This document shows positions 1-64,000 of a stretch of 64,000 nucleotides of DNA, in pieces. Position 1 is the stretch's first letter; each line of letters opens with the position of its first letter. Location: the NCBI GenBank assembly GCA_040221175.1, contig JAVJVK010000004.1:62001-126000 (forward strand), read 5' to 3'. Below the pieces are notes generated by a model. That model worked only from the letters and a program-made list of their open reading frames with translations. It was not told the origin of the DNA and made no database searches. This stretch comes from Phycisphaerales bacterium. GTDB lineage: Bacteria > Planctomycetota > Phycisphaerae > Phycisphaerales > UBA1924. The translations under genes were made by a program, and so were the position numbers.

Positions 1-1302
1 CACTTCGCCGAAGGCGTAGAGCCCGTCGACGTTGGTCATCATGTTGTTGGGGGCGCCGAGCATCATGCCGCGGCCGGGCTTGGTGTCGATGGGCGCCACC
101 ATGCCGGGCTTGTGCTCGCCGTGGGGCGTGTCGGGTTCGTAGGTGCCCGGTGTGAACTGCGTCCACATGCCGCCCATGGAGTAGTGGACGGCCGGGAAGA
201 TGCGCATGGGGTTGAAGCGTGGGTCTTCGCCGGCAAACTTCTCGTAAATCTCCATGATGCCGCCGAGCTTGCGGGTGAGGTACTCGGGGTCCTTGTGGGT
301 CAGGTCGAGGTAGACCTGGTTCTGGCCGCCGATGCCCATCCCGTCGTTGACGCATACGTCAAAGATTTCGCGGGTGGCAATGTCGCGCGGCACGAGGTTT
401 CCGTACTTGGGGTAGCGCTCTTCGAGGAAGTACCACCGCTCGCTCTCGGGAATGTCAGCAGGCTTTCGGTCGTCGCCCTTCTTGCGGGGCACCCACACGC
501 GGCCACCCTCGCCGCGCGCGCTCTCGCTCATCAGGCGGCACTTGTCGGCGCCGGGGATGGCGGTCGGATGCACCTGGATCATCTCGCCGTTGCCGTACCA
601 CGCACCAGCCTGGTAACACCGGCTGGCAGCACCGCCCGTGCAGATGATGCTGTTGGTGCTCTTGCCGAAAACCAGCCCGCAGCCGCCGGTGGCCATGATG
701 GTGGCCGCTCCGCGGAACGAGCGGATCTGCATCGTCCGCATGTCTTGGGCCACGATGCCCACGCAACGGCCGTCGCCGTCCAGGCCGTCGACCTCGCCCT
801 CGATGACCGGCCAGAGGAACTCCCAGAACTCGTACTTCTTGACCAGTCCCGAGGCCTCGTACCGCCGTGTCTGCTCGTCGAGTGCGTACAGCAACTGTTG
901 GCCCGTGGTGGCGCCGGCGAAATGGGTGCGCTTGAAGAGCGAGCCGCCAAAGAGACGCAGGTCGCGCTGTCCCTCGTTGGTACGGTTGAAGGGCACGCCC
1001 ATGCGGTCGAGCAGGTCGATGACCTTGGGCGCGAAGTTGGCCATCTCGAGCACGGGGCCCTGGTCGGCAAGGTAGTCGCCGCCGTAGATAGTCTCGTCGA
1101 AGTGCTGGTACTCGCTGTAGCCCTGCTGGCGTGCGATCTCGTTACAGGCGTTGATGCCGCCCTGGGCGCACACGCTGTGGCTGCGCTTGACGGGCACCAT
1201 GCTGAACAGGTCGACGGGGATGCCGGCCTCGGCGATCCGCACCGTCGCGGCCAGACCGGCCAAGCCCCCGCCGACGACGATGACGCGTTGCTGCTGCTGC
1301 AC
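1..1302 (-). CDS. sdhA: Succinate dehydrogenase flavoprotein subunit (3' end outside window)
   Basis: Flavoprotein subunit of complex II, which oxidises succinate to fumarate at the inner face of the cytoplasmic membrane and passes electrons to the iron-sulphur subunit. Only the first 434 codons are in the window. The start is a GTG with GGAGG 7 nt upstream, and the dinucleotide-binding motif GGGLAGLAA follows at residues 11-19. RSHSVCAQGG (about 40-49) contains the histidine that binds FAD covalently in this family. QVHPTAIPGA is the substrate-site motif further on, and GLYAFGE lies at the window edge. sdhC is 115 bp upstream on the same strand, and sdhB is expected just outside the window. 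The identity is secure; whether it works mainly as dehydrogenase or fumarate reductase cannot be told from sequence. Confidence 0.96.
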   Translation of the reverse strand, partial: MQQQQRVIVVGGGLAGLAATVRIAEAGIPVDLFSMVPVKRSHSVCAQGGINACNEIARQQGYSEYQHFDETIYGGDYLADQGPVLEMANFAPKVIDLLDRMGVPFNRTNEGQRDLRLFGGSLFKRTHFAGATTGQQLLYALDEQTRRYEASGLVKKYEFWEFLWPVIEGEVDGLDGDGRCVGIVAQDMRTMQIRSFRGAATIMATGGCGLVFGKSTNSIICTGGAASRCYQAGAWYGNGEMIQVHPTAIPGADKCRLMSESARGEGGRVWVPRKKGDDRKPADIPESERWYFLEERYPKYGNLVPRDIATREIFDVCVNDGMGIGGQNQVYLDLTHKDPEYLTRKLGGIMEIYEKFAGEDPRFNPMRIFPAVHYSMGGMWTQFTPGTYEPDTPHGEHKPGMVAPIDTKPGRGMMLGAPNNMMTNVDGLYAFGEV

Positions 1303-1322
1303 TGTGGGGCCTCCGATTCGGT

Positions 1323-1405
1323 GGACTGCGAAGTCCGTTGCGAGCCTGTGCTTCCGCCCTACCAAAGTATCGCGAGCATCGGCATATTTTCAACCACGAT
1401 TGAAA
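1323..1405 (-). other. sdhC-sdhA intergenic region with two short hairpins
   Basis: Between the sdhC stop and the sdhA start the transcript can form two stem-loops. TTTCAA pairs with TTGAAA around a 6-nt loop (1388-1405), and GGACT pairs with AGTCC around a 4-nt loop (1323-1336), the second about 20 nt before the sdhA start. Neither is followed by a T-run, so they do not look like terminators. They may affect mRNA processing or the relative expression of the subunits; that role is inference only. Confidence 0.35.
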
Positions 1406-1417
1406 CTCATGAAACCC

Positions 1418-2356
1418 TCAGCCGGTCCGGGGTTTCCAGTCCCCCACCTCACCGGCGTCGGCGGATGGCGCCCGCTCGGTTCCCTCAGCCGGGGGCTCGT
1501 CGGGCTGCTCGATGCCTTTGCTCTCGATGTAGGCCTCGTAGGCCGCCTCGCCCTTCTTCTCTGAGAACATGTGGCGTTCGACGGCGTGGGCCTCGTCGTA
1601 GTTAAGGGTCATCGCTGCAAACAGGGCCGACCAGCCAGCCAGCATGAGCATGGCGCCGATGCCCGCACAGGCGACGCCCCACCGCCGCTGGGCCTTGGCC
1701 GAAATCGTGAGGCCCCACGTAATGGCGGCGGTCCACAGGCCGTTGGCGAAGTGGAAGACCAGCGCGGTCACGCCGACCATGTAGAGCACCGACACGGCGA
1801 CGCCGGCGAGTGTGAAGCCGTCGGTCGACCCCTGCATCGCAGCCGCGAGGGTGGACGCGGAGAAGCTGTGGCTCCACCTGGTGCCCTCGGGAACGAGCCA
1901 AGACCAGCCCCAGCGAAGCGTGGCGACGTGGTACACGATGAAGAGGATGCCAACATAGCCGGTAATGCGCTGGAGCGTGTACCGCCAGTTGTCCTGGTAG
2001 CTGTATCGCTGCAGATTCGACTTGCCCGTGGTTGCGTAGTAGACGCCCAGAATGCTGTGGAAGGCGATCGAGACCCAGAGCGTAATCTCGATCAGCAGCA
2101 GGTGCGGGACCTGCTCGTTAATCCAGGTCACTTCGTGTTGAAAGTACCGCACGCCGCCCTCGGCGACGGACAGGCCCTCGCCTTCGCCCCGCAGCGCGAA
2201 GCGGCCCCAAGCGAGCGAGGAATTCGTCACGAGGTGGGCGACGAGGAACACACCGATGGGCACGATCCCCGTCAGCGAGTGCAGGCGACGCATGAGGAAG
2301 TGGAGCTGCGTCTGGTTCTGGCTGGGCTTGGAGGGAGTGTCTGATCCGCTTGCCAC
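1418..2356 (-). CDS. sdhC: Succinate dehydrogenase cytochrome b subunit (B. subtilis type)
   Basis: Membrane anchor of complex II that binds haem and the quinone. It resembles the single-anchor type in which one five-helix protein replaces SdhC plus SdhD: RRLHSLTGIVPIGVFLVAH at about residues 24-42 is the characteristic first helix with its histidines, and four more hydrophobic segments follow. The protein is 312 residues, longer than the roughly 200-250 usual in the family because of a polar C-terminal tail rich in Glu, Pro and Ala after the last helix. The start is GTG with CAGGAG upstream. It is the first gene of the sdhC-sdhA(-sdhB) operon. The tail is odd but otherwise the assignment is firm. 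Confidence 0.92.
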   Translation of the reverse strand: MASGSDTPSKPSQNQTQLHFLMRRLHSLTGIVPIGVFLVAHLVTNSSLAWGRFALRGEGEGLSVAEGGVRYFQHEVTWINEQVPHLLLIEITLWVSIAFHSILGVYYATTGKSNLQRYSYQDNWRYTLQRITGYVGILFIVYHVATLRWGWSWLVPEGTRWSHSFSASTLAAAMQGSTDGFTLAGVAVSVLYMVGVTALVFHFANGLWTAAITWGLTISAKAQRRWGVACAGIGAMLMLAGWSALFAAMTLNYDEAHAVERHMFSEKKGEAAYEAYIESKGIEQPDEPPAEGTERAPSADAGEVGDWKPRTG

Positions 2357-2456
2357 GCGAAGGCTCCTGATCGAGTTTGGGGACGCGGTGACGCCTGGGT
2401 GTTATCGGCTCGTCGGCGTTCCGGCGTGAGCCTGGACCGCACTGACGCTGTCTGCG

Positions 2457-2918
2457 TTATTGAGTTGTGAACCCCGGGCCAGCGCCCTGGCCGCCCTGGC
2501 CGATGTCGACCTGCTTGGCCCGGCCCTCGGCGATCGCCTTGTCGACGGCCTTGTTGACCTCGACATACTGCAGGCGGAGTTCGTGGGCGGTCTGCTTCAC
2601 GGTCTCGGCCTCTTCCTCGGTGAGATTACCCTGGGTCTTCTCTTCCAGCGTGCTCAGCAGATCGACGTGGAACTTGGCCAGATCCATGGCGACCATCGCG
2701 CGACCGGTCTGAGGATCGGGGAACGCCCCCATATACAGCAGGGCCTGGGTCGCGAGGATCTGGACGATGCCCATGATGTCGGCCGGCGGCAGCTCGCGTT
2801 CGGAGGCCTGCTGGGCCTTCTCCTGAGCCTGCTGGGCAAGCTTCTGTCGCTCGGCTTCGGCCTGGCTCTTCCAGTCGGAATCGATGATCAGCTTGGGCTC
2901 GTTCTCTTGATCGGCCAC
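2457..2918 (-). CDS. DUF1844 domain protein
   Basis: Small soluble protein of 153 residues. The core PPADIMGIVQILATQALLYMG followed by a predicted helical stretch (about 43-125) matches the DUF1844 family, which is widespread in Planctomycetes, Deltaproteobacteria and Acidobacteria and has no established function. The N-terminal 40 residues are charged and helical, and the C-terminus is Gly/Gln-rich. A GGAGG-like site precedes the ATG. It lies upstream of sdhC on the same strand, 100 bp away, and is divergent from the parvulin lipoprotein. Function unknown; the family call is confident. Confidence 0.85.
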   Translation of the reverse strand: MADQENEPKLIIDSDWKSQAEAERQKLAQQAQEKAQQASERELPPADIMGIVQILATQALLYMGAFPDPQTGRAMVAMDLAKFHVDLLSTLEEKTQGNLTEEEAETVKQTAHELRLQYVEVNKAVDKAIAEGRAKQVDIGQGGQGAGPGFTTQ

Positions 2919-3028
2919 GTTGCCTCCTTCTTTCTGGGACGACTGCCCCGGGCGTGGGCTCCAGGGCGAGAGTACCCTCCATGGTGAGCGTAGGCGGAAA
3001 AGCGGAGATTGCCGTCAGTATTCGCAGC

Positions 3029-4327
3029 ATGCGCGGGACTTTGCGCACGGCTGCGGTACTGCTCGCAGCGTTCCTGGCAGGGTGCACGGGGCGAGCCAAC
3101 GACCAACGTGTGGGTTTGCGGCCGGCTGATTTCGCCGCCCAGCCCTCGCCGGACGCCCCGGGAATCGGCGTCGGAACGTCACCAGCTCTCGAACCAGTCC
3201 AGCGACCCGAACCGATCGACGCGGGCCGGTTTGCCTCGGCAGACGTGGTGCTGGTGCCCCCGCCTGTGGAGGCGACTGCGCTCCCGGCCGGACCGCAGCC
3301 CGAGCCAGCCTCCGAGCCCCAGAGGCCCGCCGTGGTCCTGTTGGATGTCAAGGTCGGCGAGGTCAACAACAAGGCGATCTTCGCGGCCGAGTTCCTTGAC
3401 CCGCTCGCGCAGCGTTTGCGCGCGCTTGCGTACCAGGACGTGGACACGCCCGATGGCGGCACGGTGTCGGAATTGGTCCCGCTGGCGACGTGGCAGCGGC
3501 AGGCGTCGGCCATCATCACCGAGCAGCTCGAGATATTCATCACGAATGAGTTGGTCATCGCCCAGGGCCTTGCGAGCTTCACGCCTGCCCAACGGGCGGG
3601 CCTGCGAAACTTCCTGGGTTTGGCTCGCGGCGATCTGGAGCGACGCTCTGGTGGCAGCATCACCCGGGCCGTCCGCACGCTGGGCACCGGGCAGACGCTC
3701 AGCGAGTATCTCCAGGAAGTTCGAAACCGGCAGCTCATCAACCGCTTTGGCGACGACCTGAGACGAAGCATCGTCGTGACGCGCAGTGACGTGGAACGCG
3801 CCTACCTCCAGCGCTACGGAAACGATCGCAAGCCCTCCAACATGACCTTTCGGGAGATCCGAGTTCGTCTTGACGATGAGCAGTCGGCGGCTCGCATCGC
3901 GCGCCAGCTGTCCCGCGGCGAGCCCTTTGCCGAGGTTGCCACCGACGAGGCGAACACGTCTCGGCGGAGCGAGGGCGGGCTTTGGCCGCCGATCAGCTTC
4001 ACGGGCGAGTTCGACGAGGCGACCTTCTTCCCGAGTGATCCCGAGCTCGACGAAGCGTTGCGAGGCCTGACGCCGGGCGAGTGGGCCGGTCCGATCGAGA
4101 GCGATCGCTACACGCACTGGATCTACCTGGACGGCATCGAAGTAGGCTACAAGACCTGGGCCGAGGCGCAAAGCGAGCTTCGGGCCGAGCTCTACGACCG
4201 GCGGCTGGAAGAGGCCTATCAGCGCGAAATGGCTCGCTTGTTCGAGCAAGCCGGGCTGGAAGACCGTGCCGCCATGCAACGCGAGTTGCTTGCGGTCGCC
4301 ACCGAATGGTTCTACCCAAAGCGGTAG
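3029..4327 (+). CDS. Lipoprotein peptidyl-prolyl isomerase (PpiC/parvulin type)
   Basis: Predicted envelope lipoprotein that catalyses cis-trans isomerisation of prolyl bonds in exported proteins, similar in role to PrsA or SurA. I start at 3029 because this gives a clean lipoprotein signal: a short basic head, a hydrophobic run and the lipobox LAGC at residues 15-18. Earlier in-frame ATGs at 2954 and 2981 would bury that signal. A helical N-terminal region (about 100-250) precedes a parvulin domain at about 270-370, with motifs FREIRVR, GEPFAEVA, GGLWPP and LTPGEWAGPIES. 432 residues. The yraN gene follows after 7 nt. Substrates are unknown. Confidence 0.85.
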   Translation: MRGTLRTAAVLLAAFLAGCTGRANDQRVGLRPADFAAQPSPDAPGIGVGTSPALEPVQRPEPIDAGRFASADVVLVPPPVEATALPAGPQPEPASEPQRPAVVLLDVKVGEVNNKAIFAAEFLDPLAQRLRALAYQDVDTPDGGTVSELVPLATWQRQASAIITEQLEIFITNELVIAQGLASFTPAQRAGLRNFLGLARGDLERRSGGSITRAVRTLGTGQTLSEYLQEVRNRQLINRFGDDLRRSIVVTRSDVERAYLQRYGNDRKPSNMTFREIRVRLDDEQSAARIARQLSRGEPFAEVATDEANTSRRSEGGLWPPISFTGEFDEATFFPSDPELDEALRGLTPGEWAGPIESDRYTHWIYLDGIEVGYKTWAEAQSELRAELYDRRLEEAYQREMARLFEQAGLEDRAAMQRELLAVATEWFYPKR

Positions 4328-4334
4328 CGTCGCG

Positions 4335-4736
4335 GTGCGCGTGGGTCGTCGTGACAAGCTGGGACCACTCGGAGAACGGGCCGCCGCTCGCTATCTGCGA
4401 CGACTGGGCTATCGCGTACTCGGCCGGAATCTGGAGACTCGCTTCGGCGAAGCCGACCTTCTCTGCCGGGCGCCGGGTGGATGCATCGTGGTGGTCGAGG
4501 TGAAGGCGCGTCGGTACCGCACGGGCGCCCCACCACCCGAGGCTGCGGTCACGCTGGCCAAGCGCCAACGCCTGGCGCGAATCCTGGAACACCTCGTGCG
4601 GACCAATGGCTGGGAATCTCGCCCGCGGCGCATCGACGTGATTGCCGTCGAGTTCCACAGCCGACGCTGGCGAGGGCCGCGGCCCGAGATCCGCCACATC
4701 GAGAACGCCGTTCTCCGGGGGGGCGGTGTGCGCTAG
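4335..4736 (+). CDS. yraN: YraN family (UPF0102) endonuclease-like protein
   Basis: Protein of 133 residues related to Holliday-junction-resolvase-like nucleases of the YraN family. The signature GERAAARYLRRLGYRVLGRN, then GEADLL and VVVEVKAR, gives the PD-(D/E)xK arrangement E...D...ExK. The GTG at 4335 is chosen because the upstream ORF stops at 4327 and the conserved family N-terminus (GRRDKLGPLGE) begins right after it; GTG at 4341 is an alternative. The 3' end overlaps the convergent histidine kinase gene by 4 bp. The precise biological role of YraN proteins is not established. Confidence 0.85.
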   Translation: MRVGRRDKLGPLGERAAARYLRRLGYRVLGRNLETRFGEADLLCRAPGGCIVVVEVKARRYRTGAPPPEAAVTLAKRQRLARILEHLVRTNGWESRPRRIDVIAVEFHSRRWRGPRPEIRHIENAVLRGGGVR

Positions 4737-6466
4737 CGCGTAGGTATGGCGCCGGGTTCATCGGCGGGCGAAGCCCCGGTCGGAGCCGACCAATCCCGGC
4801 GGCCCGCCAGGCGATCCCTGAATTGTGCCTCGGCCCGGCGTTCCTCGACGATCTGGAGGTCCAGCCGGAGCGGAACGATGACGCTGAACATCGAGCCGCG
4901 CCCCATGTCGGACACGAGCTGGATCTCACACTGAAGCACGCCCGCCAGTTCCTTAGCGATAGCCAGGCCCAGCCCGGTGCCGGCATGCTCACGCGTGCGG
5001 CTCGCGTCGACCTGGGTGAACTTCTCGAAGACGCGCTCCTGGTCTTCGGGCGAGATGCCCGGCCCGTTATCGATGACGCTGATGCGAACACGATCCTGCC
5101 CGCTGGCATCGGAGAGCCGTTCGGCCCGCAACTCGACACGCATGGGCCCGGTCGAACCGGGGGCGCCGGTGAACTTGACGGCGTTGGAGAGGAAGTTGAA
5201 CACGACCTGCTGGAGCTTCTTGGGGTCGGTCTCGATGAGCGGCAGGTCGCGCTCCACGTGCTGGACGAGCTCGATGTGGCGGCGCTGGGCGAGCGGGTCT
5301 ACCAGGCCGATGAGCGTCTCGCAGAGCGCGGGAACGCTGACCGGCTGCACGTGGAGCTCGAAGCGGCCGGCCTCGAGTTTCGCCATCTCGAGCAAGCCGT
5401 TGATCATTTCCAGCAGGTCGCGCCCGGCGGTATGGATGTACTGCAAGTACCGCATGCGCTTGGCGCGCTGTTCGGGCGTTTCGGCGACGCCCTGCTCGCT
5501 CGACTGGGCAATCTCCAGCAGCAATTCGGCGAAACCGTTGATGGAGTTCAGCGGCGTGCGGAGCTCGTGACTGACGTTGGCCAGGAAGTCGCTCTTGAGC
5601 CGGTTGGCGTCGAAGAGGATCTTGTTCGCCTCGGCCAGTTCGCTGACGCGACTCTCCAGGGCGCTTCCGGCCGCGCGGAGGCGTTGTTCGTTGGCCTGCA
5701 ACGCGCTGAGCATGGCGTTGAACGCGTTAGCTAGCTCTTCAAACTCGTCGCGCGTGCCCACGTCCACCCGATGGGTCATGTCTCCCTCGCGTACGCGGTC
5801 GGCCGCACGCCGGAGCACCTCGACCGGCTTGAGGATGATGCGATGCAGCAATATATAAAACAGCCCCACCGCCACCGCGAGCACCGCGGCACCTGCGTTG
5901 AGCAGGTAGATGGCATTCACCGCCATGAGCCAGGCGGCGCCCTCTGCCGGACGCTCGAGGGTGATGATGCCTTCCAGGCGTCCGGGGGTCGCAGACTGAT
6001 CCGGATCGGCGGGCGGCGTGGAAGGGCCGCGGATGGCGCGGGCGTATCGCTCCGTGCGTTCGGTACGCGTCAGGATGCGCCACTGGTACTTCCAGCTGTG
6101 GTCGCGCAGTTCCGACTTGGGGTTCTGCTCTCGCTGGAATCGGTTCAGGGCCCGACGCAGGAACGGATCGTCCTGGGCCTGGCGTTCGGCCGAGGCGGGT
6201 GTATGCCAGGTGGCGACGATGCCCAGACGATCGGTCGGCTCGCCGGGCTCGGGCCAGGCCCCCTCTCCGGCGGCACGCCAGCTATCCACCTTCTGACGGC
6301 TGAGCTGGAGTTCGCCGCTGGTGACGAGCGCGCTCATGCGGAGCCAGGCCACGCCCAGCGCGATCGCGATGATGAGCACCAGGGCGGCGCCGAACAGGAC
6401 CAGCGCCTTATCGGCCAGCGCCAGCCGGCGGATGCGGTCGAAGATGGCGCCTGCCAGCTTGAACAT
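4733..6466 (-). CDS. Membrane sensor histidine kinase with HAMP domain
   Basis: Two-component sensor kinase of 577 residues. TM1 is at about 20-42 and an extracytoplasmic sensor region at 43-179 contains an HSWKYQWRI segment reminiscent of Tll0287/DUF3365-type haem or redox sensors, a tentative likeness. TM2 follows at 180-207, HAMP at 208-260 and a short coiled coil after that. The H-box SHELRTPLNSINGF has the phospho-accepting His at 300. The N-box NFLSNAVKFT, G1 VIDNGPGIS and G2 GTGLGLAIAKEL form a complete catalytic domain. No response regulator gene is adjacent, so the partner is unknown. It is divergent from miaB with only 52 bp between the starts. Confidence 0.9.
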   Translation of the reverse strand: MFKLAGAIFDRIRRLALADKALVLFGAALVLIIAIALGVAWLRMSALVTSGELQLSRQKVDSWRAAGEGAWPEPGEPTDRLGIVATWHTPASAERQAQDDPFLRRALNRFQREQNPKSELRDHSWKYQWRILTRTERTERYARAIRGPSTPPADPDQSATPGRLEGIITLERPAEGAAWLMAVNAIYLLNAGAAVLAVAVGLFYILLHRIILKPVEVLRRAADRVREGDMTHRVDVGTRDEFEELANAFNAMLSALQANEQRLRAAGSALESRVSELAEANKILFDANRLKSDFLANVSHELRTPLNSINGFAELLLEIAQSSEQGVAETPEQRAKRMRYLQYIHTAGRDLLEMINGLLEMAKLEAGRFELHVQPVSVPALCETLIGLVDPLAQRRHIELVQHVERDLPLIETDPKKLQQVVFNFLSNAVKFTGAPGSTGPMRVELRAERLSDASGQDRVRISVIDNGPGISPEDQERVFEKFTQVDASRTREHAGTGLGLAIAKELAGVLQCEIQLVSDMGRGSMFSVIVPLRLDLQIVEERRAEAQFRDRLAGRRDWSAPTGASPADEPGAIPTR

Positions 6467-6504
6467 GAGCCCGACATGGTAGTTCGGCGGTCGGGTCGGC
6501 CGCG

Positions 6505-6510
6505 TACCAT
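6505..6510 (+). promoter_or_regulatory. Candidate -10 element for a leaderless miaB mRNA
   Basis: TACCAT lies 8 nt before the miaB ATG and no Shine-Dalgarno sequence is seen between them. This spacing would put the transcription start at or next to the start codon. No convincing -35 box is visible, so this is a weak prediction. Confidence 0.3.
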
Positions 6511-6518
6511 CCCGGCCT

Positions 6519-8156
6519 ATGCCCCGCGTGTACCTCGAGACGTTCGGCTGCCAGATGAACGAACTGGACAGCGAGTTGGTGGCCGGCCGTCTGGCCCAGC
6601 TCGGCTATGCCATGACACGTCGGTCCGAAGAGGCCGACGTGGTGCTCTACAACACATGCTCGGTGCGTGAGCAGGCCGAGCAGAAGGTCTGGAGCCGTTT
6701 GGGCGAACTCAAGAAGACCAAGAGGGATCGGCCCGGACTGGTCGTGGGCGTGCTGGGTTGCATGGCAGAGCGGGACGGCGCCGACCTGATGAAGCGGATG
6801 CCCGTGGTCGACATCATGTGCGGGCCTGGGGAACTGGACAAGCTCCCCGAACTGCTGGACAACGCCGTGAGGGCCCGGGCGTCCCTGAATGGGGACCAGT
6901 CCGCGAGCCAGGCGGCGTTGCAAGGCAATACGAGCCGGCGCAGCCAGACGCTGGCGGCCGCCGAGGACCAACTGGAATTGCTGGATCTCTCGCGGACGAT
7001 CTCGCCGGTGGACCCCAGTGGGAGCCATCGCAGCGCGTACGTGCGGATCACGCGGGGGTGCAACAAGTTCTGCACGTACTGCGTCGTGCCGTTCACGCGC
7101 GGGGCGGAGATCCACAGACCGCCCGAGCACATCATCGAGGAGTGCAAGCGGCTGGCCGACGCGGGCGTGGTCGAGGTGACGCTGCTGGGCCAAACGGTGA
7201 ACCACTACCGCTTCGAGCACGGGGCATCGGTGACGGTGGGCGGCGTGGTGCAGCCCCAGAAGGGGCGGACGTACAAGGGCAGCCACCATCGCGACGCGTT
7301 CGCCGGCACGAACGTGACCACGTTCGCCGACCTGCTCCACCAGATTCACGAGCGGGTGCCGGGCATCAAGCGGCTTCGGTTCGTGACGAGTTACCCGAAG
7401 GACTTCGGCAACGACGTGCTGGAGGTGATGCGTGACAGCGAGCGGATCTGCCGCTACCTGCACGTGCCGGCCCAGAGCGGCAGCGATGCGATGCTGAAGC
7501 GGATGAACCGGGGCTACACCGTGGGTGAGTACCTCGAGTTCCTCGACCGGGCACGACAATTCCTGCACCAGCCGGAGATTGGCCGGCCGCTCATGCTCAG
7601 CGGCGACATCATCGTGGGCTTCCCGGGCGAGACCGACGAGGATTATCAGGGCACGGTCGAGTTGCTCGAGAAGAGCCGGTACAAGAACTGCTTCATCTTC
7701 AAGTACTCGCCCCGGCCAGGTACGGTGGCCTACGACCGAATCCCCGACGACGTTCCCGATGCCGTCAAGCGCGAGCGGAACAACCACCTGCTGGGCGTAC
7801 AGGCCCGCATCGGCGAAGCGATCGGCCACGAGCAGATCGGGCAGACGTTCGACGTGCTCGTCGAGGGCTTGAGCCAGAAGCAACTCAAGGCGTCGGGCCT
7901 AACCAATGCCGCGCGCAAGCCGCGGACGATCGAGGTGACCATCGGCGGGTCGGCGGTCGCAACGGCGCCGATCGTCGAGGAGGTCGAAGACGCATCCGGC
8001 TTCGTCCAGGTCACCGGCCGCAGCGATGGCGACCTGATCATCCACTTCGACGCCGAAGATGCGCGGCACGCCCGCTCGCTCATCGGCCGCATCGTGCCGG
8101 TCCGGGTGGAATCTGCCAGCGGCCTCTCGCTCGGCGGACGACGCCTCCATCGTTGA
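6519..8156 (+). CDS. miaB: tRNA-2-methylthio-N6-isopentenyladenosine synthase MiaB
   Basis: Radical-SAM methylthiotransferase that adds a methylthio group to i6A37 of tRNAs reading UNN codons. The N-terminal UPF0004 domain has its three cluster cysteines at C11 (FGCQMNE), C47 (YNTCSVRE) and C81 (LGCMAER). The radical-SAM motif CNKFCTYC is at 181-188. A C-terminal TRAM-like region is enlarged. At 545 residues it is longer than the usual 440-475: there is an extra stretch at about 115-155, an insertion near 230-270, and extra sequence in the TRAM part. All catalytic cysteines are present, so the extensions are probably lineage-specific. An intrinsic terminator follows. Confidence 0.95.
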   Translation: MPRVYLETFGCQMNELDSELVAGRLAQLGYAMTRRSEEADVVLYNTCSVREQAEQKVWSRLGELKKTKRDRPGLVVGVLGCMAERDGADLMKRMPVVDIMCGPGELDKLPELLDNAVRARASLNGDQSASQAALQGNTSRRSQTLAAAEDQLELLDLSRTISPVDPSGSHRSAYVRITRGCNKFCTYCVVPFTRGAEIHRPPEHIIEECKRLADAGVVEVTLLGQTVNHYRFEHGASVTVGGVVQPQKGRTYKGSHHRDAFAGTNVTTFADLLHQIHERVPGIKRLRFVTSYPKDFGNDVLEVMRDSERICRYLHVPAQSGSDAMLKRMNRGYTVGEYLEFLDRARQFLHQPEIGRPLMLSGDIIVGFPGETDEDYQGTVELLEKSRYKNCFIFKYSPRPGTVAYDRIPDDVPDAVKRERNNHLLGVQARIGEAIGHEQIGQTFDVLVEGLSQKQLKASGLTNAARKPRTIEVTIGGSAVATAPIVEEVEDASGFVQVTGRSDGDLIIHFDAEDARHARSLIGRIVPVRVESASGLSLGGRRLHR

Positions 8157-8180
8157 TGCCGCGTTGATATCGCTTCGATA

Positions 8181-8202
8181 GGCGGTTTCGCCGCCGTTTT
8201 TT
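8181..8202 (+). terminator. Intrinsic terminator after miaB
   Basis: GGCGG and CCGCC pair around a 5-nt loop (8181-8195), followed by GTTTTTT and a second T-run a few bases later. It lies 24 nt after the miaB stop. Confidence 0.75.
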
Positions 8203-8371
8203 GAGTTTTTGCGTACGTTCGGTGGGGATCGTCGGCGAGGGGGCCTAGTGTCACCCACATCCGCTTGTTGTGCGCCGGCAAGGCTTGAGACATCATTTGC
8301 TCGCCGCGCTGTTCGTGCGCACCGGGCATCGCAACAACGCCTCGAACCGCCCAACCGAAAGAGAGGGCCCG

Positions 8372-9235
8372 ATGAAGCAGAGCTTGCGAAGGCTCATGAC
8401 CGAAGACCTGCCGCAGAACTACGGCAAAGATCCCAACGTCGTGCGCGACACCGATAAGTATGTCGAAGAGTACGTGCACGGATTCGTGGACAAGTGGGAC
8501 GAACTCATTGACTGGGATGAGCGCGCCAAGAGCGAGGGCGACTTCTTCATCGAGGAGTTGCGTCGCCGGGGCGTCAAGCGCGTCCTGGACGTTGCCGCCG
8601 GCACGGGATTCCACTCGATTCGATTGATCGAAGCGGGCTTCGACGTCGTGAGCGTCGACGGCAGCCCGACCATGCTTGCCAAGGCGTTCGAAAACGGCCG
8701 GCGGCGTGGGCACGTGCTCCGGACGCGCCACGCCGATTGGCGCTGGCTCAACCGTGACGTCATGGGCCGCTTCGACGCGGTGATCTGCCTGGGCAATTCG
8801 TTCACGCACCTGTTCAACGAGCGCGACCGCCGCAAGGCGCTGGCTGAGTATTACTCGGCCCTGGTGCACGACGGCGTGCTCATCCTCGATCAGCGCAACT
8901 ATGACTCCATCCTCGACAACGGCTTCAAGAGCGATCACAAGCACTACTACTGCGGCGAGCAGGTGACCGCCGAGCCGGAGTACTTCGACGATGGACTGTG
9001 CCGTTTCTGCTACTCGTTCCCTGATGGCTCCAAGTACCACCTGAATATGTTCCCGCTGCGCAAGAACTACACGCGGCGGCTGCTGGGCGAGGTCGGCTTC
9101 CAGCGGATCGACACGTTCGGCGACTTCAAGGAAACCTACCACGAGGACGATCCGGACTTCTTCATCCACGTGGCCGAGAAGCGCTACGACTCGCTCGAGC
9201 CCGAGGCGGATTCGCCGGGAGACCTGACCAAATGA
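8372..9235 (+). CDS. Glycine/sarcosine N-methyltransferase (GSMT)
   Basis: SAM-dependent methyltransferase that converts glycine to sarcosine and on to dimethylglycine, the first two steps of betaine synthesis from glycine. The start at 8372 has GAGAGGG upstream. The SAM-binding motif VLDVAAGTGF is at 71-80, and HADWRWL, ICLGNSFTHL and LDQRNYDSIL are segments typical of the halophile GSMT family. 287 residues, about the normal length. Its stop overlaps the start of the SDMT gene by 4 bp (ATGA), so the two are translationally coupled, and a BCCT transporter follows. The pairing with SDMT makes this assignment much firmer than the domain alone would. Confidence 0.92.
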   Translation: MKQSLRRLMTEDLPQNYGKDPNVVRDTDKYVEEYVHGFVDKWDELIDWDERAKSEGDFFIEELRRRGVKRVLDVAAGTGFHSIRLIEAGFDVVSVDGSPTMLAKAFENGRRRGHVLRTRHADWRWLNRDVMGRFDAVICLGNSFTHLFNERDRRKALAEYYSALVHDGVLILDQRNYDSILDNGFKSDHKHYYCGEQVTAEPEYFDDGLCRFCYSFPDGSKYHLNMFPLRKNYTRRLLGEVGFQRIDTFGDFKETYHEDDPDFFIHVAEKRYDSLEPEADSPGDLTK

Positions 9236-10086
9236 GCCACGCCCCCAGCACCGAGAAGGCCACCCAGACCGCGCGCGACTACTACAACAGCGCTGATGCG
9301 GACAACTTCTACGCCATCGTCTGGGGCGGGCAGGACATCCACATCGGTCTCTACGAGAGCCCGAGCGAGCCCATCGCCGACGCCAGCCGACGCACCGTCG
9401 ACCACATGGCCGATCGCGTGGCCGATCACCTGACCAAGCTGGGCGACAAGGCCACCGTGCTGGACATCGGCGCCGGCTACGGCGGGGCCGCCCGGCGGCT
9501 CGTCGAGCGCTTCGGCTGCAAGGCCGTGTGCCTGAACCTGAGCGAGGCCGAGAACGAGCGCAACCGCCAGCTCACCGCCGAAGCCGGGATGCAGGACAAC
9601 ATCGAGGTCATCGACGGCAGCTTCGAAGACATTCCCATGCCCGATGGCGCCGCCACGCTTGTCTGGTCGCAGGACGCCATCCTGCACTCGGGCGATCGTC
9701 CCAAGGTGCTGGCCGAGGTCGACCGCGTGCTGGCCAGCGGCGGACGATTCGTCTTCACCGATCCGATGCGCAGCGACGACTGCCCCGAGGGCGTGCTCCA
9801 ACCGATCCTTGATCGCATCCACCTGAGCGATCTTGGCTCTCCCGGCTTCTACCAAGACGAGGCAAAGAAGCTCGGCTGGAAGAACCATGGCTTCGAGGAC
9901 CTGACGCACCAACTGGTCAACCACTACACCCGCGTACTCGAGACCACCGAGGAGCTTGGCTCCGAGCTGGAGGGCAAGGTTTCGCCGGATTACGTCGAGC
10001 GGATGAAGAAGGGCCTGGGCCACTGGATCGAGGGCGGCAAGGCCGGCCACCTGGCGTGGGGCATCTTCCACTTCGAGAAGCCGTAG
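9232..10086 (+). CDS. Sarcosine/dimethylglycine N-methyltransferase (SDMT)
   Basis: SAM-dependent methyltransferase that completes betaine synthesis by methylating sarcosine and dimethylglycine to glycine betaine. The SAM motif VLDIGAGYGG lies at 76-85. VWSQDAILHSGDR and the later FTDPM segment are characteristic of SDMT and related C-N methyltransferases; an N-terminal region (YYNSADADNFYAIVWGG) matches the family too. 284 residues. It overlaps GSMT by 4 bp. A short perfect hairpin, CCCGC/GCGGG, lies just after the stop (10089-10102), before the BCCT gene. Confidence 0.92.
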   Translation: MSHAPSTEKATQTARDYYNSADADNFYAIVWGGQDIHIGLYESPSEPIADASRRTVDHMADRVADHLTKLGDKATVLDIGAGYGGAARRLVERFGCKAVCLNLSEAENERNRQLTAEAGMQDNIEVIDGSFEDIPMPDGAATLVWSQDAILHSGDRPKVLAEVDRVLASGGRFVFTDPMRSDDCPEGVLQPILDRIHLSDLGSPGFYQDEAKKLGWKNHGFEDLTHQLVNHYTRVLETTEELGSELEGKVSPDYVERMKKGLGHWIEGGKAGHLAWGIFHFEKP

Positions 10087-10130
10087 AACCCGCGGACGCG
10101 GGAATACACACGACATCGGGAGCCGCCTGC

Positions 10131-11912
10131 ATGAGCGAGCAAAAGCGCGAGGAGTCTTCGCCGGGCGCGGACATGCCCAGCATCGAGCTGGGCCCGCACT
10201 TCACGATGCACCCGGTCGTGTTCCCGGTCGCCGCATCGATCGTGATCGCCCTGGTGGTGGCCACGCTGCTGATTCCCGGCGAAGACGTGGGCGCCTTCTT
10301 CGGCGCCGTCAAGGACTGGATCGGCACGCGATTCGGCTGGCTCTACGTTGCCACGATGACGGCGCTGCTCGCCTTCGTCGCGTGGCTGGCGCTCAGCCGG
10401 CTGGGATCGATCAAGCTGGGCGGCGACGACGAAAAGCCCGAGTTCGGCGTGCTGAGTTGGTTCGCCATGCTCTTCAGCGCGGGCATGGGCATCGGCCTGG
10501 TCTTCTGGGCAGTGGCCGAGCCGGCGTATCACTACGCGAGCCCTCCGCCGGGCGTGGCGCAGGGTCTCGCGCCATCGCGCGTGTCGATGGCGGTCACGAT
10601 CTTCCACTGGGGGCTGCACCCATGGGCGCTGTATGCCGCCGTGGGGCTCGGGCTGGCGTACTTCGGCTTTCGCAAGAAGATGCCACTGAGCTTTCGCAGC
10701 TTTCTGTATCCGATCTTCGGCGAGCGCGTGTGGGGCCCCCTGGGCGACGCGGTAGACGTGCTGGCCATTGTGGCGACGCTCACGGGCGTGGCCACCAGCC
10801 TGGGGCTGGGCGCCCAGCAGGTCAACGCCGGGCTTGGCTACCTCTTCGGCGTGCAGCAGGGCGCCGGCACGCAGGTCATGCTCATCGCCATCATCACCGC
10901 CATCGCGACGGTCTCGGTCGTTCTGGGGCTGAGCGCGGGCATCCGGCGTTTGAGCGAAGTCAATCTCGTGCTGGCCTTCCTGCTGCTGATCACCGTCGTC
11001 GTGGGCGGCGGGGTCGTCGCGTTCCTGGCCAGCACGGTGGAGAACACCGGGGCCTACCTGCAACTGCTGCCGTTCAATGCCCTTCGCACCGGCGCGGGCG
11101 GAGGCGAGGGCTCGACGTGGCTCAACGGCTGGACGGTCTTCTACTGGGCGTGGTGGATCAGTTGGTCGCCCTTCGTGGGCCTGTTCATCGCGCGCATCAG
11201 CCGGGGCAGGACGATCCGCCAATTCGTGCTGGGCGTCGTGCTCGTGCCCACGCTGGTGGGCATCGTGTGGCTGAGCGCCTTCGGCGGCGCGACGCTTCGC
11301 CAGCACACGGCCCACGAGCGCCTGGCGACCCTTGCCCAGGCCGACGTGCGGGCCGACGTTGACGCAGACGCGGATGCCCTAGCCCTTCCCACCTTCCCCG
11401 TCACGGTCGAGGGCTCGGACACGGTCATCACCCGGCCGCTGACGACGCTCGAGTACGTCGCGGACCCCGACGTCACGGTGGTTACCGAGGACGGCTCGTC
11501 CAACATCGATACGACCTCCACGGCGCTGTTCGTGCTGCTCGACTCGATGTTTGAGGCCAAGTGGATCGCGATGCTGGCTGCCGGCGTCGCGACGCTGTGC
11601 ATCGTGCTGTTCTTCGTGACGTCCAGCGATTCGGCGTCGATGGTCATCGACATCATCGCCAGCGGCGGCAACCCCGATCCGCCCGTGGGCACGCGGCTGT
11701 TCTGGGCCATCAGCGAGGGCGTGGCCGCCGGCGTGCTGCTGCTCTCGGGTGGCTTACTGGCCCTGCAATCGGCCTCCATCGCCGCAGCACTGCCCTTCAC
11801 GCTGGTGCTGATCGTGGCGTGCTTCGGGCTGACCAAGGCGTTGCTGGCCGAGCCGGTGGCCCGACGCGTGCCAGGGCCGATCAGCGGGCGGCCGGGCTCG
11901 AAGCGCCTGTAG
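10131..11912 (+). CDS. BCCT family betaine/carnitine/choline transporter
   Basis: Secondary transporter of the BetP/OpuD family with about twelve membrane helices, 593 residues. GMGIG at 118-122 is the glycine-rich stretch of the family and FYWAWWISWSPFVGLFIAR is the signature tryptophan-rich helix of the substrate path. A polar insertion rich in Asp and Thr (about 405-465) lies in a late external loop. The start at 10131 has CGGGAG upstream; an upstream in-frame ATG lies inside the SDMT gene. Placed 44 bp after SDMT, its most likely substrate is glycine betaine, imported or recaptured during osmotic stress; that substrate is inferred from context. Confidence 0.92.
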   Translation: MSEQKREESSPGADMPSIELGPHFTMHPVVFPVAASIVIALVVATLLIPGEDVGAFFGAVKDWIGTRFGWLYVATMTALLAFVAWLALSRLGSIKLGGDDEKPEFGVLSWFAMLFSAGMGIGLVFWAVAEPAYHYASPPPGVAQGLAPSRVSMAVTIFHWGLHPWALYAAVGLGLAYFGFRKKMPLSFRSFLYPIFGERVWGPLGDAVDVLAIVATLTGVATSLGLGAQQVNAGLGYLFGVQQGAGTQVMLIAIITAIATVSVVLGLSAGIRRLSEVNLVLAFLLLITVVVGGGVVAFLASTVENTGAYLQLLPFNALRTGAGGGEGSTWLNGWTVFYWAWWISWSPFVGLFIARISRGRTIRQFVLGVVLVPTLVGIVWLSAFGGATLRQHTAHERLATLAQADVRADVDADADALALPTFPVTVEGSDTVITRPLTTLEYVADPDVTVVTEDGSSNIDTTSTALFVLLDSMFEAKWIAMLAAGVATLCIVLFFVTSSDSASMVIDIIASGGNPDPPVGTRLFWAISEGVAAGVLLLSGGLLALQSASIAAALPFTLVLIVACFGLTKALLAEPVARRVPGPISGRPGSKRL

Positions 11913-12020
11913 CCGCGACCCGCCTGCTGGCAACCCGAACGCCGCGCGCAATACCTTCGCGCGTCATCGACCCGCCCATAGCATGATGCCTGAGCCGCAG
12001 CAGCGGCCAAGGGGGGCGTC

Positions 12021-13907
12021 ATGCATTACGGTGGTTTCCGGGTTCTCGGGATCGCGATCCTGCAGGGCTTCTTTGGTTGTGCGCTGGCGGCAGCGCAGGT
12101 CGAGGCTCCGCCGGCCGAGGTCGTCTACCACGGCGGGACGATCATCACGATGGACGATGACCGGCCGCTGGCCGAAGCCGTCGCGGTGCGTGGCGGGCGC
12201 ATCGTGGCCATAGGCGACGCCGACGAGGTGATGCGCCTGGCCGGAGCGGACACGTCCATCGTGGATCTGGGCGACCAGGCGCTCCTGCCGGGCTTCGTCG
12301 ATTCGCACGGGCACGGCTACGTGCTGGGCATCCAGGCGACGACCGCCAACCTGCTGCCACCGCCCGATGGGCTGGGCGCCGACGTCGCGTCGTTGCAGGC
12401 GTTGCTGCGCGACTGGGCCGAAGCGAATGCCCAGGCCATCGAGCGCGTGGGCTGGATCGCGGGCTTCGGCTACGACGACGCCCAGCTCGCCGAGGGACGA
12501 CACCCCACGCGCGACGACCTCGACGCCGTCTCGACCGACGTGCCGATCATCATCATCCACCAGAGCGGGCACCTGGGCGTCGCGAACAGCAAGGCCCTGG
12601 AACTGGCGGGCGTGACGGCCGAGACCGAGGATCCGGCTGGCGGCGTATTCCGCCGGCGCGCCGGTTCGCGCGAGCCCAACGGCGTGTGCGAGGAGTACGC
12701 CTTCTTCGCCGTGCTGGCCAAGCTCAGCGAGCGCTTCGACGACGATGTCAACGAGTACCTGGTCGTCCGCGGCATCGAGCTGGCGGCGTCCTATGGCTAC
12801 ACGACGGTGCAGGAGGGCCGGGCCATGCAGCCGGCGCTCGACGCCATGGCGCGCGTGGCGGCCAGAGGCGAGTTGCCCGTTGACCTGGTGGCCTACCCCG
12901 ACGTGCTGGCGATCGACCGGCCGAACATCACACACGACTACGAGAGCAACTTCCGCATCGGCGGCGTCAAGCTGACCATCGACGGCTCGCCCCAGGGCAA
13001 GACCGCCTGGCTCACCGAGCCCTACTTCGTGCCGCCCGAGGGCCGCGATGCCCAGTACGCCGGCTATCCGGCCGTGCGAGAGAGCGTCGCGAAAGACGCC
13101 GTGCAGAAGGCCTACGCCAACGGCTGGCAGATCCTCTGTCACGCCAATGGCGATGCGGCGATCGACCTGTTCATCGAGGCGGTCGCCCAGGCGCAGGCCG
13201 AGCACCCAGGCGTAAACAACCGCCCGGTGCTCATCCACGGCCAGACGCTGCGCAAGGACCAGGTCGCGCGCCTCGACGAGCTTGGCATCTTCCCCTCGCT
13301 CTTCCCGATGCACACCTTCTATTGGGGCGACTGGCACCGCGACTCGGTGCTGGGGCCGCAGCGTGCCGACGACATCTCCCCCACCGGCTGGCTGATGGAG
13401 CGTGGCATGATGTTCGGCACGCACCACGATGCGCCGGTTGCCCTGCCCGACTCGATGCGGGTGCTCTCGGCCACCGTCACACGGCGCTCGCGTAGCGGCG
13501 ACATCATCGGCCCGGTGCACCGCGTGCCGGTCGAGACCGCCCTGAAGGCCATGACCCTCTGGCCCGCGTGGCAGCACTTCGAGGAGGGCGCCAAGGGCAG
13601 CATCGAGGTGGGCAAGCTGGCCGACCTGGTGATCCTCTCGGCCGATCCGTTGCAAACCCCCGAGGAAGATATTGCGAATCTGAAGGTACTCGAGACCATC
13701 AAGGCCGGCCGCACCGTCTACCAGCGGCCCGAGGGCAACGCCCGCCTCTCCTCGCCCGCGCTCTTCGGCCTCGCGGGCGTGCACGAGCACACGCCCAGCC
13801 CCTTCGCCCGCTACGCCCCCGTGTGCGGCGACGGCTGCTTCGCGCGTGGCTTGAGCCTGCTGCATGGCGTGTACCTGGGGGCGGGCGAGCAGGATCACGG
13901 CCGCTGA
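12021..13907 (+). CDS. Secreted YtcJ-like amidohydrolase
   Basis: Metal-dependent hydrolase of the amidohydrolase-3 (YtcJ-like) group, 628 residues. A hydrophobic signal segment at 7-25 predicts export. GFVDSHGHGY holds the HxH metal ligands H96 and H98. GSPQGKTAWL, LCHANGDAAID (His), VLIHGQTL (His) and FGTHHDAPVALPDS (Asp) supply the remaining metal-site motifs in family order. The C-terminus has the composite-domain motif GSIEVGKLADLVIL, followed by a cysteine-containing tail. AAGGGGGG precedes the ATG. It stands alone after the betaine operon and before the dockerin-protein island. The substrate, an amide, carbamate or cyclic amide, cannot be predicted. Confidence 0.88.
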   Translation: MHYGGFRVLGIAILQGFFGCALAAAQVEAPPAEVVYHGGTIITMDDDRPLAEAVAVRGGRIVAIGDADEVMRLAGADTSIVDLGDQALLPGFVDSHGHGYVLGIQATTANLLPPPDGLGADVASLQALLRDWAEANAQAIERVGWIAGFGYDDAQLAEGRHPTRDDLDAVSTDVPIIIIHQSGHLGVANSKALELAGVTAETEDPAGGVFRRRAGSREPNGVCEEYAFFAVLAKLSERFDDDVNEYLVVRGIELAASYGYTTVQEGRAMQPALDAMARVAARGELPVDLVAYPDVLAIDRPNITHDYESNFRIGGVKLTIDGSPQGKTAWLTEPYFVPPEGRDAQYAGYPAVRESVAKDAVQKAYANGWQILCHANGDAAIDLFIEAVAQAQAEHPGVNNRPVLIHGQTLRKDQVARLDELGIFPSLFPMHTFYWGDWHRDSVLGPQRADDISPTGWLMERGMMFGTHHDAPVALPDSMRVLSATVTRRSRSGDIIGPVHRVPVETALKAMTLWPAWQHFEEGAKGSIEVGKLADLVILSADPLQTPEEDIANLKVLETIKAGRTVYQRPEGNARLSSPALFGLAGVHEHTPSPFARYAPVCGDGCFARGLSLLHGVYLGAGEQDHGR

Positions 13908-14054
13908 AGGCGGCGCTCTTGGGCTCCCTGGCGTCCCAGAACCGGTTTGCCGCCCGCTGCCCTCGCCGAATCGAAACCCCGCTCCACTGAACGGGGTATA
14001 GAACGCGGGACCGGCTCGCCCTTCGTCCGGGCCGCGAGAACGGGGAGGCACGCC

Positions 14055-15260
14055 GTGCACCAAGTCACGCTCGCATTCGTGGCCGCTGTGGCCGTCACTG
14101 GCTCGATGGCGCATGCCCAGCCGGCTCTGATCGACCTGGGCCTGCCCCCGGGCGCGCAAGACTGCGAAGCCTCGGCGCTCAGCGCCGATGGCGCGATCGT
14201 GGGCGGCTCGTGCACCGTGGGCGTGGGGCCGGCGGCCTTCCGCTGGACGGCCGCCGGCGGCTTCGACCTCATCGACCCGGACCAGGCGTTCTTCTGGACG
14301 ACCGCCGACGCCATGAGCGCCGATGGCCGGTCGGTCGCCGGGCTCGCGATCGAGGACGACGGCGCGACGACCTACGGCTTCCGCTGGACGCCCGACACCG
14401 GGATCGTGATGCTCCCGCCGCCCGCGGGACTGGACCGCACCTGGGCCAACGCCATCAGCGGCGACGGCGCGACGGTCGTGGGCAGCGCGGTAGGCGGCGG
14501 CGACGGGCGGGCATTCCTGTGGACGCCCGATGGCGGCACCGAGAACCTCGGCGTGCTGCCCGGGGCGATCGATTCGGCCGCGCGGGCCATGAGCGCCGAT
14601 GGCCGGGTCGTCGTAGGCGTCAGCGGCGACGAACCGTTTCGCTGGACGCGCGCGGACGGCATGGTCTCGCTGGGCCTGCCGACGACGGCCACCAGCGCCA
14701 CGGCCATAGCCGCTTCGGCGGACGGCTCGATCATCGCCGCCAACGCGTTCATGGATGGTCTGCAACGCGCGCACCTGTGGACGCAGGCGGACGGCTTCGT
14801 GGCCCTGCCCGTGCCCGGGGGCGCCACGCGGACGACCATCGAGGCCATCAGCGCCGATGGGTCGACCGCGGTGGGTGCGCTGGGCATCCCCGCCAACCGC
14901 GCGATGTACTGGCGCGCCGACGTCGGCACGGTGTTCCTGGCCGACTACCTGGCCGACCTGGGCGTCGACGTCAGCGGCTGGACGCTGCTGACCGCCCGCG
15001 CTGTGAGCACCGATGGCTCGACGGTCGCCGGCGTGGGCTTGCTCGATGGCCAGCAGCGCGCCTTCCTCATCACCGGCCTGCCGGCCACCGCCCCGTGCCC
15101 GGCCGACCTGGACGGCGACGGCCGGCTGACGGTGTTCGACTTCCTCGAGTTCCAGAACCTCTTCGTCGCCGGCGACCTTCGCGCCGACTTCGATCGCGAC
15201 GGCGAACTCACGATCTTCGACTTCCTGGCGTTCCAGAACGCGTTCGATGCGGGGTGCTGA
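14055..15260 (+). CDS. HAF-repeat secreted protein with GC-type dockerin tail
   Basis: Exported 401-residue protein. The GTG at 14055 is chosen because GGGGAGG lies 7 nt upstream and it gives a clean signal peptide ending in AHA. The body is a series of about 45-residue repeats of the HAF type (AISADGSTVVG...AFRW pattern), thought to fold as a beta-propeller or solenoid. The C-terminal 55 residues are a dockerin-like pair, CPADLDGDGRLTVFDFLEFQ and DGELTIFDFLAFQNAFDAGC, with calcium-binding-like Asp residues bracketed by two cysteines. Five full proteins between here and 27798 share this tail. A surface-attachment or sorting role for the tail is inferred; the ligand of the repeats is unknown. 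Confidence 0.85.
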   Translation: MHQVTLAFVAAVAVTGSMAHAQPALIDLGLPPGAQDCEASALSADGAIVGGSCTVGVGPAAFRWTAAGGFDLIDPDQAFFWTTADAMSADGRSVAGLAIEDDGATTYGFRWTPDTGIVMLPPPAGLDRTWANAISGDGATVVGSAVGGGDGRAFLWTPDGGTENLGVLPGAIDSAARAMSADGRVVVGVSGDEPFRWTRADGMVSLGLPTTATSATAIAASADGSIIAANAFMDGLQRAHLWTQADGFVALPVPGGATRTTIEAISADGSTAVGALGIPANRAMYWRADVGTVFLADYLADLGVDVSGWTLLTARAVSTDGSTVAGVGLLDGQQRAFLITGLPATAPCPADLDGDGRLTVFDFLEFQNLFVAGDLRADFDRDGELTIFDFLAFQNAFDAGC

Positions 15261-15376
15261 CGCGGCGGGCGGCGAGTCGGCGTTTTCTCGGCCGGGGGCG
15301 CGGGCGGGTGTAGGGCGGTCTTGCCGCGCGCCGGGAAATGGGGAACCCCCAAGGCCCGCAACGCGAAAGCTCATCC

Positions 15377-17458
15377 ATGCCGCTGGTGACTCTCCTCGTC
15401 GCGTGCCTCGCCCTCACCGCCCCCACCACCCCCGCGATTCTGGCCCAGAGCACTGACCAGCGCGCTGACCAGCCCGAGCCCGCGGTCGTCCAGCCCACCC
15501 CCACCCTTACCCCCGCACCGGCCCGCACCTCGCCCTTCGACGCCATCTTCATCGACGACGACGGCGCGATCACGGTGCGCGTGTACCGAGCCGCAGGGCC
15601 AGTCGAGGGGCGGTTGGTCAGCATTGGCGAACTCTCGGCCGAGGCGCTGGTCGATTCGGCGCGGCTGCGCTCTGGGTCGTGGTGGAAGAAGCGCATCGCC
15701 GAGGACCTGGCTGACGCGATGGAGGCGGCGACGGGCCAGCGGCCGCCCACGGTCGTGCGGATCGTCATCGAGACCAATGAAGGGCGGCGCGAGGTCGAGG
15801 CGGCCTTTACGCGCTCGAAGCGCGACCGCATCTGGGCGTCGGACTACGGCCAATCGCCCGAATCGCAGGGTAGCGATGGCGAGTCCGAGGCCCTGACCGA
15901 GGTCGAGCCGCACAGCGGCGCGGCGGTGCTCGAGCTGGCCGCCGACCTGATGGAAACACGCTGGAGCTACCGCCACGTGCACCCGGACATCGACGTGCGC
16001 AGCGCGCTGGGGGTGGCCGTGGGCGGCACGAACGACGACCAGCCGCCGGCAACGGCCGACATGGTCGCGGCGATGCTGCGCGTGCTGGCCATGTTCCCCG
16101 ATGGGCACGCGGGGGTGGGCGGCTGGGACGAAGCCTTCCCCCACGCGCTGCCAGCCATGACGGTGTGGATGGGACCCGATCGTGAACATGGGCGCGTGGC
16201 GCTTCTGCGCATCGGCGAGGACGGCGTTGCCGAACCAGTCGACGCCGCCATGCCGTTCCTCCTGGCCATAGACGGCCTGCCGATCGAGCGATGGATGGAG
16301 GCTGCGAGGCTCCTCGAGCCCACCGCCCGCAGCGGCAGCGATTGGCACGCGGCCAAGCTGCTGCGGCACGTGCCGCTGCTGCGCCACACGATGGGGCTGG
16401 ATGCTTCGGACACGGCGCTCGTGCGGCTGTCCTCGGCCGATGGCAGCGAGCAGCGCGACATCGAAGTGCAGCTCACCGAGAGGCGATCCGAGAATCGGCC
16501 GCGGCCGTGGCGAGCGGGCGAGGCGATCGAGCCGTTCGACGCCGTCGTGCTCGACGTCCGCCCCGGCACGCCGCAGCGAATCATCGACGCGTTGAGCACG
16601 AGCCACGGGGGCCGTCGCACGCTGGAGGGCGGCGTGGGCTACATCCAGCTCTCCAGCATGGACGCTTCGCCCGAGACGATCACCGGCCTGATGGAGGCGA
16701 TGCACGCCTTCGTCGATGCGCCCGGCCTGATCATCGACGTACGCGGCAACGGTGGCGGCAGCCGCGTGCCGCTGCTCGTGCTGTGGCGGTACCCGGCCGG
16801 ACCGGATGAGGCGCCGCGCGTCGTGACGCTGGCCAAGCCGCTGTTGGGCCCCGATGGCAAGCCGCAGGCCGAACTCGGGGGCAGCCGGTTCATGTACCAA
16901 GCCGACTGGTCGGGCTGGTCGGACGCCGAGCGCAAGGCTATCGCGGCGTTCGTCGATTCGTTCGAGCCGCAATGGACGCCGACCAACGCCTTCGGCCCCT
17001 GGCACTATCTGGTGCTCGGCGGCGCGCTCAACGCGCGCGAGACCGCATACCTGCGTGAGCCGAAGCACTACGACGGGCCCGTGGTGGTGCTCATGGACGG
17101 CGACTGCTTCAGCGCCACGAGCATCTTCCTGGCAGCGCTCGCCACGCGCGAGAACGTCACGCTCGTGGGCACGCCCGCGCCGGCGGGCAGCGGCCGGACG
17201 CGGAGCCACGACATCAGCGAAGATCCGCCGCTCGAGCTGCGTTTGAGCACGATGGCCAGCTTCCAGCCCGATGGCCGGCTGTTCGACGGCAACGCCATCG
17301 AGCCCGACGTGGTGCGGTGGCCGACGCTTGAGGATCTGGCCGGGCAGACCGACACCCAGCTCGACGCGGCTCTCGAAATGCTGGGGGCCGTGCGCGGGGC
17401 GGCGGCCGCGACGAAAACCGGAACACCGACCCGCCATGCCACGCCCCGCCCGCGCTGA
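15377..17458 (+). CDS. Secreted S41-family (C-terminal processing-like) protease
   Basis: Exported protein of 693 residues. The ATG at 15377 gives a signal peptide ending in ILAQ. The C-terminal half is an S41 (tail-specific protease) domain. GVGYIQLSSM and LIIDVRGNGGG are the conserved core strands, and DGDCFSATSIFLA places the nucleophile serine at about residue 579 in the family context S-A-T. The region before it (about 190-480) is a family-specific helper domain with no clear PDZ signature. The protein ends in a low-complexity Ala/Thr/Pro/Arg tail. A different frame 30 nt downstream encodes an orphan dockerin tail, so the gene may have lost its anchor by frameshift. Confidence 0.83.
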   Translation: MPLVTLLVACLALTAPTTPAILAQSTDQRADQPEPAVVQPTPTLTPAPARTSPFDAIFIDDDGAITVRVYRAAGPVEGRLVSIGELSAEALVDSARLRSGSWWKKRIAEDLADAMEAATGQRPPTVVRIVIETNEGRREVEAAFTRSKRDRIWASDYGQSPESQGSDGESEALTEVEPHSGAAVLELAADLMETRWSYRHVHPDIDVRSALGVAVGGTNDDQPPATADMVAAMLRVLAMFPDGHAGVGGWDEAFPHALPAMTVWMGPDREHGRVALLRIGEDGVAEPVDAAMPFLLAIDGLPIERWMEAARLLEPTARSGSDWHAAKLLRHVPLLRHTMGLDASDTALVRLSSADGSEQRDIEVQLTERRSENRPRPWRAGEAIEPFDAVVLDVRPGTPQRIIDALSTSHGGRRTLEGGVGYIQLSSMDASPETITGLMEAMHAFVDAPGLIIDVRGNGGGSRVPLLVLWRYPAGPDEAPRVVTLAKPLLGPDGKPQAELGGSRFMYQADWSGWSDAERKAIAAFVDSFEPQWTPTNAFGPWHYLVLGGALNARETAYLREPKHYDGPVVVLMDGDCFSATSIFLAALATRENVTLVGTPAPAGSGRTRSHDISEDPPLELRLSTMASFQPDGRLFDGNAIEPDVVRWPTLEDLAGQTDTQLDAALEMLGAVRGAAAATKTGTPTRHATPRPR

Positions 17459-17487
17459 ACGTCCGCGTGCGGACGGTGGCGGTCTTG

Positions 17488-17556
17488 CTGGACGGCGAAC
17501 TGACCATCTTCGACTTCATCGAGTTCCAGAACGCGTTCGATGCGGGGTGCCCATAA
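17488..17556 (+). pseudogene. Orphan GC-type dockerin C-terminal fragment
   Basis: The stretch encodes LDGELTIFDFIEFQNAF followed by DAGCP and a stop, a near-perfect copy of the second half of the dockerin-like tail on neighbouring proteins. It has no start codon with a binding site and no signal peptide. It lies 29 bp after the S41 protease stop, in a different frame. Reading that frame upstream gives DPPC (about 17428) and then 20 unrelated codons, as if the first half of the tail had been lost. I read it as the decayed tail of the S41 protease, but a recombination leftover is also possible. Confidence 0.65.
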
Positions 17557-17616
17557 CCCCGCGTCTCCGTCGCGGGATTTGCTGAGAATTCGTTTCCGGA
17601 TCCGCCCGCGATCGGG

Positions 17617-17622
17617 TATATT
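17617..17622 (+). promoter_or_regulatory. Candidate -10 element upstream of the 14-repeat protein
   Basis: TATATT lies 70 nt before the ATG at 17692 in an otherwise GC-rich gap. The best -35 match 17-18 nt upstream (TTTCCG) is poor. A weak prediction. Confidence 0.3.
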
Positions 17623-17691
17623 GACCGTCTGCACGGCGTGCCGGCTGGGGAATGGTCCCGGGCCGGTGCTTCTCGGCCGGGAGGGCTGGTG

Positions 17692-20106
17692 ATGCGAGCA
17701 GGATCGAGGCGCGGTGGTGTGGTGCTGGTGGTCTTGGGGCTGCTGGCCGTGCTGTTGGATGGGCCGCGGGCGGTTGGGCAGCCGTGCGAGCCGGAGTGGG
17801 CCGAGGGGGTGTTCGGGGTTCGAGGTGTGGACTTCACTGTGCGCGCCCTGGCCACCTTCGATGATGGTGCGGGAAAGGCCCTGTACGTTGGGGGCCAGTT
17901 TGCCTCGGCTGGTGGCCAACCCGCTCGCAATCTTGCCGTGTGGGATGGGGCGGCATGGCGGACGTCTGTGCTCGGCCTGGGACTGGACAACGCAGTCAAC
18001 GCCATGACCGTGTTCGACGACGGAACGGGAGAGGCCCTCTATGTCGGGGGCGCGTTCACCACGGCCGATGGAATCGCGGTCAATCGGATCGCGCGCTGGG
18101 ACGGCACGGCATGGACCTCGCTTGGCGAGGGCATCGGGAGCCGATTCTCGCGACCCGAGGTGTTCGCCCTGGAGGTCTTTGACGATGGCGCGGGCCCGGC
18201 GTTGTATGTCGCCGGCGAGTTCACGACCGCTGGCGGCGAGGCGTGCACCAGTATCGCGCGGTGGGACGGGTCGACGTGGGCGCCGCTGGGCGCAGGGCTC
18301 GGACTTGGCACCGACGAAGTCTTTGACCTGGAGGTTTTTGACGATGGCTCCGGGCCGGCCCTGTATGCCGCGGGACGATTCACCGTGGCCGGCGGGACAA
18401 CAACGTATCACGTGGCGCGTTGGGACGGCTCGGCGTGGTCGCCCGTTGGAACGGTCACCGACAACACCGTCTACGCCCTGGCGGTGTTCGACGACGGAAC
18501 GGGTCCAGCCCTGTATGCGGGCGGACAGTTCCGCGTTGCCGGCGGCACCCCGGCCAATCGCATCGCACGCTGGGACGGCTCGACATGGTCGCGCGTCGGC
18601 GACGGCTTCGATTCCACCGTCCGCACCCTGGCGGTGTTCGATGAAGGATCGGGTCCGGCGCTGTACGCGGCAGGCACGCTGGGCCTTTCGGGGGGCACAC
18701 GCTTCAACAGCATCGCTCGTTGGAACGGCTCGGCTTGGAACCACGTGGACACGGGGCTCAACGACTACGTGCGTGCTCTTGCCACGTTTGACGACGGCGA
18801 TGGCCCGGTCTTGTTCGCAGGTGGCGACTTTTCGGCCGCCGGCGATGTCGGGGCCCGCGGCATCGCCGGCTGGAACGGCACGGCGTGGTCACCCCCGGGC
18901 GAAGGGCTGAACGATTCGGTCCGTGCGCTGGCGGTACACGACGACGGCTCGGGCGAAGCGCTCTACGCCATGGGCGACTTCACGACGGCCGGCCGCGAGG
19001 CCGCCCGCGGCTTCGCGCGATGGGACGGATCGGGATGGACACCGCTGGACGATGGCGCCGATGAACAGGTCAACGCGCTCGTTTCTTTTGACGACGGCTC
19101 GGGCTCGGGGCTGTTTGCCGCCGGGCGGTTCACCACCATCGGAACCGTCGCGGCCAGGAACATCGCACGGTGGAATGGCGATGGATGGACGCCCTTGGGT
19201 GCGGGGATCGACCAGACCGTCTCCGATCTGGTGTCGTTCGATGACGGTTCTGGCCCGGCGTTGTACGCTGGAGGGAACTTCACGACCGCCGGCGGCGTGC
19301 CCGCGAGCGCCGTCGCACGCTGGAATGGCACAGAGTGGGCTCCAGTTGGTGCCGGGCTGATGGGATTCGTGAGTTCGCTGGTGGTCTACGACGAAGGCGC
19401 CGGCCCGGCCCTTTTTGCCGCTGGCGGCTTCTCGATCCTTGTCCCTGGAGCGCCCAACAACATCGCCCGCTGGGACGGCTCGGCATGGGCACCCGTGGGT
19501 GGGAGCCTAAACGGTCGGGTGCAAGCGCTCGCGGTCTACGACGATGGTTCGGGCCCGGCTCTCTATGCGGCGGGCGAGTTCACGGCCGCTGGTGGGGTCA
19601 GCGCACCCGGCATGGCCCGCTGGGACGGGGTGACGTGGGAGCCCGTCGGCCCGGGCTTCAGTCGTCCGATCCGCACGATGGCGGTCTTCGACGACGGCAC
19701 GGGACCAGCCTTGTACGCTGGCGGCGAGTTCCGCGCGATCTTCGGAGATTTTGATTACATCGCCAAGTGGGATGGCCTGGCGTGGTCAGGACTCGGCACG
19801 GGCATGAACCGCGATGTCCTCGCGCTCACGACCTTCGACGACGGTACGGGCCCGGCCCTGTACGCCGGGGGCGCGTTTACCGCCGCCGGGGGCGTGACGT
19901 CGGGCTACATCGCCCGCTGGGGCTGCATCGCCCAGCCCTGCCCAGCCGACCTCGACGGCGACGGCGAACTGACGCTGTTCGACTTCCTCGCCTTCCAGAA
20001 CCTCTTCGACGCCGGCGACCCCGCCGCCGACTTCGACGGCGATGGCGAGCTGACCATCTTCGACTTCCTAACGTTTCAGAACGCGTTCGATGCGGGGTGC
20101 GCGTAG
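17692..20106 (+). CDS. Secreted 14-repeat beta-propeller-like protein with dockerin tail
   Basis: Exported protein of 804 residues. The ATG at 17692 has GGGAGGG upstream and starts a signal peptide (about 1-32). The body consists of 14 tandem repeats of about 49 residues with the pattern AVFDDGTGPALYAGGxF, then a Gly/Ala turn, IARWDGSxW and a V-AL link. Each likely forms one four-strand blade; repeats 6, 7, 11 and 13 are the most diverged. The C-terminus has two dockerin-like motifs, LDGDGELTLFDFLAFQ and DGELTIFDFLTFQNAFDAGC. A shorter relative lies at 26416-27798. The repeat family is common in Planctomycetes but has no known ligand. It is probably a surface-displayed adhesion or polymer-binding protein, by inference. 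Confidence 0.8.
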   Translation: MRAGSRRGGVVLVVLGLLAVLLDGPRAVGQPCEPEWAEGVFGVRGVDFTVRALATFDDGAGKALYVGGQFASAGGQPARNLAVWDGAAWRTSVLGLGLDNAVNAMTVFDDGTGEALYVGGAFTTADGIAVNRIARWDGTAWTSLGEGIGSRFSRPEVFALEVFDDGAGPALYVAGEFTTAGGEACTSIARWDGSTWAPLGAGLGLGTDEVFDLEVFDDGSGPALYAAGRFTVAGGTTTYHVARWDGSAWSPVGTVTDNTVYALAVFDDGTGPALYAGGQFRVAGGTPANRIARWDGSTWSRVGDGFDSTVRTLAVFDEGSGPALYAAGTLGLSGGTRFNSIARWNGSAWNHVDTGLNDYVRALATFDDGDGPVLFAGGDFSAAGDVGARGIAGWNGTAWSPPGEGLNDSVRALAVHDDGSGEALYAMGDFTTAGREAARGFARWDGSGWTPLDDGADEQVNALVSFDDGSGSGLFAAGRFTTIGTVAARNIARWNGDGWTPLGAGIDQTVSDLVSFDDGSGPALYAGGNFTTAGGVPASAVARWNGTEWAPVGAGLMGFVSSLVVYDEGAGPALFAAGGFSILVPGAPNNIARWDGSAWAPVGGSLNGRVQALAVYDDGSGPALYAAGEFTAAGGVSAPGMARWDGVTWEPVGPGFSRPIRTMAVFDDGTGPALYAGGEFRAIFGDFDYIAKWDGLAWSGLGTGMNRDVLALTTFDDGTGPALYAGGAFTAAGGVTSGYIARWGCIAQPCPADLDGDGELTLFDFLAFQNLFDAGDPAADFDGDGELTIFDFLTFQNAFDAGCA

Positions 20107-20119
20107 CCCCAACGCGTGC

Positions 20120-20713
20120 TCAGGCCGGACGCACCGCCGACGCCCGCTCGATCAGCAACTCGCCGATGCGGGCGGCGGTCTGCGCGGCATTCCCCTCGCG
20201 GTCGATCACCTCGTAGATGATCGCACCCAGCATCAGCAGGCCAAACTGCTGCGCAAAGCCCTCGGGGTCTTCCAGCCCGCCCGCTTCGGCCAGCCCGCGC
20301 ACGATGCCGCGCAGGGCGTCCACGTTCGCGCGGGCGGCCACGTGGCATGGGTCGTTGGGGTCAGGGAACTCGCTGCACGCGTGGATGAACAGGCAGCCGT
20401 TGAAGGCGATATCGTCGAACCAGTCCCGCCACACGCCCCAGATCTCGCGGAGTTGGTCGATCGGGTCGGGCCCGGCCCGATCACGGAGCAATTCGGGTAG
20501 CTTCTTGCGCCACCGCTCATCGCGCCGCTGGATGCACGCGAGCGCCAGGTCTTCCTTGCTCTCGAAGTACTTGTAGAACGTCGTCTTGGTCGTGCCGACC
20601 TCGGTGAGCACCTGGTCGAGCCCCGTCGCGTGGAAGCCGCGCTGGTAGAACAGGTGAAGCCCGGCTGCGATCAGCCGCTCCCGCGTGTCGCTTTGGCTCG
20701 CCTCGGCGCTCAT
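20120..20713 (-). CDS. TetR family transcriptional regulator
   Basis: Regulator of 197 residues. The N-terminal helix-turn-helix (about 11-57) has the family motif GVT-type core GTTKTTFYKYFESKEDL at 40-56. The C-terminal ligand domain contains GCLFIHACSEFPDP and resembles the TetR_C group that includes NemR-like and AcnR-like regulators. I start at 20713; an upstream in-frame ATG would add a long tail without family similarity. Directly upstream, in the gap to the divergent FG-GAP gene, are two near-identical 17-bp boxes and an inverted repeat that could be its operators. Its ligand is unknown; the divergent gene at 20887 is the obvious candidate target besides itself. Confidence 0.88.
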   Translation of the reverse strand: MSAEASQSDTRERLIAAGLHLFYQRGFHATGLDQVLTEVGTTKTTFYKYFESKEDLALACIQRRDERWRKKLPELLRDRAGPDPIDQLREIWGVWRDWFDDIAFNGCLFIHACSEFPDPNDPCHVAARANVDALRGIVRGLAEAGGLEDPEGFAQQFGLLMLGAIIYEVIDREGNAAQTAARIGELLIERASAVRPA

Positions 20714-20767
20714 GGTCCGTCCGAGTATACGCGGTTGCTGGTGGTCTGCACGAGTTCTGTTCGGAGG

Positions 20768-20833
20768 GTGACCACAAGTCAACCGGGGAGGTGACCGAGA
20801 GTCAACCTGACTTTTGGAACAACAGTGGTCCAA
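20768..20833. promoter_or_regulatory. Tandem boxes and inverted repeat in the TetR divergent region
   Basis: Two direct repeats of 17 bp, GTGACCACAAGTCAACC (20768-20784) and GTGACCGAGAGTCAACC (20791-20807), differ at three central positions and are spaced 23 bp apart, about two helical turns. Then TTGGAAC and GGTCCAA form an imperfect inverted repeat (20814-20833). On the minus strand each box contains TTGACT, a good -35 hexamer for the TetR gene. The placement between two divergent starts suggests regulator binding; this is inference. Confidence 0.5.
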
Positions 20834-20886
20834 TTCATGGTCTTCGCACCGATTCCACACGCACTCTTGCACGAGGACCCACGACC

Positions 20887-22404
20887 ATGACCGCACGAAC
20901 CGCTGCCCTTCCCGTCGCCCTCTTCGCCACCGCCGGCATTTCACTGAGCCTAGCCGCCACCGCCCACGCCCAGTCCTGCGAAATCGACTTGATCTTCCCC
21001 GACCAAGCGATCACGCTGCCGGACTCGGGCTCCAGAGACGCAAAGGTCGCCGACATCGACGGCGATGGCGACCTCGATATCATTGCGTCGGGGCCAGCCA
21101 TCGTGGTCCATCTCAACGACGGCCACGGCAACTTCACCCGGCTCCCCGAGGCCCTCGTAAGCGACGACTTTGCCGAGCGGCTCGACATCGCCGACATGGA
21201 CGGCGACGGGCTGCTCGATCTCGCGGTGGTCCGCCGGACGGCATCCTTTATACGCTTCATCGATATCCATCTCGGCAACGGCGATGGCACCTTCGTGCCA
21301 ACCCCCGCCCGCTCGCTGACCGACGGAGAGCCCTTCCGCATGGAGCTCGTTGACATCGACCTCGATGGCGATATCGATGTCGTCGCCGGGTCGACCTCTG
21401 GCGAGGCGCTGGTCTACCGAAACGCCGGCGGCCTGAACTTCCCCTCGCTCTTGAGCATCCGGACCGACGCGCTTCCCCTCTCGCAGTTTTTCGTGCGCGA
21501 CCTCGATGGCGACGAACTGCCCGAGATCGTGCTGGCCAATCCGACCCAGGGCCTGCTCGCCTTCCTCGAGAACAGGGGCTCGGGAGTCTTCGATGCACCA
21601 GTCTCGGTCGTGCTGGGCAGGATGGCCGACATGGTCTTGGAAGACTTCAATGGCGACGGCCACCTCGACATCGCGTTTGCGCCGAATGTCACGGTTGGGT
21701 TGGACATCCACCTGAACGACGGCGCCGGGAACTTCGCCGCGCCCATTAGGTACCCGGGCGGGCCCTTCTTCAGCCTCACCGCCTTTGACGTCGATGGCGA
21801 CGGCGACAACGACATCCTCGGGTCCATCGGGAACGTTCCCTTGCCGCTCACGATCGTCTGCCGCAACGACGGTGCGGGCGGGTTCGCGGAGCAGTCCATG
21901 GGCCTTGACGATTCGGCGGCGGGCCAGCAGGACTACATCGGCGGCGCCGACCTCACCGGCGATGGCTCGCCCGACCTGTTCGCGCATGTTCGCAATGCTT
22001 TGGCCATCACACGCAACTTCTGCTCGGCCGCGCCCGTCATCACCCAGCAGCCCGTGTCGACCCTTGTCGACGCCGGTGGCAACGCCGGGTTCTCCGTCCG
22101 CGTCTCGGTTGTCCTCCCATCCACGACCTTCCAATGGCGCCGTGACGGCGCCCCGCTGACCGATGGCTCGGGCATCGCCGGCGCCACGACGCCGGATCTG
22201 ACCATCAACAGCGTCCGGGGCAGCGACGAGGGCTTCTATGACTGCGTCGTCACCAGCATCGGCGGCGAGCGCACGAGCAACGTTGCGCTGCTCGCCGTCA
22301 GCGGCGGCGGCAGCGATTGCCCAGCCGACTTCGACGGCGACGGCGCGCTGACCCTCTTCGACTTCCTGGTGTTCCAGAACGCCTTCGATGCGGGGTGCCC
22401 GTAA
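20887..22404 (+). CDS. Secreted FG-GAP/VCBS repeat protein with Ig-like domain and dockerin tail
   Basis: Exported protein of 505 residues with a signal peptide ending in AHA (about 1-27). Residues about 30-375 are FG-GAP/VCBS-type repeats, each with a calcium-loop-like DxDGDGxxD core (for example DIDGDGDLDI, DMDGDGLLDL, DFNGDGHLDI), expected to form a beta-propeller. A single Ig-like domain follows (about 380-470; ITQQPVS, FQWRRDG, DEGFYDCVV). The tail has only one dockerin-like motif, DFDGDGALTLFDFLVFQ, and ends NAFDAGCP. The start at 20887 is the one that yields the signal peptide; an earlier in-frame ATG lies within the putative operator boxes. Function is probably cell-surface recognition. 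Confidence 0.82.
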   Translation: MTARTAALPVALFATAGISLSLAATAHAQSCEIDLIFPDQAITLPDSGSRDAKVADIDGDGDLDIIASGPAIVVHLNDGHGNFTRLPEALVSDDFAERLDIADMDGDGLLDLAVVRRTASFIRFIDIHLGNGDGTFVPTPARSLTDGEPFRMELVDIDLDGDIDVVAGSTSGEALVYRNAGGLNFPSLLSIRTDALPLSQFFVRDLDGDELPEIVLANPTQGLLAFLENRGSGVFDAPVSVVLGRMADMVLEDFNGDGHLDIAFAPNVTVGLDIHLNDGAGNFAAPIRYPGGPFFSLTAFDVDGDGDNDILGSIGNVPLPLTIVCRNDGAGGFAEQSMGLDDSAAGQQDYIGGADLTGDGSPDLFAHVRNALAITRNFCSAAPVITQQPVSTLVDAGGNAGFSVRVSVVLPSTTFQWRRDGAPLTDGSGIAGATTPDLTINSVRGSDEGFYDCVVTSIGGERTSNVALLAVSGGGSDCPADFDGDGALTLFDFLVFQNAFDAGCP

Positions 22405-22615
22405 GTCGCTGGGCTTCATCACGTTCGCGAGCCCATTCGTTCCTAGCTGCACATTTCACAATGGGTACTGTGGGATGGCTGGTGGGTCGAGCCTTCATGC
22501 TCGTGCGCCCAGTTTGCGGGCGTGCACAGATTTCCTGACGCGTGCCTGCCCGAACGCTACCGTGATGCAGTGATCCGTGCCCGCCTTGGGCCAGATCAAC
22601 CGTGGGGGTAGCATC

Positions 22616-25036
22616 ATGATTCGGACAGTAAGACTGGCAGTCGTATCCAGCGGTCTCTGGCTGGTGGTGTGGTCGATGGGGTTCACGGTCTCCGCCGCGG
22701 CGGCCCAGGACTGCATGAAGGACCTCGGCACGCTGGGGGGAACGGGGTCGAACGCAACCGCTATTTCGGCCGACGGTTCCGTTGTCGTTGGGGGGGCGCG
22801 ACTCCCTGCGGGCAGTGTCAACGCATATCGCTGGACGGCGGCTGGGGGCATGCAAGACCTTGGCACGCTGGGAGGATTCACCTCGGAAGCAACCGCTGTT
22901 TCAGCCGACGGAAGTGTGGTGGTCGGGCAATCATTGACCGTATCCGCCCAGCAAAACGCATTTCGTTGGACGGCTGTCGGAGGCATGCAAGACCTCGGCT
23001 CGCTTGGGGGGCGAACCACGAACGTTACAGCCGTATCCGACGACGGATCCACGCTGGTTGGACAGTCCAGCCTCGCTTCCGGCAGTCTCAAGGCCTTTCG
23101 CTGGACAGCCGGCGGGGGCATGCAGGACCTCGGCTCGCTGGGGGAGCCCGCCTCGTTTGCATTTGGTGTCTCGGCTAACGGAGCCGTCGTGGTTGGGGAG
23201 GCAAGCACCGCGCCAGCTACGTCCCATGCTTTTCGCTGGAACGTCGGCGGGGGCATGCAAGATCTTGGCACGCTGGGGGGAAGAAACTCGCGCGCTCTCG
23301 CTGTTTCGGCTGATGGTAGTGTGGTGGTGGGACGAGCACAGATAGCTTCGGGCAGTTTTCGCGCTTTTCGTTGGACGGCGGCCGGGGGCATGCAGGACCT
23401 GGGCACGCTGGGGGGAGACGAGTCTTTTCCTGAAGCTGTCTCAGCTGACGGAACCGTGGTGGTCGGGATAGCCAACATTGACGCGTCGGACACGTTCCAT
23501 GCTTTTCGATGGACGGAGGCCGGGGGCATGGAAGACCTCGGCACGCTGGGCGGAGACTTCTCGTTTGCTACAGCTATTTCTGCCGACGGGTCCATCGTGG
23601 CCGGCAGGGCGCAGAACGGGTCCGGTAGCTTTCGCGCTTATCGATGGACGGCAGCCCAAGGCATGCAGGACCTCGGCACGCTTGGGGGAAGCTTCTCGCG
23701 CGCTGAGGGTATCTCGGCCGATGGATCCACAGTGATCGGGCAATCGCGCACCGCTGCCGGCAATGACCACGCCTTTCGCTGGGGCGGCGATTCGGACGGC
23801 GACGGGCTGCTGGACTGCTGGGAGACCGACGGCATGGACGTCGACGGCGACAGCAACGTCGACCTCGACCTGCCCGCGATGGGCGCGCGGGTCGATCGCA
23901 AGGACATCTTCGTCGAGGTCGACGCGATGGTCGATCGGGCGCCCACCCTCGCCGAGCTGCAAGGGGTCATCGACGCGTTCGATCAGGCGCCCGTGCCCGC
24001 GCCGGCCAGCGGCGGATCGGGCGGGGTCACGCTGCACATCATGATCGATGAGACAAACATCCGACGCGTGCCCTACCCCGCCGCGTTCACCGACTTCGAC
24101 GTGACCAAGGCGGCCCACTACGGCACGGTCGCCGAGCGTGATAGCGACAACTGGGCGAATATCAAGGCGGCGCGCGACAAGGCCTTCCGCTACTGCATCT
24201 TTGCCGACACGTACGAAGGCAGCGACAGCTCGGGCCTGGCCGAGCAGCCCGGTAACGACTTCATGGTGACGCTTGGCAATTGGCCCACGGTTGGCGGAAC
24301 GGCCGACCAGAAGGCGGGCACCTTCATGCACGAGCTGGGCCACACGCTGGGGCTCGACCACGGCGGCGGCGACGGCGTGCACTACAAGGCCAACTACTAC
24401 TCGGTCATGAACTACCGCTGGCAGACCCCGCATACGAACTACGCGTCCCTGTGGCGGCTCGATTACTCGCGCGAGGAGCTCCCATCGCTCGACGAGACCG
24501 CGCTGGACGAGTCGACGAGCCTGGGCGCGACGCTGCCCGAGTACCGGAGCGTGCAGGTCCCGTTCACGACGCAGGCCGACACCTGGAAGTGGGCGGACTT
24601 CAAGGCCGGGTCGACCGTCGATTGGGACGGCGACGGCATGACACCGCCCATGCAGCCGCCCGTTGCCGCAGACATCAACCGCGAGAACCCCACCATTCCC
24701 GCCGGCACGCTGTCGACCCTGGCGGGGTTCAACGATTGGGCCAACCTCCGCTACCCGCTCTCGGGGCACCCCAACTTCGGCGACGGCCGGACCGCGACGA
24801 CCATCGACGACGAGTTCGATCTCCTGGAGTTCGCCTCCAACGAGCAGATCCCACCCCCACCGTCGCGGTGCCGCGCCGACCTCGATGGCGACGGCGAGCT
24901 GACCATCTTTGACTTCCTCGAGTTCCAGAACCTCTTCGACACCGGCGACCCCCAGGCCGACTTCGACGGCGACGGCGAGTTGACGCTCTTCGACTTCCTG
25001 GCCTTCCAGAACGCGTTTGACGCCGGCTGCCCGTAG
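22616..25036 (+). CDS. Secreted HAF-repeat metzincin-like metalloprotease with dockerin tail
   Basis: Exported protein of 806 residues. The start at 22616 has GGGGGT upstream, and the signal peptide ends in AAAAQ (about 1-31). Residues about 32-395 hold eight HAF repeats with the DLGTLGG...AISADGSVVVG...AFRWTAAGG pattern. Residues about 400-775 are a zinc protease region in which HELGHTLGLDH (about 572-582) is a complete HExxHxxGxxH site, and YSVMNYRW just after it looks like a Met-turn. Together they indicate a metzincin. Two dockerin-like motifs, DLDGDGELTIFDFLEFQ and DGELTLFDFLAFQNAFDAGC, end the protein. A strong terminator hairpin follows. The repeats may position the protease on a surface or substrate; that is inference. 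Confidence 0.82.
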   Translation: MIRTVRLAVVSSGLWLVVWSMGFTVSAAAAQDCMKDLGTLGGTGSNATAISADGSVVVGGARLPAGSVNAYRWTAAGGMQDLGTLGGFTSEATAVSADGSVVVGQSLTVSAQQNAFRWTAVGGMQDLGSLGGRTTNVTAVSDDGSTLVGQSSLASGSLKAFRWTAGGGMQDLGSLGEPASFAFGVSANGAVVVGEASTAPATSHAFRWNVGGGMQDLGTLGGRNSRALAVSADGSVVVGRAQIASGSFRAFRWTAAGGMQDLGTLGGDESFPEAVSADGTVVVGIANIDASDTFHAFRWTEAGGMEDLGTLGGDFSFATAISADGSIVAGRAQNGSGSFRAYRWTAAQGMQDLGTLGGSFSRAEGISADGSTVIGQSRTAAGNDHAFRWGGDSDGDGLLDCWETDGMDVDGDSNVDLDLPAMGARVDRKDIFVEVDAMVDRAPTLAELQGVIDAFDQAPVPAPASGGSGGVTLHIMIDETNIRRVPYPAAFTDFDVTKAAHYGTVAERDSDNWANIKAARDKAFRYCIFADTYEGSDSSGLAEQPGNDFMVTLGNWPTVGGTADQKAGTFMHELGHTLGLDHGGGDGVHYKANYYSVMNYRWQTPHTNYASLWRLDYSREELPSLDETALDESTSLGATLPEYRSVQVPFTTQADTWKWADFKAGSTVDWDGDGMTPPMQPPVAADINRENPTIPAGTLSTLAGFNDWANLRYPLSGHPNFGDGRTATTIDDEFDLLEFASNEQIPPPPSRCRADLDGDGELTIFDFLEFQNLFDTGDPQADFDGDGELTLFDFLAFQNAFDAGCP

Positions 25037-25059
25037 GACGCGATCGAGGGCACGAAGGG

Positions 25060-25090
25060 AACGGCTCCGGCGCTTGTCGGAGCCGTTTAT
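25060..25090 (+). terminator. Intrinsic terminator after the HAF-metzincin gene
   Basis: A perfect 10-bp stem, AACGGCTCCG with CGGAGCCGTT, closes an 8-nt loop (25060-25087), 23 bp after the stop. The following TTATCTC is only partly T-rich, but the stem is the clearest in this part of the window. Confidence 0.7.
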
Positions 25091-25096
25091 CTCATT

Positions 25097-25348
25097 GCCT
25101 GGACCGCTCGCCTGCCTGCCCGAGCCCCTCCGTCGCTTCCCAGGACGAAGCCCGGGCCTGCCGGGGCCGCTGCGGTGGCTGCCGGAGGGGTTCTGGTGCC
25201 TCGGGGAAGGGCCCCGGAGGCTGGATCCATCGCTCTGGTCCCTCCGGGAAAGGCTCCGGAAGCTCCCGGGAAGGCTCCCATGGAAGCCCGGGACGCCGAT
25301 GACCGTGCCCCGGGCCGGGGAGAAGCTGCCCCGGGGGGCGGGACACGT
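25097..25348. repeat. Degenerate 21-bp tandem repeat array (12 units)
   Basis: From 25097 the sequence divides into twelve consecutive 21-bp units, most starting GCC or CCG followed by GG and most ending in CT. Clear examples are 25160-25180, 25181-25201, 25202-25222, 25244-25264 and 25307-25327. The units are too diverged for exact copies, but the phase never slips across 252 bp. One plus-strand frame reads as heptads (LPGPLxx, LPEPLRR), but there is no start with a binding site and no usual codon pattern, so I regard the array as non-coding. Confidence 0.6.
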
Positions 25349-25384
25349 TCTTTTAGGGGTGAGACTCGGGCCTTAGCGGGCGTT

Positions 25385-25510
25385 GCCCGGTGGCCTCGAC
25401 GGGGTGCCCGGTGGCCCGGGGGCGGTGCAGGGGCGCCTTGGCCCGTCGCCCGGTCGCCCGCGGCGGTTGCCCGGGGGCCCGCGGGCGGTCCCCGAGGACC
25501 CTCAACCCGG
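25385..25510. repeat. Second 21-bp repeat array (6 units)
   Basis: Six consecutive 21-bp units, of which the first, second, fourth and fifth start GCCCGG: 25385-25405, 25406-25426, 25448-25468 and 25469-25489. The third starts GCAGGG and the sixth CCCCGA. They are more alike than the units of the array at 25097 and are not in phase with it; 36 bp of unrelated, less GC-rich sequence separates the two. The rest of the gap up to the next start (25511-25594) shows only the ribosome binding site GGGAGG. Confidence 0.6.
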
Positions 25511-25594
25511 CTGAAGCCGGGCCCGGAACCGGCCGATGGTCTTCTGGGACGCGCATCGGAGCACCGAAGACCGCAGACCGGGAGGCCAGACGCC

Positions 25595-26401
25595 ATGCCA
25601 CGCCGAGCCAAGAAGGCCCAGGGCAAGTTCCTGGAGCAGATCCGCACCACCCTGGGCCAGTGGGACACGGCCGACCCATCTTCCTTCGGCCTGAACGACG
25701 CCCACGTCCAGCGGCTGAAGGACGATTACGAGAAGGCCGCGGCCGCCCACGCCCGCGCCGAGGAACTGCGCAACCAGCTCGCCAACGCCATGCGGACCAA
25801 GCGGGCGGCCATCGGCGACCTGCGGCGGACCTTCGGCGGGCTGAGCACGATCATCGACGGCATGGCCCGGACCATGCGCGACCCGTCGGTCTACACCAGG
25901 GCGGCCATCAAGCAGCCCAAGAAGAAGGGCCCGCTGCCCGGCCCCACCGCGCCCACGGGGCTCAAGATCAAGCCCAAGGAGAACGGCCAGCTCGAGCTGA
26001 CTTTCCAGATCGTCGACAAGGGCCGCGGCAACCTGATGTACGAGGTCCGCCGGCGGTGCGAGTGGCTCGACGGGCGCGACTGGCAATGGGAGCCGGTAGC
26101 CGCGACGCCCAGGCGTAAGGTCGTCGACGAGAACGTGCCCAGCGGCCTGCGCGCGATCCGCTACCAGGTGCGCGCGAAGCGGACCAACGGCACGGTGGGC
26201 GAGTGGTCGGACGAGAAGATCTTCCCGTTCGGGTCGATCGGCAGTGCGACGGGGTCAGAGATGCCCAAGGCCAGCGCGGAGCCCAAGGCGGAGCCGAACG
26301 CAACTTCTCAGGCGGAGGCGCAGGTGGAGCGCAAGCAGGAACGCGACGCAGCCAAGAAGCCCTTGCATCGCGGGGCGGTTTCGGGTAGTCTGTGCTCCTG
26401 A
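25595..26401 (+). CDS. Hypothetical protein with helical N-terminus and fibronectin-III-like domain
   Basis: Protein of 268 residues, probably cytoplasmic because no signal peptide is seen. The ATG at 25595 has GGGAGG 9 nt upstream. Residues 1-110 are charged and helical. Residues about 120-215 look like a fibronectin type III or similar beta-sandwich domain: APTGLKIKP, LMYEVRRRC, RYQVRAKR and GEWSDEKIFPFG follow the usual strand order. The C-terminus is a Glu/Ala/Lys-rich tail. Similar proteins occur as hypothetical genes in Planctomycetes; no function is known. It sits between the 21-bp arrays and another dockerin protein, whose promoter lies inside its 3' end. Confidence 0.65.
   Translation: MPRRAKKAQGKFLEQIRTTLGQWDTADPSSFGLNDAHVQRLKDDYEKAAAAHARAEELRNQLANAMRTKRAAIGDLRRTFGGLSTIIDGMARTMRDPSVYTRAAIKQPKKKGPLPGPTAPTGLKIKPKENGQLELTFQIVDKGRGNLMYEVRRRCEWLDGRDWQWEPVAATPRRKVVDENVPSGLRAIRYQVRAKRTNGTVGEWSDEKIFPFGSIGSATGSEMPKASAEPKAEPNATSQAEAQVERKQERDAAKKPLHRGAVSGSLCS
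26363..26391 (+). promoter_or_regulatory. Candidate sigma70-like promoter for the 26416 gene
   Basis: TTGCAT (26363-26368) and TAGTCT (26386-26391) are separated by exactly 17 bp. The predicted start lies just before AAGGAG (26401-26406) and the ATG at 26416, giving a short normal leader. The element lies inside the 3' end of the preceding gene. Confidence 0.5.
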
Positions 26402-26415
26402 AGGAGCACGCCGCC

Positions 26416-27798
26416 ATGCAGCATCGCACGATCCACGCCCTGGTCGCCATCGGCGGCCTCACCCTCGCGCACGCGACGATCGCCCAGACCCAGCCCCCAA
26501 CCGAGTGCGGCCACTGGCAGCCGCTGGTGGGCGGCCTGGCCGGCGGCTTCCCCACCGCCGCGGGCAACCGCATCAGCGAGATGGTCGTCTTCGACGCGGG
26601 CGATGGGCCGATGCTCTACGTCGCGGGCAACTTCGAGTCGATCATCGACCCCGTGCACGGCGAGGTCCGGGCGGTGGGGTTCGCCCGGCTCAACGGCGGC
26701 CGCTGGGAGCCGCTGCCGGGGCTGGATGCGCCGGGGCTCGAGCCCGACGGCCGGGGCATCACGCTGGAGGTGTGGGACGACGGCACGGGCGAGGCGCTCT
26801 ACGTTGGCGGGCAGTTCACGCGGCTTGCCGGCATTGAGACCGGGGCCGTCGCGCGTTGGGATGGGCGTACATGGTCGGGGTTAGGCGAGGGATTGAACTT
26901 CAAGGCCATCGACCTGCACCCCCACCGCTTCGACGACGGCGAGATGCTCGTCGCGGGCGGCGAGTTCGTCGGCCCGGGCACGACGGAGTTCATCGCGGGC
27001 GTGCAGCGCTGGGATGGCTCGGCGTGGTTGCCCGTGGGCGACAACGCGCCGAGCGACGGCGCGGTGTTGAAGCTCGCGTCGTACGCGGGAGAGTTGTTCG
27101 CCTCGGGGACGTACATCCGGCTGGGTGAGGAACTCGGCGGCGGCATCGCCCGCTTCGATGGCGATGCGTGGTCGGTGCCGGCCGGGCCGGGGCAGGAGGT
27201 GCGCAGCCAGGAGTTCTGGCCGCTGGAGGTGGCCGAGTGGGAGGGGCGCAGCGTGCTGCTGGCCGGCGGGCGCTTCGCGATCTTGCAGGACGACAACATC
27301 ATCGCCGGGCATCTCGCCCAGTGGGACGGCACGCGCTGGAGCGCCATCATCGACGACGACCGGCGGATCTTCCAGGTGCTCGACGTCACGGTCTTCGACG
27401 ATGGACGCGGCGGATCGCTGTTCGTCGCGGGCAACAGGATCACGGACAGCTCGGGCGTCGGTGTGGTTCGCGATGGCGTGCTGCGTCCGATGCAGCCGGG
27501 CATCCGTGACTCGGGATGGGACCTCTTCGTGTTCGACGACGGCTCGGGCCCGGCCCTGCTGCTCGGCGGCGCATTCCGCAGCTTCTCGGGCGGGCCGAGC
27601 TATCTTGTCCGCTGGCAACCGGGCGAGCGCTGCAACCTGGACCTGACCGGCGACTGCCTCGCCGACGTCTACGACTTCCTGGAGCTGCAGAACCTGTTCG
27701 CCGCGGGCGACCCGGCCGCCGACATCGATGGCGACGGCGCGCTGACGATCTTCGATCTCCTGGCCTACCAGACGGCCTTCGAGGCGGGTTGCCCGTAG
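26416..27798 (+). CDS. Secreted repeat protein with variant dockerin tail
   Basis: Exported protein of 460 residues. The ATG at 26416 has AAGGAG 9 nt upstream, and the signal peptide ends in TIAQ. The body is related to the 14-repeat protein at 17692 (VFDAGDGPMLYVAGNF, VWDDGTGEALYVGGQF, VARWDGRTW, VFDDGSGPALLLGGAF), but the repeats are fewer and more diverged. The C-terminal dockerin-like pair is a variant, LTGDCLADVYDFLELQ then DGDGALTIFDLLAYQ, ending TAFEAGCP, and has an additional cysteine within the first motif. Probably a surface protein like its relative; ligand unknown. Confidence 0.78.
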   Translation: MQHRTIHALVAIGGLTLAHATIAQTQPPTECGHWQPLVGGLAGGFPTAAGNRISEMVVFDAGDGPMLYVAGNFESIIDPVHGEVRAVGFARLNGGRWEPLPGLDAPGLEPDGRGITLEVWDDGTGEALYVGGQFTRLAGIETGAVARWDGRTWSGLGEGLNFKAIDLHPHRFDDGEMLVAGGEFVGPGTTEFIAGVQRWDGSAWLPVGDNAPSDGAVLKLASYAGELFASGTYIRLGEELGGGIARFDGDAWSVPAGPGQEVRSQEFWPLEVAEWEGRSVLLAGGRFAILQDDNIIAGHLAQWDGTRWSAIIDDDRRIFQVLDVTVFDDGRGGSLFVAGNRITDSSGVGVVRDGVLRPMQPGIRDSGWDLFVFDDGSGPALLLGGAFRSFSGGPSYLVRWQPGERCNLDLTGDCLADVYDFLELQNLFAAGDPAADIDGDGALTIFDLLAYQTAFEAGCP

Positions 27799-27827
27799 CG
27801 CAATCCAGGGCCCGGCCGCGCTCGCCA

Positions 27828-27833
27828 TAGCCT
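27828..27833 (+). promoter_or_regulatory. Candidate -10 element for a leaderless exonuclease mRNA
   Basis: TAGCCT ends 5 nt before the ATG at 27839 and there is no Shine-Dalgarno sequence. The expected transcription start would fall on the start codon. No clear -35 box. Confidence 0.3.
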
Positions 27834-27838
27834 GAGCC

Positions 27839-28945
27839 ATGGCCGGCCGCACACCCCCACCGCTCGTCAGCGCCGCCCCCGGCGGGCTGGCGATCGACGT
27901 GGGCGGGCGCGAGCCGCTGGCCATGATCGACCCGTGGCGTCCCGCCAAGCTGGCGATCATCACGCACGCGCACGCGGACCACGCGTTCCGGGGGAGCGAG
28001 ACGTACCTGTGCTCGGCGCCCGGCGCGGGCGTGCTGCGGACGCGGATGGGCAAGGACGCGGTGATCGAGGGGCACGCGTATGGCGAGCCGTTCCGGGTCG
28101 AGGGCGAGGGCGGCGCGGTCGAGGTCACGTTCTTCCCAGCCGGGCACGTGCTGGGGTCGGCCCAGGTCCGTGTGCGTGTTGTCGAGAGCAAACAACCGGC
28201 GGACGAGCGGACGTGGGTGGTGACGGGCGATTGCAACTTCACTTCTCGCGCTGAAGACCCCAACCCAACGTGCGCCCGCTTCCAGCCCGTGGCGTGCGAC
28301 GTGCTGCTGATCGAGAGCACGTTTGGCCTGCCGATCTATCGGTGGCCAGACCCGCGCGAGGAGTTCGAGAAGCTGAACGACTGGTGGAAGTCCAACGCCG
28401 CGAACGGGCGGACGAGCATCGTGATGGCGTATGGCCTTGGAAAAGCGCAGCGGGTGCTGGCGGGGCTGGACCCCTCCATCGGGCCCATCGGCGTGCACGG
28501 GGCGATCGAGACGCTGCTGCCCGATTACAAGAACGAGGGCGTCGAGTTGCCCGAGGTGGTGCACACGACGCAGAAGGCGCGCAAGGGCCTGCGTGGCGTG
28601 GCCATGATCATCGCGCCGCCGGGCATCCTGGGCTCGCCCTGGCTACGGAGCTTCGGCTCGACGCGGACGAGCATGGCCAGCGGGTTCATGCTGGTGCGCG
28701 GGCGGCGGCGGTGGCGGTCGTTCGACCACGGCTGCGTCATCAGCGACCATGCGGACTGGCCGGGGCTCCTCGGCATCGTGGAGGCGAGCGGGGCGAAGTC
28801 GGTCGGCGTCACGCACGGCGCCAGCGAGCCGCTGGCACGCTATCTAGCCGAGACGCGGGGGCTGGATACCTTCGTCGTGCCGACGCGGTATCGGGGGGAG
28901 GCCGAGGAAGAAACGGCCAGCAACGACGCGGGCGAGGGCGAGTAG
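27839..28945 (+). CDS. DNA-ligase-associated exonuclease (metallo-beta-lactamase fold)
   Basis: Putative 368-residue nuclease of the family encoded next to a bacterial ATP-dependent DNA ligase. The metallo-beta-lactamase motif THAHADH (H43, H45, D47, H48) binds the metals, AGHVLGSAQV supplies the next histidine and TGDCNF the following Asp. A beta-CASP-like second half (IESTFGLPIYRWP, ISDHADWPGL, THG) completes the site, as in SNM1 and mRNA 3'-end processing nucleases. The stop is followed at once by the GTG of the ligase gene (TAGGTG), so the two are co-translated and probably act together in DNA end repair. The substrate has not been established for the family. Confidence 0.9.
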   Translation: MAGRTPPPLVSAAPGGLAIDVGGREPLAMIDPWRPAKLAIITHAHADHAFRGSETYLCSAPGAGVLRTRMGKDAVIEGHAYGEPFRVEGEGGAVEVTFFPAGHVLGSAQVRVRVVESKQPADERTWVVTGDCNFTSRAEDPNPTCARFQPVACDVLLIESTFGLPIYRWPDPREEFEKLNDWWKSNAANGRTSIVMAYGLGKAQRVLAGLDPSIGPIGVHGAIETLLPDYKNEGVELPEVVHTTQKARKGLRGVAMIIAPPGILGSPWLRSFGSTRTSMASGFMLVRGRRRWRSFDHGCVISDHADWPGLLGIVEASGAKSVGVTHGASEPLARYLAETRGLDTFVVPTRYRGEAEEETASNDAGEGE

Positions 28946-30550
28946 GTGCGCGCCTTCACCGAGCTCTACGACGCGATCGACGCGACGACCGCGACCAGTG
29001 AGAAGCTGGCGGCGATGGCGGGATACTTCAAGAGCGCGAGCCCGAGCGACGCGGCCATCGCGGCGTACTTCTTGAGCGGCCAGCGTGTGCTGCGGGCCGT
29101 GCCGACGAAGCTGCTGTACGAGCTGACCCTGGAAGTCACCGGGCTGCCCGGCTGGCTGGTGGACGCGAGCTATGCGTCGGTGGGCGACTTCAGCGAGACC
29201 ATCGCGCTGCTGCTGCCCGAACCGGGCAAGGGGACGGACGCGTCGCTGACCGAGGTCTACGAGCGCTCGATCGTGCCGCTGGCCACCAGCGACGATGCGG
29301 CGCGCCGGGCGATCATCCTCGCCGCGTGGAAGGAAATGAACGCCCGGCAGCGCTACGTGTACCAGAAGCTCATCCGCGGCGGACTGCGTGTTGGCGTGCA
29401 GAAGAAGATGGTCGTGCGCGCCATCGCGATGGCGCACGATCTTGAGCCGGCGATCGTCGCGGCGAGGGTCAGCGGGCGGATGGACCCGACGGCCGAGTGG
29501 TACGAAATGGTCACGAGCGAGGACGCCGGCGAGGACATCGCAAGGCCGCTGCCGTTCTACCTGGCCCACCAGCTCGATGATCCGCCAGGCGAAGTCCTGG
29601 GCGACCGCGGCGAGTGGCTGGCCGAGTGGAAGTACGATGGCATCCGGGCCCAGTTGATTGTTCCACATGAAGGCCCGCCCATGCTCTGGTCACGCGGCGA
29701 GGAGGACGTGGGCGAGCAGTTCCCCGAGATATTGGCGGCCGCGCGTTCGCTCCCGGGCGGCACGGTGCTCGACGGCGAGATCCTGGGCTGGGAGGGCGAC
29801 CGGCCGGCGCCGTTCGCGTTCCTGCAGACTCGCCTGAACCGCAAAGCGAAGACCGCCGGGCAGCTCCCGATGTTCGACGATCGCCGCATCGTGCTGCGCG
29901 CGTTCGATGTTTTGCGCTTCGAAGGCAGGGACGTGCGCGGCGCGACGCTGCGCGAGCGGCGGAACATCCTCGAGTACCTCGACCTGCCCGCCCCGACCAT
30001 CGACGCGACCGCGCCGGTGGACGAGCCGACCTGGGAATCGCTCGCAGAGCTGCGCGAGCAGAGCCGCGAGCGAAGGGTCGAGGGGCTGATGCTCAAGCAC
30101 CTGGACGGCTCCTACGGCATCGGCCGCACCAAGCCCGAGGGCGGCACCGGCTGGTGGAAGTGGAAGATCGGGCCCATGACCCTCGACGCCGTGCTCGTGA
30201 TGGCCCAGCACGGCAGCGGACGAAGGGCGGGCCTGTACACCGACTACACGTTCGCGCTCTGGCACGAAGGGGAACTGGTGAACTTCGCCAAGGCGTACAG
30301 CGGGCTGACGAACGAGGAGATCGAACGTGTTGACAATTGGATCCGCCGCAACACGGTGCGGCGGGCCGGGCCGGTGCGCGAGGTCAGGCCCGAGCTGGTC
30401 TTCGAGCTTGGCTTCGAGGGCGTGCAGCCCTCGACCAGGCACAAGAGCGGGCTGGCGGTGCGGTTCCCGAGGATCCTGAAGTGGCGGGAGGATAAAAAGG
30501 CGGAAGAGGCGGACGGGCTGGAGGCGCTCAGGTTGCTGGCGGAGTTTTAG
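28946..30550 (+). CDS. ATP-dependent DNA ligase
   Basis: Bacterial ATP-dependent ligase of 534 residues that seals nicks through an enzyme-AMP intermediate. The catalytic lysine lies in EWKYDGIRAQL at about residue 229. An N-terminal helical domain (about 1-190) precedes the nucleotidyltransferase core, which also contains DGEILGW, RRIVLRAFDVL and EGLMLKH. GWWKWKIGPMTLDAVL leads into the OB-fold domain. It belongs to the group found with an associated exonuclease, DEXH helicase and phosphoesterase. Only the exonuclease is adjacent here. The essential replicative NAD ligase is presumably elsewhere; this one is likely for repair. Confidence 0.93.
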   Translation: MRAFTELYDAIDATTATSEKLAAMAGYFKSASPSDAAIAAYFLSGQRVLRAVPTKLLYELTLEVTGLPGWLVDASYASVGDFSETIALLLPEPGKGTDASLTEVYERSIVPLATSDDAARRAIILAAWKEMNARQRYVYQKLIRGGLRVGVQKKMVVRAIAMAHDLEPAIVAARVSGRMDPTAEWYEMVTSEDAGEDIARPLPFYLAHQLDDPPGEVLGDRGEWLAEWKYDGIRAQLIVPHEGPPMLWSRGEEDVGEQFPEILAAARSLPGGTVLDGEILGWEGDRPAPFAFLQTRLNRKAKTAGQLPMFDDRRIVLRAFDVLRFEGRDVRGATLRERRNILEYLDLPAPTIDATAPVDEPTWESLAELREQSRERRVEGLMLKHLDGSYGIGRTKPEGGTGWWKWKIGPMTLDAVLVMAQHGSGRRAGLYTDYTFALWHEGELVNFAKAYSGLTNEEIERVDNWIRRNTVRRAGPVREVRPELVFELGFEGVQPSTRHKSGLAVRFPRILKWREDKKAEEADGLEALRLLAEF

Positions 30551-31065
30551 CCACCCTGCGTGAAGAGGGCCACGAACCAACGGATAATGACGCCGAATCC
30601 GGCCACGGCGCACACCACCAGGGCGGCCATCGCGAGCAGGCAGCCGGCGTGCAGGGCGCGGTCGCGCGCCGATGCGGCCGCGCCCCGGGCGGGCCGGGCA
30701 CGTGGGCGGGGCAGCCCCAGTTCGGCCAATCGCTCTCGCACCGCCGGCGGCAGCCTCTCGGGTGGAACCGACTTCGCGACCGCGGGCAGCCGGCTGGCGA
30801 TCACCGATGGCTCGGCGCGGCAATCTCGCACGAACTGATCGAGTGCCGCCAGGATTGCCTCGGGCTCGGACGAAGAATCGGAGACGCACAAGAACAGCCA
30901 CCGCCCCGCTTCGAGTGGATCGCCCATTTCGAGGCTGATGTCGGCGATCTCGCGACACAGGGCTCGGTCGAAACCACATAAGGCAACGAGCGACGCGAGG
31001 CGCCGGCGGGCCGACCCAAGGTCGCCGCGCTCGCGGTCTTCGCGTGCTCGTTGGTGTGCTCCCAC
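30547..31065 (-). CDS. Hypothetical membrane protein, DUF6584-like
   Basis: 172-residue protein. The N-terminal half is helical with a TPR-like character, SARRRLASLVALCGFDRALCREIADISLEMGDPLEAGRW being a typical DUF6584 pattern, split here for length: GSARRRLASLV, then DISLEMGDPLEAGRWLFL. The C-terminal 35 residues hold one strong membrane helix (MAALVVCAVAGFGVIIRWF). It overlaps the DNA ligase gene by 4 bp, tail to tail, and follows a two-helix membrane protein on the same strand by 18 bp. Family assignment is from memory of the pattern and is moderate; function unknown. Confidence 0.6.
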   Translation of the reverse strand: MGAHQRAREDRERGDLGSARRRLASLVALCGFDRALCREIADISLEMGDPLEAGRWLFLCVSDSSSEPEAILAALDQFVRDCRAEPSVIASRLPAVAKSVPPERLPPAVRERLAELGLPRPRARPARGAAASARDRALHAGCLLAMAALVVCAVAGFGVIIRWFVALFTQGG

Positions 31066-31083
31066 GCGAGTCCCTCTTTGAGT

Positions 31084-31368
31084 TCAGGACCGGGTCGCGA
31101 CTGGCTGGTCTGCCAACCGTCGCAGCGTCCACCAACCGTCGTAGGCAATCGCGACCCCGCAGAGGAACGTCGCGACCGCCGCCACCCAGAGCGGGTACTC
31201 GAGCACGCCCACGCCGGAGACCTGCCCTTCCCGCAGCCACTGGAGCGCGAACTCGCCGTAGTACATGATCAGGACCAGCGGCGTGTAGACCAGCATGAGC
31301 TGGATGCCGAGGTCGTAGCGGTACGCCGCCTCACCCCTGGGCGTGTCTCTGCGGATCGGCCGGAACAT
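31084..31368 (-). CDS. Small two-helix membrane protein
   Basis: Protein of 94 residues with two predicted membrane helices (about 22-40 and 56-75), a basic N-terminus and a basic C-terminus. I recognise no family. The reading frame begins TTG-GTG-ATG; I use the ATG at 31368. A TAGTAT element ends 6 nt before it and no Shine-Dalgarno is present, so the mRNA may be leaderless. It is the first gene of a two-gene minus-strand unit with the DUF6584-like gene and is divergent from the coiled-coil protein gene at 31493. Confidence 0.55.
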   Translation of the reverse strand: MFRPIRRDTPRGEAAYRYDLGIQLMLVYTPLVLIMYYGEFALQWLREGQVSGVGVLEYPLWVAAVATFLCGVAIAYDGWWTLRRLADQPVATRS

Positions 31369-31374
31369 CACCAA

Positions 31375-31380
31375 ATACTA
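31375..31380 (-). promoter_or_regulatory. Candidate -10 element for a leaderless membrane-protein mRNA
   Basis: On the minus strand TAGTAT lies 6 nt before the ATG at 31368, placing the expected start of transcription on the start codon itself. The -35 region is not convincing. Confidence 0.35.
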
Positions 31381-31492
31381 CGGTTGTCGTTTAGGGGTCG
31401 TTTCGGGGTCCTCCCGATCGGATAGCATGCCGGCCCCTCTTTGCAGGCCGCCCGGACGCCTTGCCGATGGCTGGGCGGCGACAGGAGACCCC

Positions 31493-33685
31493 ATGAGCCA
31501 AACGCCTACCCAGACGTCCAGCCAGGTGCCCAGCCACGCGTCCAAGAGAATGACCGAGGGCGAGGACGCCCCGCCCGGGCAGGCCCAGTACCCCCGCGTG
31601 CGGACGGCCGAGGAGGTCTTCGTCTCGCCCCGCGTGGTCGATCGGGTGGCCTTCGAGGACTATGCAGGGGCCCTGCGCAAGCTGCTGGCCGCCGCGACGA
31701 CCGAGGGCGAGCATCTGCGCCGCACGGCCGTCGACGCCAGCCGCAGCCTTCGCGCCATCGGCGAGGTGTTGCCGGCCGTCGACAAGAAGCTGGCCAAGGC
31801 CGGTGAGATGCTCAGCACCCTCACGCAACGGCTGGAGAGCGCCGAGGCGACGGCCAAGCGGGCCGAGGCCGCCGCCGAGCGGGCCGTGACGGCCGAGCAG
31901 CGGATCAAGGACATGGACGACCGTGCCCGCCAGCGGATCTTCGAGGCCGGCAACGCGGCGATGGACGAGGCCGTCGGCCGCATCGAAGAAGTCGCCGAGA
32001 AGCGGGCCAAGGAGCTTGACGACCGCGGCGAGACGCTCACGACCTTCGTCGATCGCGGGCGCGCCGACCTGGCCGAGGCGCGGTCCAAGGCCGTCGAGGC
32101 GCTGCACAAGGCCGCCGAGCAGACGCGATCCGACGCCGACGCGGGGCTGCGGGCGATCAAGGATCAGGCGAGCGAGGCCCGAGAGCGGATCGCCGAGGAC
32201 CACGCGAACGCGAGCCATGCCGTCGGGCAGGCGCGCAACGAATCGGTCGAGGCGATCGCCGCCGAGCGGCGCGAGGCCGAGGCTGCCATGAGCGAGCGCA
32301 TCGCGACGCTCTCAGCGCGCCTGGAGGAACTCGTCGAACAGGCCGAGCGTCGACTGACCGGCGTGTTCGAGGAGCGCGACGAGCAGCTTACCGAGCAGGC
32401 CGTGGCCGTCAGCGAACGGGTCGAGGCAACCACCTCGCGCATGGACGAGATGCTGGAGGAAGCCCAGAAGCGGCTGACCGGGGTCATCGAGTCGGGCGAC
32501 ACGAAGGCCGGCGAGCGCGTCGAGGCGCTGGGCAAGCGCATCGCCGAGGAAGTCGAGCCCAAGCTGGCCGAAGCCGAGGCCAACGCGGACGCGGTGCTGG
32601 ACCGCATCGAGAAGGCCGATACCCGCGCGCGAGGCGTGTTCGAACTCGATCTGGACGGCGTCGAGGCGCTGTGCGAGCGGGCCGAAAAGCTTCTACAGCA
32701 GACCGGCGCCGGGCAGGCCAAGCCGGACGAGGGCACGCTGGCGGCGGTGGCGGCCCAGGCCATGGCCGCGATGGAGCAGATGGACGACGTGGCGACTGCG
32801 GGCGAGCGAGCGCGGCGTCAGGCGGAAGAGAGCCGCAAGGCGCTGGGCGAGTCGATCGAGAGCGCGGGACTCTGGCTCGACCGATTGGTCGAGCAGCGAG
32901 ACGGGCTGCAGCAGTCGATCTCGCTGGCCACCAAGCTGTGCGAGCAGGCCGAGGCACAGCTCACCCAGCGGCGGGCCGAACTCGACGAGGCCATGCGGGC
33001 CCCGGCCACCGAGGTCAAGCGGCACCTCGACGCGCTGAAGACGGCTTCGGAAGAGGCCGAGGCCAAGCGTGCTGCCTTGGCTGAGCTGATCGAAGAATCC
33101 GAGAAGCGCGCCGAGAAGAAGGCCAACGCCGCGGCGGACAAGGCGGCCGAGAAGGCGATCCACAAGGCCAAGATCGAGAGCGAGAAGCTGGACGCCAAGG
33201 CGATGCAAGCCCGCCAGGCGCTCGATCAGGCGTGGAAGACGCTCGAGACCAGGCTCAAGGGCGAGCTCAAGGAGAGCCTGACGGCCCTGAGCGCCGAGGC
33301 CCAGCGGGCCGAGCGAACGCGGCAGTCGCTCCGCGAAGACATCGAAGCGGCGCGGCAGGTCGAAAAAGAAACCCGGGCGGCCATCAGCAAGCCGGCGGCG
33401 CCAAGCAGCGTCGACCAGCTCAACAAGCTGGCCACACTCATGCAGGACCTGGCCGAGCGTACGGCGGGCAAGAAGCCCGCGGCGGTCGCAGTCGAAAAGC
33501 CCGCCAGCGAGCCCACGCCATCAGCCGCGGCGACGACCCCGGCCGAAGCCCCGGTCAAGAAGGTCACTAAGAAGACCGCGAAGAAAACGGCCAGGAAGAC
33601 GACGACAACGAAGGCGACCACCGAGAAGGCGACCACCAAGAAGGCTGCGTCAAAGAAGACCGCGACGAAGAAGACCGGCGGCTAA
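31493..33685 (+). CDS. Long coiled-coil protein with histone H1-like lysine-rich tail
   Basis: Protein of 730 residues starting at 31493, where AGGAGA lies 5 nt upstream. After a polar N-terminus, residues about 60-640 are almost entirely heptad-like, rich in Ala, Glu, Lys and Arg and free of Pro for long stretches, i.e. a long parallel coiled coil. The last 55 residues are a repetitive basic tail of KKVTKKTAKK, ARKTTTTK, KATTKKAASKK type, closely like eukaryotic histone H1 tails and bacterial H1-like proteins. No signal peptide or membrane helix. The composition suggests a nucleoid-associated or DNA-tethering filament protein, but this is inference. GC content and codon use match the neighbours. 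Confidence 0.72.
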   Translation: MSQTPTQTSSQVPSHASKRMTEGEDAPPGQAQYPRVRTAEEVFVSPRVVDRVAFEDYAGALRKLLAAATTEGEHLRRTAVDASRSLRAIGEVLPAVDKKLAKAGEMLSTLTQRLESAEATAKRAEAAAERAVTAEQRIKDMDDRARQRIFEAGNAAMDEAVGRIEEVAEKRAKELDDRGETLTTFVDRGRADLAEARSKAVEALHKAAEQTRSDADAGLRAIKDQASEARERIAEDHANASHAVGQARNESVEAIAAERREAEAAMSERIATLSARLEELVEQAERRLTGVFEERDEQLTEQAVAVSERVEATTSRMDEMLEEAQKRLTGVIESGDTKAGERVEALGKRIAEEVEPKLAEAEANADAVLDRIEKADTRARGVFELDLDGVEALCERAEKLLQQTGAGQAKPDEGTLAAVAAQAMAAMEQMDDVATAGERARRQAEESRKALGESIESAGLWLDRLVEQRDGLQQSISLATKLCEQAEAQLTQRRAELDEAMRAPATEVKRHLDALKTASEEAEAKRAALAELIEESEKRAEKKANAAADKAAEKAIHKAKIESEKLDAKAMQARQALDQAWKTLETRLKGELKESLTALSAEAQRAERTRQSLREDIEAARQVEKETRAAISKPAAPSSVDQLNKLATLMQDLAERTAGKKPAAVAVEKPASEPTPSAAATTPAEAPVKKVTKKTAKKTARKTTTTKATTEKATTKKAASKKTATKKTGG

Positions 33686-34338
33686 TCGTCGATCTGGGCC
33701 TCGATCGATCGAAGCAGGTTCTTCGCACGCTCGATGGCCTGCAAGCTGGTCGACTGCGCATCGCGCTCGGCCTCGGGCGACACGGCGCTACCCAGCGTGG
33801 GCGCGTTCACCTCGACGTTGCAATCGCTCGCTCGTACGGCAGCTTCGGCCAGGATGGTGGCGATCTTCAGGTCGCTGAGCAACCACTCGTTGGCGATGGG
33901 CGCCAGTTCCTCGAAGCCCTCGAGCAATCCGATGCACACGCGCTGAACGTCGAGGGGAATCTCGACGCACCGCTGCGCGGCCGAGGCCAGGTGCTCCCCC
34001 CGCGCCGGATCACCCTCATCAAGTCGCTGCAGCGCGTTCAACTCCGCGTAGGCAGCGGCATCGGCATCAGCGAGTTCCAGCAGCTTGCAGCTTGCGCCCG
34101 CGCACCGATCGGCGAGCATCTCGTGGGCCGGCGCGTGCTGGGCCAGGCTCTTCTTGCCCCGGCTGAAGGCGATGACCATGCCCGCCAGCGCCGCCGCCAG
34201 CGCCCCCGCGGCCCCGGCGACCGCGCCCCCGCCGGGCGCCGGACTCTTGGCCGCGATGGCCGAGAGGAGATCGCCCAGCGGCTGAGAACCGATGCTGGCA
34301 TGGGTGGTACCGGTCGCGCGAGCAGGTGTGTTGGCCAT
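33682..34338 (-). CDS. Cyclodeaminase/cyclohydrolase family protein (FTCD C-terminal type)
   Basis: 218-residue helical protein similar to the C-terminal domain of formiminotransferase-cyclodeaminase and to bacterial methenyl-THF cyclohydrolase FchA. The glycine motif SPAPGGGAVAGAAGALAAAL at about 32-51 is the family hallmark, and KKSLAQHAPAHEM and a helical bundle with NEWLLSDLKIA follow. The likely reaction is interconversion of formimino- or methenyl-tetrahydrofolate in one-carbon metabolism in the cytoplasm. It overlaps the preceding coiled-coil gene by 4 bp, tail to tail, and is divergent from the TIGR01777 gene. The exact substrate is undetermined. Confidence 0.85.
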   Translation of the reverse strand: MANTPARATGTTHASIGSQPLGDLLSAIAAKSPAPGGGAVAGAAGALAAALAGMVIAFSRGKKSLAQHAPAHEMLADRCAGASCKLLELADADAAAYAELNALQRLDEGDPARGEHLASAAQRCVEIPLDVQRVCIGLLEGFEELAPIANEWLLSDLKIATILAEAAVRASDCNVEVNAPTLGSAVSPEAERDAQSTSLQAIERAKNLLRSIEAQIDD

Positions 34339-34411
34339 GCAGCACTCTACTCACCCTGACGTGGCCCAACTGGGTGGCCCCGGCCGCCTGAAGCTGGGAT
34401 CATGCACGGAC

Positions 34412-35884
34412 ATGAGCACCTTCCACGCAACATCCGACATGCCCTGCGATGTTCACGCGCTGTACCAGTGGCACGCCCGCCCCGGTGCACTCGAGCGGCT
34501 GACCCCGCCCTGGCAACGCGTGCACGTGGCCGAGCGGCGACGCGGCCAGGACCACCCGCGCATCGGCAACGGGGCCATCGCTCGGTTGATGATCGGTATC
34601 GGCCCGCTGAGCATGCCCTGGGTGGCCGAACACTTCGACCACGACCCACCGCACGGCTTCAGCGATCGGCAACTGAGCGGGCCGTTCGGGCGATGGGTGC
34701 ACCGCCACGCGTTCATCGATGCGGGCGATGGCTCGAGCCGGTTGGACGATCGCATCGAGTACGACGCCCCCGGTGGGTTCCTTGGATCGACGGTGCTCGG
34801 CGGCAAGCTCGCCGCCGACCTCGACCGGCTGTTTTGGTTCCGCCATGCTCGCACGCGCCAGGACCTGGCGCGGCACGCGCGATCGGACGGACCGTTGACC
34901 GTGGCGATCGCGGGTTCCTCGGGCATGATCGGGTCGGCGCTCGCCGCGTTCCTTTCCACCGGCGGCCACCACGTCGTTCGCCTCGTGCGGGGCCGAGCGG
35001 TTCCGGACCCGGTCGACGGCATCGAACAGCGGCACTGGGACCCAGCGGCGCACGAGATCTCGCCCTACACGCTGGCGGGCGTCGACGCGGTGGTCAACCT
35101 GTGCGGCGAGAACATCGCCAGCGGCCGGTGGACGGACAAGCGCAAGACCCAACTGGAGCGAAGCCGGATCGGGCCGACCTCGCTGCTGGCACGAGCCATC
35201 GCCTCGCTTCCCGCGGCCGATCGGCCGGCGGTGCTGGTGAACGCCTCGGGCGTGCACGCCTACGGCGATCGCGGCGACCAGCCGCTGGACGAGTCCAGCG
35301 GCTGGGGCGACGGATTCCTCCCGGGGCTGGTCCGCAAGTGGGAAGCGGCCACCAGGCCGGCCGAATCGGCGGGCGTTCGCGTCGTGCACGCGCGGTTCGG
35401 CATGGTGCTCGGGGCGTACGGCGGGGCGCTCAAGGCGCTCCTGACGCCAACGCGGCTGGGCCTTGGCGGGCCCATCGGCAGCGGCCGGCAATGGTGGCCC
35501 TGGATCGGCCTGGACGACGCGGTGGGCGCCGTGCACCACGCGATCGCCTCGGCGGACGTCAGCGGCGCCCTGAACATCTGCGCGCCCAACGCCGCGACGG
35601 CCAACGACGTGACCAGCGCCGTGGCCGAAGCGGCCCGCCGCCCGGCCATCCTCGGCCTGCCGGCGGGCGCGGCGCGGACGCTGCTGGGCGAAGAGATGGC
35701 CGCCGACATGCTGCTGGCGTCGACCCGGGCCGAACCCACGCGGCTGGGCGAGCATGGATTCCGATGGATGCACCCGACGCTTGCCGACGCCATCGGGTGG
35801 GAGCTGGGCTGCCGGCGGCTGATGGATCAAACGCGCGGCGCGGCGCAGCCCCGCGTGGCGGCCAACGCACAGGAGACGGCATGA
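34412..35884 (+). CDS. TIGR01777 family NAD-dependent epimerase-like protein with SRPBCC domain
   Basis: Protein of 490 residues in two parts. Residues about 1-155 form a START/SRPBCC-like domain (HALYQWHARPGALERLTPPW, RIEYDAPGG). Residues about 165-480 form an extended-SDR Rossmann domain of the TIGR01777 group: VAIAGSSGMIGSALAAFL, VNLCGENIASGRW, NASGVHAYGDRGD, RFGMVLG and a C-terminal DUF1731 segment. Such proteins are often called cell-division inhibitor SulA-like, but that label is not supported by biochemistry. I choose 34412 because the SRPBCC domain begins right after it. The stop overlaps the next SDR start by 4 bp (ATGA), so the two are coupled. Confidence 0.86.
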   Translation: MSTFHATSDMPCDVHALYQWHARPGALERLTPPWQRVHVAERRRGQDHPRIGNGAIARLMIGIGPLSMPWVAEHFDHDPPHGFSDRQLSGPFGRWVHRHAFIDAGDGSSRLDDRIEYDAPGGFLGSTVLGGKLAADLDRLFWFRHARTRQDLARHARSDGPLTVAIAGSSGMIGSALAAFLSTGGHHVVRLVRGRAVPDPVDGIEQRHWDPAAHEISPYTLAGVDAVVNLCGENIASGRWTDKRKTQLERSRIGPTSLLARAIASLPAADRPAVLVNASGVHAYGDRGDQPLDESSGWGDGFLPGLVRKWEAATRPAESAGVRVVHARFGMVLGAYGGALKALLTPTRLGLGGPIGSGRQWWPWIGLDDAVGAVHHAIASADVSGALNICAPNAATANDVTSAVAEAARRPAILGLPAGAARTLLGEEMAADMLLASTRAEPTRLGEHGFRWMHPTLADAIGWELGCRRLMDQTRGAAQPRVAANAQETA

Positions 35885-36651
35885 GCGAGGAACAAACAAC
35901 CAACCACACGGACCGCGCATACCTGCTCATCGGCGGCGCCGGCGGCATCGGCGCCCAGCTGGCCCGCCAGCTCACTGCCGCGGGGGCCAGGCTCACCATC
36001 GCCGGGCGCAACGCCGACAAGGCCAAGGCCCTGGCCGACGAGTTGGGCGTCCACGCGCTCGAGTCGCTGGACGCCCGCGACCACGAGGCGGTCGACGCGG
36101 CGGTGAAGGCCGCCGCCGAGCACCACGGCAGGCTCGACGGGGCGGTCAACCTCCCCGGCTCGATCACGCTCAAGCCCGCCCACCTGACCAGCCCGGACGA
36201 ACTGGAGCAGGCCATCGAGGTGAACCTCTACACGGCCTTCAACCTCGTCCGGTCGGCCAGCCAGGCGATGCGAAAGGGCGGCGGCTCGATCGTGCTGATG
36301 TCCTCGGCGGCGGCCACCAGCGGCCTTCCCAACCACGAGGCGATCGCCGCGGCCAAGGCGGCGGTCATCGGGCTGGCGCGCTCGGCGGCGGCCACCTACG
36401 CGTCCAACGGCCTGCGCGTCAACGCCGTCGCCCCGGGCATGGTCCGCACCCCGCTGAGCGAGCCGATCCTCGAGAGCAACGTGGCCGAGAAGGCCTCGAT
36501 GGCCATGCACCCCCTGGGCCGGCTGGGCCAGCCCCAGGACGTCGCCCGCGGCATCGCCTGGCTCCTGGACGCCAACCAGTCGTGGGTCAGCGGGACCGTG
36601 CTGGAGATCGACGGCGGCCTGGGCAACCTGCGCGGCCGCGTCAAGGTGTAG
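35881..36651 (+). CDS. Short-chain dehydrogenase/reductase lacking the catalytic tyrosine
   Basis: Classical-length SDR of 256 residues. The cofactor motif GGAGGIG is at 18-24, the structural motif NLPGS replaces NNAG, and the catalytic Ser is in LMSSAAA (141-142). The YxxxK motif reads IAAAK (155-159): the lysine is present but the tyrosine is isoleucine. The C-terminal NAVAPGMVRTPL and GTVLEIDGG match the enoyl-ACP-reductase-like and general SDR pattern. Without the Tyr, normal hydride-transfer chemistry would be impaired, so it may act on a different substrate class or be non-catalytic. It is translationally coupled to the TIGR01777 gene. Confidence 0.85.
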   Translation: MSEEQTTNHTDRAYLLIGGAGGIGAQLARQLTAAGARLTIAGRNADKAKALADELGVHALESLDARDHEAVDAAVKAAAEHHGRLDGAVNLPGSITLKPAHLTSPDELEQAIEVNLYTAFNLVRSASQAMRKGGGSIVLMSSAAATSGLPNHEAIAAAKAAVIGLARSAAATYASNGLRVNAVAPGMVRTPLSEPILESNVAEKASMAMHPLGRLGQPQDVARGIAWLLDANQSWVSGTVLEIDGGLGNLRGRVKV

Positions 36652-36816
36652 CCGCCGAGAAGCCCCTATCATCTTCAAGGCGTACGCATCCTGTGAGGGA
36701 TGTTCCGTTGGCCGGCCGCGGGCCGGCGGGCCCTACTAGACTGCGCCGGCATTGCCGCCTCCAACGGGGGCCCCAGACAAGGACGGACCGACGTGGCCGA
36801 GCACGGAGACAAGACC

Positions 36817-37830
36817 ATGACCCAGATGCGAACCGAGCCCAAGCCGAACCCCACGGCGCCCGGCGCCGTCCACGGCGGCCCCGATGCGGGCGATCGCCCC
36901 ATGGTCTACGTCAACGGCCAGATCGTGCCCAAGAGCCAGGCCAAGGTCAGCGTCTTCGACCACGGGCTGCTCTACGGCGACGGCGTCTTCGAGGGCATCC
37001 GCGTCTACAACGGAAAGATCTTCATGCTCGGCCAGCACATGGACCGCCTGTGGGCCAGCGCCGAGATGATCTACCTGGACATCGGCATCTCTCGCGAAGA
37101 GATGATCGACATCCAGCGCAAGTGCGTCGAGGCCAACGGCATCGTCAACGGCTACATCCGCCTGCTGGTCACCCGCGGCGAGGGCACGCTGGGGCTCAAT
37201 CCGTACCAGTGCCCAAGAGCGGGCATCGTGTGCATCGCCGACCAGATCCGCCTGTACCCCGAGTCGATGTACGAGGCGGGCATGCGCGTGGTCGTGGCCC
37301 ACCGGCCGCGCATCCCCGTCAAGAGCCTGGACCCGCGCATCAAGAGCCTGAACTACCTGAATAACATTCTGGCCAAGTGCGAGGCCATCCACCTCACGCG
37401 CGACCTCAACATTACCAACGAGCAGGACAAGTTGCTCGAGGTGATCATGCTCAACCCCGAGGGCAAAGTGGCCGAGGGCTCGGGCGACAACATCTTCGTC
37501 ATCAAGGATGGAACCATCACCACGCCGCCGGTCGAGGACGGCTGCCTGAGCGGCATCACCCGCCGCTTCGTCATCGACCGCCTCGCCCCGGCCTGCGGCA
37601 TGAAGGTCACCACTGGGCACGTGAGCCTCGAGGACATCTTCGGGGCCGACGAGGTCTTCATGACCGGCTCGGCCGCCGAGATCATCGCCGTCCGCGAGGT
37701 CCTCGAGCACGACGGCACCGGCGGCGTGACCGCGACCCATCCGATCAGCGAGGGCGAGGGCCCCATCACGAACACGCTCCGCACCAAGTTCCGCGAGATC
37801 GTGACCAGCGATGACGTGCCCGAGGATTGA
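36817..37830 (+). CDS. ilvE: Branched-chain amino acid aminotransferase
   Basis: PLP-dependent fold-type IV aminotransferase that carries out the last step of valine, leucine and isoleucine synthesis and their first breakdown step. 337 residues. FDHGLLYGDGVFEGIRVYNG at about 48-67 is the family N-terminal motif, the PLP lysine is K176 in IKSLNYLNN, and EGSGDNIFVI and GITRR follow in order. The ATG at 36817 has GGAGA 8 nt upstream; an in-frame ATG at 36700 would add an unrelated Arg-rich tail. A 38-residue membrane protein gene follows closely. Confidence 0.92.
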   Translation: MTQMRTEPKPNPTAPGAVHGGPDAGDRPMVYVNGQIVPKSQAKVSVFDHGLLYGDGVFEGIRVYNGKIFMLGQHMDRLWASAEMIYLDIGISREEMIDIQRKCVEANGIVNGYIRLLVTRGEGTLGLNPYQCPRAGIVCIADQIRLYPESMYEAGMRVVVAHRPRIPVKSLDPRIKSLNYLNNILAKCEAIHLTRDLNITNEQDKLLEVIMLNPEGKVAEGSGDNIFVIKDGTITTPPVEDGCLSGITRRFVIDRLAPACGMKVTTGHVSLEDIFGADEVFMTGSAAEIIAVREVLEHDGTGGVTATHPISEGEGPITNTLRTKFREIVTSDDVPED

Positions 37831-37855
37831 CCGCGGACCAGCCGGGGAGACCTTC

Positions 37856-37972
37856 GTGACGAAGCCGGACATGCCAGCCTGGTCGCCGCAGACGTGGTCG
37901 CTCTCGACGAGGCTCGTGGTCATCGTGTGCTTCGTTGCGGTCCTGGCGTTCCTGGTCTTCATCATCGCGTAA
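37856..37972 (+). CDS. 38-residue single-helix membrane protein
   Basis: A GTG start preceded by GGGGAG 7 nt upstream opens a 38-codon frame. Residues 1-19 are polar with two tryptophans (PAWSPQTWSLSTR), and residues 20-38 are one continuous hydrophobic helix (VVIVCFVAVLAFLVFIIA) ending exactly at the TAA. The good binding site, the clean membrane helix and the position 25 bp after ilvE make a real gene likely. No family is recognised. It might be a small regulatory or structural membrane peptide, but nothing in the sequence says which. Confidence 0.6.
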   Translation: MTKPDMPAWSPQTWSLSTRLVVIVCFVAVLAFLVFIIA

Positions 37973-38015
37973 GCGAGCGAGACAATCGGGTTCTCCCGCA
38001 CACGCACGCGGCATC

Positions 38016-38055
38016 CCGCATAGAATGCCCCATGCGGCCTCCTGGCGGGGTTTTT
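38016..38055 (+). terminator. Possible terminator or stem-loop after ilvE unit
   Basis: CCGCAT pairs with ATGCGG around 10 nt (38016-38037), and a TTTTT run follows 13 nt later. The spacing between stem and T-run is too long for a classic terminator. TAGAAT inside the structure also resembles a -10 box, so this could instead be a promoter for the array downstream. Confidence 0.3.
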
Positions 38056-38061
38056 CTGCCG

Positions 38062-38292
38062 CCGTGCATCGCCGGTCCGCGGCCGACCATCGTCAGTCGG
38101 CCGCTGACTGACGATGGTCGGGGCCCGAATCACGACGATCGGCGCGTGACCATCGCGAGTCGGCGGCTGACCCTCGATGGTCGGGGGGCGAATCTCGACG
38201 ATCGAGGCGTGATCGTCGTGAATCAGCCGCTGATTCACGATGGTCGGGGGGCAAACCTCGACGATCGGCGGGTGGATCGGGCCGCGAGCGCG
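38062..38292 (+). repeat. 21-bp tandem repeat array organised in 63-bp stem-loop units
   Basis: Eleven consecutive 21-bp units, most with the core ATCG or GACGATCGG. From 38104 they alternate as three types, A-B-C, so the higher-order period is 63 bp: 38104-38166, 38167-38229 and 38230-38292. Each C/A junction forms a stem-loop: 38083-38121 with a perfect 16-bp stem and 7-nt loop; 38146-38184, imperfect; and 38209-38247, with a 10-bp perfect inner stem extended by G-U pairs. Between the first and third stems two base pairs change together (C-G to G-C and G-C to A-T). It lies between ilvE and rpsD, 240 bp before rpsD. No coding role is supported. Confidence 0.8.
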
Positions 38293-38532
38293 CGGGAAAC
38301 CCCGTTGCACGCTGGCTGGCGGCCGGCGCCCCCGCCGCATGCTTGATTCTGACCGGGTTTTGGCCTTCAATCCGCCCCCGTTGGCCCGCCCCAGGGCCGC
38401 CAGCGGGACCATCGGGCCCAGCGTGGGCCGGATCAGTGCACCAGCCGGCCCGCAGTCGCGGTCGCCGGCCTGATCGCCGGGCATCCTGGCCCGGCACCCC
38501 CGGCGATTCGCCCGAGGGACGGAGATAAGCAG
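38293..38532 (+). promoter_or_regulatory. rpsD upstream region with alternative hairpins
   Basis: GC-rich non-coding stretch before rpsD. Near its end ATCGCCGG (38473-38480) can pair with CCGGCGAT (38500-38507), or CCGGGC (38477-38482) can pair with GCCCGG (38489-38494); the two structures share bases and exclude each other. They lie 26-60 nt before the start codon, which is preceded by CGGAG. In other bacteria S4 represses its own mRNA through leader structure, so a similar role is possible here. That is inference. A TTGATT-like and a TTTTGGCC-like stretch near 38344-38362 were not convincing promoters. Confidence 0.4.
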
Positions 38533-39138
38533 ATGGCCAACTACACCGGGCCCAAGGTCCGCCTCAGCCGCCGCGTGGGCGTTCCCATCGAAGCGGTCGA
38601 GAAGCACACCAGCAACGAGCGCGTCCGCCAGCCCCCGGGCATCCACGGCTTCCGCGGCCGCCGCCCGCGCGACTACGGCATCCGCCTGACCGAGAAGCAG
38701 AAGCTCCGCTTCCACTACAACGTGGGCGAGAAGCAGTTCCGCCGCTTCGTGAAGGAAGCCAAGCGACTCCCCGGTAACAGCGGCGACATGCTGCTGGTGC
38801 TGCTGGAGACCCGCCTGGACAACGTCGTCCGCCGCATGGGCATCGCCCGCACCATCTGGTCGGCCCGGCAGATCGTCGCCCACGGGCACATCCTGGTGAA
38901 CGGTCGCAAGACCGACCGGCCCAGCTTCCACGTCAAGCCGGGCATGGAGATCTCCGTCAAGGAGAAGACCCACAAGCTCTGCCGCGAGAACATGGAGAGC
39001 ATCCCCGGGCACGAAGTCCCCGGCTGGATCAGCTTCAACCCCAGCGAGCTGAAGGCCAAGATCGTCGCGGCGCCCAAGGCCGACGAGGTCCCCTTCCGCG
39101 TCAACACGAACCTGGTTATCGAGTTCTATCGCTTCTGA
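38533..39138 (+). CDS. rpsD: 30S ribosomal protein S4
   Basis: Primary 16S rRNA-binding protein of the small subunit, 201 residues, the usual length. The N-terminal MANYTGPKVRLSRRVG and RGRRPRDYGIRLTEKQKLR, and the S4 RNA-binding domain RLDNVVRRMGIA...ARQIVAHGHILVNGR at about 95-155, are diagnostic. The cysteine zinc motif of some S4 paralogues is absent. It stands alone, not in the rpsM-rpsK-rpsD-rpoA order seen in many bacteria. A GC-rich hairpin without T-run lies downstream at 39164-39199. Confidence 0.97.
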   Translation: MANYTGPKVRLSRRVGVPIEAVEKHTSNERVRQPPGIHGFRGRRPRDYGIRLTEKQKLRFHYNVGEKQFRRFVKEAKRLPGNSGDMLLVLLETRLDNVVRRMGIARTIWSARQIVAHGHILVNGRKTDRPSFHVKPGMEISVKEKTHKLCRENMESIPGHEVPGWISFNPSELKAKIVAAPKADEVPFRVNTNLVIEFYRF

Positions 39139-39163
39139 TCCGCTCGCCTCGAAGGAGCGGCAG

Positions 39164-39199
39164 GTCCGCCGCGTGGGCACGAGGCCCGCGCGTGCGGAC
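39164..39199 (+). other. Stem-loop downstream of rpsD
   Basis: GTCCGC and GCGGAC close a long, slightly interrupted stem (39164-39199) 26 nt after the rpsD stop. No T-run follows. It may stabilise the rpsD mRNA 3' end or act as a factor-dependent terminator. Confidence 0.35.
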
Positions 39200-39276
39200 G
39201 GCACGGCCGGGGCCGGTCGGTCCGCCGGCGCCCGGCAGCCAAGGGTCTTGAGAATCCACGGGCCGGGGCGGTCGGC

Positions 39277-41343
39277 ATGCTCAAGTTCCTGCGCAAGTAC
39301 AGCAAGTGGATGATGATCGTCTTCGGCGCGCTGCTGCTGGTGGCGTTCACCGCGCCCCAGGCCATCCAGCAGCTCGGCAACCGCATGGTCAACCGCGAGG
39401 TGGCCACGCTGGACGGCGACGCCATCCGCGTCAGCGAGATGCAGCAGGCCGAGCGCCAGCACGCCCTCGTGCAGGAGCGGCTGCCGGCGCAGTACATGCC
39501 CGCGGTCGACCGCGAACGCGTGGGCCTTCACTGGCTGATGCTCAAGCACGAGGCCGAGCGGGCCGGGCTGATCGGGATCGCCGGCGACGGGGCCCTGTGG
39601 ATCGAGGACTTTGCGCCCCAGATCGCCCGCCGGCAGCTGGAGGCCACGCTCGCCCAGCAGATCGGCCCGCAGCTGGCCCAGCAGTTCGCAAGCCAGCAGT
39701 GGAACGCGATGCCCGCGGCCGAGCGGCAGGCGATGATCGACCGCATCGCCGGCTTCCTGAACCAGCCGCCCCCCAACGTGAGCGAGCGCGAGTACCACGA
39801 GGCCCTGAGCGTGGCGCGCGGCATCCACCGCCTGACGGCCGGCTACTTCGAGAGCGCCCCCCTGAGCGACGCCCGGGCCGTGCGCGATGCGGCCGACCGC
39901 CAGCGGCAGGCGATGGTCGAGGCCTTCTGGTTCGACGGCCGCGAGCTGGTGGCCCAGGCCCCGGGCATCGTGGGCGAGCCCACCGAGGCGCAGCTCCGCG
40001 AGCATTACGAGCGCTTCGCCTCCACGCCCCTGGGCGGGGGCGAGGGTGGTGGGGAATTCGGCATCGGCTACACGCTGCCCGAGCGGCTGAAGATCGAGTA
40101 CCTCAAGCTCGACCGCGCCGCCATCGAGGCCAACATCACCCCCGACCCGCTGGAGGTGCGCAAGCGCTACCAGGCGAGCATCCGCGATCGTGAGGCCGAC
40201 GGGCAGGACGTCGAGCCGTTCGGCGAGGTCCGGCAGGACATCGAGGCCAGCGTGCGGCGCGAGATCGCCGACGACGTCATCAAGGCCGCCCAGCAGGCCT
40301 TCGTCGGCGCGCTGGGCGAGGCGACCCGCTCGCTCGAGTCCGACGGGCCGTACAAGCGTCTGCCCGACGACTTCACCAGCCAGCGCCCGAGCTTCGAGGC
40401 CATCGCCCGGCAGATGGTCGAGGCGGTCGGCCTGTCGCGCTTCCCCGAGGCCGAGGGCGGCTCGGTCGAGCTGCCCATGCCCCAGGTCGTGCGTCCCGAC
40501 CGGTGGCTGTGGCCCTCGGAGATGATGCAGCTTGAGGGCTTCGGCCGCGCGCAGATCAGCATCGGCTCCACGCGGGCGCCGGTGGCCCAGGTCGTGTTTG
40601 CCGTGCGCGAGCTGCGCCCGGAGATGGGCGCCCGGCTTGCCATCCAGCAAGGCCTTCCGGTGGCCGACGTGCCGGCGACCGATGGGGCGGGCAACGTGTA
40701 CTTCTACACGGTGCTGGACGTCCGCGAGGAATCCCGCCCGGACGACATCGACGAGATCCGCGAGCGCATCGTCGAGGATTGGAAGGCCCTGCAGGTCTTC
40801 GAACAGCTGCGCGATCGCGCCGACGCCGTGGGACGGAATGCCTCGGAGAACGGGCTGACCGCCGCGGCGGTGCAACTCGCCGAGGCTCTGTCGGCCGAGA
40901 TCGAGGCCCCCGAGATCCAGACCGTGCGCGTCACACCCGCCGACGTGACCAGCCCGATGGGCTTCGGGCAGTCGCCGGCGGTGCCCTCGCTCAACGACGC
41001 CGCGTTCCGCGACGCGGTGATGGGCGTCTACGAGCGCCTGGACCCGCTGGTCGAGATCGAGCAGACGCCCCGCGACGACCGCACGGTGAGCGTGCCGATC
41101 GCGGCCACGCTGACCCTGGGCGTGGGCACCGTGCAGAGCATCACGCCGCTGACCACCGAGATGTATCGCATGCAGGCGGACTTCCTGGACTTCGTCCTGC
41201 GCCGCGATGAGTTGATCGAGACCGTACGGACGACCAACCCGTTCTCGTTCGCTGCGATGAGCCAGCGCATGAACCTTCGGATCGTCGGCGAGGAAGACCA
41301 GCCGACCGATGACGCGGCCGACGAGGACGATTCGCAGGGCTGA
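39277..41343 (+). CDS. PpiD/SurA-like membrane-anchored periplasmic chaperone
   Basis: 688-residue protein anchored by one N-terminal helix (about 12-30, WMMIVFGALLLVAFTA) with a short basic cytosolic head, as in PpiD. After it comes a SurA-N-like helical region (VNREVATLDGDAIRVSEMQQAE at about 38-59, split in the family as N-terminal chaperone helices) and then a large helical core. A recognisable but diverged isomerase-like segment lies near 430-510 (GRAQISIGSTRAPVAQVVFAV). A strong parvulin active-site motif is not obvious, so chaperone activity may dominate. It probably assists folding of exported proteins. The end is 9 bp from the convergent truB. Confidence 0.75.
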   Translation: MLKFLRKYSKWMMIVFGALLLVAFTAPQAIQQLGNRMVNREVATLDGDAIRVSEMQQAERQHALVQERLPAQYMPAVDRERVGLHWLMLKHEAERAGLIGIAGDGALWIEDFAPQIARRQLEATLAQQIGPQLAQQFASQQWNAMPAAERQAMIDRIAGFLNQPPPNVSEREYHEALSVARGIHRLTAGYFESAPLSDARAVRDAADRQRQAMVEAFWFDGRELVAQAPGIVGEPTEAQLREHYERFASTPLGGGEGGGEFGIGYTLPERLKIEYLKLDRAAIEANITPDPLEVRKRYQASIRDREADGQDVEPFGEVRQDIEASVRREIADDVIKAAQQAFVGALGEATRSLESDGPYKRLPDDFTSQRPSFEAIARQMVEAVGLSRFPEAEGGSVELPMPQVVRPDRWLWPSEMMQLEGFGRAQISIGSTRAPVAQVVFAVRELRPEMGARLAIQQGLPVADVPATDGAGNVYFYTVLDVREESRPDDIDEIRERIVEDWKALQVFEQLRDRADAVGRNASENGLTAAAVQLAEALSAEIEAPEIQTVRVTPADVTSPMGFGQSPAVPSLNDAAFRDAVMGVYERLDPLVEIEQTPRDDRTVSVPIAATLTLGVGTVQSITPLTTEMYRMQADFLDFVLRRDELIETVRTTNPFSFAAMSQRMNLRIVGEEDQPTDDAADEDDSQG

Positions 41344-41352
41344 TCCGGTTCG

Positions 41353-42111
41353 TCAGCGGTCTTCGTCCAGCCAGGCGTCTACCGGCAGCAGGTCGGCCTG
41401 CGTGAGCGACGCGGGGAGATCGTTCATCGCCACGGCGCGATCGATGGTGAACCGCCCCACCGCCGTCCGCCGGAGCGCCGCCAGCGAGCCGCCGGTGCCC
41501 AGCGCTTCCCCAAGGTCGCGCGCCAGGCTGCGGATGTAGACGCCCTTCCCACACCGAACGTCCAGTTCGACGAACGGCCAGCGGTACGAGCGCAGATCGA
41601 TGGCATCGATCTCGATCGGTCGTGGCTCGAGCTCAACCGCCTGCCCCTTCCGAGCGAGTTCGTACGCGCGGCGCCCGCCGATCTTCATCGCGCTGAACGC
41701 CGGCGGTCGTTGCAGCGTCTGGCCAACGAAGCTCGAGGCAGCGTCGCGCACGGCTTGTTCGCTGGGCGGTTGCGAAACCGTGACTTCGGTTCGCTCGCCT
41801 TCTCGATCATCGGTTGTCGAGAAGGCCGAAAGATCGATGCACGCCAGGTATCGCTTGCGCCCGGCCATGACGCGATCGCACATTGGCGTGGCCTTGCCGC
41901 ACAGCACGACCAGGACCCCGCTGGCCAGCGGATCGAGCGTGCCCCCGTGGCCTACCTTGACGCGTTTGGGGGCCCCGCCACGGCGCAGTGCCGCTCGAAC
42001 GCGGGCACAGACGGCCATGGAGCTTGGCCCCACGGGCTTGTCGACGATAAGCAAGCCTCGCAGGGGCGGAGGCTCGGTCGTACCGATCTGGTCCTGGGGG
42101 CGGTCGGGCAT
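41353..42111 (-). CDS. truB: tRNA pseudouridine-55 synthase TruB
   Basis: Isomerises uridine 55 in the T-loop of tRNAs to pseudouridine. The N-terminal GLLIVDKPVGPSSM at 19-32 is the family opening. The catalytic Asp is D60 in VGHGGTLDPLASGVL, and PPAFSAMKIGGRRAYELARKG and CGKGVYIRSLARDLGEALG complete the known motifs. 252 residues, normal for a TruB without a C-terminal PUA extension. It is divergent from the tRNA-Ser gene that starts 109 bp away. Confidence 0.95.
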   Translation of the reverse strand: MPDRPQDQIGTTEPPPLRGLLIVDKPVGPSSMAVCARVRAALRRGGAPKRVKVGHGGTLDPLASGVLVVLCGKATPMCDRVMAGRKRYLACIDLSAFSTTDDREGERTEVTVSQPPSEQAVRDAASSFVGQTLQRPPAFSAMKIGGRRAYELARKGQAVELEPRPIEIDAIDLRSYRWPFVELDVRCGKGVYIRSLARDLGEALGTGGSLAALRRTAVGRFTIDRAVAMNDLPASLTQADLLPVDAWLDEDR

Positions 42112-42219
42112 GCAACGGATGATTGGGCGGTCGATGGCGCCCTGGCGGATCGCCTTTTGGCCGTACTGGCCCTATCCTGTTGCCCGCTCGCAATCGGCCA
42201 CCGAGGCCGTCGCGACCCC

Positions 42220-42306
42220 GGAGAGGTGGCTGAGCGGTTTAAGGCGCACGATTGGAATTCGTGTGGGGGTTTACGCCCCTCGGGGGTTCGAATCCCCCCC
42301 TCTCCG
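42220..42306 (+). tRNA. tRNA-Ser (anticodon GGA)
   Basis: An 87-nt gene. Acceptor stem GGAGAGG pairs with CCTCTCC and the discriminator is G at 42306. The anticodon stem is CACGA/TCGTG with loop TTGGAAT, giving anticodon GGA at 42254-42256. A long variable arm (GGGGG/CCCCT) and the T-arm GGGGGTTCGAATCCCCC confirm a serine tRNA. CCA is not encoded. Confidence 0.96.
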
Positions 42307-42336
42307 TTTTCGATCAGCTTGCCGCCATCCGGGCAA

Positions 42337-42410
42337 TCAGGGTGACAGGATTTGAACCTGCGACTTCCTGCTCCCAAAGCAGGTGCTCTACCAAGCTGAG
42401 CTACACCCTG
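42337..42410 (-). tRNA. tRNA-Pro (anticodon TGG)
   Basis: A 74-nt gene on the minus strand. Acceptor CAGGGTG pairs with CACCCTG and the discriminator is A. The anticodon stem CCTGC/GCAGG encloses TTTGGGA, anticodon TGG (complement of 42374-42376). The T-arm contains GTTCAAATC. CCA is not encoded. It lies 30 bp from the end of the convergent tRNA-Ser. Confidence 0.96.
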
Positions 42411-42460
42411 TGGTTGGGCAACTGTAGACCATCCCACCTTGGGCGGGTCCTGCGTGAGGC

Positions 42461-42501
42461 CAAAAGAGACGGCCGGACGCCTCCCTGGTTGCCGTCCGGC
42501 C
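42461..42501 (-). terminator. Intrinsic terminator of the pilus/secretion operon
   Basis: Reading the minus strand, GGCCGGACG (complement of 42493-42501) pairs perfectly over 9 bp with CGTCCGGCC (complement of 42471-42479) around a 13-nt loop, followed by GTCTCTTTTGG. It lies about 60 bp after the stop of the giant GspK-like gene and is the strongest terminator in the window. Confidence 0.8.
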
Positions 42502-42558
42502 GCCACCCCACGCAGTTCTGTCGACGCGCCCCGCGGCGGTCGGACTCCCCCGACCGAC

Positions 42559-45500
42559 CTACAGCGGAAGTTCGTCGAACAACAGGACCCTGGGCTTGTC
42601 GCCCGCCCGCCTGACGTTGGAACGATCAACCACGATCAGGTATCGCCTCGAGACCGAGGGGACCATCGGGTCATCCGGTCGCAGCCCCTCGACGTCCTCG
42701 CGGGCATAGCCATGCATGACGAACCAGATGGCGTACACGTCGCTTCGAACCGTGACGCTGTTGGCAACGCCGTTGTAGAGCGCCAACTGCTCGTCGTAAT
42801 CGTCGGCGATGCCGTCATCCAGGAAGCCGCCACCGCTCACGCCCTGATCGATTGCGCCGCCGGCGGTGTACCGGACGGCATCGACGCCATCGACGTTGAG
42901 CGAGCGCTGGTCCTGGCCAAGCCGACGGATCATGTGCGGCCGGGCATAGGTCGACGGACCGAGAATCGGGCCACCGGTTGGGATCGTGTCCGCGGCCAGC
43001 ATCTCGCCGATCGAAAGCAACCCAGGGTGCTCGCGCAGTCCGATGATGCCGGTCGTATCCTGGCGGCCGAACAGATCATCCGGATCGCGCTCTCCCTGAG
43101 CCGCGGGGCCAAAGAACGAGACGACCGCACCTTCACGAGGCAGCACCCCGGACTTGTCGCGATACGACCGGATGCCGGCAGCCACGTCGGAGCGATAGTC
43201 GTGGAGCGACGTTGTACCATCGTTGATCCACGCGAGCGTGGGATCGATGGTGCTCTCGTAGGTTGGGGTCAGGCCCGGAAGCACGCTCGTGGTGATCTCC
43301 GTGGCGGTGTTGAGGTTCACCAGGCCGGCAATGGGCGTCCGCGTGTTGACGGGGACCTCCAGCGTCGTAATGTTGCTGGTGATTGCCATCGCGTGGGGCA
43401 CGCCCAGGCCGCGACGCTCATCGCCCGTGCTGAAGTTGCCCGAGCCATCGCGATCGACGAAGGGGGCGGGAAGGTTCAGCGACAGGTGGCCGCGATCGAG
43501 GACGCTGAAAGTGTTCTCGGGCAGGCTGGGATAGTACAAGGGCGCATTGGATGACGGAGCCTCGTCGTAGCCGAGGGCCAGCGTCAGCAACTCACCCGTG
43601 GTGAACCAATCCAGGTCAAGCGGATCGACCGACCCGTTGAAGCTTGCCGGCATCTGCACCGGGCCGACGGCGGGCGCTCCAAGGAAGTCGCCGGGGCGCA
43701 GCATGCGCGTCGACTGCGATGCGGAAATATCCAACCGACCCCGATTGTCGTTGCGCAAGGGGCTGACGTAGAGCTCGTCGAAGCCGAATCCATCGGGATG
43801 CTCTCCGGTCGTGATCGAGAGTCGATGACGATGCATCGCGTCGTCGACCGGCAGCACGATATCCGTCGGGATCTGGGCGGCCGAGCCCTTCGTTCCCCCG
43901 GGATTATCGAAGATGTCAACGAGCGCACGCTCGGCGCTGATCAACTTTCCACCGCCCACGAACTGGCCGCGGTTGAGCGAGAATCCGGCAGTGAGGCCGT
44001 TGGGAAGATTCAACGCATCGACGGCCTCGCCGTTCAGCGAGTTACCGATTTCGATGAAGGGCTTCTCGAGCACGTAGGCGGGCAGGGCGCCACGCGGCGC
44101 GGCCACCGAGCCAACCGGGCGGGTGATCGTGCCCCATGTCACCAGTGAAAAACCGGTGTTATCCAGTGCCTCGGCGATCGTGCCGGTTTCGGGCCCGGCC
44201 ACGGTCGAGTCGACGTCCGTATTGGTCGCCGGCGGCCGACGATCGAGCGTCGGTCGATCGGTCAAGGGCTGCGGATCGAAGATCCGATCGAGCATGACAT
44301 CGGTGAAGGCATTGGGATCCGTACCGACGGCCACGCGGTCGAGCCGAGTCCACAGCGTGACCTCACGATTCGCATCGGACTCGGCAGCTACGCCACCGGG
44401 AGGCCCCGAGAGGAAGTCATCGATGCCCGACAAGTCCGCATCGAAGCGAATGGCGTTGGTATTCGGGTCGTCTGTCAGGTGCAGGTTGAGCCACGCATTC
44501 ACGTCGCCTGGGTCGACCGCATAGAACGACGCAGCACCGGCCGCGGCCCGCTGGGGCAACCGCTCGTTGCTGCTGACCTGCGTGTCGACGTACAGCACCA
44601 CGCTGCCGCCAGCGGGAATGCGCGTGCCGACCGGCACTTCCAGGCCGTCGGGCAACTGCGGGCTGGACACCGGTCCACCGAGCTCACCGAATCGCACGAA
44701 GAACTGATCGTCTCTCGCCACGATGTCGGTCGTGTAGGGGTTACTCAACTGCACGGCAAACACCTGACCAACGAAGTCGGGGTTCGACGTGCTGGTATCG
44801 AAGTCAATCGTGATGGGTTGGGCGCCACCGCCACCGCCCGGTCCGAAGATCGGCCCACCGCCCGGACCCGACGGCGGGACGTACTCCATGTCGCCGCCGG
44901 CCGAGTTGGGGGCATCCGTAAAGACGTTGTACAGCGACACCTGGGTAATGAATGGATGGACTTCCAGCCCATATACGTTCATCGCTTCGACGCCGCCGGT
45001 CTCGCCACCCTGGGGCAGGCGCTCATCGCCGAAGTCCAGGCGGCCGCTGACGCCCGGAGGCGAGGATGAGCCGAGCATCTCGGGCTGGCTCCACCATGGG
45101 AAGACGTCCTGAACCGTGGGATTGCTTTCGATGGTTGCCCGGGCCGAACCATCGCCGTTGACCAGCAGGGTGAACGCGCTGGGCACGTCATCGCCATCGA
45201 ACAAGTCGATGGTGTTCGCCACCGCGTGCGCCGCGGTCCGGAGCGCAAACAGGTGGTCGAAGCCGTAGAAGGTCGTCTGCCACGGGTTACCCGGCGGCGG
45301 CGCCCATGCACCAGCCTCGCTCGCCGAGGGGATTAAGGCGTTTGCATACGTCCGGAAGATGGGGTGCGCGTTGCGGCGCAGCCGTGCCGAGATCTCGGCC
45401 GTGGCGCCAGAGGTCGGCAGGTCGGCGGGCGCCGCCAGTTGCAGCAGCCGGTAGCCATCCTGCAGCACCGTCGGGTTCTCGCTGGCAGGATCCACCGCCA

Positions 45501-47283
45501 CCGTGCTGTCGGGGAGCGAGGAGATGCTGGTAAAGACGTCCAGTGCATCAGGCGACGCCGCGGCATACCGGATCTTTGCCGGCACCCGCGGGATGCCTCC
45601 GCTGAGCGTTGTCAAGTTCTGCCGGACGCTCAGGTGCTTTTGCGCAAGCGCGGCGTCGGGGTCCGACAGGTCGCGCTCGACTTGCAGCGAGCGATTCTCC
45701 CGCAGCGGGCTCAGGTTGTCATCGGGCACGGCGATTCGGCCGCCGACGGCTCGCTCGAGGCTCGAAAGGCTCTGAGGATTGTTCAGGCCTTCAAAGGCCA
45801 GCAGGTCGGCCAGGTCTTCCAGGCCAAAGCCATATTGCCGGTACGCGCCCTCGTTGTCATTTCGCAGGATGTCTCCGCCCTGACGGCGCAGCTCGCTGTA
45901 CTCCGTGCGGCGTTCGTCAGGCATCTGCGGATCAAGGCCGGGCGTCAGCGGGCCGGCTGGCGGCTGCTCGCCGCTCAGGACACGGCGCAGCGCCCAGAAG
46001 CCCTGCTCGCCCAACGCCTGAGCGATGCCGAAGTTGTCGTAATCCGAGTAATCCTGTGCGCCGCCGGACGGCTGTGGCGCGTCATCGAGGAACGAATTGT
46101 GCACCACCCAGCCGTTTTCCATCGTCAGCACACGACGCAGATCAATGTCGGCCGGCGAAGCGCCAAGACGGTCGGCATTCGTCGGCGCACCGTCGTACCC
46201 ACCACCCGCCGCGAGGGGCTGCAACAACCCCCGGGCAGTGTTCACGTTCACGCGGCCAGAGAGGTCGATGATGCGGGCGGCCACGTACCAGCGCAGCTGG
46301 CCCTCGGTGGGAATGACCGATCGCGGCGCCCCCATAACCGTGACGTCCGCCAGTTCCTGCCACCGCGAATCGAAGAAGCCATCGCCATCGGCGTCGGCCC
46401 ACATGTACGGCATGTACTCCGGGTCACTGACGCCCGCGCCATTGTCGAAGTTGATCGGCCGGAAGGCGCCGATCTGCAGGCTGTCGAAGTGGGCGGGAAC
46501 AGCAGGCTGGGCCGAGCCGCCGTACACCAGGCTGCGGGTCGGGTTGCCGCTCCGATCGGTCACGAACATCGTGTTCGGATCGCTCATCTCCCCCGGACCA
46601 ATACCGGCCGGGGCGTCGAAGTTGCCCCGCATGTTGAAGAGATTGCTGAACAGCCCGTTGGGACCGACGTTCGAGATCTTCGCCCAGTCACGACGATCGA
46701 GGTAGGCCGGCGAACTGAACGAATCGCCCGAGCCGCGGATGTACGTGGGTTCGCTGGCGGCCAGGAAAGGATCGCTCGGGCCGAAGGGACGAAGATCACT
46801 GAAGAGCGATGAGGCAGCGGTCGTCGGCGAGTCGCTCGTGCGCAGCGGCGGAAGCGAACCGGTGGGCGTAAACGCGAGGCCATAGTAATTCGTCTGCGGC
46901 TCGGGCGTCGAGCCGGCGGGCGCCTGGCCATCGAACGTGCGGTTCGGATCGGTCCGGGGCATATCGACGGCCTCGGTCATCAGCACCGGCTCGCCCGACG
47001 GATCGAAACCCTCGAAGTACACCGAAAGCGCGTCGTCGCCAACGATGTTGACCAGGTAATCGCCAATGTGCTGGGCCTGCCGATCGATCTCGGCTGCTCG
47101 CGTCGTCGTGCGGGCCGAGCGGCGATCGCCGCCGCCGATGCTGACGTACGCGACGGTCAGCACGGCCAGCAGGGCGAGCGTCGCCACGACGAGGATCAGC
47201 GTCGAGCCGCGTCGCGCAGCGAGGTTGCCGCTCGCGGCCCGCAGGGCCTTGGTTGCTCCCATGTTCATCTGCATGCGTTGCAT
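42559..47283 (-). CDS. Giant GspK/PilX-like minor pseudopilin
   Basis: Protein of 1574 residues. I choose the ATG at 47283 because GGGGAGG then has an 8-nt spacing; an ATG at 47289 is too close. The N-terminus has a prepilin-like site: RRGSTLILVVATLALLAVL, with cleavage expected after the Gly and no Glu at position +5, as in GspK/XcpX. RVNVNTARG (about 346) and GLVNLNTATEI (about 1324) match the N-x-NTA helix-hairpin element of GspK. Normal GspK is about 300-350 residues, so this is roughly four to five times longer. It ends a five-gene pseudopilin set. The extra mass may form a large tip structure; function is inferred. Confidence 0.75.
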   Translation of the reverse strand: MQRMQMNMGATKALRAASGNLAARRGSTLILVVATLALLAVLTVAYVSIGGGDRRSARTTTRAAEIDRQAQHIGDYLVNIVGDDALSVYFEGFDPSGEPVLMTEAVDMPRTDPNRTFDGQAPAGSTPEPQTNYYGLAFTPTGSLPPLRTSDSPTTAASSLFSDLRPFGPSDPFLAASEPTYIRGSGDSFSSPAYLDRRDWAKISNVGPNGLFSNLFNMRGNFDAPAGIGPGEMSDPNTMFVTDRSGNPTRSLVYGGSAQPAVPAHFDSLQIGAFRPINFDNGAGVSDPEYMPYMWADADGDGFFDSRWQELADVTVMGAPRSVIPTEGQLRWYVAARIIDLSGRVNVNTARGLLQPLAAGGGYDGAPTNADRLGASPADIDLRRVLTMENGWVVHNSFLDDAPQPSGGAQDYSDYDNFGIAQALGEQGFWALRRVLSGEQPPAGPLTPGLDPQMPDERRTEYSELRRQGGDILRNDNEGAYRQYGFGLEDLADLLAFEGLNNPQSLSSLERAVGGRIAVPDDNLSPLRENRSLQVERDLSDPDAALAQKHLSVRQNLTTLSGGIPRVPAKIRYAAASPDALDVFTSISSLPDSTVAVDPASENPTVLQDGYRLLQLAAPADLPTSGATAEISARLRRNAHPIFRTYANALIPSASEAGAWAPPPGNPWQTTFYGFDHLFALRTAAHAVANTIDLFDGDDVPSAFTLLVNGDGSARATIESNPTVQDVFPWWSQPEMLGSSSPPGVSGRLDFGDERLPQGGETGGVEAMNVYGLEVHPFITQVSLYNVFTDAPNSAGGDMEYVPPSGPGGGPIFGPGGGGGAQPITIDFDTSTSNPDFVGQVFAVQLSNPYTTDIVARDDQFFVRFGELGGPVSSPQLPDGLEVPVGTRIPAGGSVVLYVDTQVSSNERLPQRAAAGAASFYAVDPGDVNAWLNLHLTDDPNTNAIRFDADLSGIDDFLSGPPGGVAAESDANREVTLWTRLDRVAVGTDPNAFTDVMLDRIFDPQPLTDRPTLDRRPPATNTDVDSTVAGPETGTIAEALDNTGFSLVTWGTITRPVGSVAAPRGALPAYVLEKPFIEIGNSLNGEAVDALNLPNGLTAGFSLNRGQFVGGGKLISAERALVDIFDNPGGTKGSAAQIPTDIVLPVDDAMHRHRLSITTGEHPDGFGFDELYVSPLRNDNRGRLDISASQSTRMLRPGDFLGAPAVGPVQMPASFNGSVDPLDLDWFTTGELLTLALGYDEAPSSNAPLYYPSLPENTFSVLDRGHLSLNLPAPFVDRDGSGNFSTGDERRGLGVPHAMAITSNITTLEVPVNTRTPIAGLVNLNTATEITTSVLPGLTPTYESTIDPTLAWINDGTTSLHDYRSDVAAGIRSYRDKSGVLPREGAVVSFFGPAAQGERDPDDLFGRQDTTGIIGLREHPGLLSIGEMLAADTIPTGGPILGPSTYARPHMIRRLGQDQRSLNVDGVDAVRYTAGGAIDQGVSGGGFLDDGIADDYDEQLALYNGVANSVTVRSDVYAIWFVMHGYAREDVEGLRPDDPMVPSVSRRYLIVVDRSNVRRAGDKPRVLLFDELPL

Positions 47284-47336
47284 GTCCATTCCCTCCCCGA
47301 TTGCGTGTTGCCGCCTCGCGGCGGCGCTCGCTCCAG

Positions 47337-49268
47337 TTATCGCACCGGGTTGCCCGGTGTGGGGAAGACGTACTGGAAGGTTCGTTCGATGGTCTCGTCG
47401 CCCGGATCGGTCAGCGTCACCGTGACGCGAACGAGTTCGGGCCAGGGCCAGTCAAGCGTTTCGTCGACCGCGGCGTCGGCCAGGTTGCCGTCGCCGTCGG
47501 GATCGTCAGCGTCGAAGAACGGCAGCGTGTACCCGAAGTACGACACCACCGAGTTCGGACCGCCACCGCCGCCGAGCGACGAAGCGCGGACGCCATGCAC
47601 CACCTCCGGAATCACCGGATAGCTTGCGTAGGTATCGCCCGCGTCGGCAAAATCGCCCGTAAGGAACGTTGCAAGCGGCTGGCCGAGCCGGGGAACACCG
47701 GTAAACTGGCGGGGCTGGTCTCCGACGCCGGTCACCCCGGAGCCAAAGGACTGCTGGAGGCGGTAGGGCACGAAGAACGAGCCGGCGAGGTCCGGAACCG
47801 TCCCTCGGACGTCCTCGTCGTAGCGTGGATACGGAAACACCGTCTTGTCATCGGTTCCGTCGTTGTCGTAATCGATGCCACGTTCGGCGCCGTGCCAGAT
47901 CATTTCGCCATCGTCGTCGGTCTTGCCGAAGCTCCACTCGACGATGAATTCGCTCACGCGTGGGATAAAACCGGACGACGCGAGGGCGTTCTGATCGGCC
48001 AAGCGGATGGCGCCACGCACGGGGTTGGCCACCGAATCGGCGAGCGCGGTGTGAAGGTCCGGCGGAGACGGCTCGTAGCGCATGCGAGCAACCTGATCGG
48101 TCGTCAGGTTCACGGCGCGATACGTGGGCTCGACACCGGGATCGAGGAACTGGGCGGGATCGAAATCGATCTGGACGGGATGGCTGGGCGCGGGCATGCC
48201 GTCGAGCATCCACGCCTGCTGCACCCCCACGGGCCCCACCACCTTGCTCGGCCCGATGTAGAACGAGCAATCGGTCAGCTGAGCCGGCGAGAGGTACGCA
48301 TACTGCACCGGAGTGCCTGACGCGTCAACGAGCAACCCGGCCGACGACTGCACGATGCCGCGGATCTCTTCCAGGTTCGTCGTTGCCACGTCGACCAGGC
48401 CCGATTCGAACCGGGGGCTGACGTTTCGATCGCTGACGCCCGCGGTCTCACGGATCGTCTCGGCCAGCGGGAACAGGATGGGGCAACTCGAGTAATCCAG
48501 CGCATTGATGGATCGGAAGATGCTCTCGGCGGCGGGCTGGAGCCCTGCCTGCAAGCGGTTGTCACGCCAGACGGCCGGATCCGAGTATGGACCGGCGGCA
48601 AACGGCGCATCGGCGATGCCGCCGCCCACGCTCACGAGCGCCGTCGAGTGACGAAGCAAAGTCCACTGGTTGGCAAAGCGATTCGCATTGCCGGGCGTCG
48701 TTGCCCCGGGCAGGTGGCCCGACGTGGTGTCAGGAACACGATTGACCGTGATCACGTCTGGCTGGGCATACGTGCTGGATGGGTCGACGTCGGGCTGCAT
48801 CCGCTGGCCGATGCCGTAGTAGACGCGAGCGCTCGAACCTTCGGGCACGAAGCCCGGCACCAAGGGCTCGCGGGCCGACGCGGTGGGCTGATCGATGAAG
48901 AACATGATCTCGTCGATGCGCCGCTCGCGCCACTGGCTCAGCGGTTGATCGGCATACAGCGGAACCGGGTTGCCTTCGTCGGCATACTCATGCCGGATGA
49001 TGAGGTATCCATCGCGCGTCATCGAAGCGAAGTCTTCGCGCATCTGGCGCTCGAGCACCGCTGCGTACTGCGTGATGGCGCTCACGCTCCGACCGCGCGA
49101 CACGGTGTCGCCCACCGATGCGAAGATGCTCGCGATGCCCACGGCCACGAACGCAACCGCGCCCACGGCGACGAGCATCTCGACGAGCGTGAAGCCCGCC
49201 GCCCTGCCGCTGGCAGCGGCCAATGCCTTGGCCCCGCCCCTCCGCTTGGCTTGCATCAGCTTCTTCAC
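47337..49268 (-). CDS. PilW/GspJ-like prepilin, long form
   Basis: Minor pilin of 643 residues. The GTG at 49268 overlaps the stop of the upstream gene (GTGA) and has GGGGAGG 8 nt upstream, so it is preferred to an earlier GTG. The type IV prepilin site is AAG|FTLVEMLVAVGAVAFVAVG with Glu at +5. Family members are typically 200-350 residues, so this one is about twice as long; the globular part is rich in Asp, Gly and Pro. Position after a PilV-like gene and before a GspK-like gene corresponds to GspJ/PilW in minor-pilin operons. Processing by a prepilin peptidase encoded elsewhere is expected. Confidence 0.8.
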   Translation of the reverse strand: MKKLMQAKRRGGAKALAAASGRAAGFTLVEMLVAVGAVAFVAVGIASIFASVGDTVSRGRSVSAITQYAAVLERQMREDFASMTRDGYLIIRHEYADEGNPVPLYADQPLSQWRERRIDEIMFFIDQPTASAREPLVPGFVPEGSSARVYYGIGQRMQPDVDPSSTYAQPDVITVNRVPDTTSGHLPGATTPGNANRFANQWTLLRHSTALVSVGGGIADAPFAAGPYSDPAVWRDNRLQAGLQPAAESIFRSINALDYSSCPILFPLAETIRETAGVSDRNVSPRFESGLVDVATTNLEEIRGIVQSSAGLLVDASGTPVQYAYLSPAQLTDCSFYIGPSKVVGPVGVQQAWMLDGMPAPSHPVQIDFDPAQFLDPGVEPTYRAVNLTTDQVARMRYEPSPPDLHTALADSVANPVRGAIRLADQNALASSGFIPRVSEFIVEWSFGKTDDDGEMIWHGAERGIDYDNDGTDDKTVFPYPRYDEDVRGTVPDLAGSFFVPYRLQQSFGSGVTGVGDQPRQFTGVPRLGQPLATFLTGDFADAGDTYASYPVIPEVVHGVRASSLGGGGGPNSVVSYFGYTLPFFDADDPDGDGNLADAAVDETLDWPWPELVRVTVTLTDPGDETIERTFQYVFPTPGNPVR

Positions 49269-50467
49269 AGCGGCAACCTCCCCGCCCCCGAACCCGAGGG
49301 CGACTCGATCTCGTTGGGATCGATCCCTACCCGGAACACGATCACCGTGGCCGGCGGCTGAGGCACGAACACCACTTGGCGGATCTCCGTCCATGCTTCT
49401 TCGTCGTCCCAGCTGGGCGTGCCACCCGACGTCGCGGGAATCCAGCCCGACACCGATGGACGAACGCGCACCTCGACGAATCCACCGCCGGAGTTGATCG
49501 TCTCTTCCACGGTGTACACGTTGCCGAGGTTGTCCACCAGTTGTTGACCAACCTGGCTTGCCAGTTGCAACTTGTTGGCCAGCGTGACCATCGGCGCCGG
49601 CTCAACGCCGGAACTGAGCGTGTCATTCTCAAGCCGCAGGACTGTCGGCCGCATGCCGTCGTACTCAGCCCGGAGCGTCATGGGCGGCGCATAGATCTGG
49701 CTCTGCCCGGTATCGGCGCCGGCGCCCGTGAGGGCACCCGTCTCGCTGATGCCCACGGGCAGGACGGGGTTGCCGGACAAGCCCAGCATCAGGCCGTACG
49801 CGGTCTGGCCCGGCCGAACGCGGATGCCCGTGTCCACGCGCCGAACAAAGACGGCAATTTCGAGTCCCGCGCGCCATTGCTCGGGCGTGGCGGGCGTCAG
49901 CGTGTAGGGCGAATCGGCCAGGAGCGAAAAGCCTTCCGAATCCGTCGGCGGAAGCCGGCGAGCGACGAAATCCCACACGAACTGCGGCGCATCAAGATCG
50001 GAAGCCGGGCTGGGGTACAGCCGATCGGCCAGCGGAACGCGGGCCGGATCGACGCCGTTCACGCGGTCGCCGATGACGACGTGCCCCTCGTCCTCATAGA
50101 TGCTGGCATCGATCGAGTTGAGATCCCACGTATACGTCTCGGACCAGGCGTCATCCAGCAGCCAGGCGCCGAAGCCATAATCGCGGCCGGTGCCCGTGCC
50201 CAGACCCGTGCCAGCAGCGGGACGCAGGCCCAGTCGCAGCAGGTCGGCCCGTGCATTCAGATAGGCCTTGGCGTCGTTGGCGACGACGATGCCCAGCGTG
50301 CGATCCGATGCGACACGCTGCTCGCGGATGATACCGGGAATAAGAGCGCCCAGCCCGAGCAGCCCGAGAGCCAGCACGAAGATCGACATCAGCACCTCGA
50401 CCAGCGTGAAGGCCGCCAGGGCGCGAACGCGTCGGCGTTGATATGCACTCGTGGTTCGCCGTGGCAT
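49265..50467 (-). CDS. PilV/GspI-like prepilin
   Basis: Minor pilin of 400 residues. The ATG at 50467 has GGAGGGG 8 nt upstream. Its start is just past the stop of the upstream gene, and it overlaps the next gene by 4 bp. The prepilin site is LAA|FTLVEVLMSIFVLALGLLG with Glu at +5. The FVLALGLLG helix pattern is typical of PilV/GspI. The globular domain is longer than usual. It belongs to the tightly packed pseudopilin operon, which supports an H-I-J-K-like order. Confidence 0.82.
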   Translation of the reverse strand: MPRRTTSAYQRRRVRALAAFTLVEVLMSIFVLALGLLGLGALIPGIIREQRVASDRTLGIVVANDAKAYLNARADLLRLGLRPAAGTGLGTGTGRDYGFGAWLLDDAWSETYTWDLNSIDASIYEDEGHVVIGDRVNGVDPARVPLADRLYPSPASDLDAPQFVWDFVARRLPPTDSEGFSLLADSPYTLTPATPEQWRAGLEIAVFVRRVDTGIRVRPGQTAYGLMLGLSGNPVLPVGISETGALTGAGADTGQSQIYAPPMTLRAEYDGMRPTVLRLENDTLSSGVEPAPMVTLANKLQLASQVGQQLVDNLGNVYTVEETINSGGGFVEVRVRPSVSGWIPATSGGTPSWDDEEAWTEIRQVVFVPQPPATVIVFRVGIDPNEIESPSGSGAGRLPL

Positions 50468-50469
50468 GC

Positions 50470-51588
50470 TCAATTCCCCTCCGCCAGGCGTGGCGCTTCG
50501 ACGGGCTGGCCAAGGTATCGCGAGACCAGGAAGATCCGCGCATCGGACGTTTCCGAAGCCGGCAACGCTCCTGCCGCCTGATCGCTGGCCCGCATCCAGA
50601 GGCCGATCCTCAGATTGATCTCCGCCGGCATGACCGAACCGAAGATGGCGTCGTCGTACTCGGGCCCGCTTACCGAACCGGCGACCGGCTTGTAAAGCGT
50701 GTCGGTGCGGCGGTTCAGCCCGTCGGCGCCGATGGCATTGGCCAGTCGCTTCTCGTTGTACACGGCGATCTGGCTCACCGGCCCGACGAGCACGGTGTCG
50801 GTCGAAACGTCGCCCAGCAGTTGGCGCCGCTGATTCTGCGTGAGCGCCGGATCGGCCAGCACCTTGCGCACGAATCGGCCGAGATTCTCCTCTCGATCGA
50901 CGCGGTACAGGTTCCAGGGCGGCGTGCCGGGATCACGAAACGCCAGCGTCGGCGCGGGATCGACGTACAGCGCCTTGCTCGTCGCTGAGCTCAGGAACCG
51001 ACCGGTGCCGCCCTCGAAGCGCACCATGAAGGACTGCCGCTTGTCGCCGTTGTCGCCAGAGGTCTCGTCATAGAACGCCGTCTCGGGAAACACCCATTGG
51101 CCCAGATCGCGGTCGGCGCCCTGGTAGGTGTCTTCGTACCAGCCGGCGTTGTCGGGCAGCACCCCGCCGGCCGTCGAGAGCGCCGTCGACTTCGCGTAGC
51201 CACGCACCGACCAGTTCCGCGGCAGGACCACGACCTCGACGCCCGGCGAAGGAACGAGGATGTCCCGTTGAACATCCGCGCCGCCGGCGTTATCCAGGAT
51301 GCTTGCTTCGACCTGCGCCACGACGACCCGCACGCGACCATCCTCGCCGAGAAGGAACACGGCCGCCGCATCTCGACCCGAGCCGGCGCGCACGGCCGCC
51401 TCGCGGGCGCTCTGAAGCGCCGCCTGCACGGCGTTGGCCGCCCCGCTCTGGTTGCTGCTGTACGTCAGCGAGGCATAAGCCGGGATGGCGATCGCCGCCA
51501 GGATCAGGATGATGATGATCACCAGGATCAGTTCGACCAGCGTGAACGCACGCAGCCGATGAGCCCGATGGACGCGTTGCGTTCTCAT
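50470..51588 (-). CDS. FimT/GspH-like prepilin
   Basis: Minor pilin of 372 residues with a prepilin site LRA|FTLVELILVIIIILILAAI and Glu at +5, followed by AIPAYASL, the usual kink after the helix. GGAGG lies 7 nt before the ATG, which overlaps the upstream stop (ATGA). The globular domain includes AANAVQAALQSAREAAV, the FimT/GspH N-terminal pattern. It sits second in the five-gene pilin set, matching GspH. Confidence 0.82.
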   Translation of the reverse strand: MRTQRVHRAHRLRAFTLVELILVIIIILILAAIAIPAYASLTYSSNQSGAANAVQAALQSAREAAVRAGSGRDAAAVFLLGEDGRVRVVVAQVEASILDNAGGADVQRDILVPSPGVEVVVLPRNWSVRGYAKSTALSTAGGVLPDNAGWYEDTYQGADRDLGQWVFPETAFYDETSGDNGDKRQSFMVRFEGGTGRFLSSATSKALYVDPAPTLAFRDPGTPPWNLYRVDREENLGRFVRKVLADPALTQNQRRQLLGDVSTDTVLVGPVSQIAVYNEKRLANAIGADGLNRRTDTLYKPVAGSVSGPEYDDAIFGSVMPAEINLRIGLWMRASDQAAGALPASETSDARIFLVSRYLGQPVEAPRLAEGN

Positions 51589-52460
51589 CGCCCCACCTCC
51601 ACGATGTTGTCGGCGCGGCCGGCCGCTTCGAGTTCCGCGTCGGTCAGCCCCCGACCGAGTTCGGCTTCGAGTTGCTCACGCGTTTCGGTAGCAAGATCGC
51701 CGAACACGCGGTTCGGGCCCGCCGCCACGATCGCGTACTCGGCGTCGCGGAGCTCGATGTTCTCTTCGGGATCTCCGACCAGACTGGGCACGCGACGCAA
51801 GTCGGTCACGTCCGTGGCCGCCGATGATTCGATCGGAAGCCAGCGGTAGTACCGGTAGGCGATACCGTTGCGGTCGCGAAGCTCGAATCGTCCCTCTTGG
51901 GCGTCGACCTCGACCAGACGATCGGCGTCGCCGGCGGCGTCGAAGAGCGGGTCGGTCAAGCGGCCACCCGCCTTGCGGAACGTACCGTCGCGAGCCGGCT
52001 CGCGGAAGCCCACGCCGTCCTTGCCGTCATAGTCCGCCTCCAGGACGCCGATCAGGTAGTACGGCAGGCTGTAGACGCTGAATCGCATGTCCTCCATGCC
52101 CGAGACGTTGCCTTGCAGGAACTGCACGTCCGAAGCCACGTCGGTGCGGTATACGTCAACGAAATTGCTCCCGCTCATGCTGACCAAGGGTGACGTCATT
52201 GGCGTGCCACCGGGATACGTCAATCCGTCCTTCACGAGCGGGGGCGCAAATCCGAAGTCGTTCTTGAACGACTCGATGGCGATGCGCATCGCAATGACAT
52301 TGGCGCGTTCGGCCCCGCTCTGGGCCGACCGCGAGAGCTGGTTCAGGCCCACCAGCAGCAGGCCAATCAGGATCGCGATGACCAGGATCGACACACCGAG
52401 CTCGACGATGGTGAAACCCGATCGCGAGGCGGTCCTGGATGTGCGAAGCTGTGCTGCCAT
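51585..52460 (-). CDS. Type IV pilin-like prepilin (first of the set)
   Basis: Prepilin of 291 residues. I start at 52460, where GAGGAAGG lies upstream; an earlier in-frame start adds a short Arg-rich tail. The site is RSG|FTIVELGVSILVIAILIG with Glu at +5. The globular domain contains ANVIAMRIAIESFKNDFGFAPPL, a GspG/GspH-like arrangement with an aromatic-proline segment. Two thirds of the chain is polar and Asp-rich. It is the first pilin gene after pilC, 148 bp downstream of it. It could be the major pseudopilin, but its length is large for that role. Confidence 0.8.
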   Translation of the reverse strand: MAAQLRTSRTASRSGFTIVELGVSILVIAILIGLLLVGLNQLSRSAQSGAERANVIAMRIAIESFKNDFGFAPPLVKDGLTYPGGTPMTSPLVSMSGSNFVDVYRTDVASDVQFLQGNVSGMEDMRFSVYSLPYYLIGVLEADYDGKDGVGFREPARDGTFRKAGGRLTDPLFDAAGDADRLVEVDAQEGRFELRDRNGIAYRYYRWLPIESSAATDVTDLRRVPSLVGDPEENIELRDAEYAIVAAGPNRVFGDLATETREQLEAELGRGLTDAELEAAGRADNIVEVGR

Positions 52461-52608
52461 CGGCCGTTTCCTTCCTCGTCGTCGCGGCATTGGCGCGACC
52501 GAATCGATGCGCGGGCGTGCATGCCCGCCTCCCCCAAAATGCCGGGGCGTGCCGACGCGAAGGCGCCCTCCCCAAGCCGCCCCGCGCCGGCACGTAGCCC
52601 CGACAGGC

Positions 52609-53889
52609 TTACAGGCCCCCGCCGTTGAGCGACTCGATCATCGCCACCATCGGCAGGAACATCGCGATCACGATGGTGCCGACCATGCCGCCGATCAGCA
52701 CGACCATGATCGGCTCGAGCAGGGACAGCGCGGCCTTCACGGCCACGTCGACCTCCTCGTCGTAGTTGTCGGCAACCTTCATGAGCATCACGTCCAGCTC
52801 ACCGGTCTCTTCACCCACGTCCACCATGTTCACCACAATGGGCTCGCAGGTCTTGCTCTCGCGCAGCGGCACCGCGAAGCTCTCGCCCTCGCGCACCGCG
52901 TCGTGCACCCGCAGCAGCGCCTTCTCGAACACGGCATTGCCCGACGTATCGGCGGTGATGCGGATCGCTTCGAGGATCGGCACGCCAGCGGAAATCAGCG
53001 TGCCCAGCGTGCGGGTGAACTTGGCCACCGTCGACTTGCGGCTGACATTGCCGATCACCGGCGTCCACAGCACCATGCGGTCGGTGAGCGCCCGGCCGGG
53101 CTTGGCCAGACGCACCAGCTTCCACACGAAGGGAATGGCGATGATCGAACCGACGAAGATCACGGCGCCGGGCACGACCTGGCCGGGCTGGCGGCCGGCC
53201 ATCCACATGCTCGTGTCGGTCAGCCAGATCGTCAGCCAGGGCAGTTCCACGCCGAAGTCTTCGAAGATCTTCTGGAACTGCGGAATGATGACGACCATGA
53301 TCATCACCAGGATGACGACGGCCACGAACACCACCACCAGCGGATACACCAGGGCGCCGCGGATCTGACGCTTCAGTCGCTGGCCCTTCTCCATGAACTC
53401 GGCGAGGCGCTGCAGGATGATGTCGAGCACACCACCGACCTCGCCGGCCGCGATCATCTTGACGTACAAGCGGTCGAACGCCTTGGGGTGCTGGCCCATC
53501 GCCTCCGAGAGGCTGGAGCCGCCCTGCACCTCGTCGGTCAGGTCGATCAGCACGTTCTTCAGCGGGCCGGGCTTGGCCTGGCCTTCGAGGATCTGAAGAC
53601 TCCGGAGCAGCGGAAGGCCCGCGTCCTGCAGGGTCGACAACTGACGCGTGAACTGCGTCAATTGCTTCTTCTTGACCTTGCCGAAGAGCACGATCCCGCC
53701 ACCGCGCTTCTTCTTGACCTTCGGGCCTTCCGCGCCCTCGGATTTCTTCACCTTCTGCTCGCGCACCGAAGTGGGATACAAGCTCTGGCTCTTCAGCCGG
53801 CCGATCGCCTCTTCGTCGGTGTTGGCTTCCAGGGTGCCCTTGCGCATCTTGCCCTGGGCGTCGCGAGCTTCGTACGTGAACGTTGGCAT
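52609..53889 (-). CDS. Type II secretion / type IV pilus inner-membrane protein GspF/PilC
   Basis: Platform protein that links the assembly ATPase to the pseudopilus, 426 residues with three predicted membrane helices (about 195-225, 240-260 and 395-420). The PilC/GspF signature is seen twice: FTRQLSTLQDAGLPLLRSLQIL with GEVGGVLDIILQRLAEF, and FTRTLGTLISAGVPILEAIRI with GEETGELDVMLMKVAD. AGGAG precedes the ATG. It lies 61 bp after a PilB/GspE ATPase gene and 148 bp before the pilin set. Confidence 0.94.
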   Translation of the reverse strand: MPTFTYEARDAQGKMRKGTLEANTDEEAIGRLKSQSLYPTSVREQKVKKSEGAEGPKVKKKRGGGIVLFGKVKKKQLTQFTRQLSTLQDAGLPLLRSLQILEGQAKPGPLKNVLIDLTDEVQGGSSLSEAMGQHPKAFDRLYVKMIAAGEVGGVLDIILQRLAEFMEKGQRLKRQIRGALVYPLVVVFVAVVILVMIMVVIIPQFQKIFEDFGVELPWLTIWLTDTSMWMAGRQPGQVVPGAVIFVGSIIAIPFVWKLVRLAKPGRALTDRMVLWTPVIGNVSRKSTVAKFTRTLGTLISAGVPILEAIRITADTSGNAVFEKALLRVHDAVREGESFAVPLRESKTCEPIVVNMVDVGEETGELDVMLMKVADNYDEEVDVAVKAALSLLEPIMVVLIGGMVGTIVIAMFLPMVAMIESLNGGGL

Positions 53890-53950
53890 GCCTTCGAACT
53901 CCTGATCCGCGGCATCGACCGCGGCGATTCGTGTCTCAACCCCCTGGGCC

Positions 53951-55681
53951 CTACTCCTCGACCAGCGTCTCGCGAACGACCTCGTCGATCGAGGTCTGGC
54001 CCTCGTAGATCGCCAGCAGGCCGCTCTCGCGGAGCGAACGCATGCCCCGCTTGCGGGCGTGCTCTCGCACGAGGTTGAGGCTCTCTTCCCGCATCACCAT
54101 GTCGCGGATGGTGTCATCCATCGTCATGATCTCGAACAGCGCCATGCGGCCCTTGTATCCGCCGTACTCCGCGTCGCTCCGCGGCCGATAGAACGTCTTG
54201 CCTGCCACGTCCGACGGACGTAGGCCCAGTTCCATCAGTTCCTCCTCGCTGGGCTCGTACGCCTCGCGAGCCGAGGGCGCGATCTTGCGAACCAGACGCT
54301 GGGCCACGATGCCCTCGATCGTCGCAGTCAGCAGGAACGGCTCCAAGCCCAGGTCCACCAGACGCACGATCGAACTGGGTGCGTCGTTGGTGTGCAGCGT
54401 GCTCAGCACCAAGTGGCCCGTCAGCGATGCCTGCACCGCGATCTGGGCCGTTTCGAGGTCACGAATCTCGCCGACGAGGATCACGTCGGGGTCCTGACGA
54501 AGGAAGCTGCGCAGCGCCTTGGCGAACGTCAGGCCGACGTCGTCGTTCACTTGCACCTGGCACAGCCCGTCGATGTCGTACTCGACCGGGTCCTCGCTGG
54601 TCAGGATCTTGGTCTCGATGCGGTTCAACTCGGCAAGAGCCGCGTACAACGTCGTGGTCTTGCCCGAACCGGTGGGCCCGGTCACCACAACGATGCCGTT
54701 GGGCTTCTCGATGAGCGCCCGGAAGCGCGAAAGGTCGTCTTCACGGAAACCGATGCGCTCCAGGTTCAGCTCGACGTTTGATCGGTCCAGCACACGCATC
54801 ACGACGCTCTCGCCATGCATGGTCGGAAGCACGGCGATACGCAGGTCGACGGGCTTGCCGCCCACCTGCAACTCGATGCGGCCGTCCTGCGGCAAACGCC
54901 GCTCGGCGATGTCCAGGTTCGCCATAACCTTGATGCGGCTGGTGATGGCCGGCCCGAGGTGCTTAGGCGGCGGCACCATTTCGTAGAGAACACCGTCGAT
55001 GCGGTACCGCATCTTGAACTCGTCCTCGAACGGCTCGAAGTGGATGTCGCTAGCCTTGTCCTTGATGGCCTGCAGCAGCACCAGGTTCAGGAGCTTGACC
55101 ACCTGGTTGTCGCTGGCCGCCGTTGCGATGGCGTCCAGGTCGATCGAGTCGCTGCTGTGGCCCGCCAGCGCATCGAACTTGGTGTCCTTGGCCAGGTTGC
55201 TGACCACATCGACGACCGACTCGCTCTTGGTGTAGTGCTTGGCCAGCAGGGCGTCGATCTGCTCGGGATCGGCCACAACCGCTTCCACCGTCATGCCCAA
55301 GAGCAGGCGAAGGTCGTCCACCGCCCGGAAGTTGTTCGCGCTCTTCATCGCGATCTTCAGGCGACGGGCCGTCTGGTTGTACTCGATGGGCACGATCCCG
55401 TAGGCCCGAGCGCTCTCGGCGGGCACCGAATCGACGGTCGCCTCGTCGAGTTCCTTGCCCGCCAAGTCGACGTAGGCCATGCCGGCCTGCCCGGCCAGAG
55501 CTGCCTGGACGTCCGCTTCGGTGCAGTACTCGAGTTCGACCAGCACTTCGCCGATCTTCTTCTTGCGGGTACGCTGGATGGCGAGAGCTTCGTGCACCTG
55601 CTCCCGGGACACCTTGCCCATCTTGGTGAGCACGCGGCCGATCTTCCGGCCCTTCAGCTCTTCGGGATTTGTTGTGGCCAT
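53951..55681 (-). CDS. PilB/GspE assembly ATPase (second copy)
   Basis: AAA+-like secretion ATPase of 576 residues that powers pilus or pseudopilus polymerisation. I prefer the ATG at 55681, where AAGGAC lies upstream; an ATG at 55708 is also in frame. The N-terminal MshEN domain (GRKIGRVLTKMGKVSREQVHEAL) binds c-di-GMP in some relatives. Walker A is GPTGSGKTTTLY, Walker B ILVGEIRDLETA, and the Asp and His boxes EDPVEYDIDGL and STLHTNDAPSS are present. The tetracysteine zinc motif of many GspE proteins is missing; that segment is SAREAYEPSEEELM. It precedes pilC. Confidence 0.93.
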   Translation of the reverse strand: MATTNPEELKGRKIGRVLTKMGKVSREQVHEALAIQRTRKKKIGEVLVELEYCTEADVQAALAGQAGMAYVDLAGKELDEATVDSVPAESARAYGIVPIEYNQTARRLKIAMKSANNFRAVDDLRLLLGMTVEAVVADPEQIDALLAKHYTKSESVVDVVSNLAKDTKFDALAGHSSDSIDLDAIATAASDNQVVKLLNLVLLQAIKDKASDIHFEPFEDEFKMRYRIDGVLYEMVPPPKHLGPAITSRIKVMANLDIAERRLPQDGRIELQVGGKPVDLRIAVLPTMHGESVVMRVLDRSNVELNLERIGFREDDLSRFRALIEKPNGIVVVTGPTGSGKTTTLYAALAELNRIETKILTSEDPVEYDIDGLCQVQVNDDVGLTFAKALRSFLRQDPDVILVGEIRDLETAQIAVQASLTGHLVLSTLHTNDAPSSIVRLVDLGLEPFLLTATIEGIVAQRLVRKIAPSAREAYEPSEEELMELGLRPSDVAGKTFYRPRSDAEYGGYKGRMALFEIMTMDDTIRDMVMREESLNLVREHARKRGMRSLRESGLLAIYEGQTSIDEVVRETLVEE

Positions 55682-55778
55682 GCCAAAGTCCTTGAGGAGT
55701 CCCGACATCCCGCACGTCCGGGGCTATCGATATCTTCGCCCGATTCGATGCGATGATGCCAGGAAGTCCGATGATTCT

Positions 55779-55864
55779 CGGGACAATTCTATTCTAGACA
55801 CATGGATACTTGGCCAAATCAATCGCCTGATATGCCTAAGTATCATACAAAATGCTTACACTGA
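55779..55864 (-). promoter_or_regulatory. AT-rich island between pilT and the second pilB
   Basis: The most AT-rich 85 bp in the window, directly downstream of pilT and about 100 bp before the second pilB/gspE start. On the minus strand TAGAAT (complement of 55791-55796) is a good -10 hexamer. The best -35, TTGATT, is 20 nt away, too far for a usual sigma70 promoter. No sigma54 match was seen. It is probably a promoter or regulator-binding region for the second half of the locus. Confidence 0.4.
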
Positions 55865-55866
55865 GT

Positions 55867-57018
55867 TCAGCCGACATCGTCCTCATCGAGCTCGGGACGA
55901 CCGATCGTCTTGCCTGCCTGGTGCACACGATCTCGAAGGGCACCTGGATCCTTGCCCTTATCAACCATCTCTTCGGCGCTGATGATGCCCTTGGTGTAAA
56001 GGTTCCAGAGGTGGTCATCCAGCAGCTGCATGCCGAACTTGGCACCGGTCTGGATCGATGAATCGATGCGGAAGGTCTTGCCCTCGCGAATCAGGTTGGC
56101 GATGGCCGGCGTCACCATGAGGAACTCGTAGGCCGCGATCCGGCCGGGCTTGTCGACCCGCTTGAGCAACGCCTGGCTCAGCACGGCGATCAGGGCCGTG
56201 GAGAGCTGGACTCGGATCTGGTTCTGCTGACTCACAGGGAAGGCGTCGACCACACGGTCGATGGTCTTGGCGGCGCCGGTCGTGTGAAGGGTGCCGAACA
56301 CCAAGTGGCCCGTCTCGGCCGCGCGGATAGCGGCCTCGATGGTCTCCAGGTCACGCATTTCGCCGACAAGGATCACGTCGGGGTCGGAGCGGAGCACGCG
56401 GCGGAGGGCTTCGGCAAAGCTGGGCACGTCGTTGCCCACCTCACGCTGGTTGACCACGCTCTTCTTGTGATAGTGGAAGTACTCGATGGGGTCTTCCATC
56501 GTGACGATGTGGCGGTCGTAGTAGGTGTTGATGTAGTCCAGCACCGTCGCGAGGCTGGTGGTCTTCCCAGAACCGGTGGGGCCGGTCACCAGGAACAGGC
56601 CACGAGGGCGGCGGCTGAGATCGCGGACGGCCTCGGGCAAGCCGATCTGCTCGAAGGTAAGCAGCTCGTTGGGGATGAGGCGGAGCACCAGGGCCAAGTC
56701 GCCGCGCTGCTTGAAGATCGACACTCGGAAGCGGGCGGCGTCGCCGTAGCCGAACCCGAAGTCCGTGCCGCCCATCTCGTTGATTTCCTGCTGGTTGCGT
56801 TCCGGGGTGATCGACTTCATGAGCGAGACCATGTCGTCCGAATCGAGGACCTTGGTCTCCAGGTTCTTCAGCCCGCCGTGCAGGCGGACGGTGGGCTTGC
56901 GGCCGACCGTGAGGTGGAGGTCGCTCGCGCCCGTGCGGACCACGGTATCGAGCAGTCGGTCGATCTGAACGGTGGCGCCGCCACTGGCACGGTCGCCCGA
57001 ATCATCGTATGAGGCCAT
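55867..57018 (-). CDS. pilT: Type IV pilus retraction ATPase PilT
   Basis: Hexameric ATPase that depolymerises type IV pili, giving twitching motility or retraction, 383 residues. ASDLHLTVGRKPTVRLHG at about 31-48 is the PilT N-terminal motif, Walker A is GPTGSGKTTSLA, the Asp box EDPIEYFHYHKKSVVNQREVG, Walker B ILVGEMRDLETI, and GHLVFGTLHTTGAAKTIDR the family His box. GAGGAGA is 6 nt before the ATG. It lies between two assembly ATPases, 58 bp after the first. Its presence favours a retractile pilus rather than a simple type II secretion system. Confidence 0.95.
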   Translation of the reverse strand: MASYDDSGDRASGGATVQIDRLLDTVVRTGASDLHLTVGRKPTVRLHGGLKNLETKVLDSDDMVSLMKSITPERNQQEINEMGGTDFGFGYGDAARFRVSIFKQRGDLALVLRLIPNELLTFEQIGLPEAVRDLSRRPRGLFLVTGPTGSGKTTSLATVLDYINTYYDRHIVTMEDPIEYFHYHKKSVVNQREVGNDVPSFAEALRRVLRSDPDVILVGEMRDLETIEAAIRAAETGHLVFGTLHTTGAAKTIDRVVDAFPVSQQNQIRVQLSTALIAVLSQALLKRVDKPGRIAAYEFLMVTPAIANLIREGKTFRIDSSIQTGAKFGMQLLDDHLWNLYTKGIISAEEMVDKGKDPGALRDRVHQAGKTIGRPELDEDDVG

Positions 57019-57076
57019 CGATGGTCTCCTCAGGTCGAACGAGCCGCTTAGTCACAGCGGCTCGCGGGGGTGTTCG

Positions 57077-58795
57077 TCATTCTGCGGTCTGGGTCACTCG
57101 GGCCACTTCGGCGGGCGTGGTCTGCCCGCTGAGAATCTTGCGCTTGCCGTCCTCGGTCAGCGTCTTCATGCCACTCTTGATGGCGGCGACGCGGAGCTCG
57201 GCCACGGGCGCCTTGCGGAAAGCCATCTCCCGAAGATCGCTGTTCATCAGCATCATCTCGAAGATGGCCTTCCGGCCCTTGTAGCCCGTGGGCACGTCGG
57301 GCGATGATCCGGGCTTGTAGACCTTGCCCTCCCACTCGCCGGACTTGATGCCACACAAGTGGAGGAACTTCGGATCGGGGTTGTCGTCGAGCACCTTGCT
57401 GGGCTGGTGCAACATGCGGATGAGTCGCTGCGCCATGACGGCCTGGATGGAGCTGGCTACGAGGAAGGGCTTGATGCCCATGTCGATCAGACGCGTGATC
57501 GCGCTCGGGGCGTCGTTGGTGTGCAGCGTGCTGAATACCAGGTGGCCGGTCAGGGCGGCCTGGATGGCGATCTCGCCCACCTCGCGGTCGCGAATCTCAC
57601 CAACCAGGATGATGTTTGGCGCCTGGCGGAGCATGCTTCGCAGGATGGCCGGGAAGGTCAGGCCGATCGACTCACGCACCTGGCATTGGTTGATGCCCTC
57701 GAAGTTGTACTCCACGGGATCTTCGGCGGTGATGATCTTGCGGTCGGGTCGGTTGAGCACGTCCAGGGCCGAGTACAGCGTGGTGGTCTTGCCCGAACCG
57801 GTGGGCCCGGTCACCAGGAAGATGCCGTTGGGTCGGCGGATGATGCGGTTGAAGACCTCGAGGTTGTCGCTCTCGAAGCCCAGGTTCTCCAGGCCGATTC
57901 GAACCGCGTCGGGCCGGAGAATACGCAGCACTACGCTCTCGCCGTGGTAGGTCGGGCATGCCGACACGCGGAAGTCGATGTCGGTCTGGTCGACAGGCAG
58001 CTTGATGCGGCCGTCCTGGGGGACGCGCTTCTCGGCGATGTTCATGCCGGCGCTCAGCTTCACGCGGCTGAGCAGCGAGTTCTGCATGCGCTTTGGGAGG
58101 TTATCGCGTTCGATGCACACGCCGTCGATGCGGTAGCGCAGTCGCACCCGATCTCCCATCGGCTCGATGTGGACGTCGCTGGCTCGCATGCGGACGGCTT
58201 CACTCAGGATGCGATTGACCAGCTTCACGATCGGCGCGTCTTCGGACGCCACGTCGATGGACTTGTCCACCGAGCGGTCGACCGAGCGATCGATCGAATC
58301 GGTCACCAAGCCCTTCTCGCCCGGCTTGGCCTGCTCCTTGGGGGCCGATGGCGTCTGGCCGTTCTCGGCGCCTCCCTCCAGGAAGTTGCGGATGGCGGTC
58401 TTGGAGGCCAGCAGAGGATCGATTTCAAGGTTCAGCCGGAAGCGCAGCATGTCCTGCAGTTCCAGATCCATCGGATCCGAGACGATGAGCTTCAGGCGGC
58501 CGCCGTCCTTGGCCACGGGCAGGACCATGTGCTTGCGAACGATCTCCTTGGGAATGAGGTCGACCTGCACGGTCTCCTTGGTCGCCGGATCGTTGGGATT
58601 GACGTACGGCACGCCATACTGCTCGGCCAGCGCCTGGGCGACCTGTTCGTCGGTGGCAAATCCCGCCTCGACCAAGGCCTGTCCGACGCGGCGTCGAGAG
58701 CCCTTGGCAATGCCGACGGCCTTATCCATGTCTTCCTGGCTGACCACGCCGTTGGCCACCAGGATCTCACCAAGCTTCTTGCGATTTCGTGCCAT
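57077..58795 (-). CDS. PilB/GspE assembly ATPase (first copy)
   Basis: Secretion/pilus assembly ATPase of 572 residues, first gene of the locus. The MshEN domain (KLGEILVANGVVSQEDMDKAV at about 7-27, split as LGEILV plus VVSQEDMD) is N-terminal. Walker A GPTGSGKTTTLY, Walker B ILVGEIRDREVG, EDPVEYNFEGI and STLHTNDAPSA are intact. A linker at about 165-180 has a short repeat, SIDRSVDRSVDKSIDV, which is unusual. The zinc tetracysteine motif is absent; only one Cys remains (LCGIKSGEW). The copy differs clearly from the second ATPase, so the two may drive different assembly states or filaments. Confidence 0.93.
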   Translation of the reverse strand: MARNRKKLGEILVANGVVSQEDMDKAVGIAKGSRRRVGQALVEAGFATDEQVAQALAEQYGVPYVNPNDPATKETVQVDLIPKEIVRKHMVLPVAKDGGRLKLIVSDPMDLELQDMLRFRLNLEIDPLLASKTAIRNFLEGGAENGQTPSAPKEQAKPGEKGLVTDSIDRSVDRSVDKSIDVASEDAPIVKLVNRILSEAVRMRASDVHIEPMGDRVRLRYRIDGVCIERDNLPKRMQNSLLSRVKLSAGMNIAEKRVPQDGRIKLPVDQTDIDFRVSACPTYHGESVVLRILRPDAVRIGLENLGFESDNLEVFNRIIRRPNGIFLVTGPTGSGKTTTLYSALDVLNRPDRKIITAEDPVEYNFEGINQCQVRESIGLTFPAILRSMLRQAPNIILVGEIRDREVGEIAIQAALTGHLVFSTLHTNDAPSAITRLIDMGIKPFLVASSIQAVMAQRLIRMLHQPSKVLDDNPDPKFLHLCGIKSGEWEGKVYKPGSSPDVPTGYKGRKAIFEMMLMNSDLREMAFRKAPVAELRVAAIKSGMKTLTEDGKRKILSGQTTPAEVARVTQTAE

Positions 58796-59025
58796 AACGC
58801 CGATGTGCCCCGATCTAAGCCCCGAAGTCGAACGCCTTTCCGTCGCGTCCGCTCGGGCGTGGAGTCTGTGACAGCCCCGCGCGAGCCGACTGGCCCGCCG
58901 GTGATTCCGAACAGCGTACGCCCTCAGGGCCCCGCTGGGGCGAGGGCGCGCGACTTTGCATCATCCCAACCAGGGCCGAACCTACGGTTGGCCTTGCCAT
59001 CATCGTTGGCTCCTGGTGAGGTCTC

Positions 59026-59784
59026 ATGCCCACGCGCGCTCCATCGCTCGATCCAAGTGTCTCGGCCCCGCCGTCGGTACTTATCGCCGCCGGGCCGACG
59101 CATGAGCCCATCGACGAAGTCCGGTACGTCGCCAATCGCTCTTCGGGACGACTGGGGATCGCCTTGGCGGAGGCAGCCATGCAGAGGTCTGCTCCAACAA
59201 CGCTGCTCCTGGGCCCGGTCGCCCTAGAAACGCCCACGCAAGACCCTATCTATAGCCAAACGGATCTGGCGAATGCCGATCCCGAGCAGGCACCAGATTC
59301 GCCGCTGGTCGTCCGGCGGTTCCGTTCATCCAGGGATCTTGAGAGCCTCCTTCTTCAGGAAGCCCCGGATTGCGATGTGCTGATCATGGCCGCGGCGGTG
59401 GCAGACTTCAGGCCCGCTCGTGTGCACTCGGGCAAGCTCCCGCGCACGGGTGATGCCCTGACGCTCACGCTTGAGCCGGTGCCGGACCTGTTGGCCATGG
59501 TGACGCCCAAGCTGAAGCCAAGCAGCGTGGCGATCGGCTTCGCCCTGGAGGACGACGTCGCAAGCCAGGAACGCGCCCTGGCGAAGATGGCGCGGAAGGG
59601 GTGCCATGCGATCGTTCTGAATCCGCTGGCCACCATGGACTCGGCCGGCATCGACGCCACAATCCTCTTTGCCGACGGGTCGCCGGCGTTGGCCCCGGGC
59701 CGCCTGTCCAAAGAAGACTTCGCCCAACGTCTCATCGACGTGGCCCTGGGCTTATGGGCAACCGCCCGAGGTGACGAATCGTGA
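59026..59784 (+). CDS. coaB: Phosphopantothenate-cysteine ligase (CoaB-type, stand-alone)
   Basis: Enzyme of coenzyme A synthesis that joins cysteine to 4'-phosphopantothenate, 252 residues. PSVLIAAGPTHEPIDEVRYVANRSSGRLG at about 16-44 is the DFP/CoaB opening (key motif GPTHEPID and NRSSGRLG), MAAAVADF is the central motif, and KLPR and VLNPLATMDS follow. Most bacteria have a fused CoaBC; here the CoaB half is a separate gene and no coaC is next to it. Its stop overlaps the next start (GTGA) by 4 bp. Confidence 0.88.
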   Translation: MPTRAPSLDPSVSAPPSVLIAAGPTHEPIDEVRYVANRSSGRLGIALAEAAMQRSAPTTLLLGPVALETPTQDPIYSQTDLANADPEQAPDSPLVVRRFRSSRDLESLLLQEAPDCDVLIMAAAVADFRPARVHSGKLPRTGDALTLTLEPVPDLLAMVTPKLKPSSVAIGFALEDDVASQERALAKMARKGCHAIVLNPLATMDSAGIDATILFADGSPALAPGRLSKEDFAQRLIDVALGLWATARGDES

Positions 59785-61487
59785 GCCCTTCACCGCGCAA
59801 GCCATCGGGCGGCCAACGTTCTGCCAATAGGAAGCCCAAGCAGAAGCCCGCGCGGTCGGACCCATCTCGCCACGTGGAGTTTCGACCACGACAGCACGTT
59901 CGCGGCACGAGCCCAAAGAGCCGTGGGCCGCAGGTTCGACCAACGATCCTGGGCGAACACGATGGCATCGTGGTGGTCGACAAGCCGCCCGGTATCGTGA
60001 CTGCCGACAAGGACCCGAATCGTGAATCAGTGCTCGCGCACGTCAAACGCTGGCTGAAGAACACGCGCCCCGATGCGCGGATCTGGGTTGTGCACCGGCT
60101 GGACAAGGACGCGAGCGGCCTGCTGCTGTTTGCCACCACGCCCGAGGTCTACGCCTGGCTGAAAGAAGACCTGCGCGCCCACCGAGTCGAGCGCGAGTAC
60201 ACGGCCGTGGTGCACGGCGTGCCCGACTGGAAGGGCGAGCACACGCTGGCCGACCAACTGCTCGATGGCCCCGAGCACCGCAAGGTTCTGGTCGCGCCAC
60301 CGACATCCACGACAGGCCGCAACGCGGTGACGCACGCCCGAGTGCTCCACCGGGGCAAGGGACGCGCCATGGTCTCCGTGCGGCTCGAGACCGGGCGGCG
60401 ACATCAACTCCGCGTGCAGCTCAGCCACGCGGGGCATCCGATCCTGGGCGATCGGCTATATGGTCCCGAGCCTTCGGCGGCTGAGAAGAAGAACAAGAAC
60501 TTTCGCTTGTGCCTGCACGCGAGCAAGCTCACGCTTCATCATCCGCAGACAGGGCAGAAGCTCGTGTTCGAGGCACCCCCACCACCCCGTTTCTTCACGC
60601 TGGTAGGAGAAAAGGCGCCAGAGGAATCGATCGAGAAGCCCAAGGAAGCCGGCCCGAGGCCCCAGCAGGCCGCGGCCAGGGGCTGGGACCACGTCGCCGC
60701 GTGGTACGACAAACTCGTGGGCGAAGGCCAGAGCGATCATCACTCGGCGGTCATCATTCCAGGCACACTGCGGCTGCTTGACCTGCGAGAGGGCGAGCAA
60801 CTGCTCGACGTGGCGTGTGGCGAGGGAGTGCTGGCGAGGGCGACGGCGCAACTTGGCGTGCGCGTGACCGGCGTGGACGCGTCGGGGCGGCTGATCGATG
60901 CCGCCGTAAAGCGTGCCGGCGGGCTCGAGCGATACCTCACCGGCGATGCACGGCAACTCGAGTCGCTCGGGCTCGAGCCGGGATACAACGCGGCCGCGTG
61001 CATCATGGCGCTGATGAATATCGACACGATCGAGGCCGTGTTCCGAGGTATCGCAGGCACGCTCGCGCCGGACGGGCGGTTTGTGGCAGTCGTGCTGCAT
61101 CCGGCGTTTCGGGCGCCCGGGCAAACCAGTTGGCAGTGGGACGATCGGGAAACGCAGGGGCCGGGCCGTTCACCCAGGACGGAGCAACGCCAGTATCGGC
61201 GGGTCGATGGCTATCTCACGCCATACGCGCACCCGATCGTCATGAACCCCGGCGCCGCCGCCCGTGGACGCAAACCGGTCACCACGACCACGCATCATCG
61301 CCCGCTTCAAGCCTACGTGGCGGCGCTTTCGAGGTGTGGCTTCGTCATCGAGGCCATCGAAGAGTGGCCCAGCCAGCGGCAGAGCGAGCCGGGGCCCCGG
61401 GCCGACGAGGAAAACCGGGCTCGCCGCGAGATCCCGCTCTTCCTGGCATGGCGGGCACGCCTGGCAACGAAGGCCGAAGATCAGTAG
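59781..61487 (+). CDS. RluA-type pseudouridine synthase fused to a SAM methyltransferase
   Basis: Two enzymes in one 568-residue chain. Residues about 55-275 are an RluA/RluD family pseudouridine synthase, with VDKPPGIVT at about 65-73, the catalytic Asp in HRLDKDASGLLLFA (D108), LETGRRHQLRVQLSHAGHPILGD and a C-terminal HASKLTLHHP. Residues about 300-560 are a class I methyltransferase, with GWDHVAAWYDKLVGEG, the SAM motif LLDVACGEGVL at about 340-350, and later MALMNI. A Lys/Arg-rich N-terminus (1-55) may bind RNA. The GTG start overlaps coaB. The natural reading is a protein that both isomerises and methylates an RNA site; which RNA is unknown. Confidence 0.87.
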   Translation: MSPSPRKPSGGQRSANRKPKQKPARSDPSRHVEFRPRQHVRGTSPKSRGPQVRPTILGEHDGIVVVDKPPGIVTADKDPNRESVLAHVKRWLKNTRPDARIWVVHRLDKDASGLLLFATTPEVYAWLKEDLRAHRVEREYTAVVHGVPDWKGEHTLADQLLDGPEHRKVLVAPPTSTTGRNAVTHARVLHRGKGRAMVSVRLETGRRHQLRVQLSHAGHPILGDRLYGPEPSAAEKKNKNFRLCLHASKLTLHHPQTGQKLVFEAPPPPRFFTLVGEKAPEESIEKPKEAGPRPQQAAARGWDHVAAWYDKLVGEGQSDHHSAVIIPGTLRLLDLREGEQLLDVACGEGVLARATAQLGVRVTGVDASGRLIDAAVKRAGGLERYLTGDARQLESLGLEPGYNAAACIMALMNIDTIEAVFRGIAGTLAPDGRFVAVVLHPAFRAPGQTSWQWDDRETQGPGRSPRTEQRQYRRVDGYLTPYAHPIVMNPGAAARGRKPVTTTTHHRPLQAYVAALSRCGFVIEAIEEWPSQRQSEPGPRADEENRARREIPLFLAWRARLATKAEDQ

Positions 61488-62461
61488 CCGTAGTCCTCAT
61501 CGGAGTACGCGCTCTTGTTTTCGTTGAACGCGGCTCGCTGGACCAAGGTCGCCGTGAGCAAGGGACTGCCCACCAACACGAACACCAGCAAGGGCGGCGT
61601 CCACCATCGCTTCAGTCTGGGCAAAACCAACGCCGCGATCCCGCAGCCAACGGCGGCGAGCAGCAGCATGGCGATCGCCCACTCAGCCAGCAAAGGCGAG
61701 CCGAGCGTCCGACCTAGAAGCATCCACACGCCGATGGCCATCGTTGCCAGCACCCCCACGCCGCGCAGCACAACGTGGCCGGCCGAGTATGCAAGCAACC
61801 CGAGCACGAGAGCACCCGAGACGAGTACCGACTGCACCACGGCCGCCTGCTGAGACGACACGCTGATCCCAAAATGGAAGATGATCGCAGGCACCGCCCC
61901 GAGCACCGCCGCCAACGCCACGATCGGCAAGGGCCGGACCAGCATCGAACGATCGAGGTTGCAGGCGCGATCGATCAACACCTGCACGAGGAAGGCCGAC
62001 ACGCCAATGGCGGGCACGTCGAGCAGCATGTCGAGCGGCAGATTCTCCGTGAAGTGGAGCGGTTCGCGGATACCATAGCTGATGCTCGCGGCGCCGAGCA
62101 GGCATACGGGCAACGAGAACCACCAGCGACCCGGCCCCACGGCGACCAAGGCTGCCGCGATGGCGCCCATGCCTACCAAGGCGGGCGTCCTGACGTTGAC
62201 GTTCAGGGGCCACCAACCGTCGTAGGTCTCGACCAGACGCATCGACCAGACCACCCCACCACCAACGACGAGCGTCGCCATCGCCGTGATGAGGCGTTCC
62301 AGCACGCCTCGTGGCCGAACGACTCGCCCGGGCTCGAGATTTCGTGGGGGAAGCGGGCCGCGCCGTAGAGCAACCGCCACGCCCGCGAACATGAGCGTGA
62401 GCGTAGCGATGACCCCCGGCACGACGCCGCCAAAGACTGCGGCGTTGATGCGTGGATCCAT
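61481..62461 (-). CDS. Hypothetical multi-pass membrane protein
   Basis: 326-residue protein with about nine hydrophobic segments (for example PGVIATLTLMFAGVAVAL, ALVGMGAIAAALVAVG, VSAFLVQVLID, VALAAVLGAVPAIIFHF and MLLLAAVGCGIAALVL). The C-terminus is polar and acidic (ENKSAYSDEDYGY). I recognise no family, and no catalytic motif is visible. It overlaps the convergent synthase-methyltransferase gene by 7 bp and follows the YceI gene on the same strand by 4 bp, so it is probably co-expressed with the YceI and thioredoxin-like genes. Confidence 0.6.
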   Translation of the reverse strand: MDPRINAAVFGGVVPGVIATLTLMFAGVAVALRRGPLPPRNLEPGRVVRPRGVLERLITAMATLVVGGGVVWSMRLVETYDGWWPLNVNVRTPALVGMGAIAAALVAVGPGRWWFSLPVCLLGAASISYGIREPLHFTENLPLDMLLDVPAIGVSAFLVQVLIDRACNLDRSMLVRPLPIVALAAVLGAVPAIIFHFGISVSSQQAAVVQSVLVSGALVLGLLAYSAGHVVLRGVGVLATMAIGVWMLLGRTLGSPLLAEWAIAMLLLAAVGCGIAALVLPRLKRWWTPPLLVFVLVGSPLLTATLVQRAAFNENKSAYSDEDYGY

Positions 62462-62465
62462 GCGA

Positions 62466-63116
62466 TTACTGCTTGGTGGCCTCGACGAAGATGGTCAGGT
62501 CGACCGTATCGCCCAGGCCGCCGTTGTCGATCGAAGTGGTCATGCCGAAGTCGCTGCGCTCGAAGCTCATCGTCGCCTCGTAGCCGACGCGGCGCTGGGT
62601 GCGGAAGTCACCTTCACCCGTCTTTCGAATGATGGCCGAGACGGGAAGCGTCTTGCCCAGGAGCGTGAGTTCGCCGTCGACGGTCACGCTTCCGTCGCCA
62701 TTGGCCTTGCCGCCGCTGGCCTTGAAGGTACTGGTGGGGAACTGACGGACGTTAAAGTAGTCGGCGCTGCGCAGGTGCTCGTCGCGGCTGTTATTGCCCG
62801 TCCAGACGCGGCTGACGTCGATGGTCACGTCGATCATCGACTCGCCCGCGTTCTCGGGGTCGACCACCATGGTGCCCTCGATGCCTGGGAACATGCCATG
62901 GAAGGGCGACGCGCCGACGTGCATGATGCGAAACACGACGCCCGAGTGCACGCTGTCGATCTCGCCGTTGGCGGCCACGGCCTCGTAGGAGGCCGGAGCA
63001 ATGCTGGCGACCGGAGTGGACGGTGCGGGGCTGTTCAGGAACAGCGAGACGCCCATGGCGCCGGCCGCGCCTACGCCAACAAGGCCAACGCGGGCCAGAA
63101 TCTTGCTGAGATGCAT
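62466..63116 (-). CDS. YceI family periplasmic protein
   Basis: Exported lipocalin-like protein of 216 residues that probably binds isoprenoids or other amphiphiles. The ATG at 63116 has GGAGGAAA upstream; an earlier in-frame start would put an Arg-rich tail before the signal. An N-terminal hydrophobic stretch (about 9-27) is the signal or anchor. SVHSGVVFRIMHVGASPFHGMF at about 50-71, SMIDVTIDVSRVWTGNNSRDEHL, FPTSTFKA and GELTLLGKTLPV are the family motifs in order. It lies in a run with a thioredoxin-like gene and a membrane protein gene. Confidence 0.88.
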   Translation of the reverse strand: MHLSKILARVGLVGVGAAGAMGVSLFLNSPAPSTPVASIAPASYEAVAANGEIDSVHSGVVFRIMHVGASPFHGMFPGIEGTMVVDPENAGESMIDVTIDVSRVWTGNNSRDEHLRSADYFNVRQFPTSTFKASGGKANGDGSVTVDGELTLLGKTLPVSAIIRKTGEGDFRTQRRVGYEATMSFERSDFGMTTSIDNGGLGDTVDLTIFVEATKQ

Positions 63117-63175
63117 GCTTGGTTTCCTCCAGGGAGTGTTCCGGATCGAATTTGCGAGACCGTGGAACCAGTGGC

Positions 63176-63769
63176 CTAGCGGGCGTATTCCGGCTCGTTG
63201 CCCGCTTTCCACTTGATGGAACAGCCGATGCTGGGCTTCTGGGGCCAGTCGATCGGCTCGCCGTTCATGACCGCTTCGATGGCAAGGCGGAGATCCCGAC
63301 CGGTCACCGGCTTGTCGCTTCCGGGGCGGCTGTCGTCGAGTTGGCCGCGGTAGGCCAACTCGTGGTTGGCATCGAACACGAAGAAGTCCGGCGTGCAGGC
63401 CGCCTGATAGGCCTTGGCGACCGACTGATCCCGGTCGTAAAGGTAGGGAAACACAAATCCGTTCTCGCGGGCGACCTCGGCCATGCGCTCGGGGGCATCA
63501 TCGGGATGGGTCTCCACGTCGTTGGGCATGATGGCCACGAAGGCGACCCCCTTGTGCGTGCAGTCGCGGCCCAACCGCCCCAATTCATCCATGATGTGCT
63601 TCACGAACGGGCAGTGGTTGCAGATGAAGGCCACGACGAGGACCTTGGCCCCGCGAAAGGCTTCCAGATCGACCACCGTACCCGGTGGATTCTGGCCCGA
63701 GTAGTCGAGCAGAGAGAACGGCGGGGCCTTCGAGCCCAGGGGCAGCATGGTTGATTCGACGGGCGGCAT
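63176..63769 (-). CDS. Thioredoxin-like AhpC/TSA family protein
   Basis: Thiol-redox protein of 197 residues. The ATG at 63769 has GAGGAGA upstream; an earlier in-frame start gives an unlikely tail. VVAFICNHCPFVKHI has a CxxC pair at C50 and C53 in the thioredoxin-fold position, followed by PDFFVFD (cis-Pro segment) and a conserved GCSIKWK near the C-terminus. No signal peptide is evident, so it may act in the cytoplasm. The group is common next to YceI-like genes and is annotated thioredoxin or redoxin; a peroxidase or thiol reductase role is likely but not proven. Confidence 0.85.
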   Translation of the reverse strand: MPPVESTMLPLGSKAPPFSLLDYSGQNPPGTVVDLEAFRGAKVLVVAFICNHCPFVKHIMDELGRLGRDCTHKGVAFVAIMPNDVETHPDDAPERMAEVARENGFVFPYLYDRDQSVAKAYQAACTPDFFVFDANHELAYRGQLDDSRPGSDKPVTGRDLRLAIEAVMNGEPIDWPQKPSIGCSIKWKAGNEPEYAR

Positions 63770-63886
63770 GGGGATCTCCTCGTGGCGGGTTGGCATGGCC
63801 CGAGCGGGCTCGTGCAGCGTATGGCGGCCCTATCCGAGCAAGAAATCGCCCGCAACTGACCCCGGGACGACACGGAGCCGATGGCT

Positions 63887-64000
63887 ATACTTTGGCTCGG
63901 CATGGTGGTCCGAGCGTGCCGACGCGGGCAAACCCCAATCCTCTGTAGACTGCCCTGTTCGTTCCTGGGCGTGTTGACGGTTTGGGACCCGGCGATTCTT
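63887..64000 (+). CDS. Possible start of a gene cut by the right edge
   Basis: TATACT at 63887-63892 lies 9 nt before an ATG at 63902 with no Shine-Dalgarno, the same layout as the leaderless candidates elsewhere. The frame (MVVRACRRGQTPILCRLP...) stays open for its 33 codons to the window edge. Open frames of this length are common at this GC content, so support is thin. Otherwise 63770-64000 shows no gene. Confidence 0.2.
   Translation, partial: MLWLGMVVRACRRGQTPILCRLPCSFLGVLTVWDPAIL

Follow-up and report, generated by a model that had tools for sequence, protein, structure and literature searches.

The array of 21-bp repeats that lies 5′ of rpsD (ribosomal protein S4; 38533 to 39138, plus strand; PF00163 and PF01479) in the 64,000-nucleotide stretch of Phycisphaerales DNA analyzed here, which we call the window, raises the question of whether its conserved inverted repeats work as RNA or as DNA, and what it is about the array that is conserved. 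The first-pass annotation had described eleven 21-bp units of types A, B and C, and had taken the hairpins that they form as RNA conserved in a leader or small RNA before rpsD. Nine of the units are clear (38083 to 38271, A-B-C three times), and the 63-bp super-period is present both by TRF and in a 21-mer layout, but the first and last of the eleven, at the degenerate left edge (38062 to 38082) and right edge (38272 to 38292), are only weakly related to the rest; none of these repeat features is assigned a strand. TRF reports a period of 63 at 38085-38274 (3 copies, 80% match, 0% indel, score 247) and a period of 21 at 38067-38184 (5.6 copies, 63% match, 7% indel). The unit consists of a 14-bp near-palindromic core, GAYC-NN-CG-NN-GRTC, and a 7-bp spacer, and its head-to-tail copies make the array a tandem repeat of the minisatellite kind.

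Since the A and B units are approximately reverse complements of one another, they give a 39-nt hairpin. The first inverted pair (A1-B1, 38083 to 38121) has the perfect 16-bp stem (16/16) and 7-nt loop that had been described. In the pair alignment the third (A3-B3, 38209 to 38247) differs from it by the claimed changes on both sides at columns 12/28 and 14/26, and by the claimed G-U (G-T in the DNA) pairs at 5/35 and 7/33. The recurrence of the hairpin every 63 bp holds for pairs 1 and 3 but not fully for pair 2 (A2-B2, 38146 to 38184), the stem of which contains C-T and A-C mismatches. The array exists where it had been placed, but it is one of many such arrays genome-wide.

The extent of this set was determined by a TRF census of noncoding clusters of at least 80 bp, for which the gene mask around rpsD was set by hand. 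In the host genome (G000, 864 kb), 18 of the 20 noncoding tandem arrays have a period of 21, 42 or 63 bp. We take the two others, with periods of 81 and 15 bp, to be coding; of the 21 coding clusters in the host genome, 14 have a period of 81 bp, and inspection of the flank assigns the 15-bp array to a Lys-rich protein. The same periods are found in 6/6 noncoding arrays of the congener G004, 1/1 of G005 and 2/2 of G006, and in 0/1 of G002, which has a 24-bp array and no noncoding array of period 21, 42 or 63 in 120 kb. This amounts to 27/30 across the five sampled genomes of the genus, and to 0/4 noncoding arrays outside it (798 kb, six genomes). The window itself holds a second 21-bp array at 25378 to 25494 (no strand assigned), found by both TRF and a lag scan and called noncoding, with an unrelated unit of the GGGCGGTGCCCGGTGGCCCGG type.

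The lag scan gives a similar picture. Over 464 kb of the host, noncoding self-similarity reaches at least 60% only at 21, 42 and 63 among lags 12-69, and over 864 kb the leading noncoding lags are 42, 21, 63, 84 and 126, followed by 12 and 105. The scan finds 19 arrays in 864 kb, which extrapolates to roughly 75 per genome; fully coding arrays and two with coding fractions of 0.51 and 0.60 were left out. Among noncoding lags, 21 has the top rank in G000, G004 and G016 and the next in G005b, G006 and G012; in G056, G018, G002, G005a, G017 and G046 its rank lies between fourth and thirty-first. Two other genera of the family have weak 21-lag arrays (G016, 0.71; G018, 0.61) that TRF does not list, and among 80 rpsD loci lag 21 reaches at least 60% in the congener L075 and in L079, where all lags are 1.0 and the value is uninformative. 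Another Phycisphaera genome carries a tandem repeat of a 10-bp unit, with lags of 20, 30, 40 and 50 (L131, ~6255-6370). A distance of 21 bp and its multiples is the helical-turn spacing of iteron-like arrays; we found no description of a fixed 21-bp intergenic period in a literature search that left subscription papers largely beyond its reach.

Conservation of phase and of symmetry was assessed on 38 arrays, namely a set of 40, to which the rpsD array had been added by hand and in which the weak G016 and G018 arrays were kept, minus the Lys-rich coding repeats G000_692998 and G000_851408. The proteins encoded by this repetitive DNA (C4:692998 and 851408) are Lys-rich repeat proteins that we take to be histone-H1-like. 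Cyclic-profile alignment of the 38 arrays gives 8 indels against 2535 mismatches, a ratio of 0.003, as compared with 51/623 and 36/493 (G005) and 60/684 (G004) for ordinary spacers of two relatives, or 0.07-0.09; the ordinary spacers of G002 (2 gaps to 188 mismatches, 0.011) lie nearer the arrays and weaken the contrast. When indels were injected, the caller returned 46 calls for 86 (1%) and 54 for 166 (2%), so the scarcity does not reflect blindness alone, yet the caller undercounts and indel-rich arrays are partly lost, as 31/38 injected arrays still passed the scan at 1% and 23/38 at 2%.

Dyad symmetry is frequent. When the whole cyclic unit is compared with column-permuted units, 27/38 arrays have a dyad at p<0.05 (mean z 18) and 11/38 have no significant one; with 11 related arrays dropped by hand the count is 17/27 (z 13). 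Mirror columns correlate in conservation (z 5). The consensus dyad score is 13.6 versus 10.8 for real noncoding 21-mers of the same genome, and a score of at least 16 is reached by 13/38 arrays versus 2% of those 21-mers. A narrower test for a single 14-bp dyad gives p<0.05 in 19/40 arrays. Within the units, the composition signal at 10.5 bp is weak (A/T second harmonic, k=2, z 1.7), which rules out a strong one; the A/T k=6 and RR/YY k=9 harmonics give z 3.5 and z 4.3, respectively. Spacers with an array are flanked by genes in tandem (10), divergent (5) or convergent (2) orientation, and those without by 58, 43 and 13, respectively; these shares are close to the background, which rules out a preference for one gene orientation and argues against a promoter-specific role. 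By eye, a CCCC...GGGGTTTTT stretch at ~38028-38056 looks terminator-like; a terminator scan tool lists none there, and a separate scan over 19 arrays placed six terminators within arrays and found one directed at an array, so that we make no claim for flanking terminators as a feature of the arrays.

Unit sequence varies from locus to locus and the 21-bp period hardly does, so that it seems to be the spacing that is conserved. Our preferred reading, which we put forward tentatively and which may well be wrong, is that the arrays are DNA platforms, rows of dyad sites that all lie on the same side of the helix and in which spacing rather than sequence is maintained. The property shared by all arrays would be the 21-bp repeat distance, two turns of B-DNA, with the letters of the unit free to change; this two-turn geometry, together with the frequent dyads and the free letters, is what leads us to propose DNA sites aligned along one side of the helix. 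The array would act as a row of binding sites in the DNA and not as RNA, a level of action to which its position and lack of strand bias, taken up below, point. The putative reader would be a dimeric or oligomerising DNA-binding protein, and the platform could serve as a chromosome organiser, or as an insulator or roadblock that separates transcription units. Each array would be kept homogeneous by slippage and unequal exchange that proceed by whole 21-bp units, and phase changes would be removed by selection. Against this reading, the locus-specific units are hard to square with recognition by one sequence-specific protein, and the weak 10.5-bp signal, the lack of any concentration at promoters, the arrays with no significant dyad and the missing arrays at most of the orthologous places described below count against it as well.

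The main rival explanation is that the arrays are neutral minisatellites without function, made by copying in which a 21-bp step is built in, whether through slippage, template switching or unequal exchange tied to two turns of the helix. We consider it somewhat unlikely; several observations fit it. The orthologous places that we compared, rpsD, smpB, glmS and terC, were picked because the host has an array there. A 21-bp array is present in 6 of 23 relatives (rpsD 2/6, smpB 1/6, glmS 1/6, terC 2/5), and in four of these six the unit, judged by eye, is unlike that of the host, an observation that counts both for this rival and for the platforms. The other 17 of 23 have no array at these places, from which it follows that an array at a given place is dispensable; a G001 stretch downstream of smpB, with lag 21 at 0.60, was set aside by eye as coding. 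A contingency comparison of orthologous spacers yielded zero spacer pairs with an array on both sides. Fixed-step copying is likewise consistent with the occurrence of arrays in every gene orientation and with related arrays at different loci, such as those in the host spacers C4:87037-87595 and 214828-215555 (75% over 286 bp). Such relationships indicate that the array set probably spreads by copying.

Further cases of related arrays in the host were noted. The relative of the 25378-25494 array, at ~C4:215209-215387, includes flanking sequence in its 75% match over 286 bp. The arrays at C4:716863-717076 and 743643-743974, ~27 kb apart, have a unit in common (77% over 150 bp), and as one lies upstream of glmS and the other in a convergent spacer, copying between places is indicated. 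The arrays at C4:252356, 569624 and 620909 have a common flank around CCAGGGCGGTTTCTCTATCGGA, less exact in the third, which may be a terminator or the boundary of a mobile segment.

Template switching within quasi-palindromes would also yield changes on both sides of a stem without any selection. What speaks against the copying explanation is that ordinary slippage should produce periods other than 21 bp, and 1-bp indels in their usual proportion, few of which are seen; nor are we aware of a slippage mechanism that advances by a fixed 21 bp. There is some precedent in the phylum (Okazaki et al. 2022, PMC9426551): noncoding deletions of lake Planctomycetota, and noncoding structural variants more generally, often fall at intergenic tandem repeats, and slippage of the polymerase is named as one cause that is possible. 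Those repeats resemble the present ones in being intergenic, tandem and variable, but the consulted part of that paper states no 21-bp period, no dyad symmetry and no turnover at constant phase for them.

A second alternative, proposed in the first-pass annotation, is that the hairpins are conserved as RNA and belong to a leader or small RNA; we now regard this as quite improbable. A promoter-like motif, TTGATT-N17-TTCAAT (38343 to 38371, plus strand), recognized by comparison between genomes, bounds the array on the rpsD side. Its degenerate form, TTGAT[TC]-N17-TT[CGT]A[AC]T, is found 160 to 200 nt before rpsD in 7/7 genomes of the genus and has a single occurrence in the 864 kb of host sequence, in which rpsD is included. 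A generic promoter scan lists nothing at 38343-38371, and the rpsD promoter call is accordingly drawn from conservation. The array lies upstream of this motif in all three species that have an array at rpsD (G000, G001 and G004), and in G005 and G006 the motif stands, with no array, within some tens of bases of the end of the aminotransferase gene. A motif downstream of the array would place the array outside the rpsD transcript, and it is probably not the rpsD leader, as far as the sequence allows this to be judged. Between the aminotransferase gene and the array the window could also encode a 38-aa membrane peptide (37857-37973; GTG start, hydrophobic tail), for which the short spacers of G005 and G006 have no room.

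The rpsD gene does have a conserved structured leader RNA, which is another element, separate from the array and placed between the promoter-like motif and the gene (38412 to 38505, plus strand), found by covariation and a model search. In an alignment of 13 sequences, both-sided changes occur at 16/27 pairs, 96.2% of cells are paired, and 0/500 shuffles reach any of five measures, with the proviso that fitting the alignment to the structure biases the covariation measures upward. The search took 75 of the 80 rpsD loci as input and gave matches at E<=0.05 in 15 of these 75, 8 of them in the training set and 7 new; all are on the plus strand and at most 200 nt before rpsD, with matches nowhere else in the 75 loci at that threshold, and the host genome has a single match at E<=0.01. 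This leader is a candidate S4 autoregulatory leader; a search of the literature in which subscription papers were largely out of reach found no description of one of this kind.

The hairpins of the array are nevertheless conserved, and this part of the earlier claim stands. Compared with dinucleotide shuffles, the array gives a better fold on either strand (z -7.4 for plus, -5.2 for minus), although in its whole minimum-energy fold, as read by eye from the dot-bracket string, the third hairpin is retained and the sequences of the first two pair otherwise. In support of an RNA role, at least one strand of 26/40 arrays has a better fold than its unit-permuted controls (25 permutations each, with a few such cases to be expected by chance). 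For covariation we used a gap-free alignment of 10 inverted pairs from 8 loci in 3 species, in which 91.9% of cells pair (reached by 3/500 shuffles), four pairs of the GATCATCG family change on both sides (38/500), and the covariation score is reached by 1/500. The paired cells and the four both-sided changes indicate that the dyad symmetry of rpsD-type arrays is conserved; they do not assign it to RNA, since a palindromic DNA site, or template switching, would be expected to give both-sided changes just as readily. More generally, both-sided changes in palindromic DNA can mimic RNA covariation, and caution is advisable.

Strand likewise does little to separate the readings. It had been argued that the G-U pairs were possible only in plus-strand RNA, but the A-C mismatch of pair 2 would be a G-U pair on the minus strand, and the argument therefore cuts both ways. 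The ten aligned pairs hold 6 G-U versus 3 A-C cells, which is in favor of RNA, but a wider list of near-perfect inverted pairs, with window pairs 2 and 3 left out, holds 2 G-T versus 6 A-C. The sense strand folds better in 6/16 tandem-flanked arrays (G000 5/12, G004 1/4), a test blurred by the different G content of the strands and for which orientation came from a simple gene caller, or from the genes themselves in the case of rpsD. No Rfam family (Rfam 15) reaches its gathering score over the array or over the rpsD leader, and the family hits listed in a further scan all fall short of theirs. Given the position of the array upstream of the promoter-like motif and the absence of a clear strand bias, we have dropped the RNA leader reading for the array.

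A third explanation, that the arrays are mobile palindromes scattered through the genome in the manner of REP/BIME elements, appears highly improbable to us. The arrays are extragenic and palindromic, they occur in both orientations, and sub-families are common to a few loci. The rpsD type, for example, is found at three places in the host genome, including contigs C12 and C19, and in the congeners G001 and G006, and the search also gave a short match in G017 (E 2.5e-4). However, the other arrays of the host have other units, and with units differing between loci in this way a single dispersed sequence family is ruled out. The strict tandem phase does not fit either, and the GTAG/CGTC tag expected at an unpaired palindrome end is missing from the rpsD array, which has no GTAG and has CGTC only within the stem. 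As far as the consulted part of the REP/BIME source goes (PMC3733652), those elements are extragenic palindromes, often in inverted pairs, as here, but each family has its own sequence and tag, whereas the present arrays have a phase in common and not a sequence.

That the arrays encode heptapeptide repeats (21 bp being 7 codons) is most improbable: at least one open frame is present in 40/40 arrays, but the 137 open frames exceed the 112 of permuted arrays only somewhat, with the two truly coding arrays counted in, 38/40 arrays either are not called as genes by a simple codon-usage caller or are spacers picked by eye (the rpsD array is among the 38, the caller having given a miscalled antisense ORF there), and a hydrophobic heptad pattern in an open frame is found at p<0.05 in 2/40, the chance level, on which ground we reject it. 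A CRISPR array is ruled out, as had been noted at the outset: the repeats are regular, as in CRISPR, but there are no variable spacers and the whole unit repeats.

The closest functional analogs may be plasmid iterons and partition-site arrays, in which direct repeats about two helical turns apart, with a sequence of their own in each replicon, are bound by dimeric proteins. The platforms that we favor would resemble these in their two-turn spacing; they differ from them in being at many chromosomal loci, and the four identified genes neighboring the rpsD array include no Rep or Par genes. Prokaryotic satellites have been surveyed by Subirana and Messeguer (2019, PMC6749651), who found long repeats to be mostly multiples of 3 and read them as coding. 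The present arrays are similar in being tandem repeats scattered in the genome and often unrelated in sequence, but the consulted part of that survey describes no genus with a single noncoding period.

A more ambitious form of the platform reading is that the genus keeps dozens of intergenic platforms that are read by helical phase and dyad shape, with the letters turning over freely, and that these organise the chromosome; we regard this as doubtful on present evidence. Sequence is what normally identifies a tandem repeat; here it is the repeat distance that is constant. That the sequence varies between loci and between congeners and the two-turn distance stays suggests either that the geometry is constrained or that copying proceeds in a fixed step, and to our knowledge neither has been described for a bacterial chromosome. 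If the chromosome-organising reading is true, the 21-bp ruler would itself be a heritable and selected feature.
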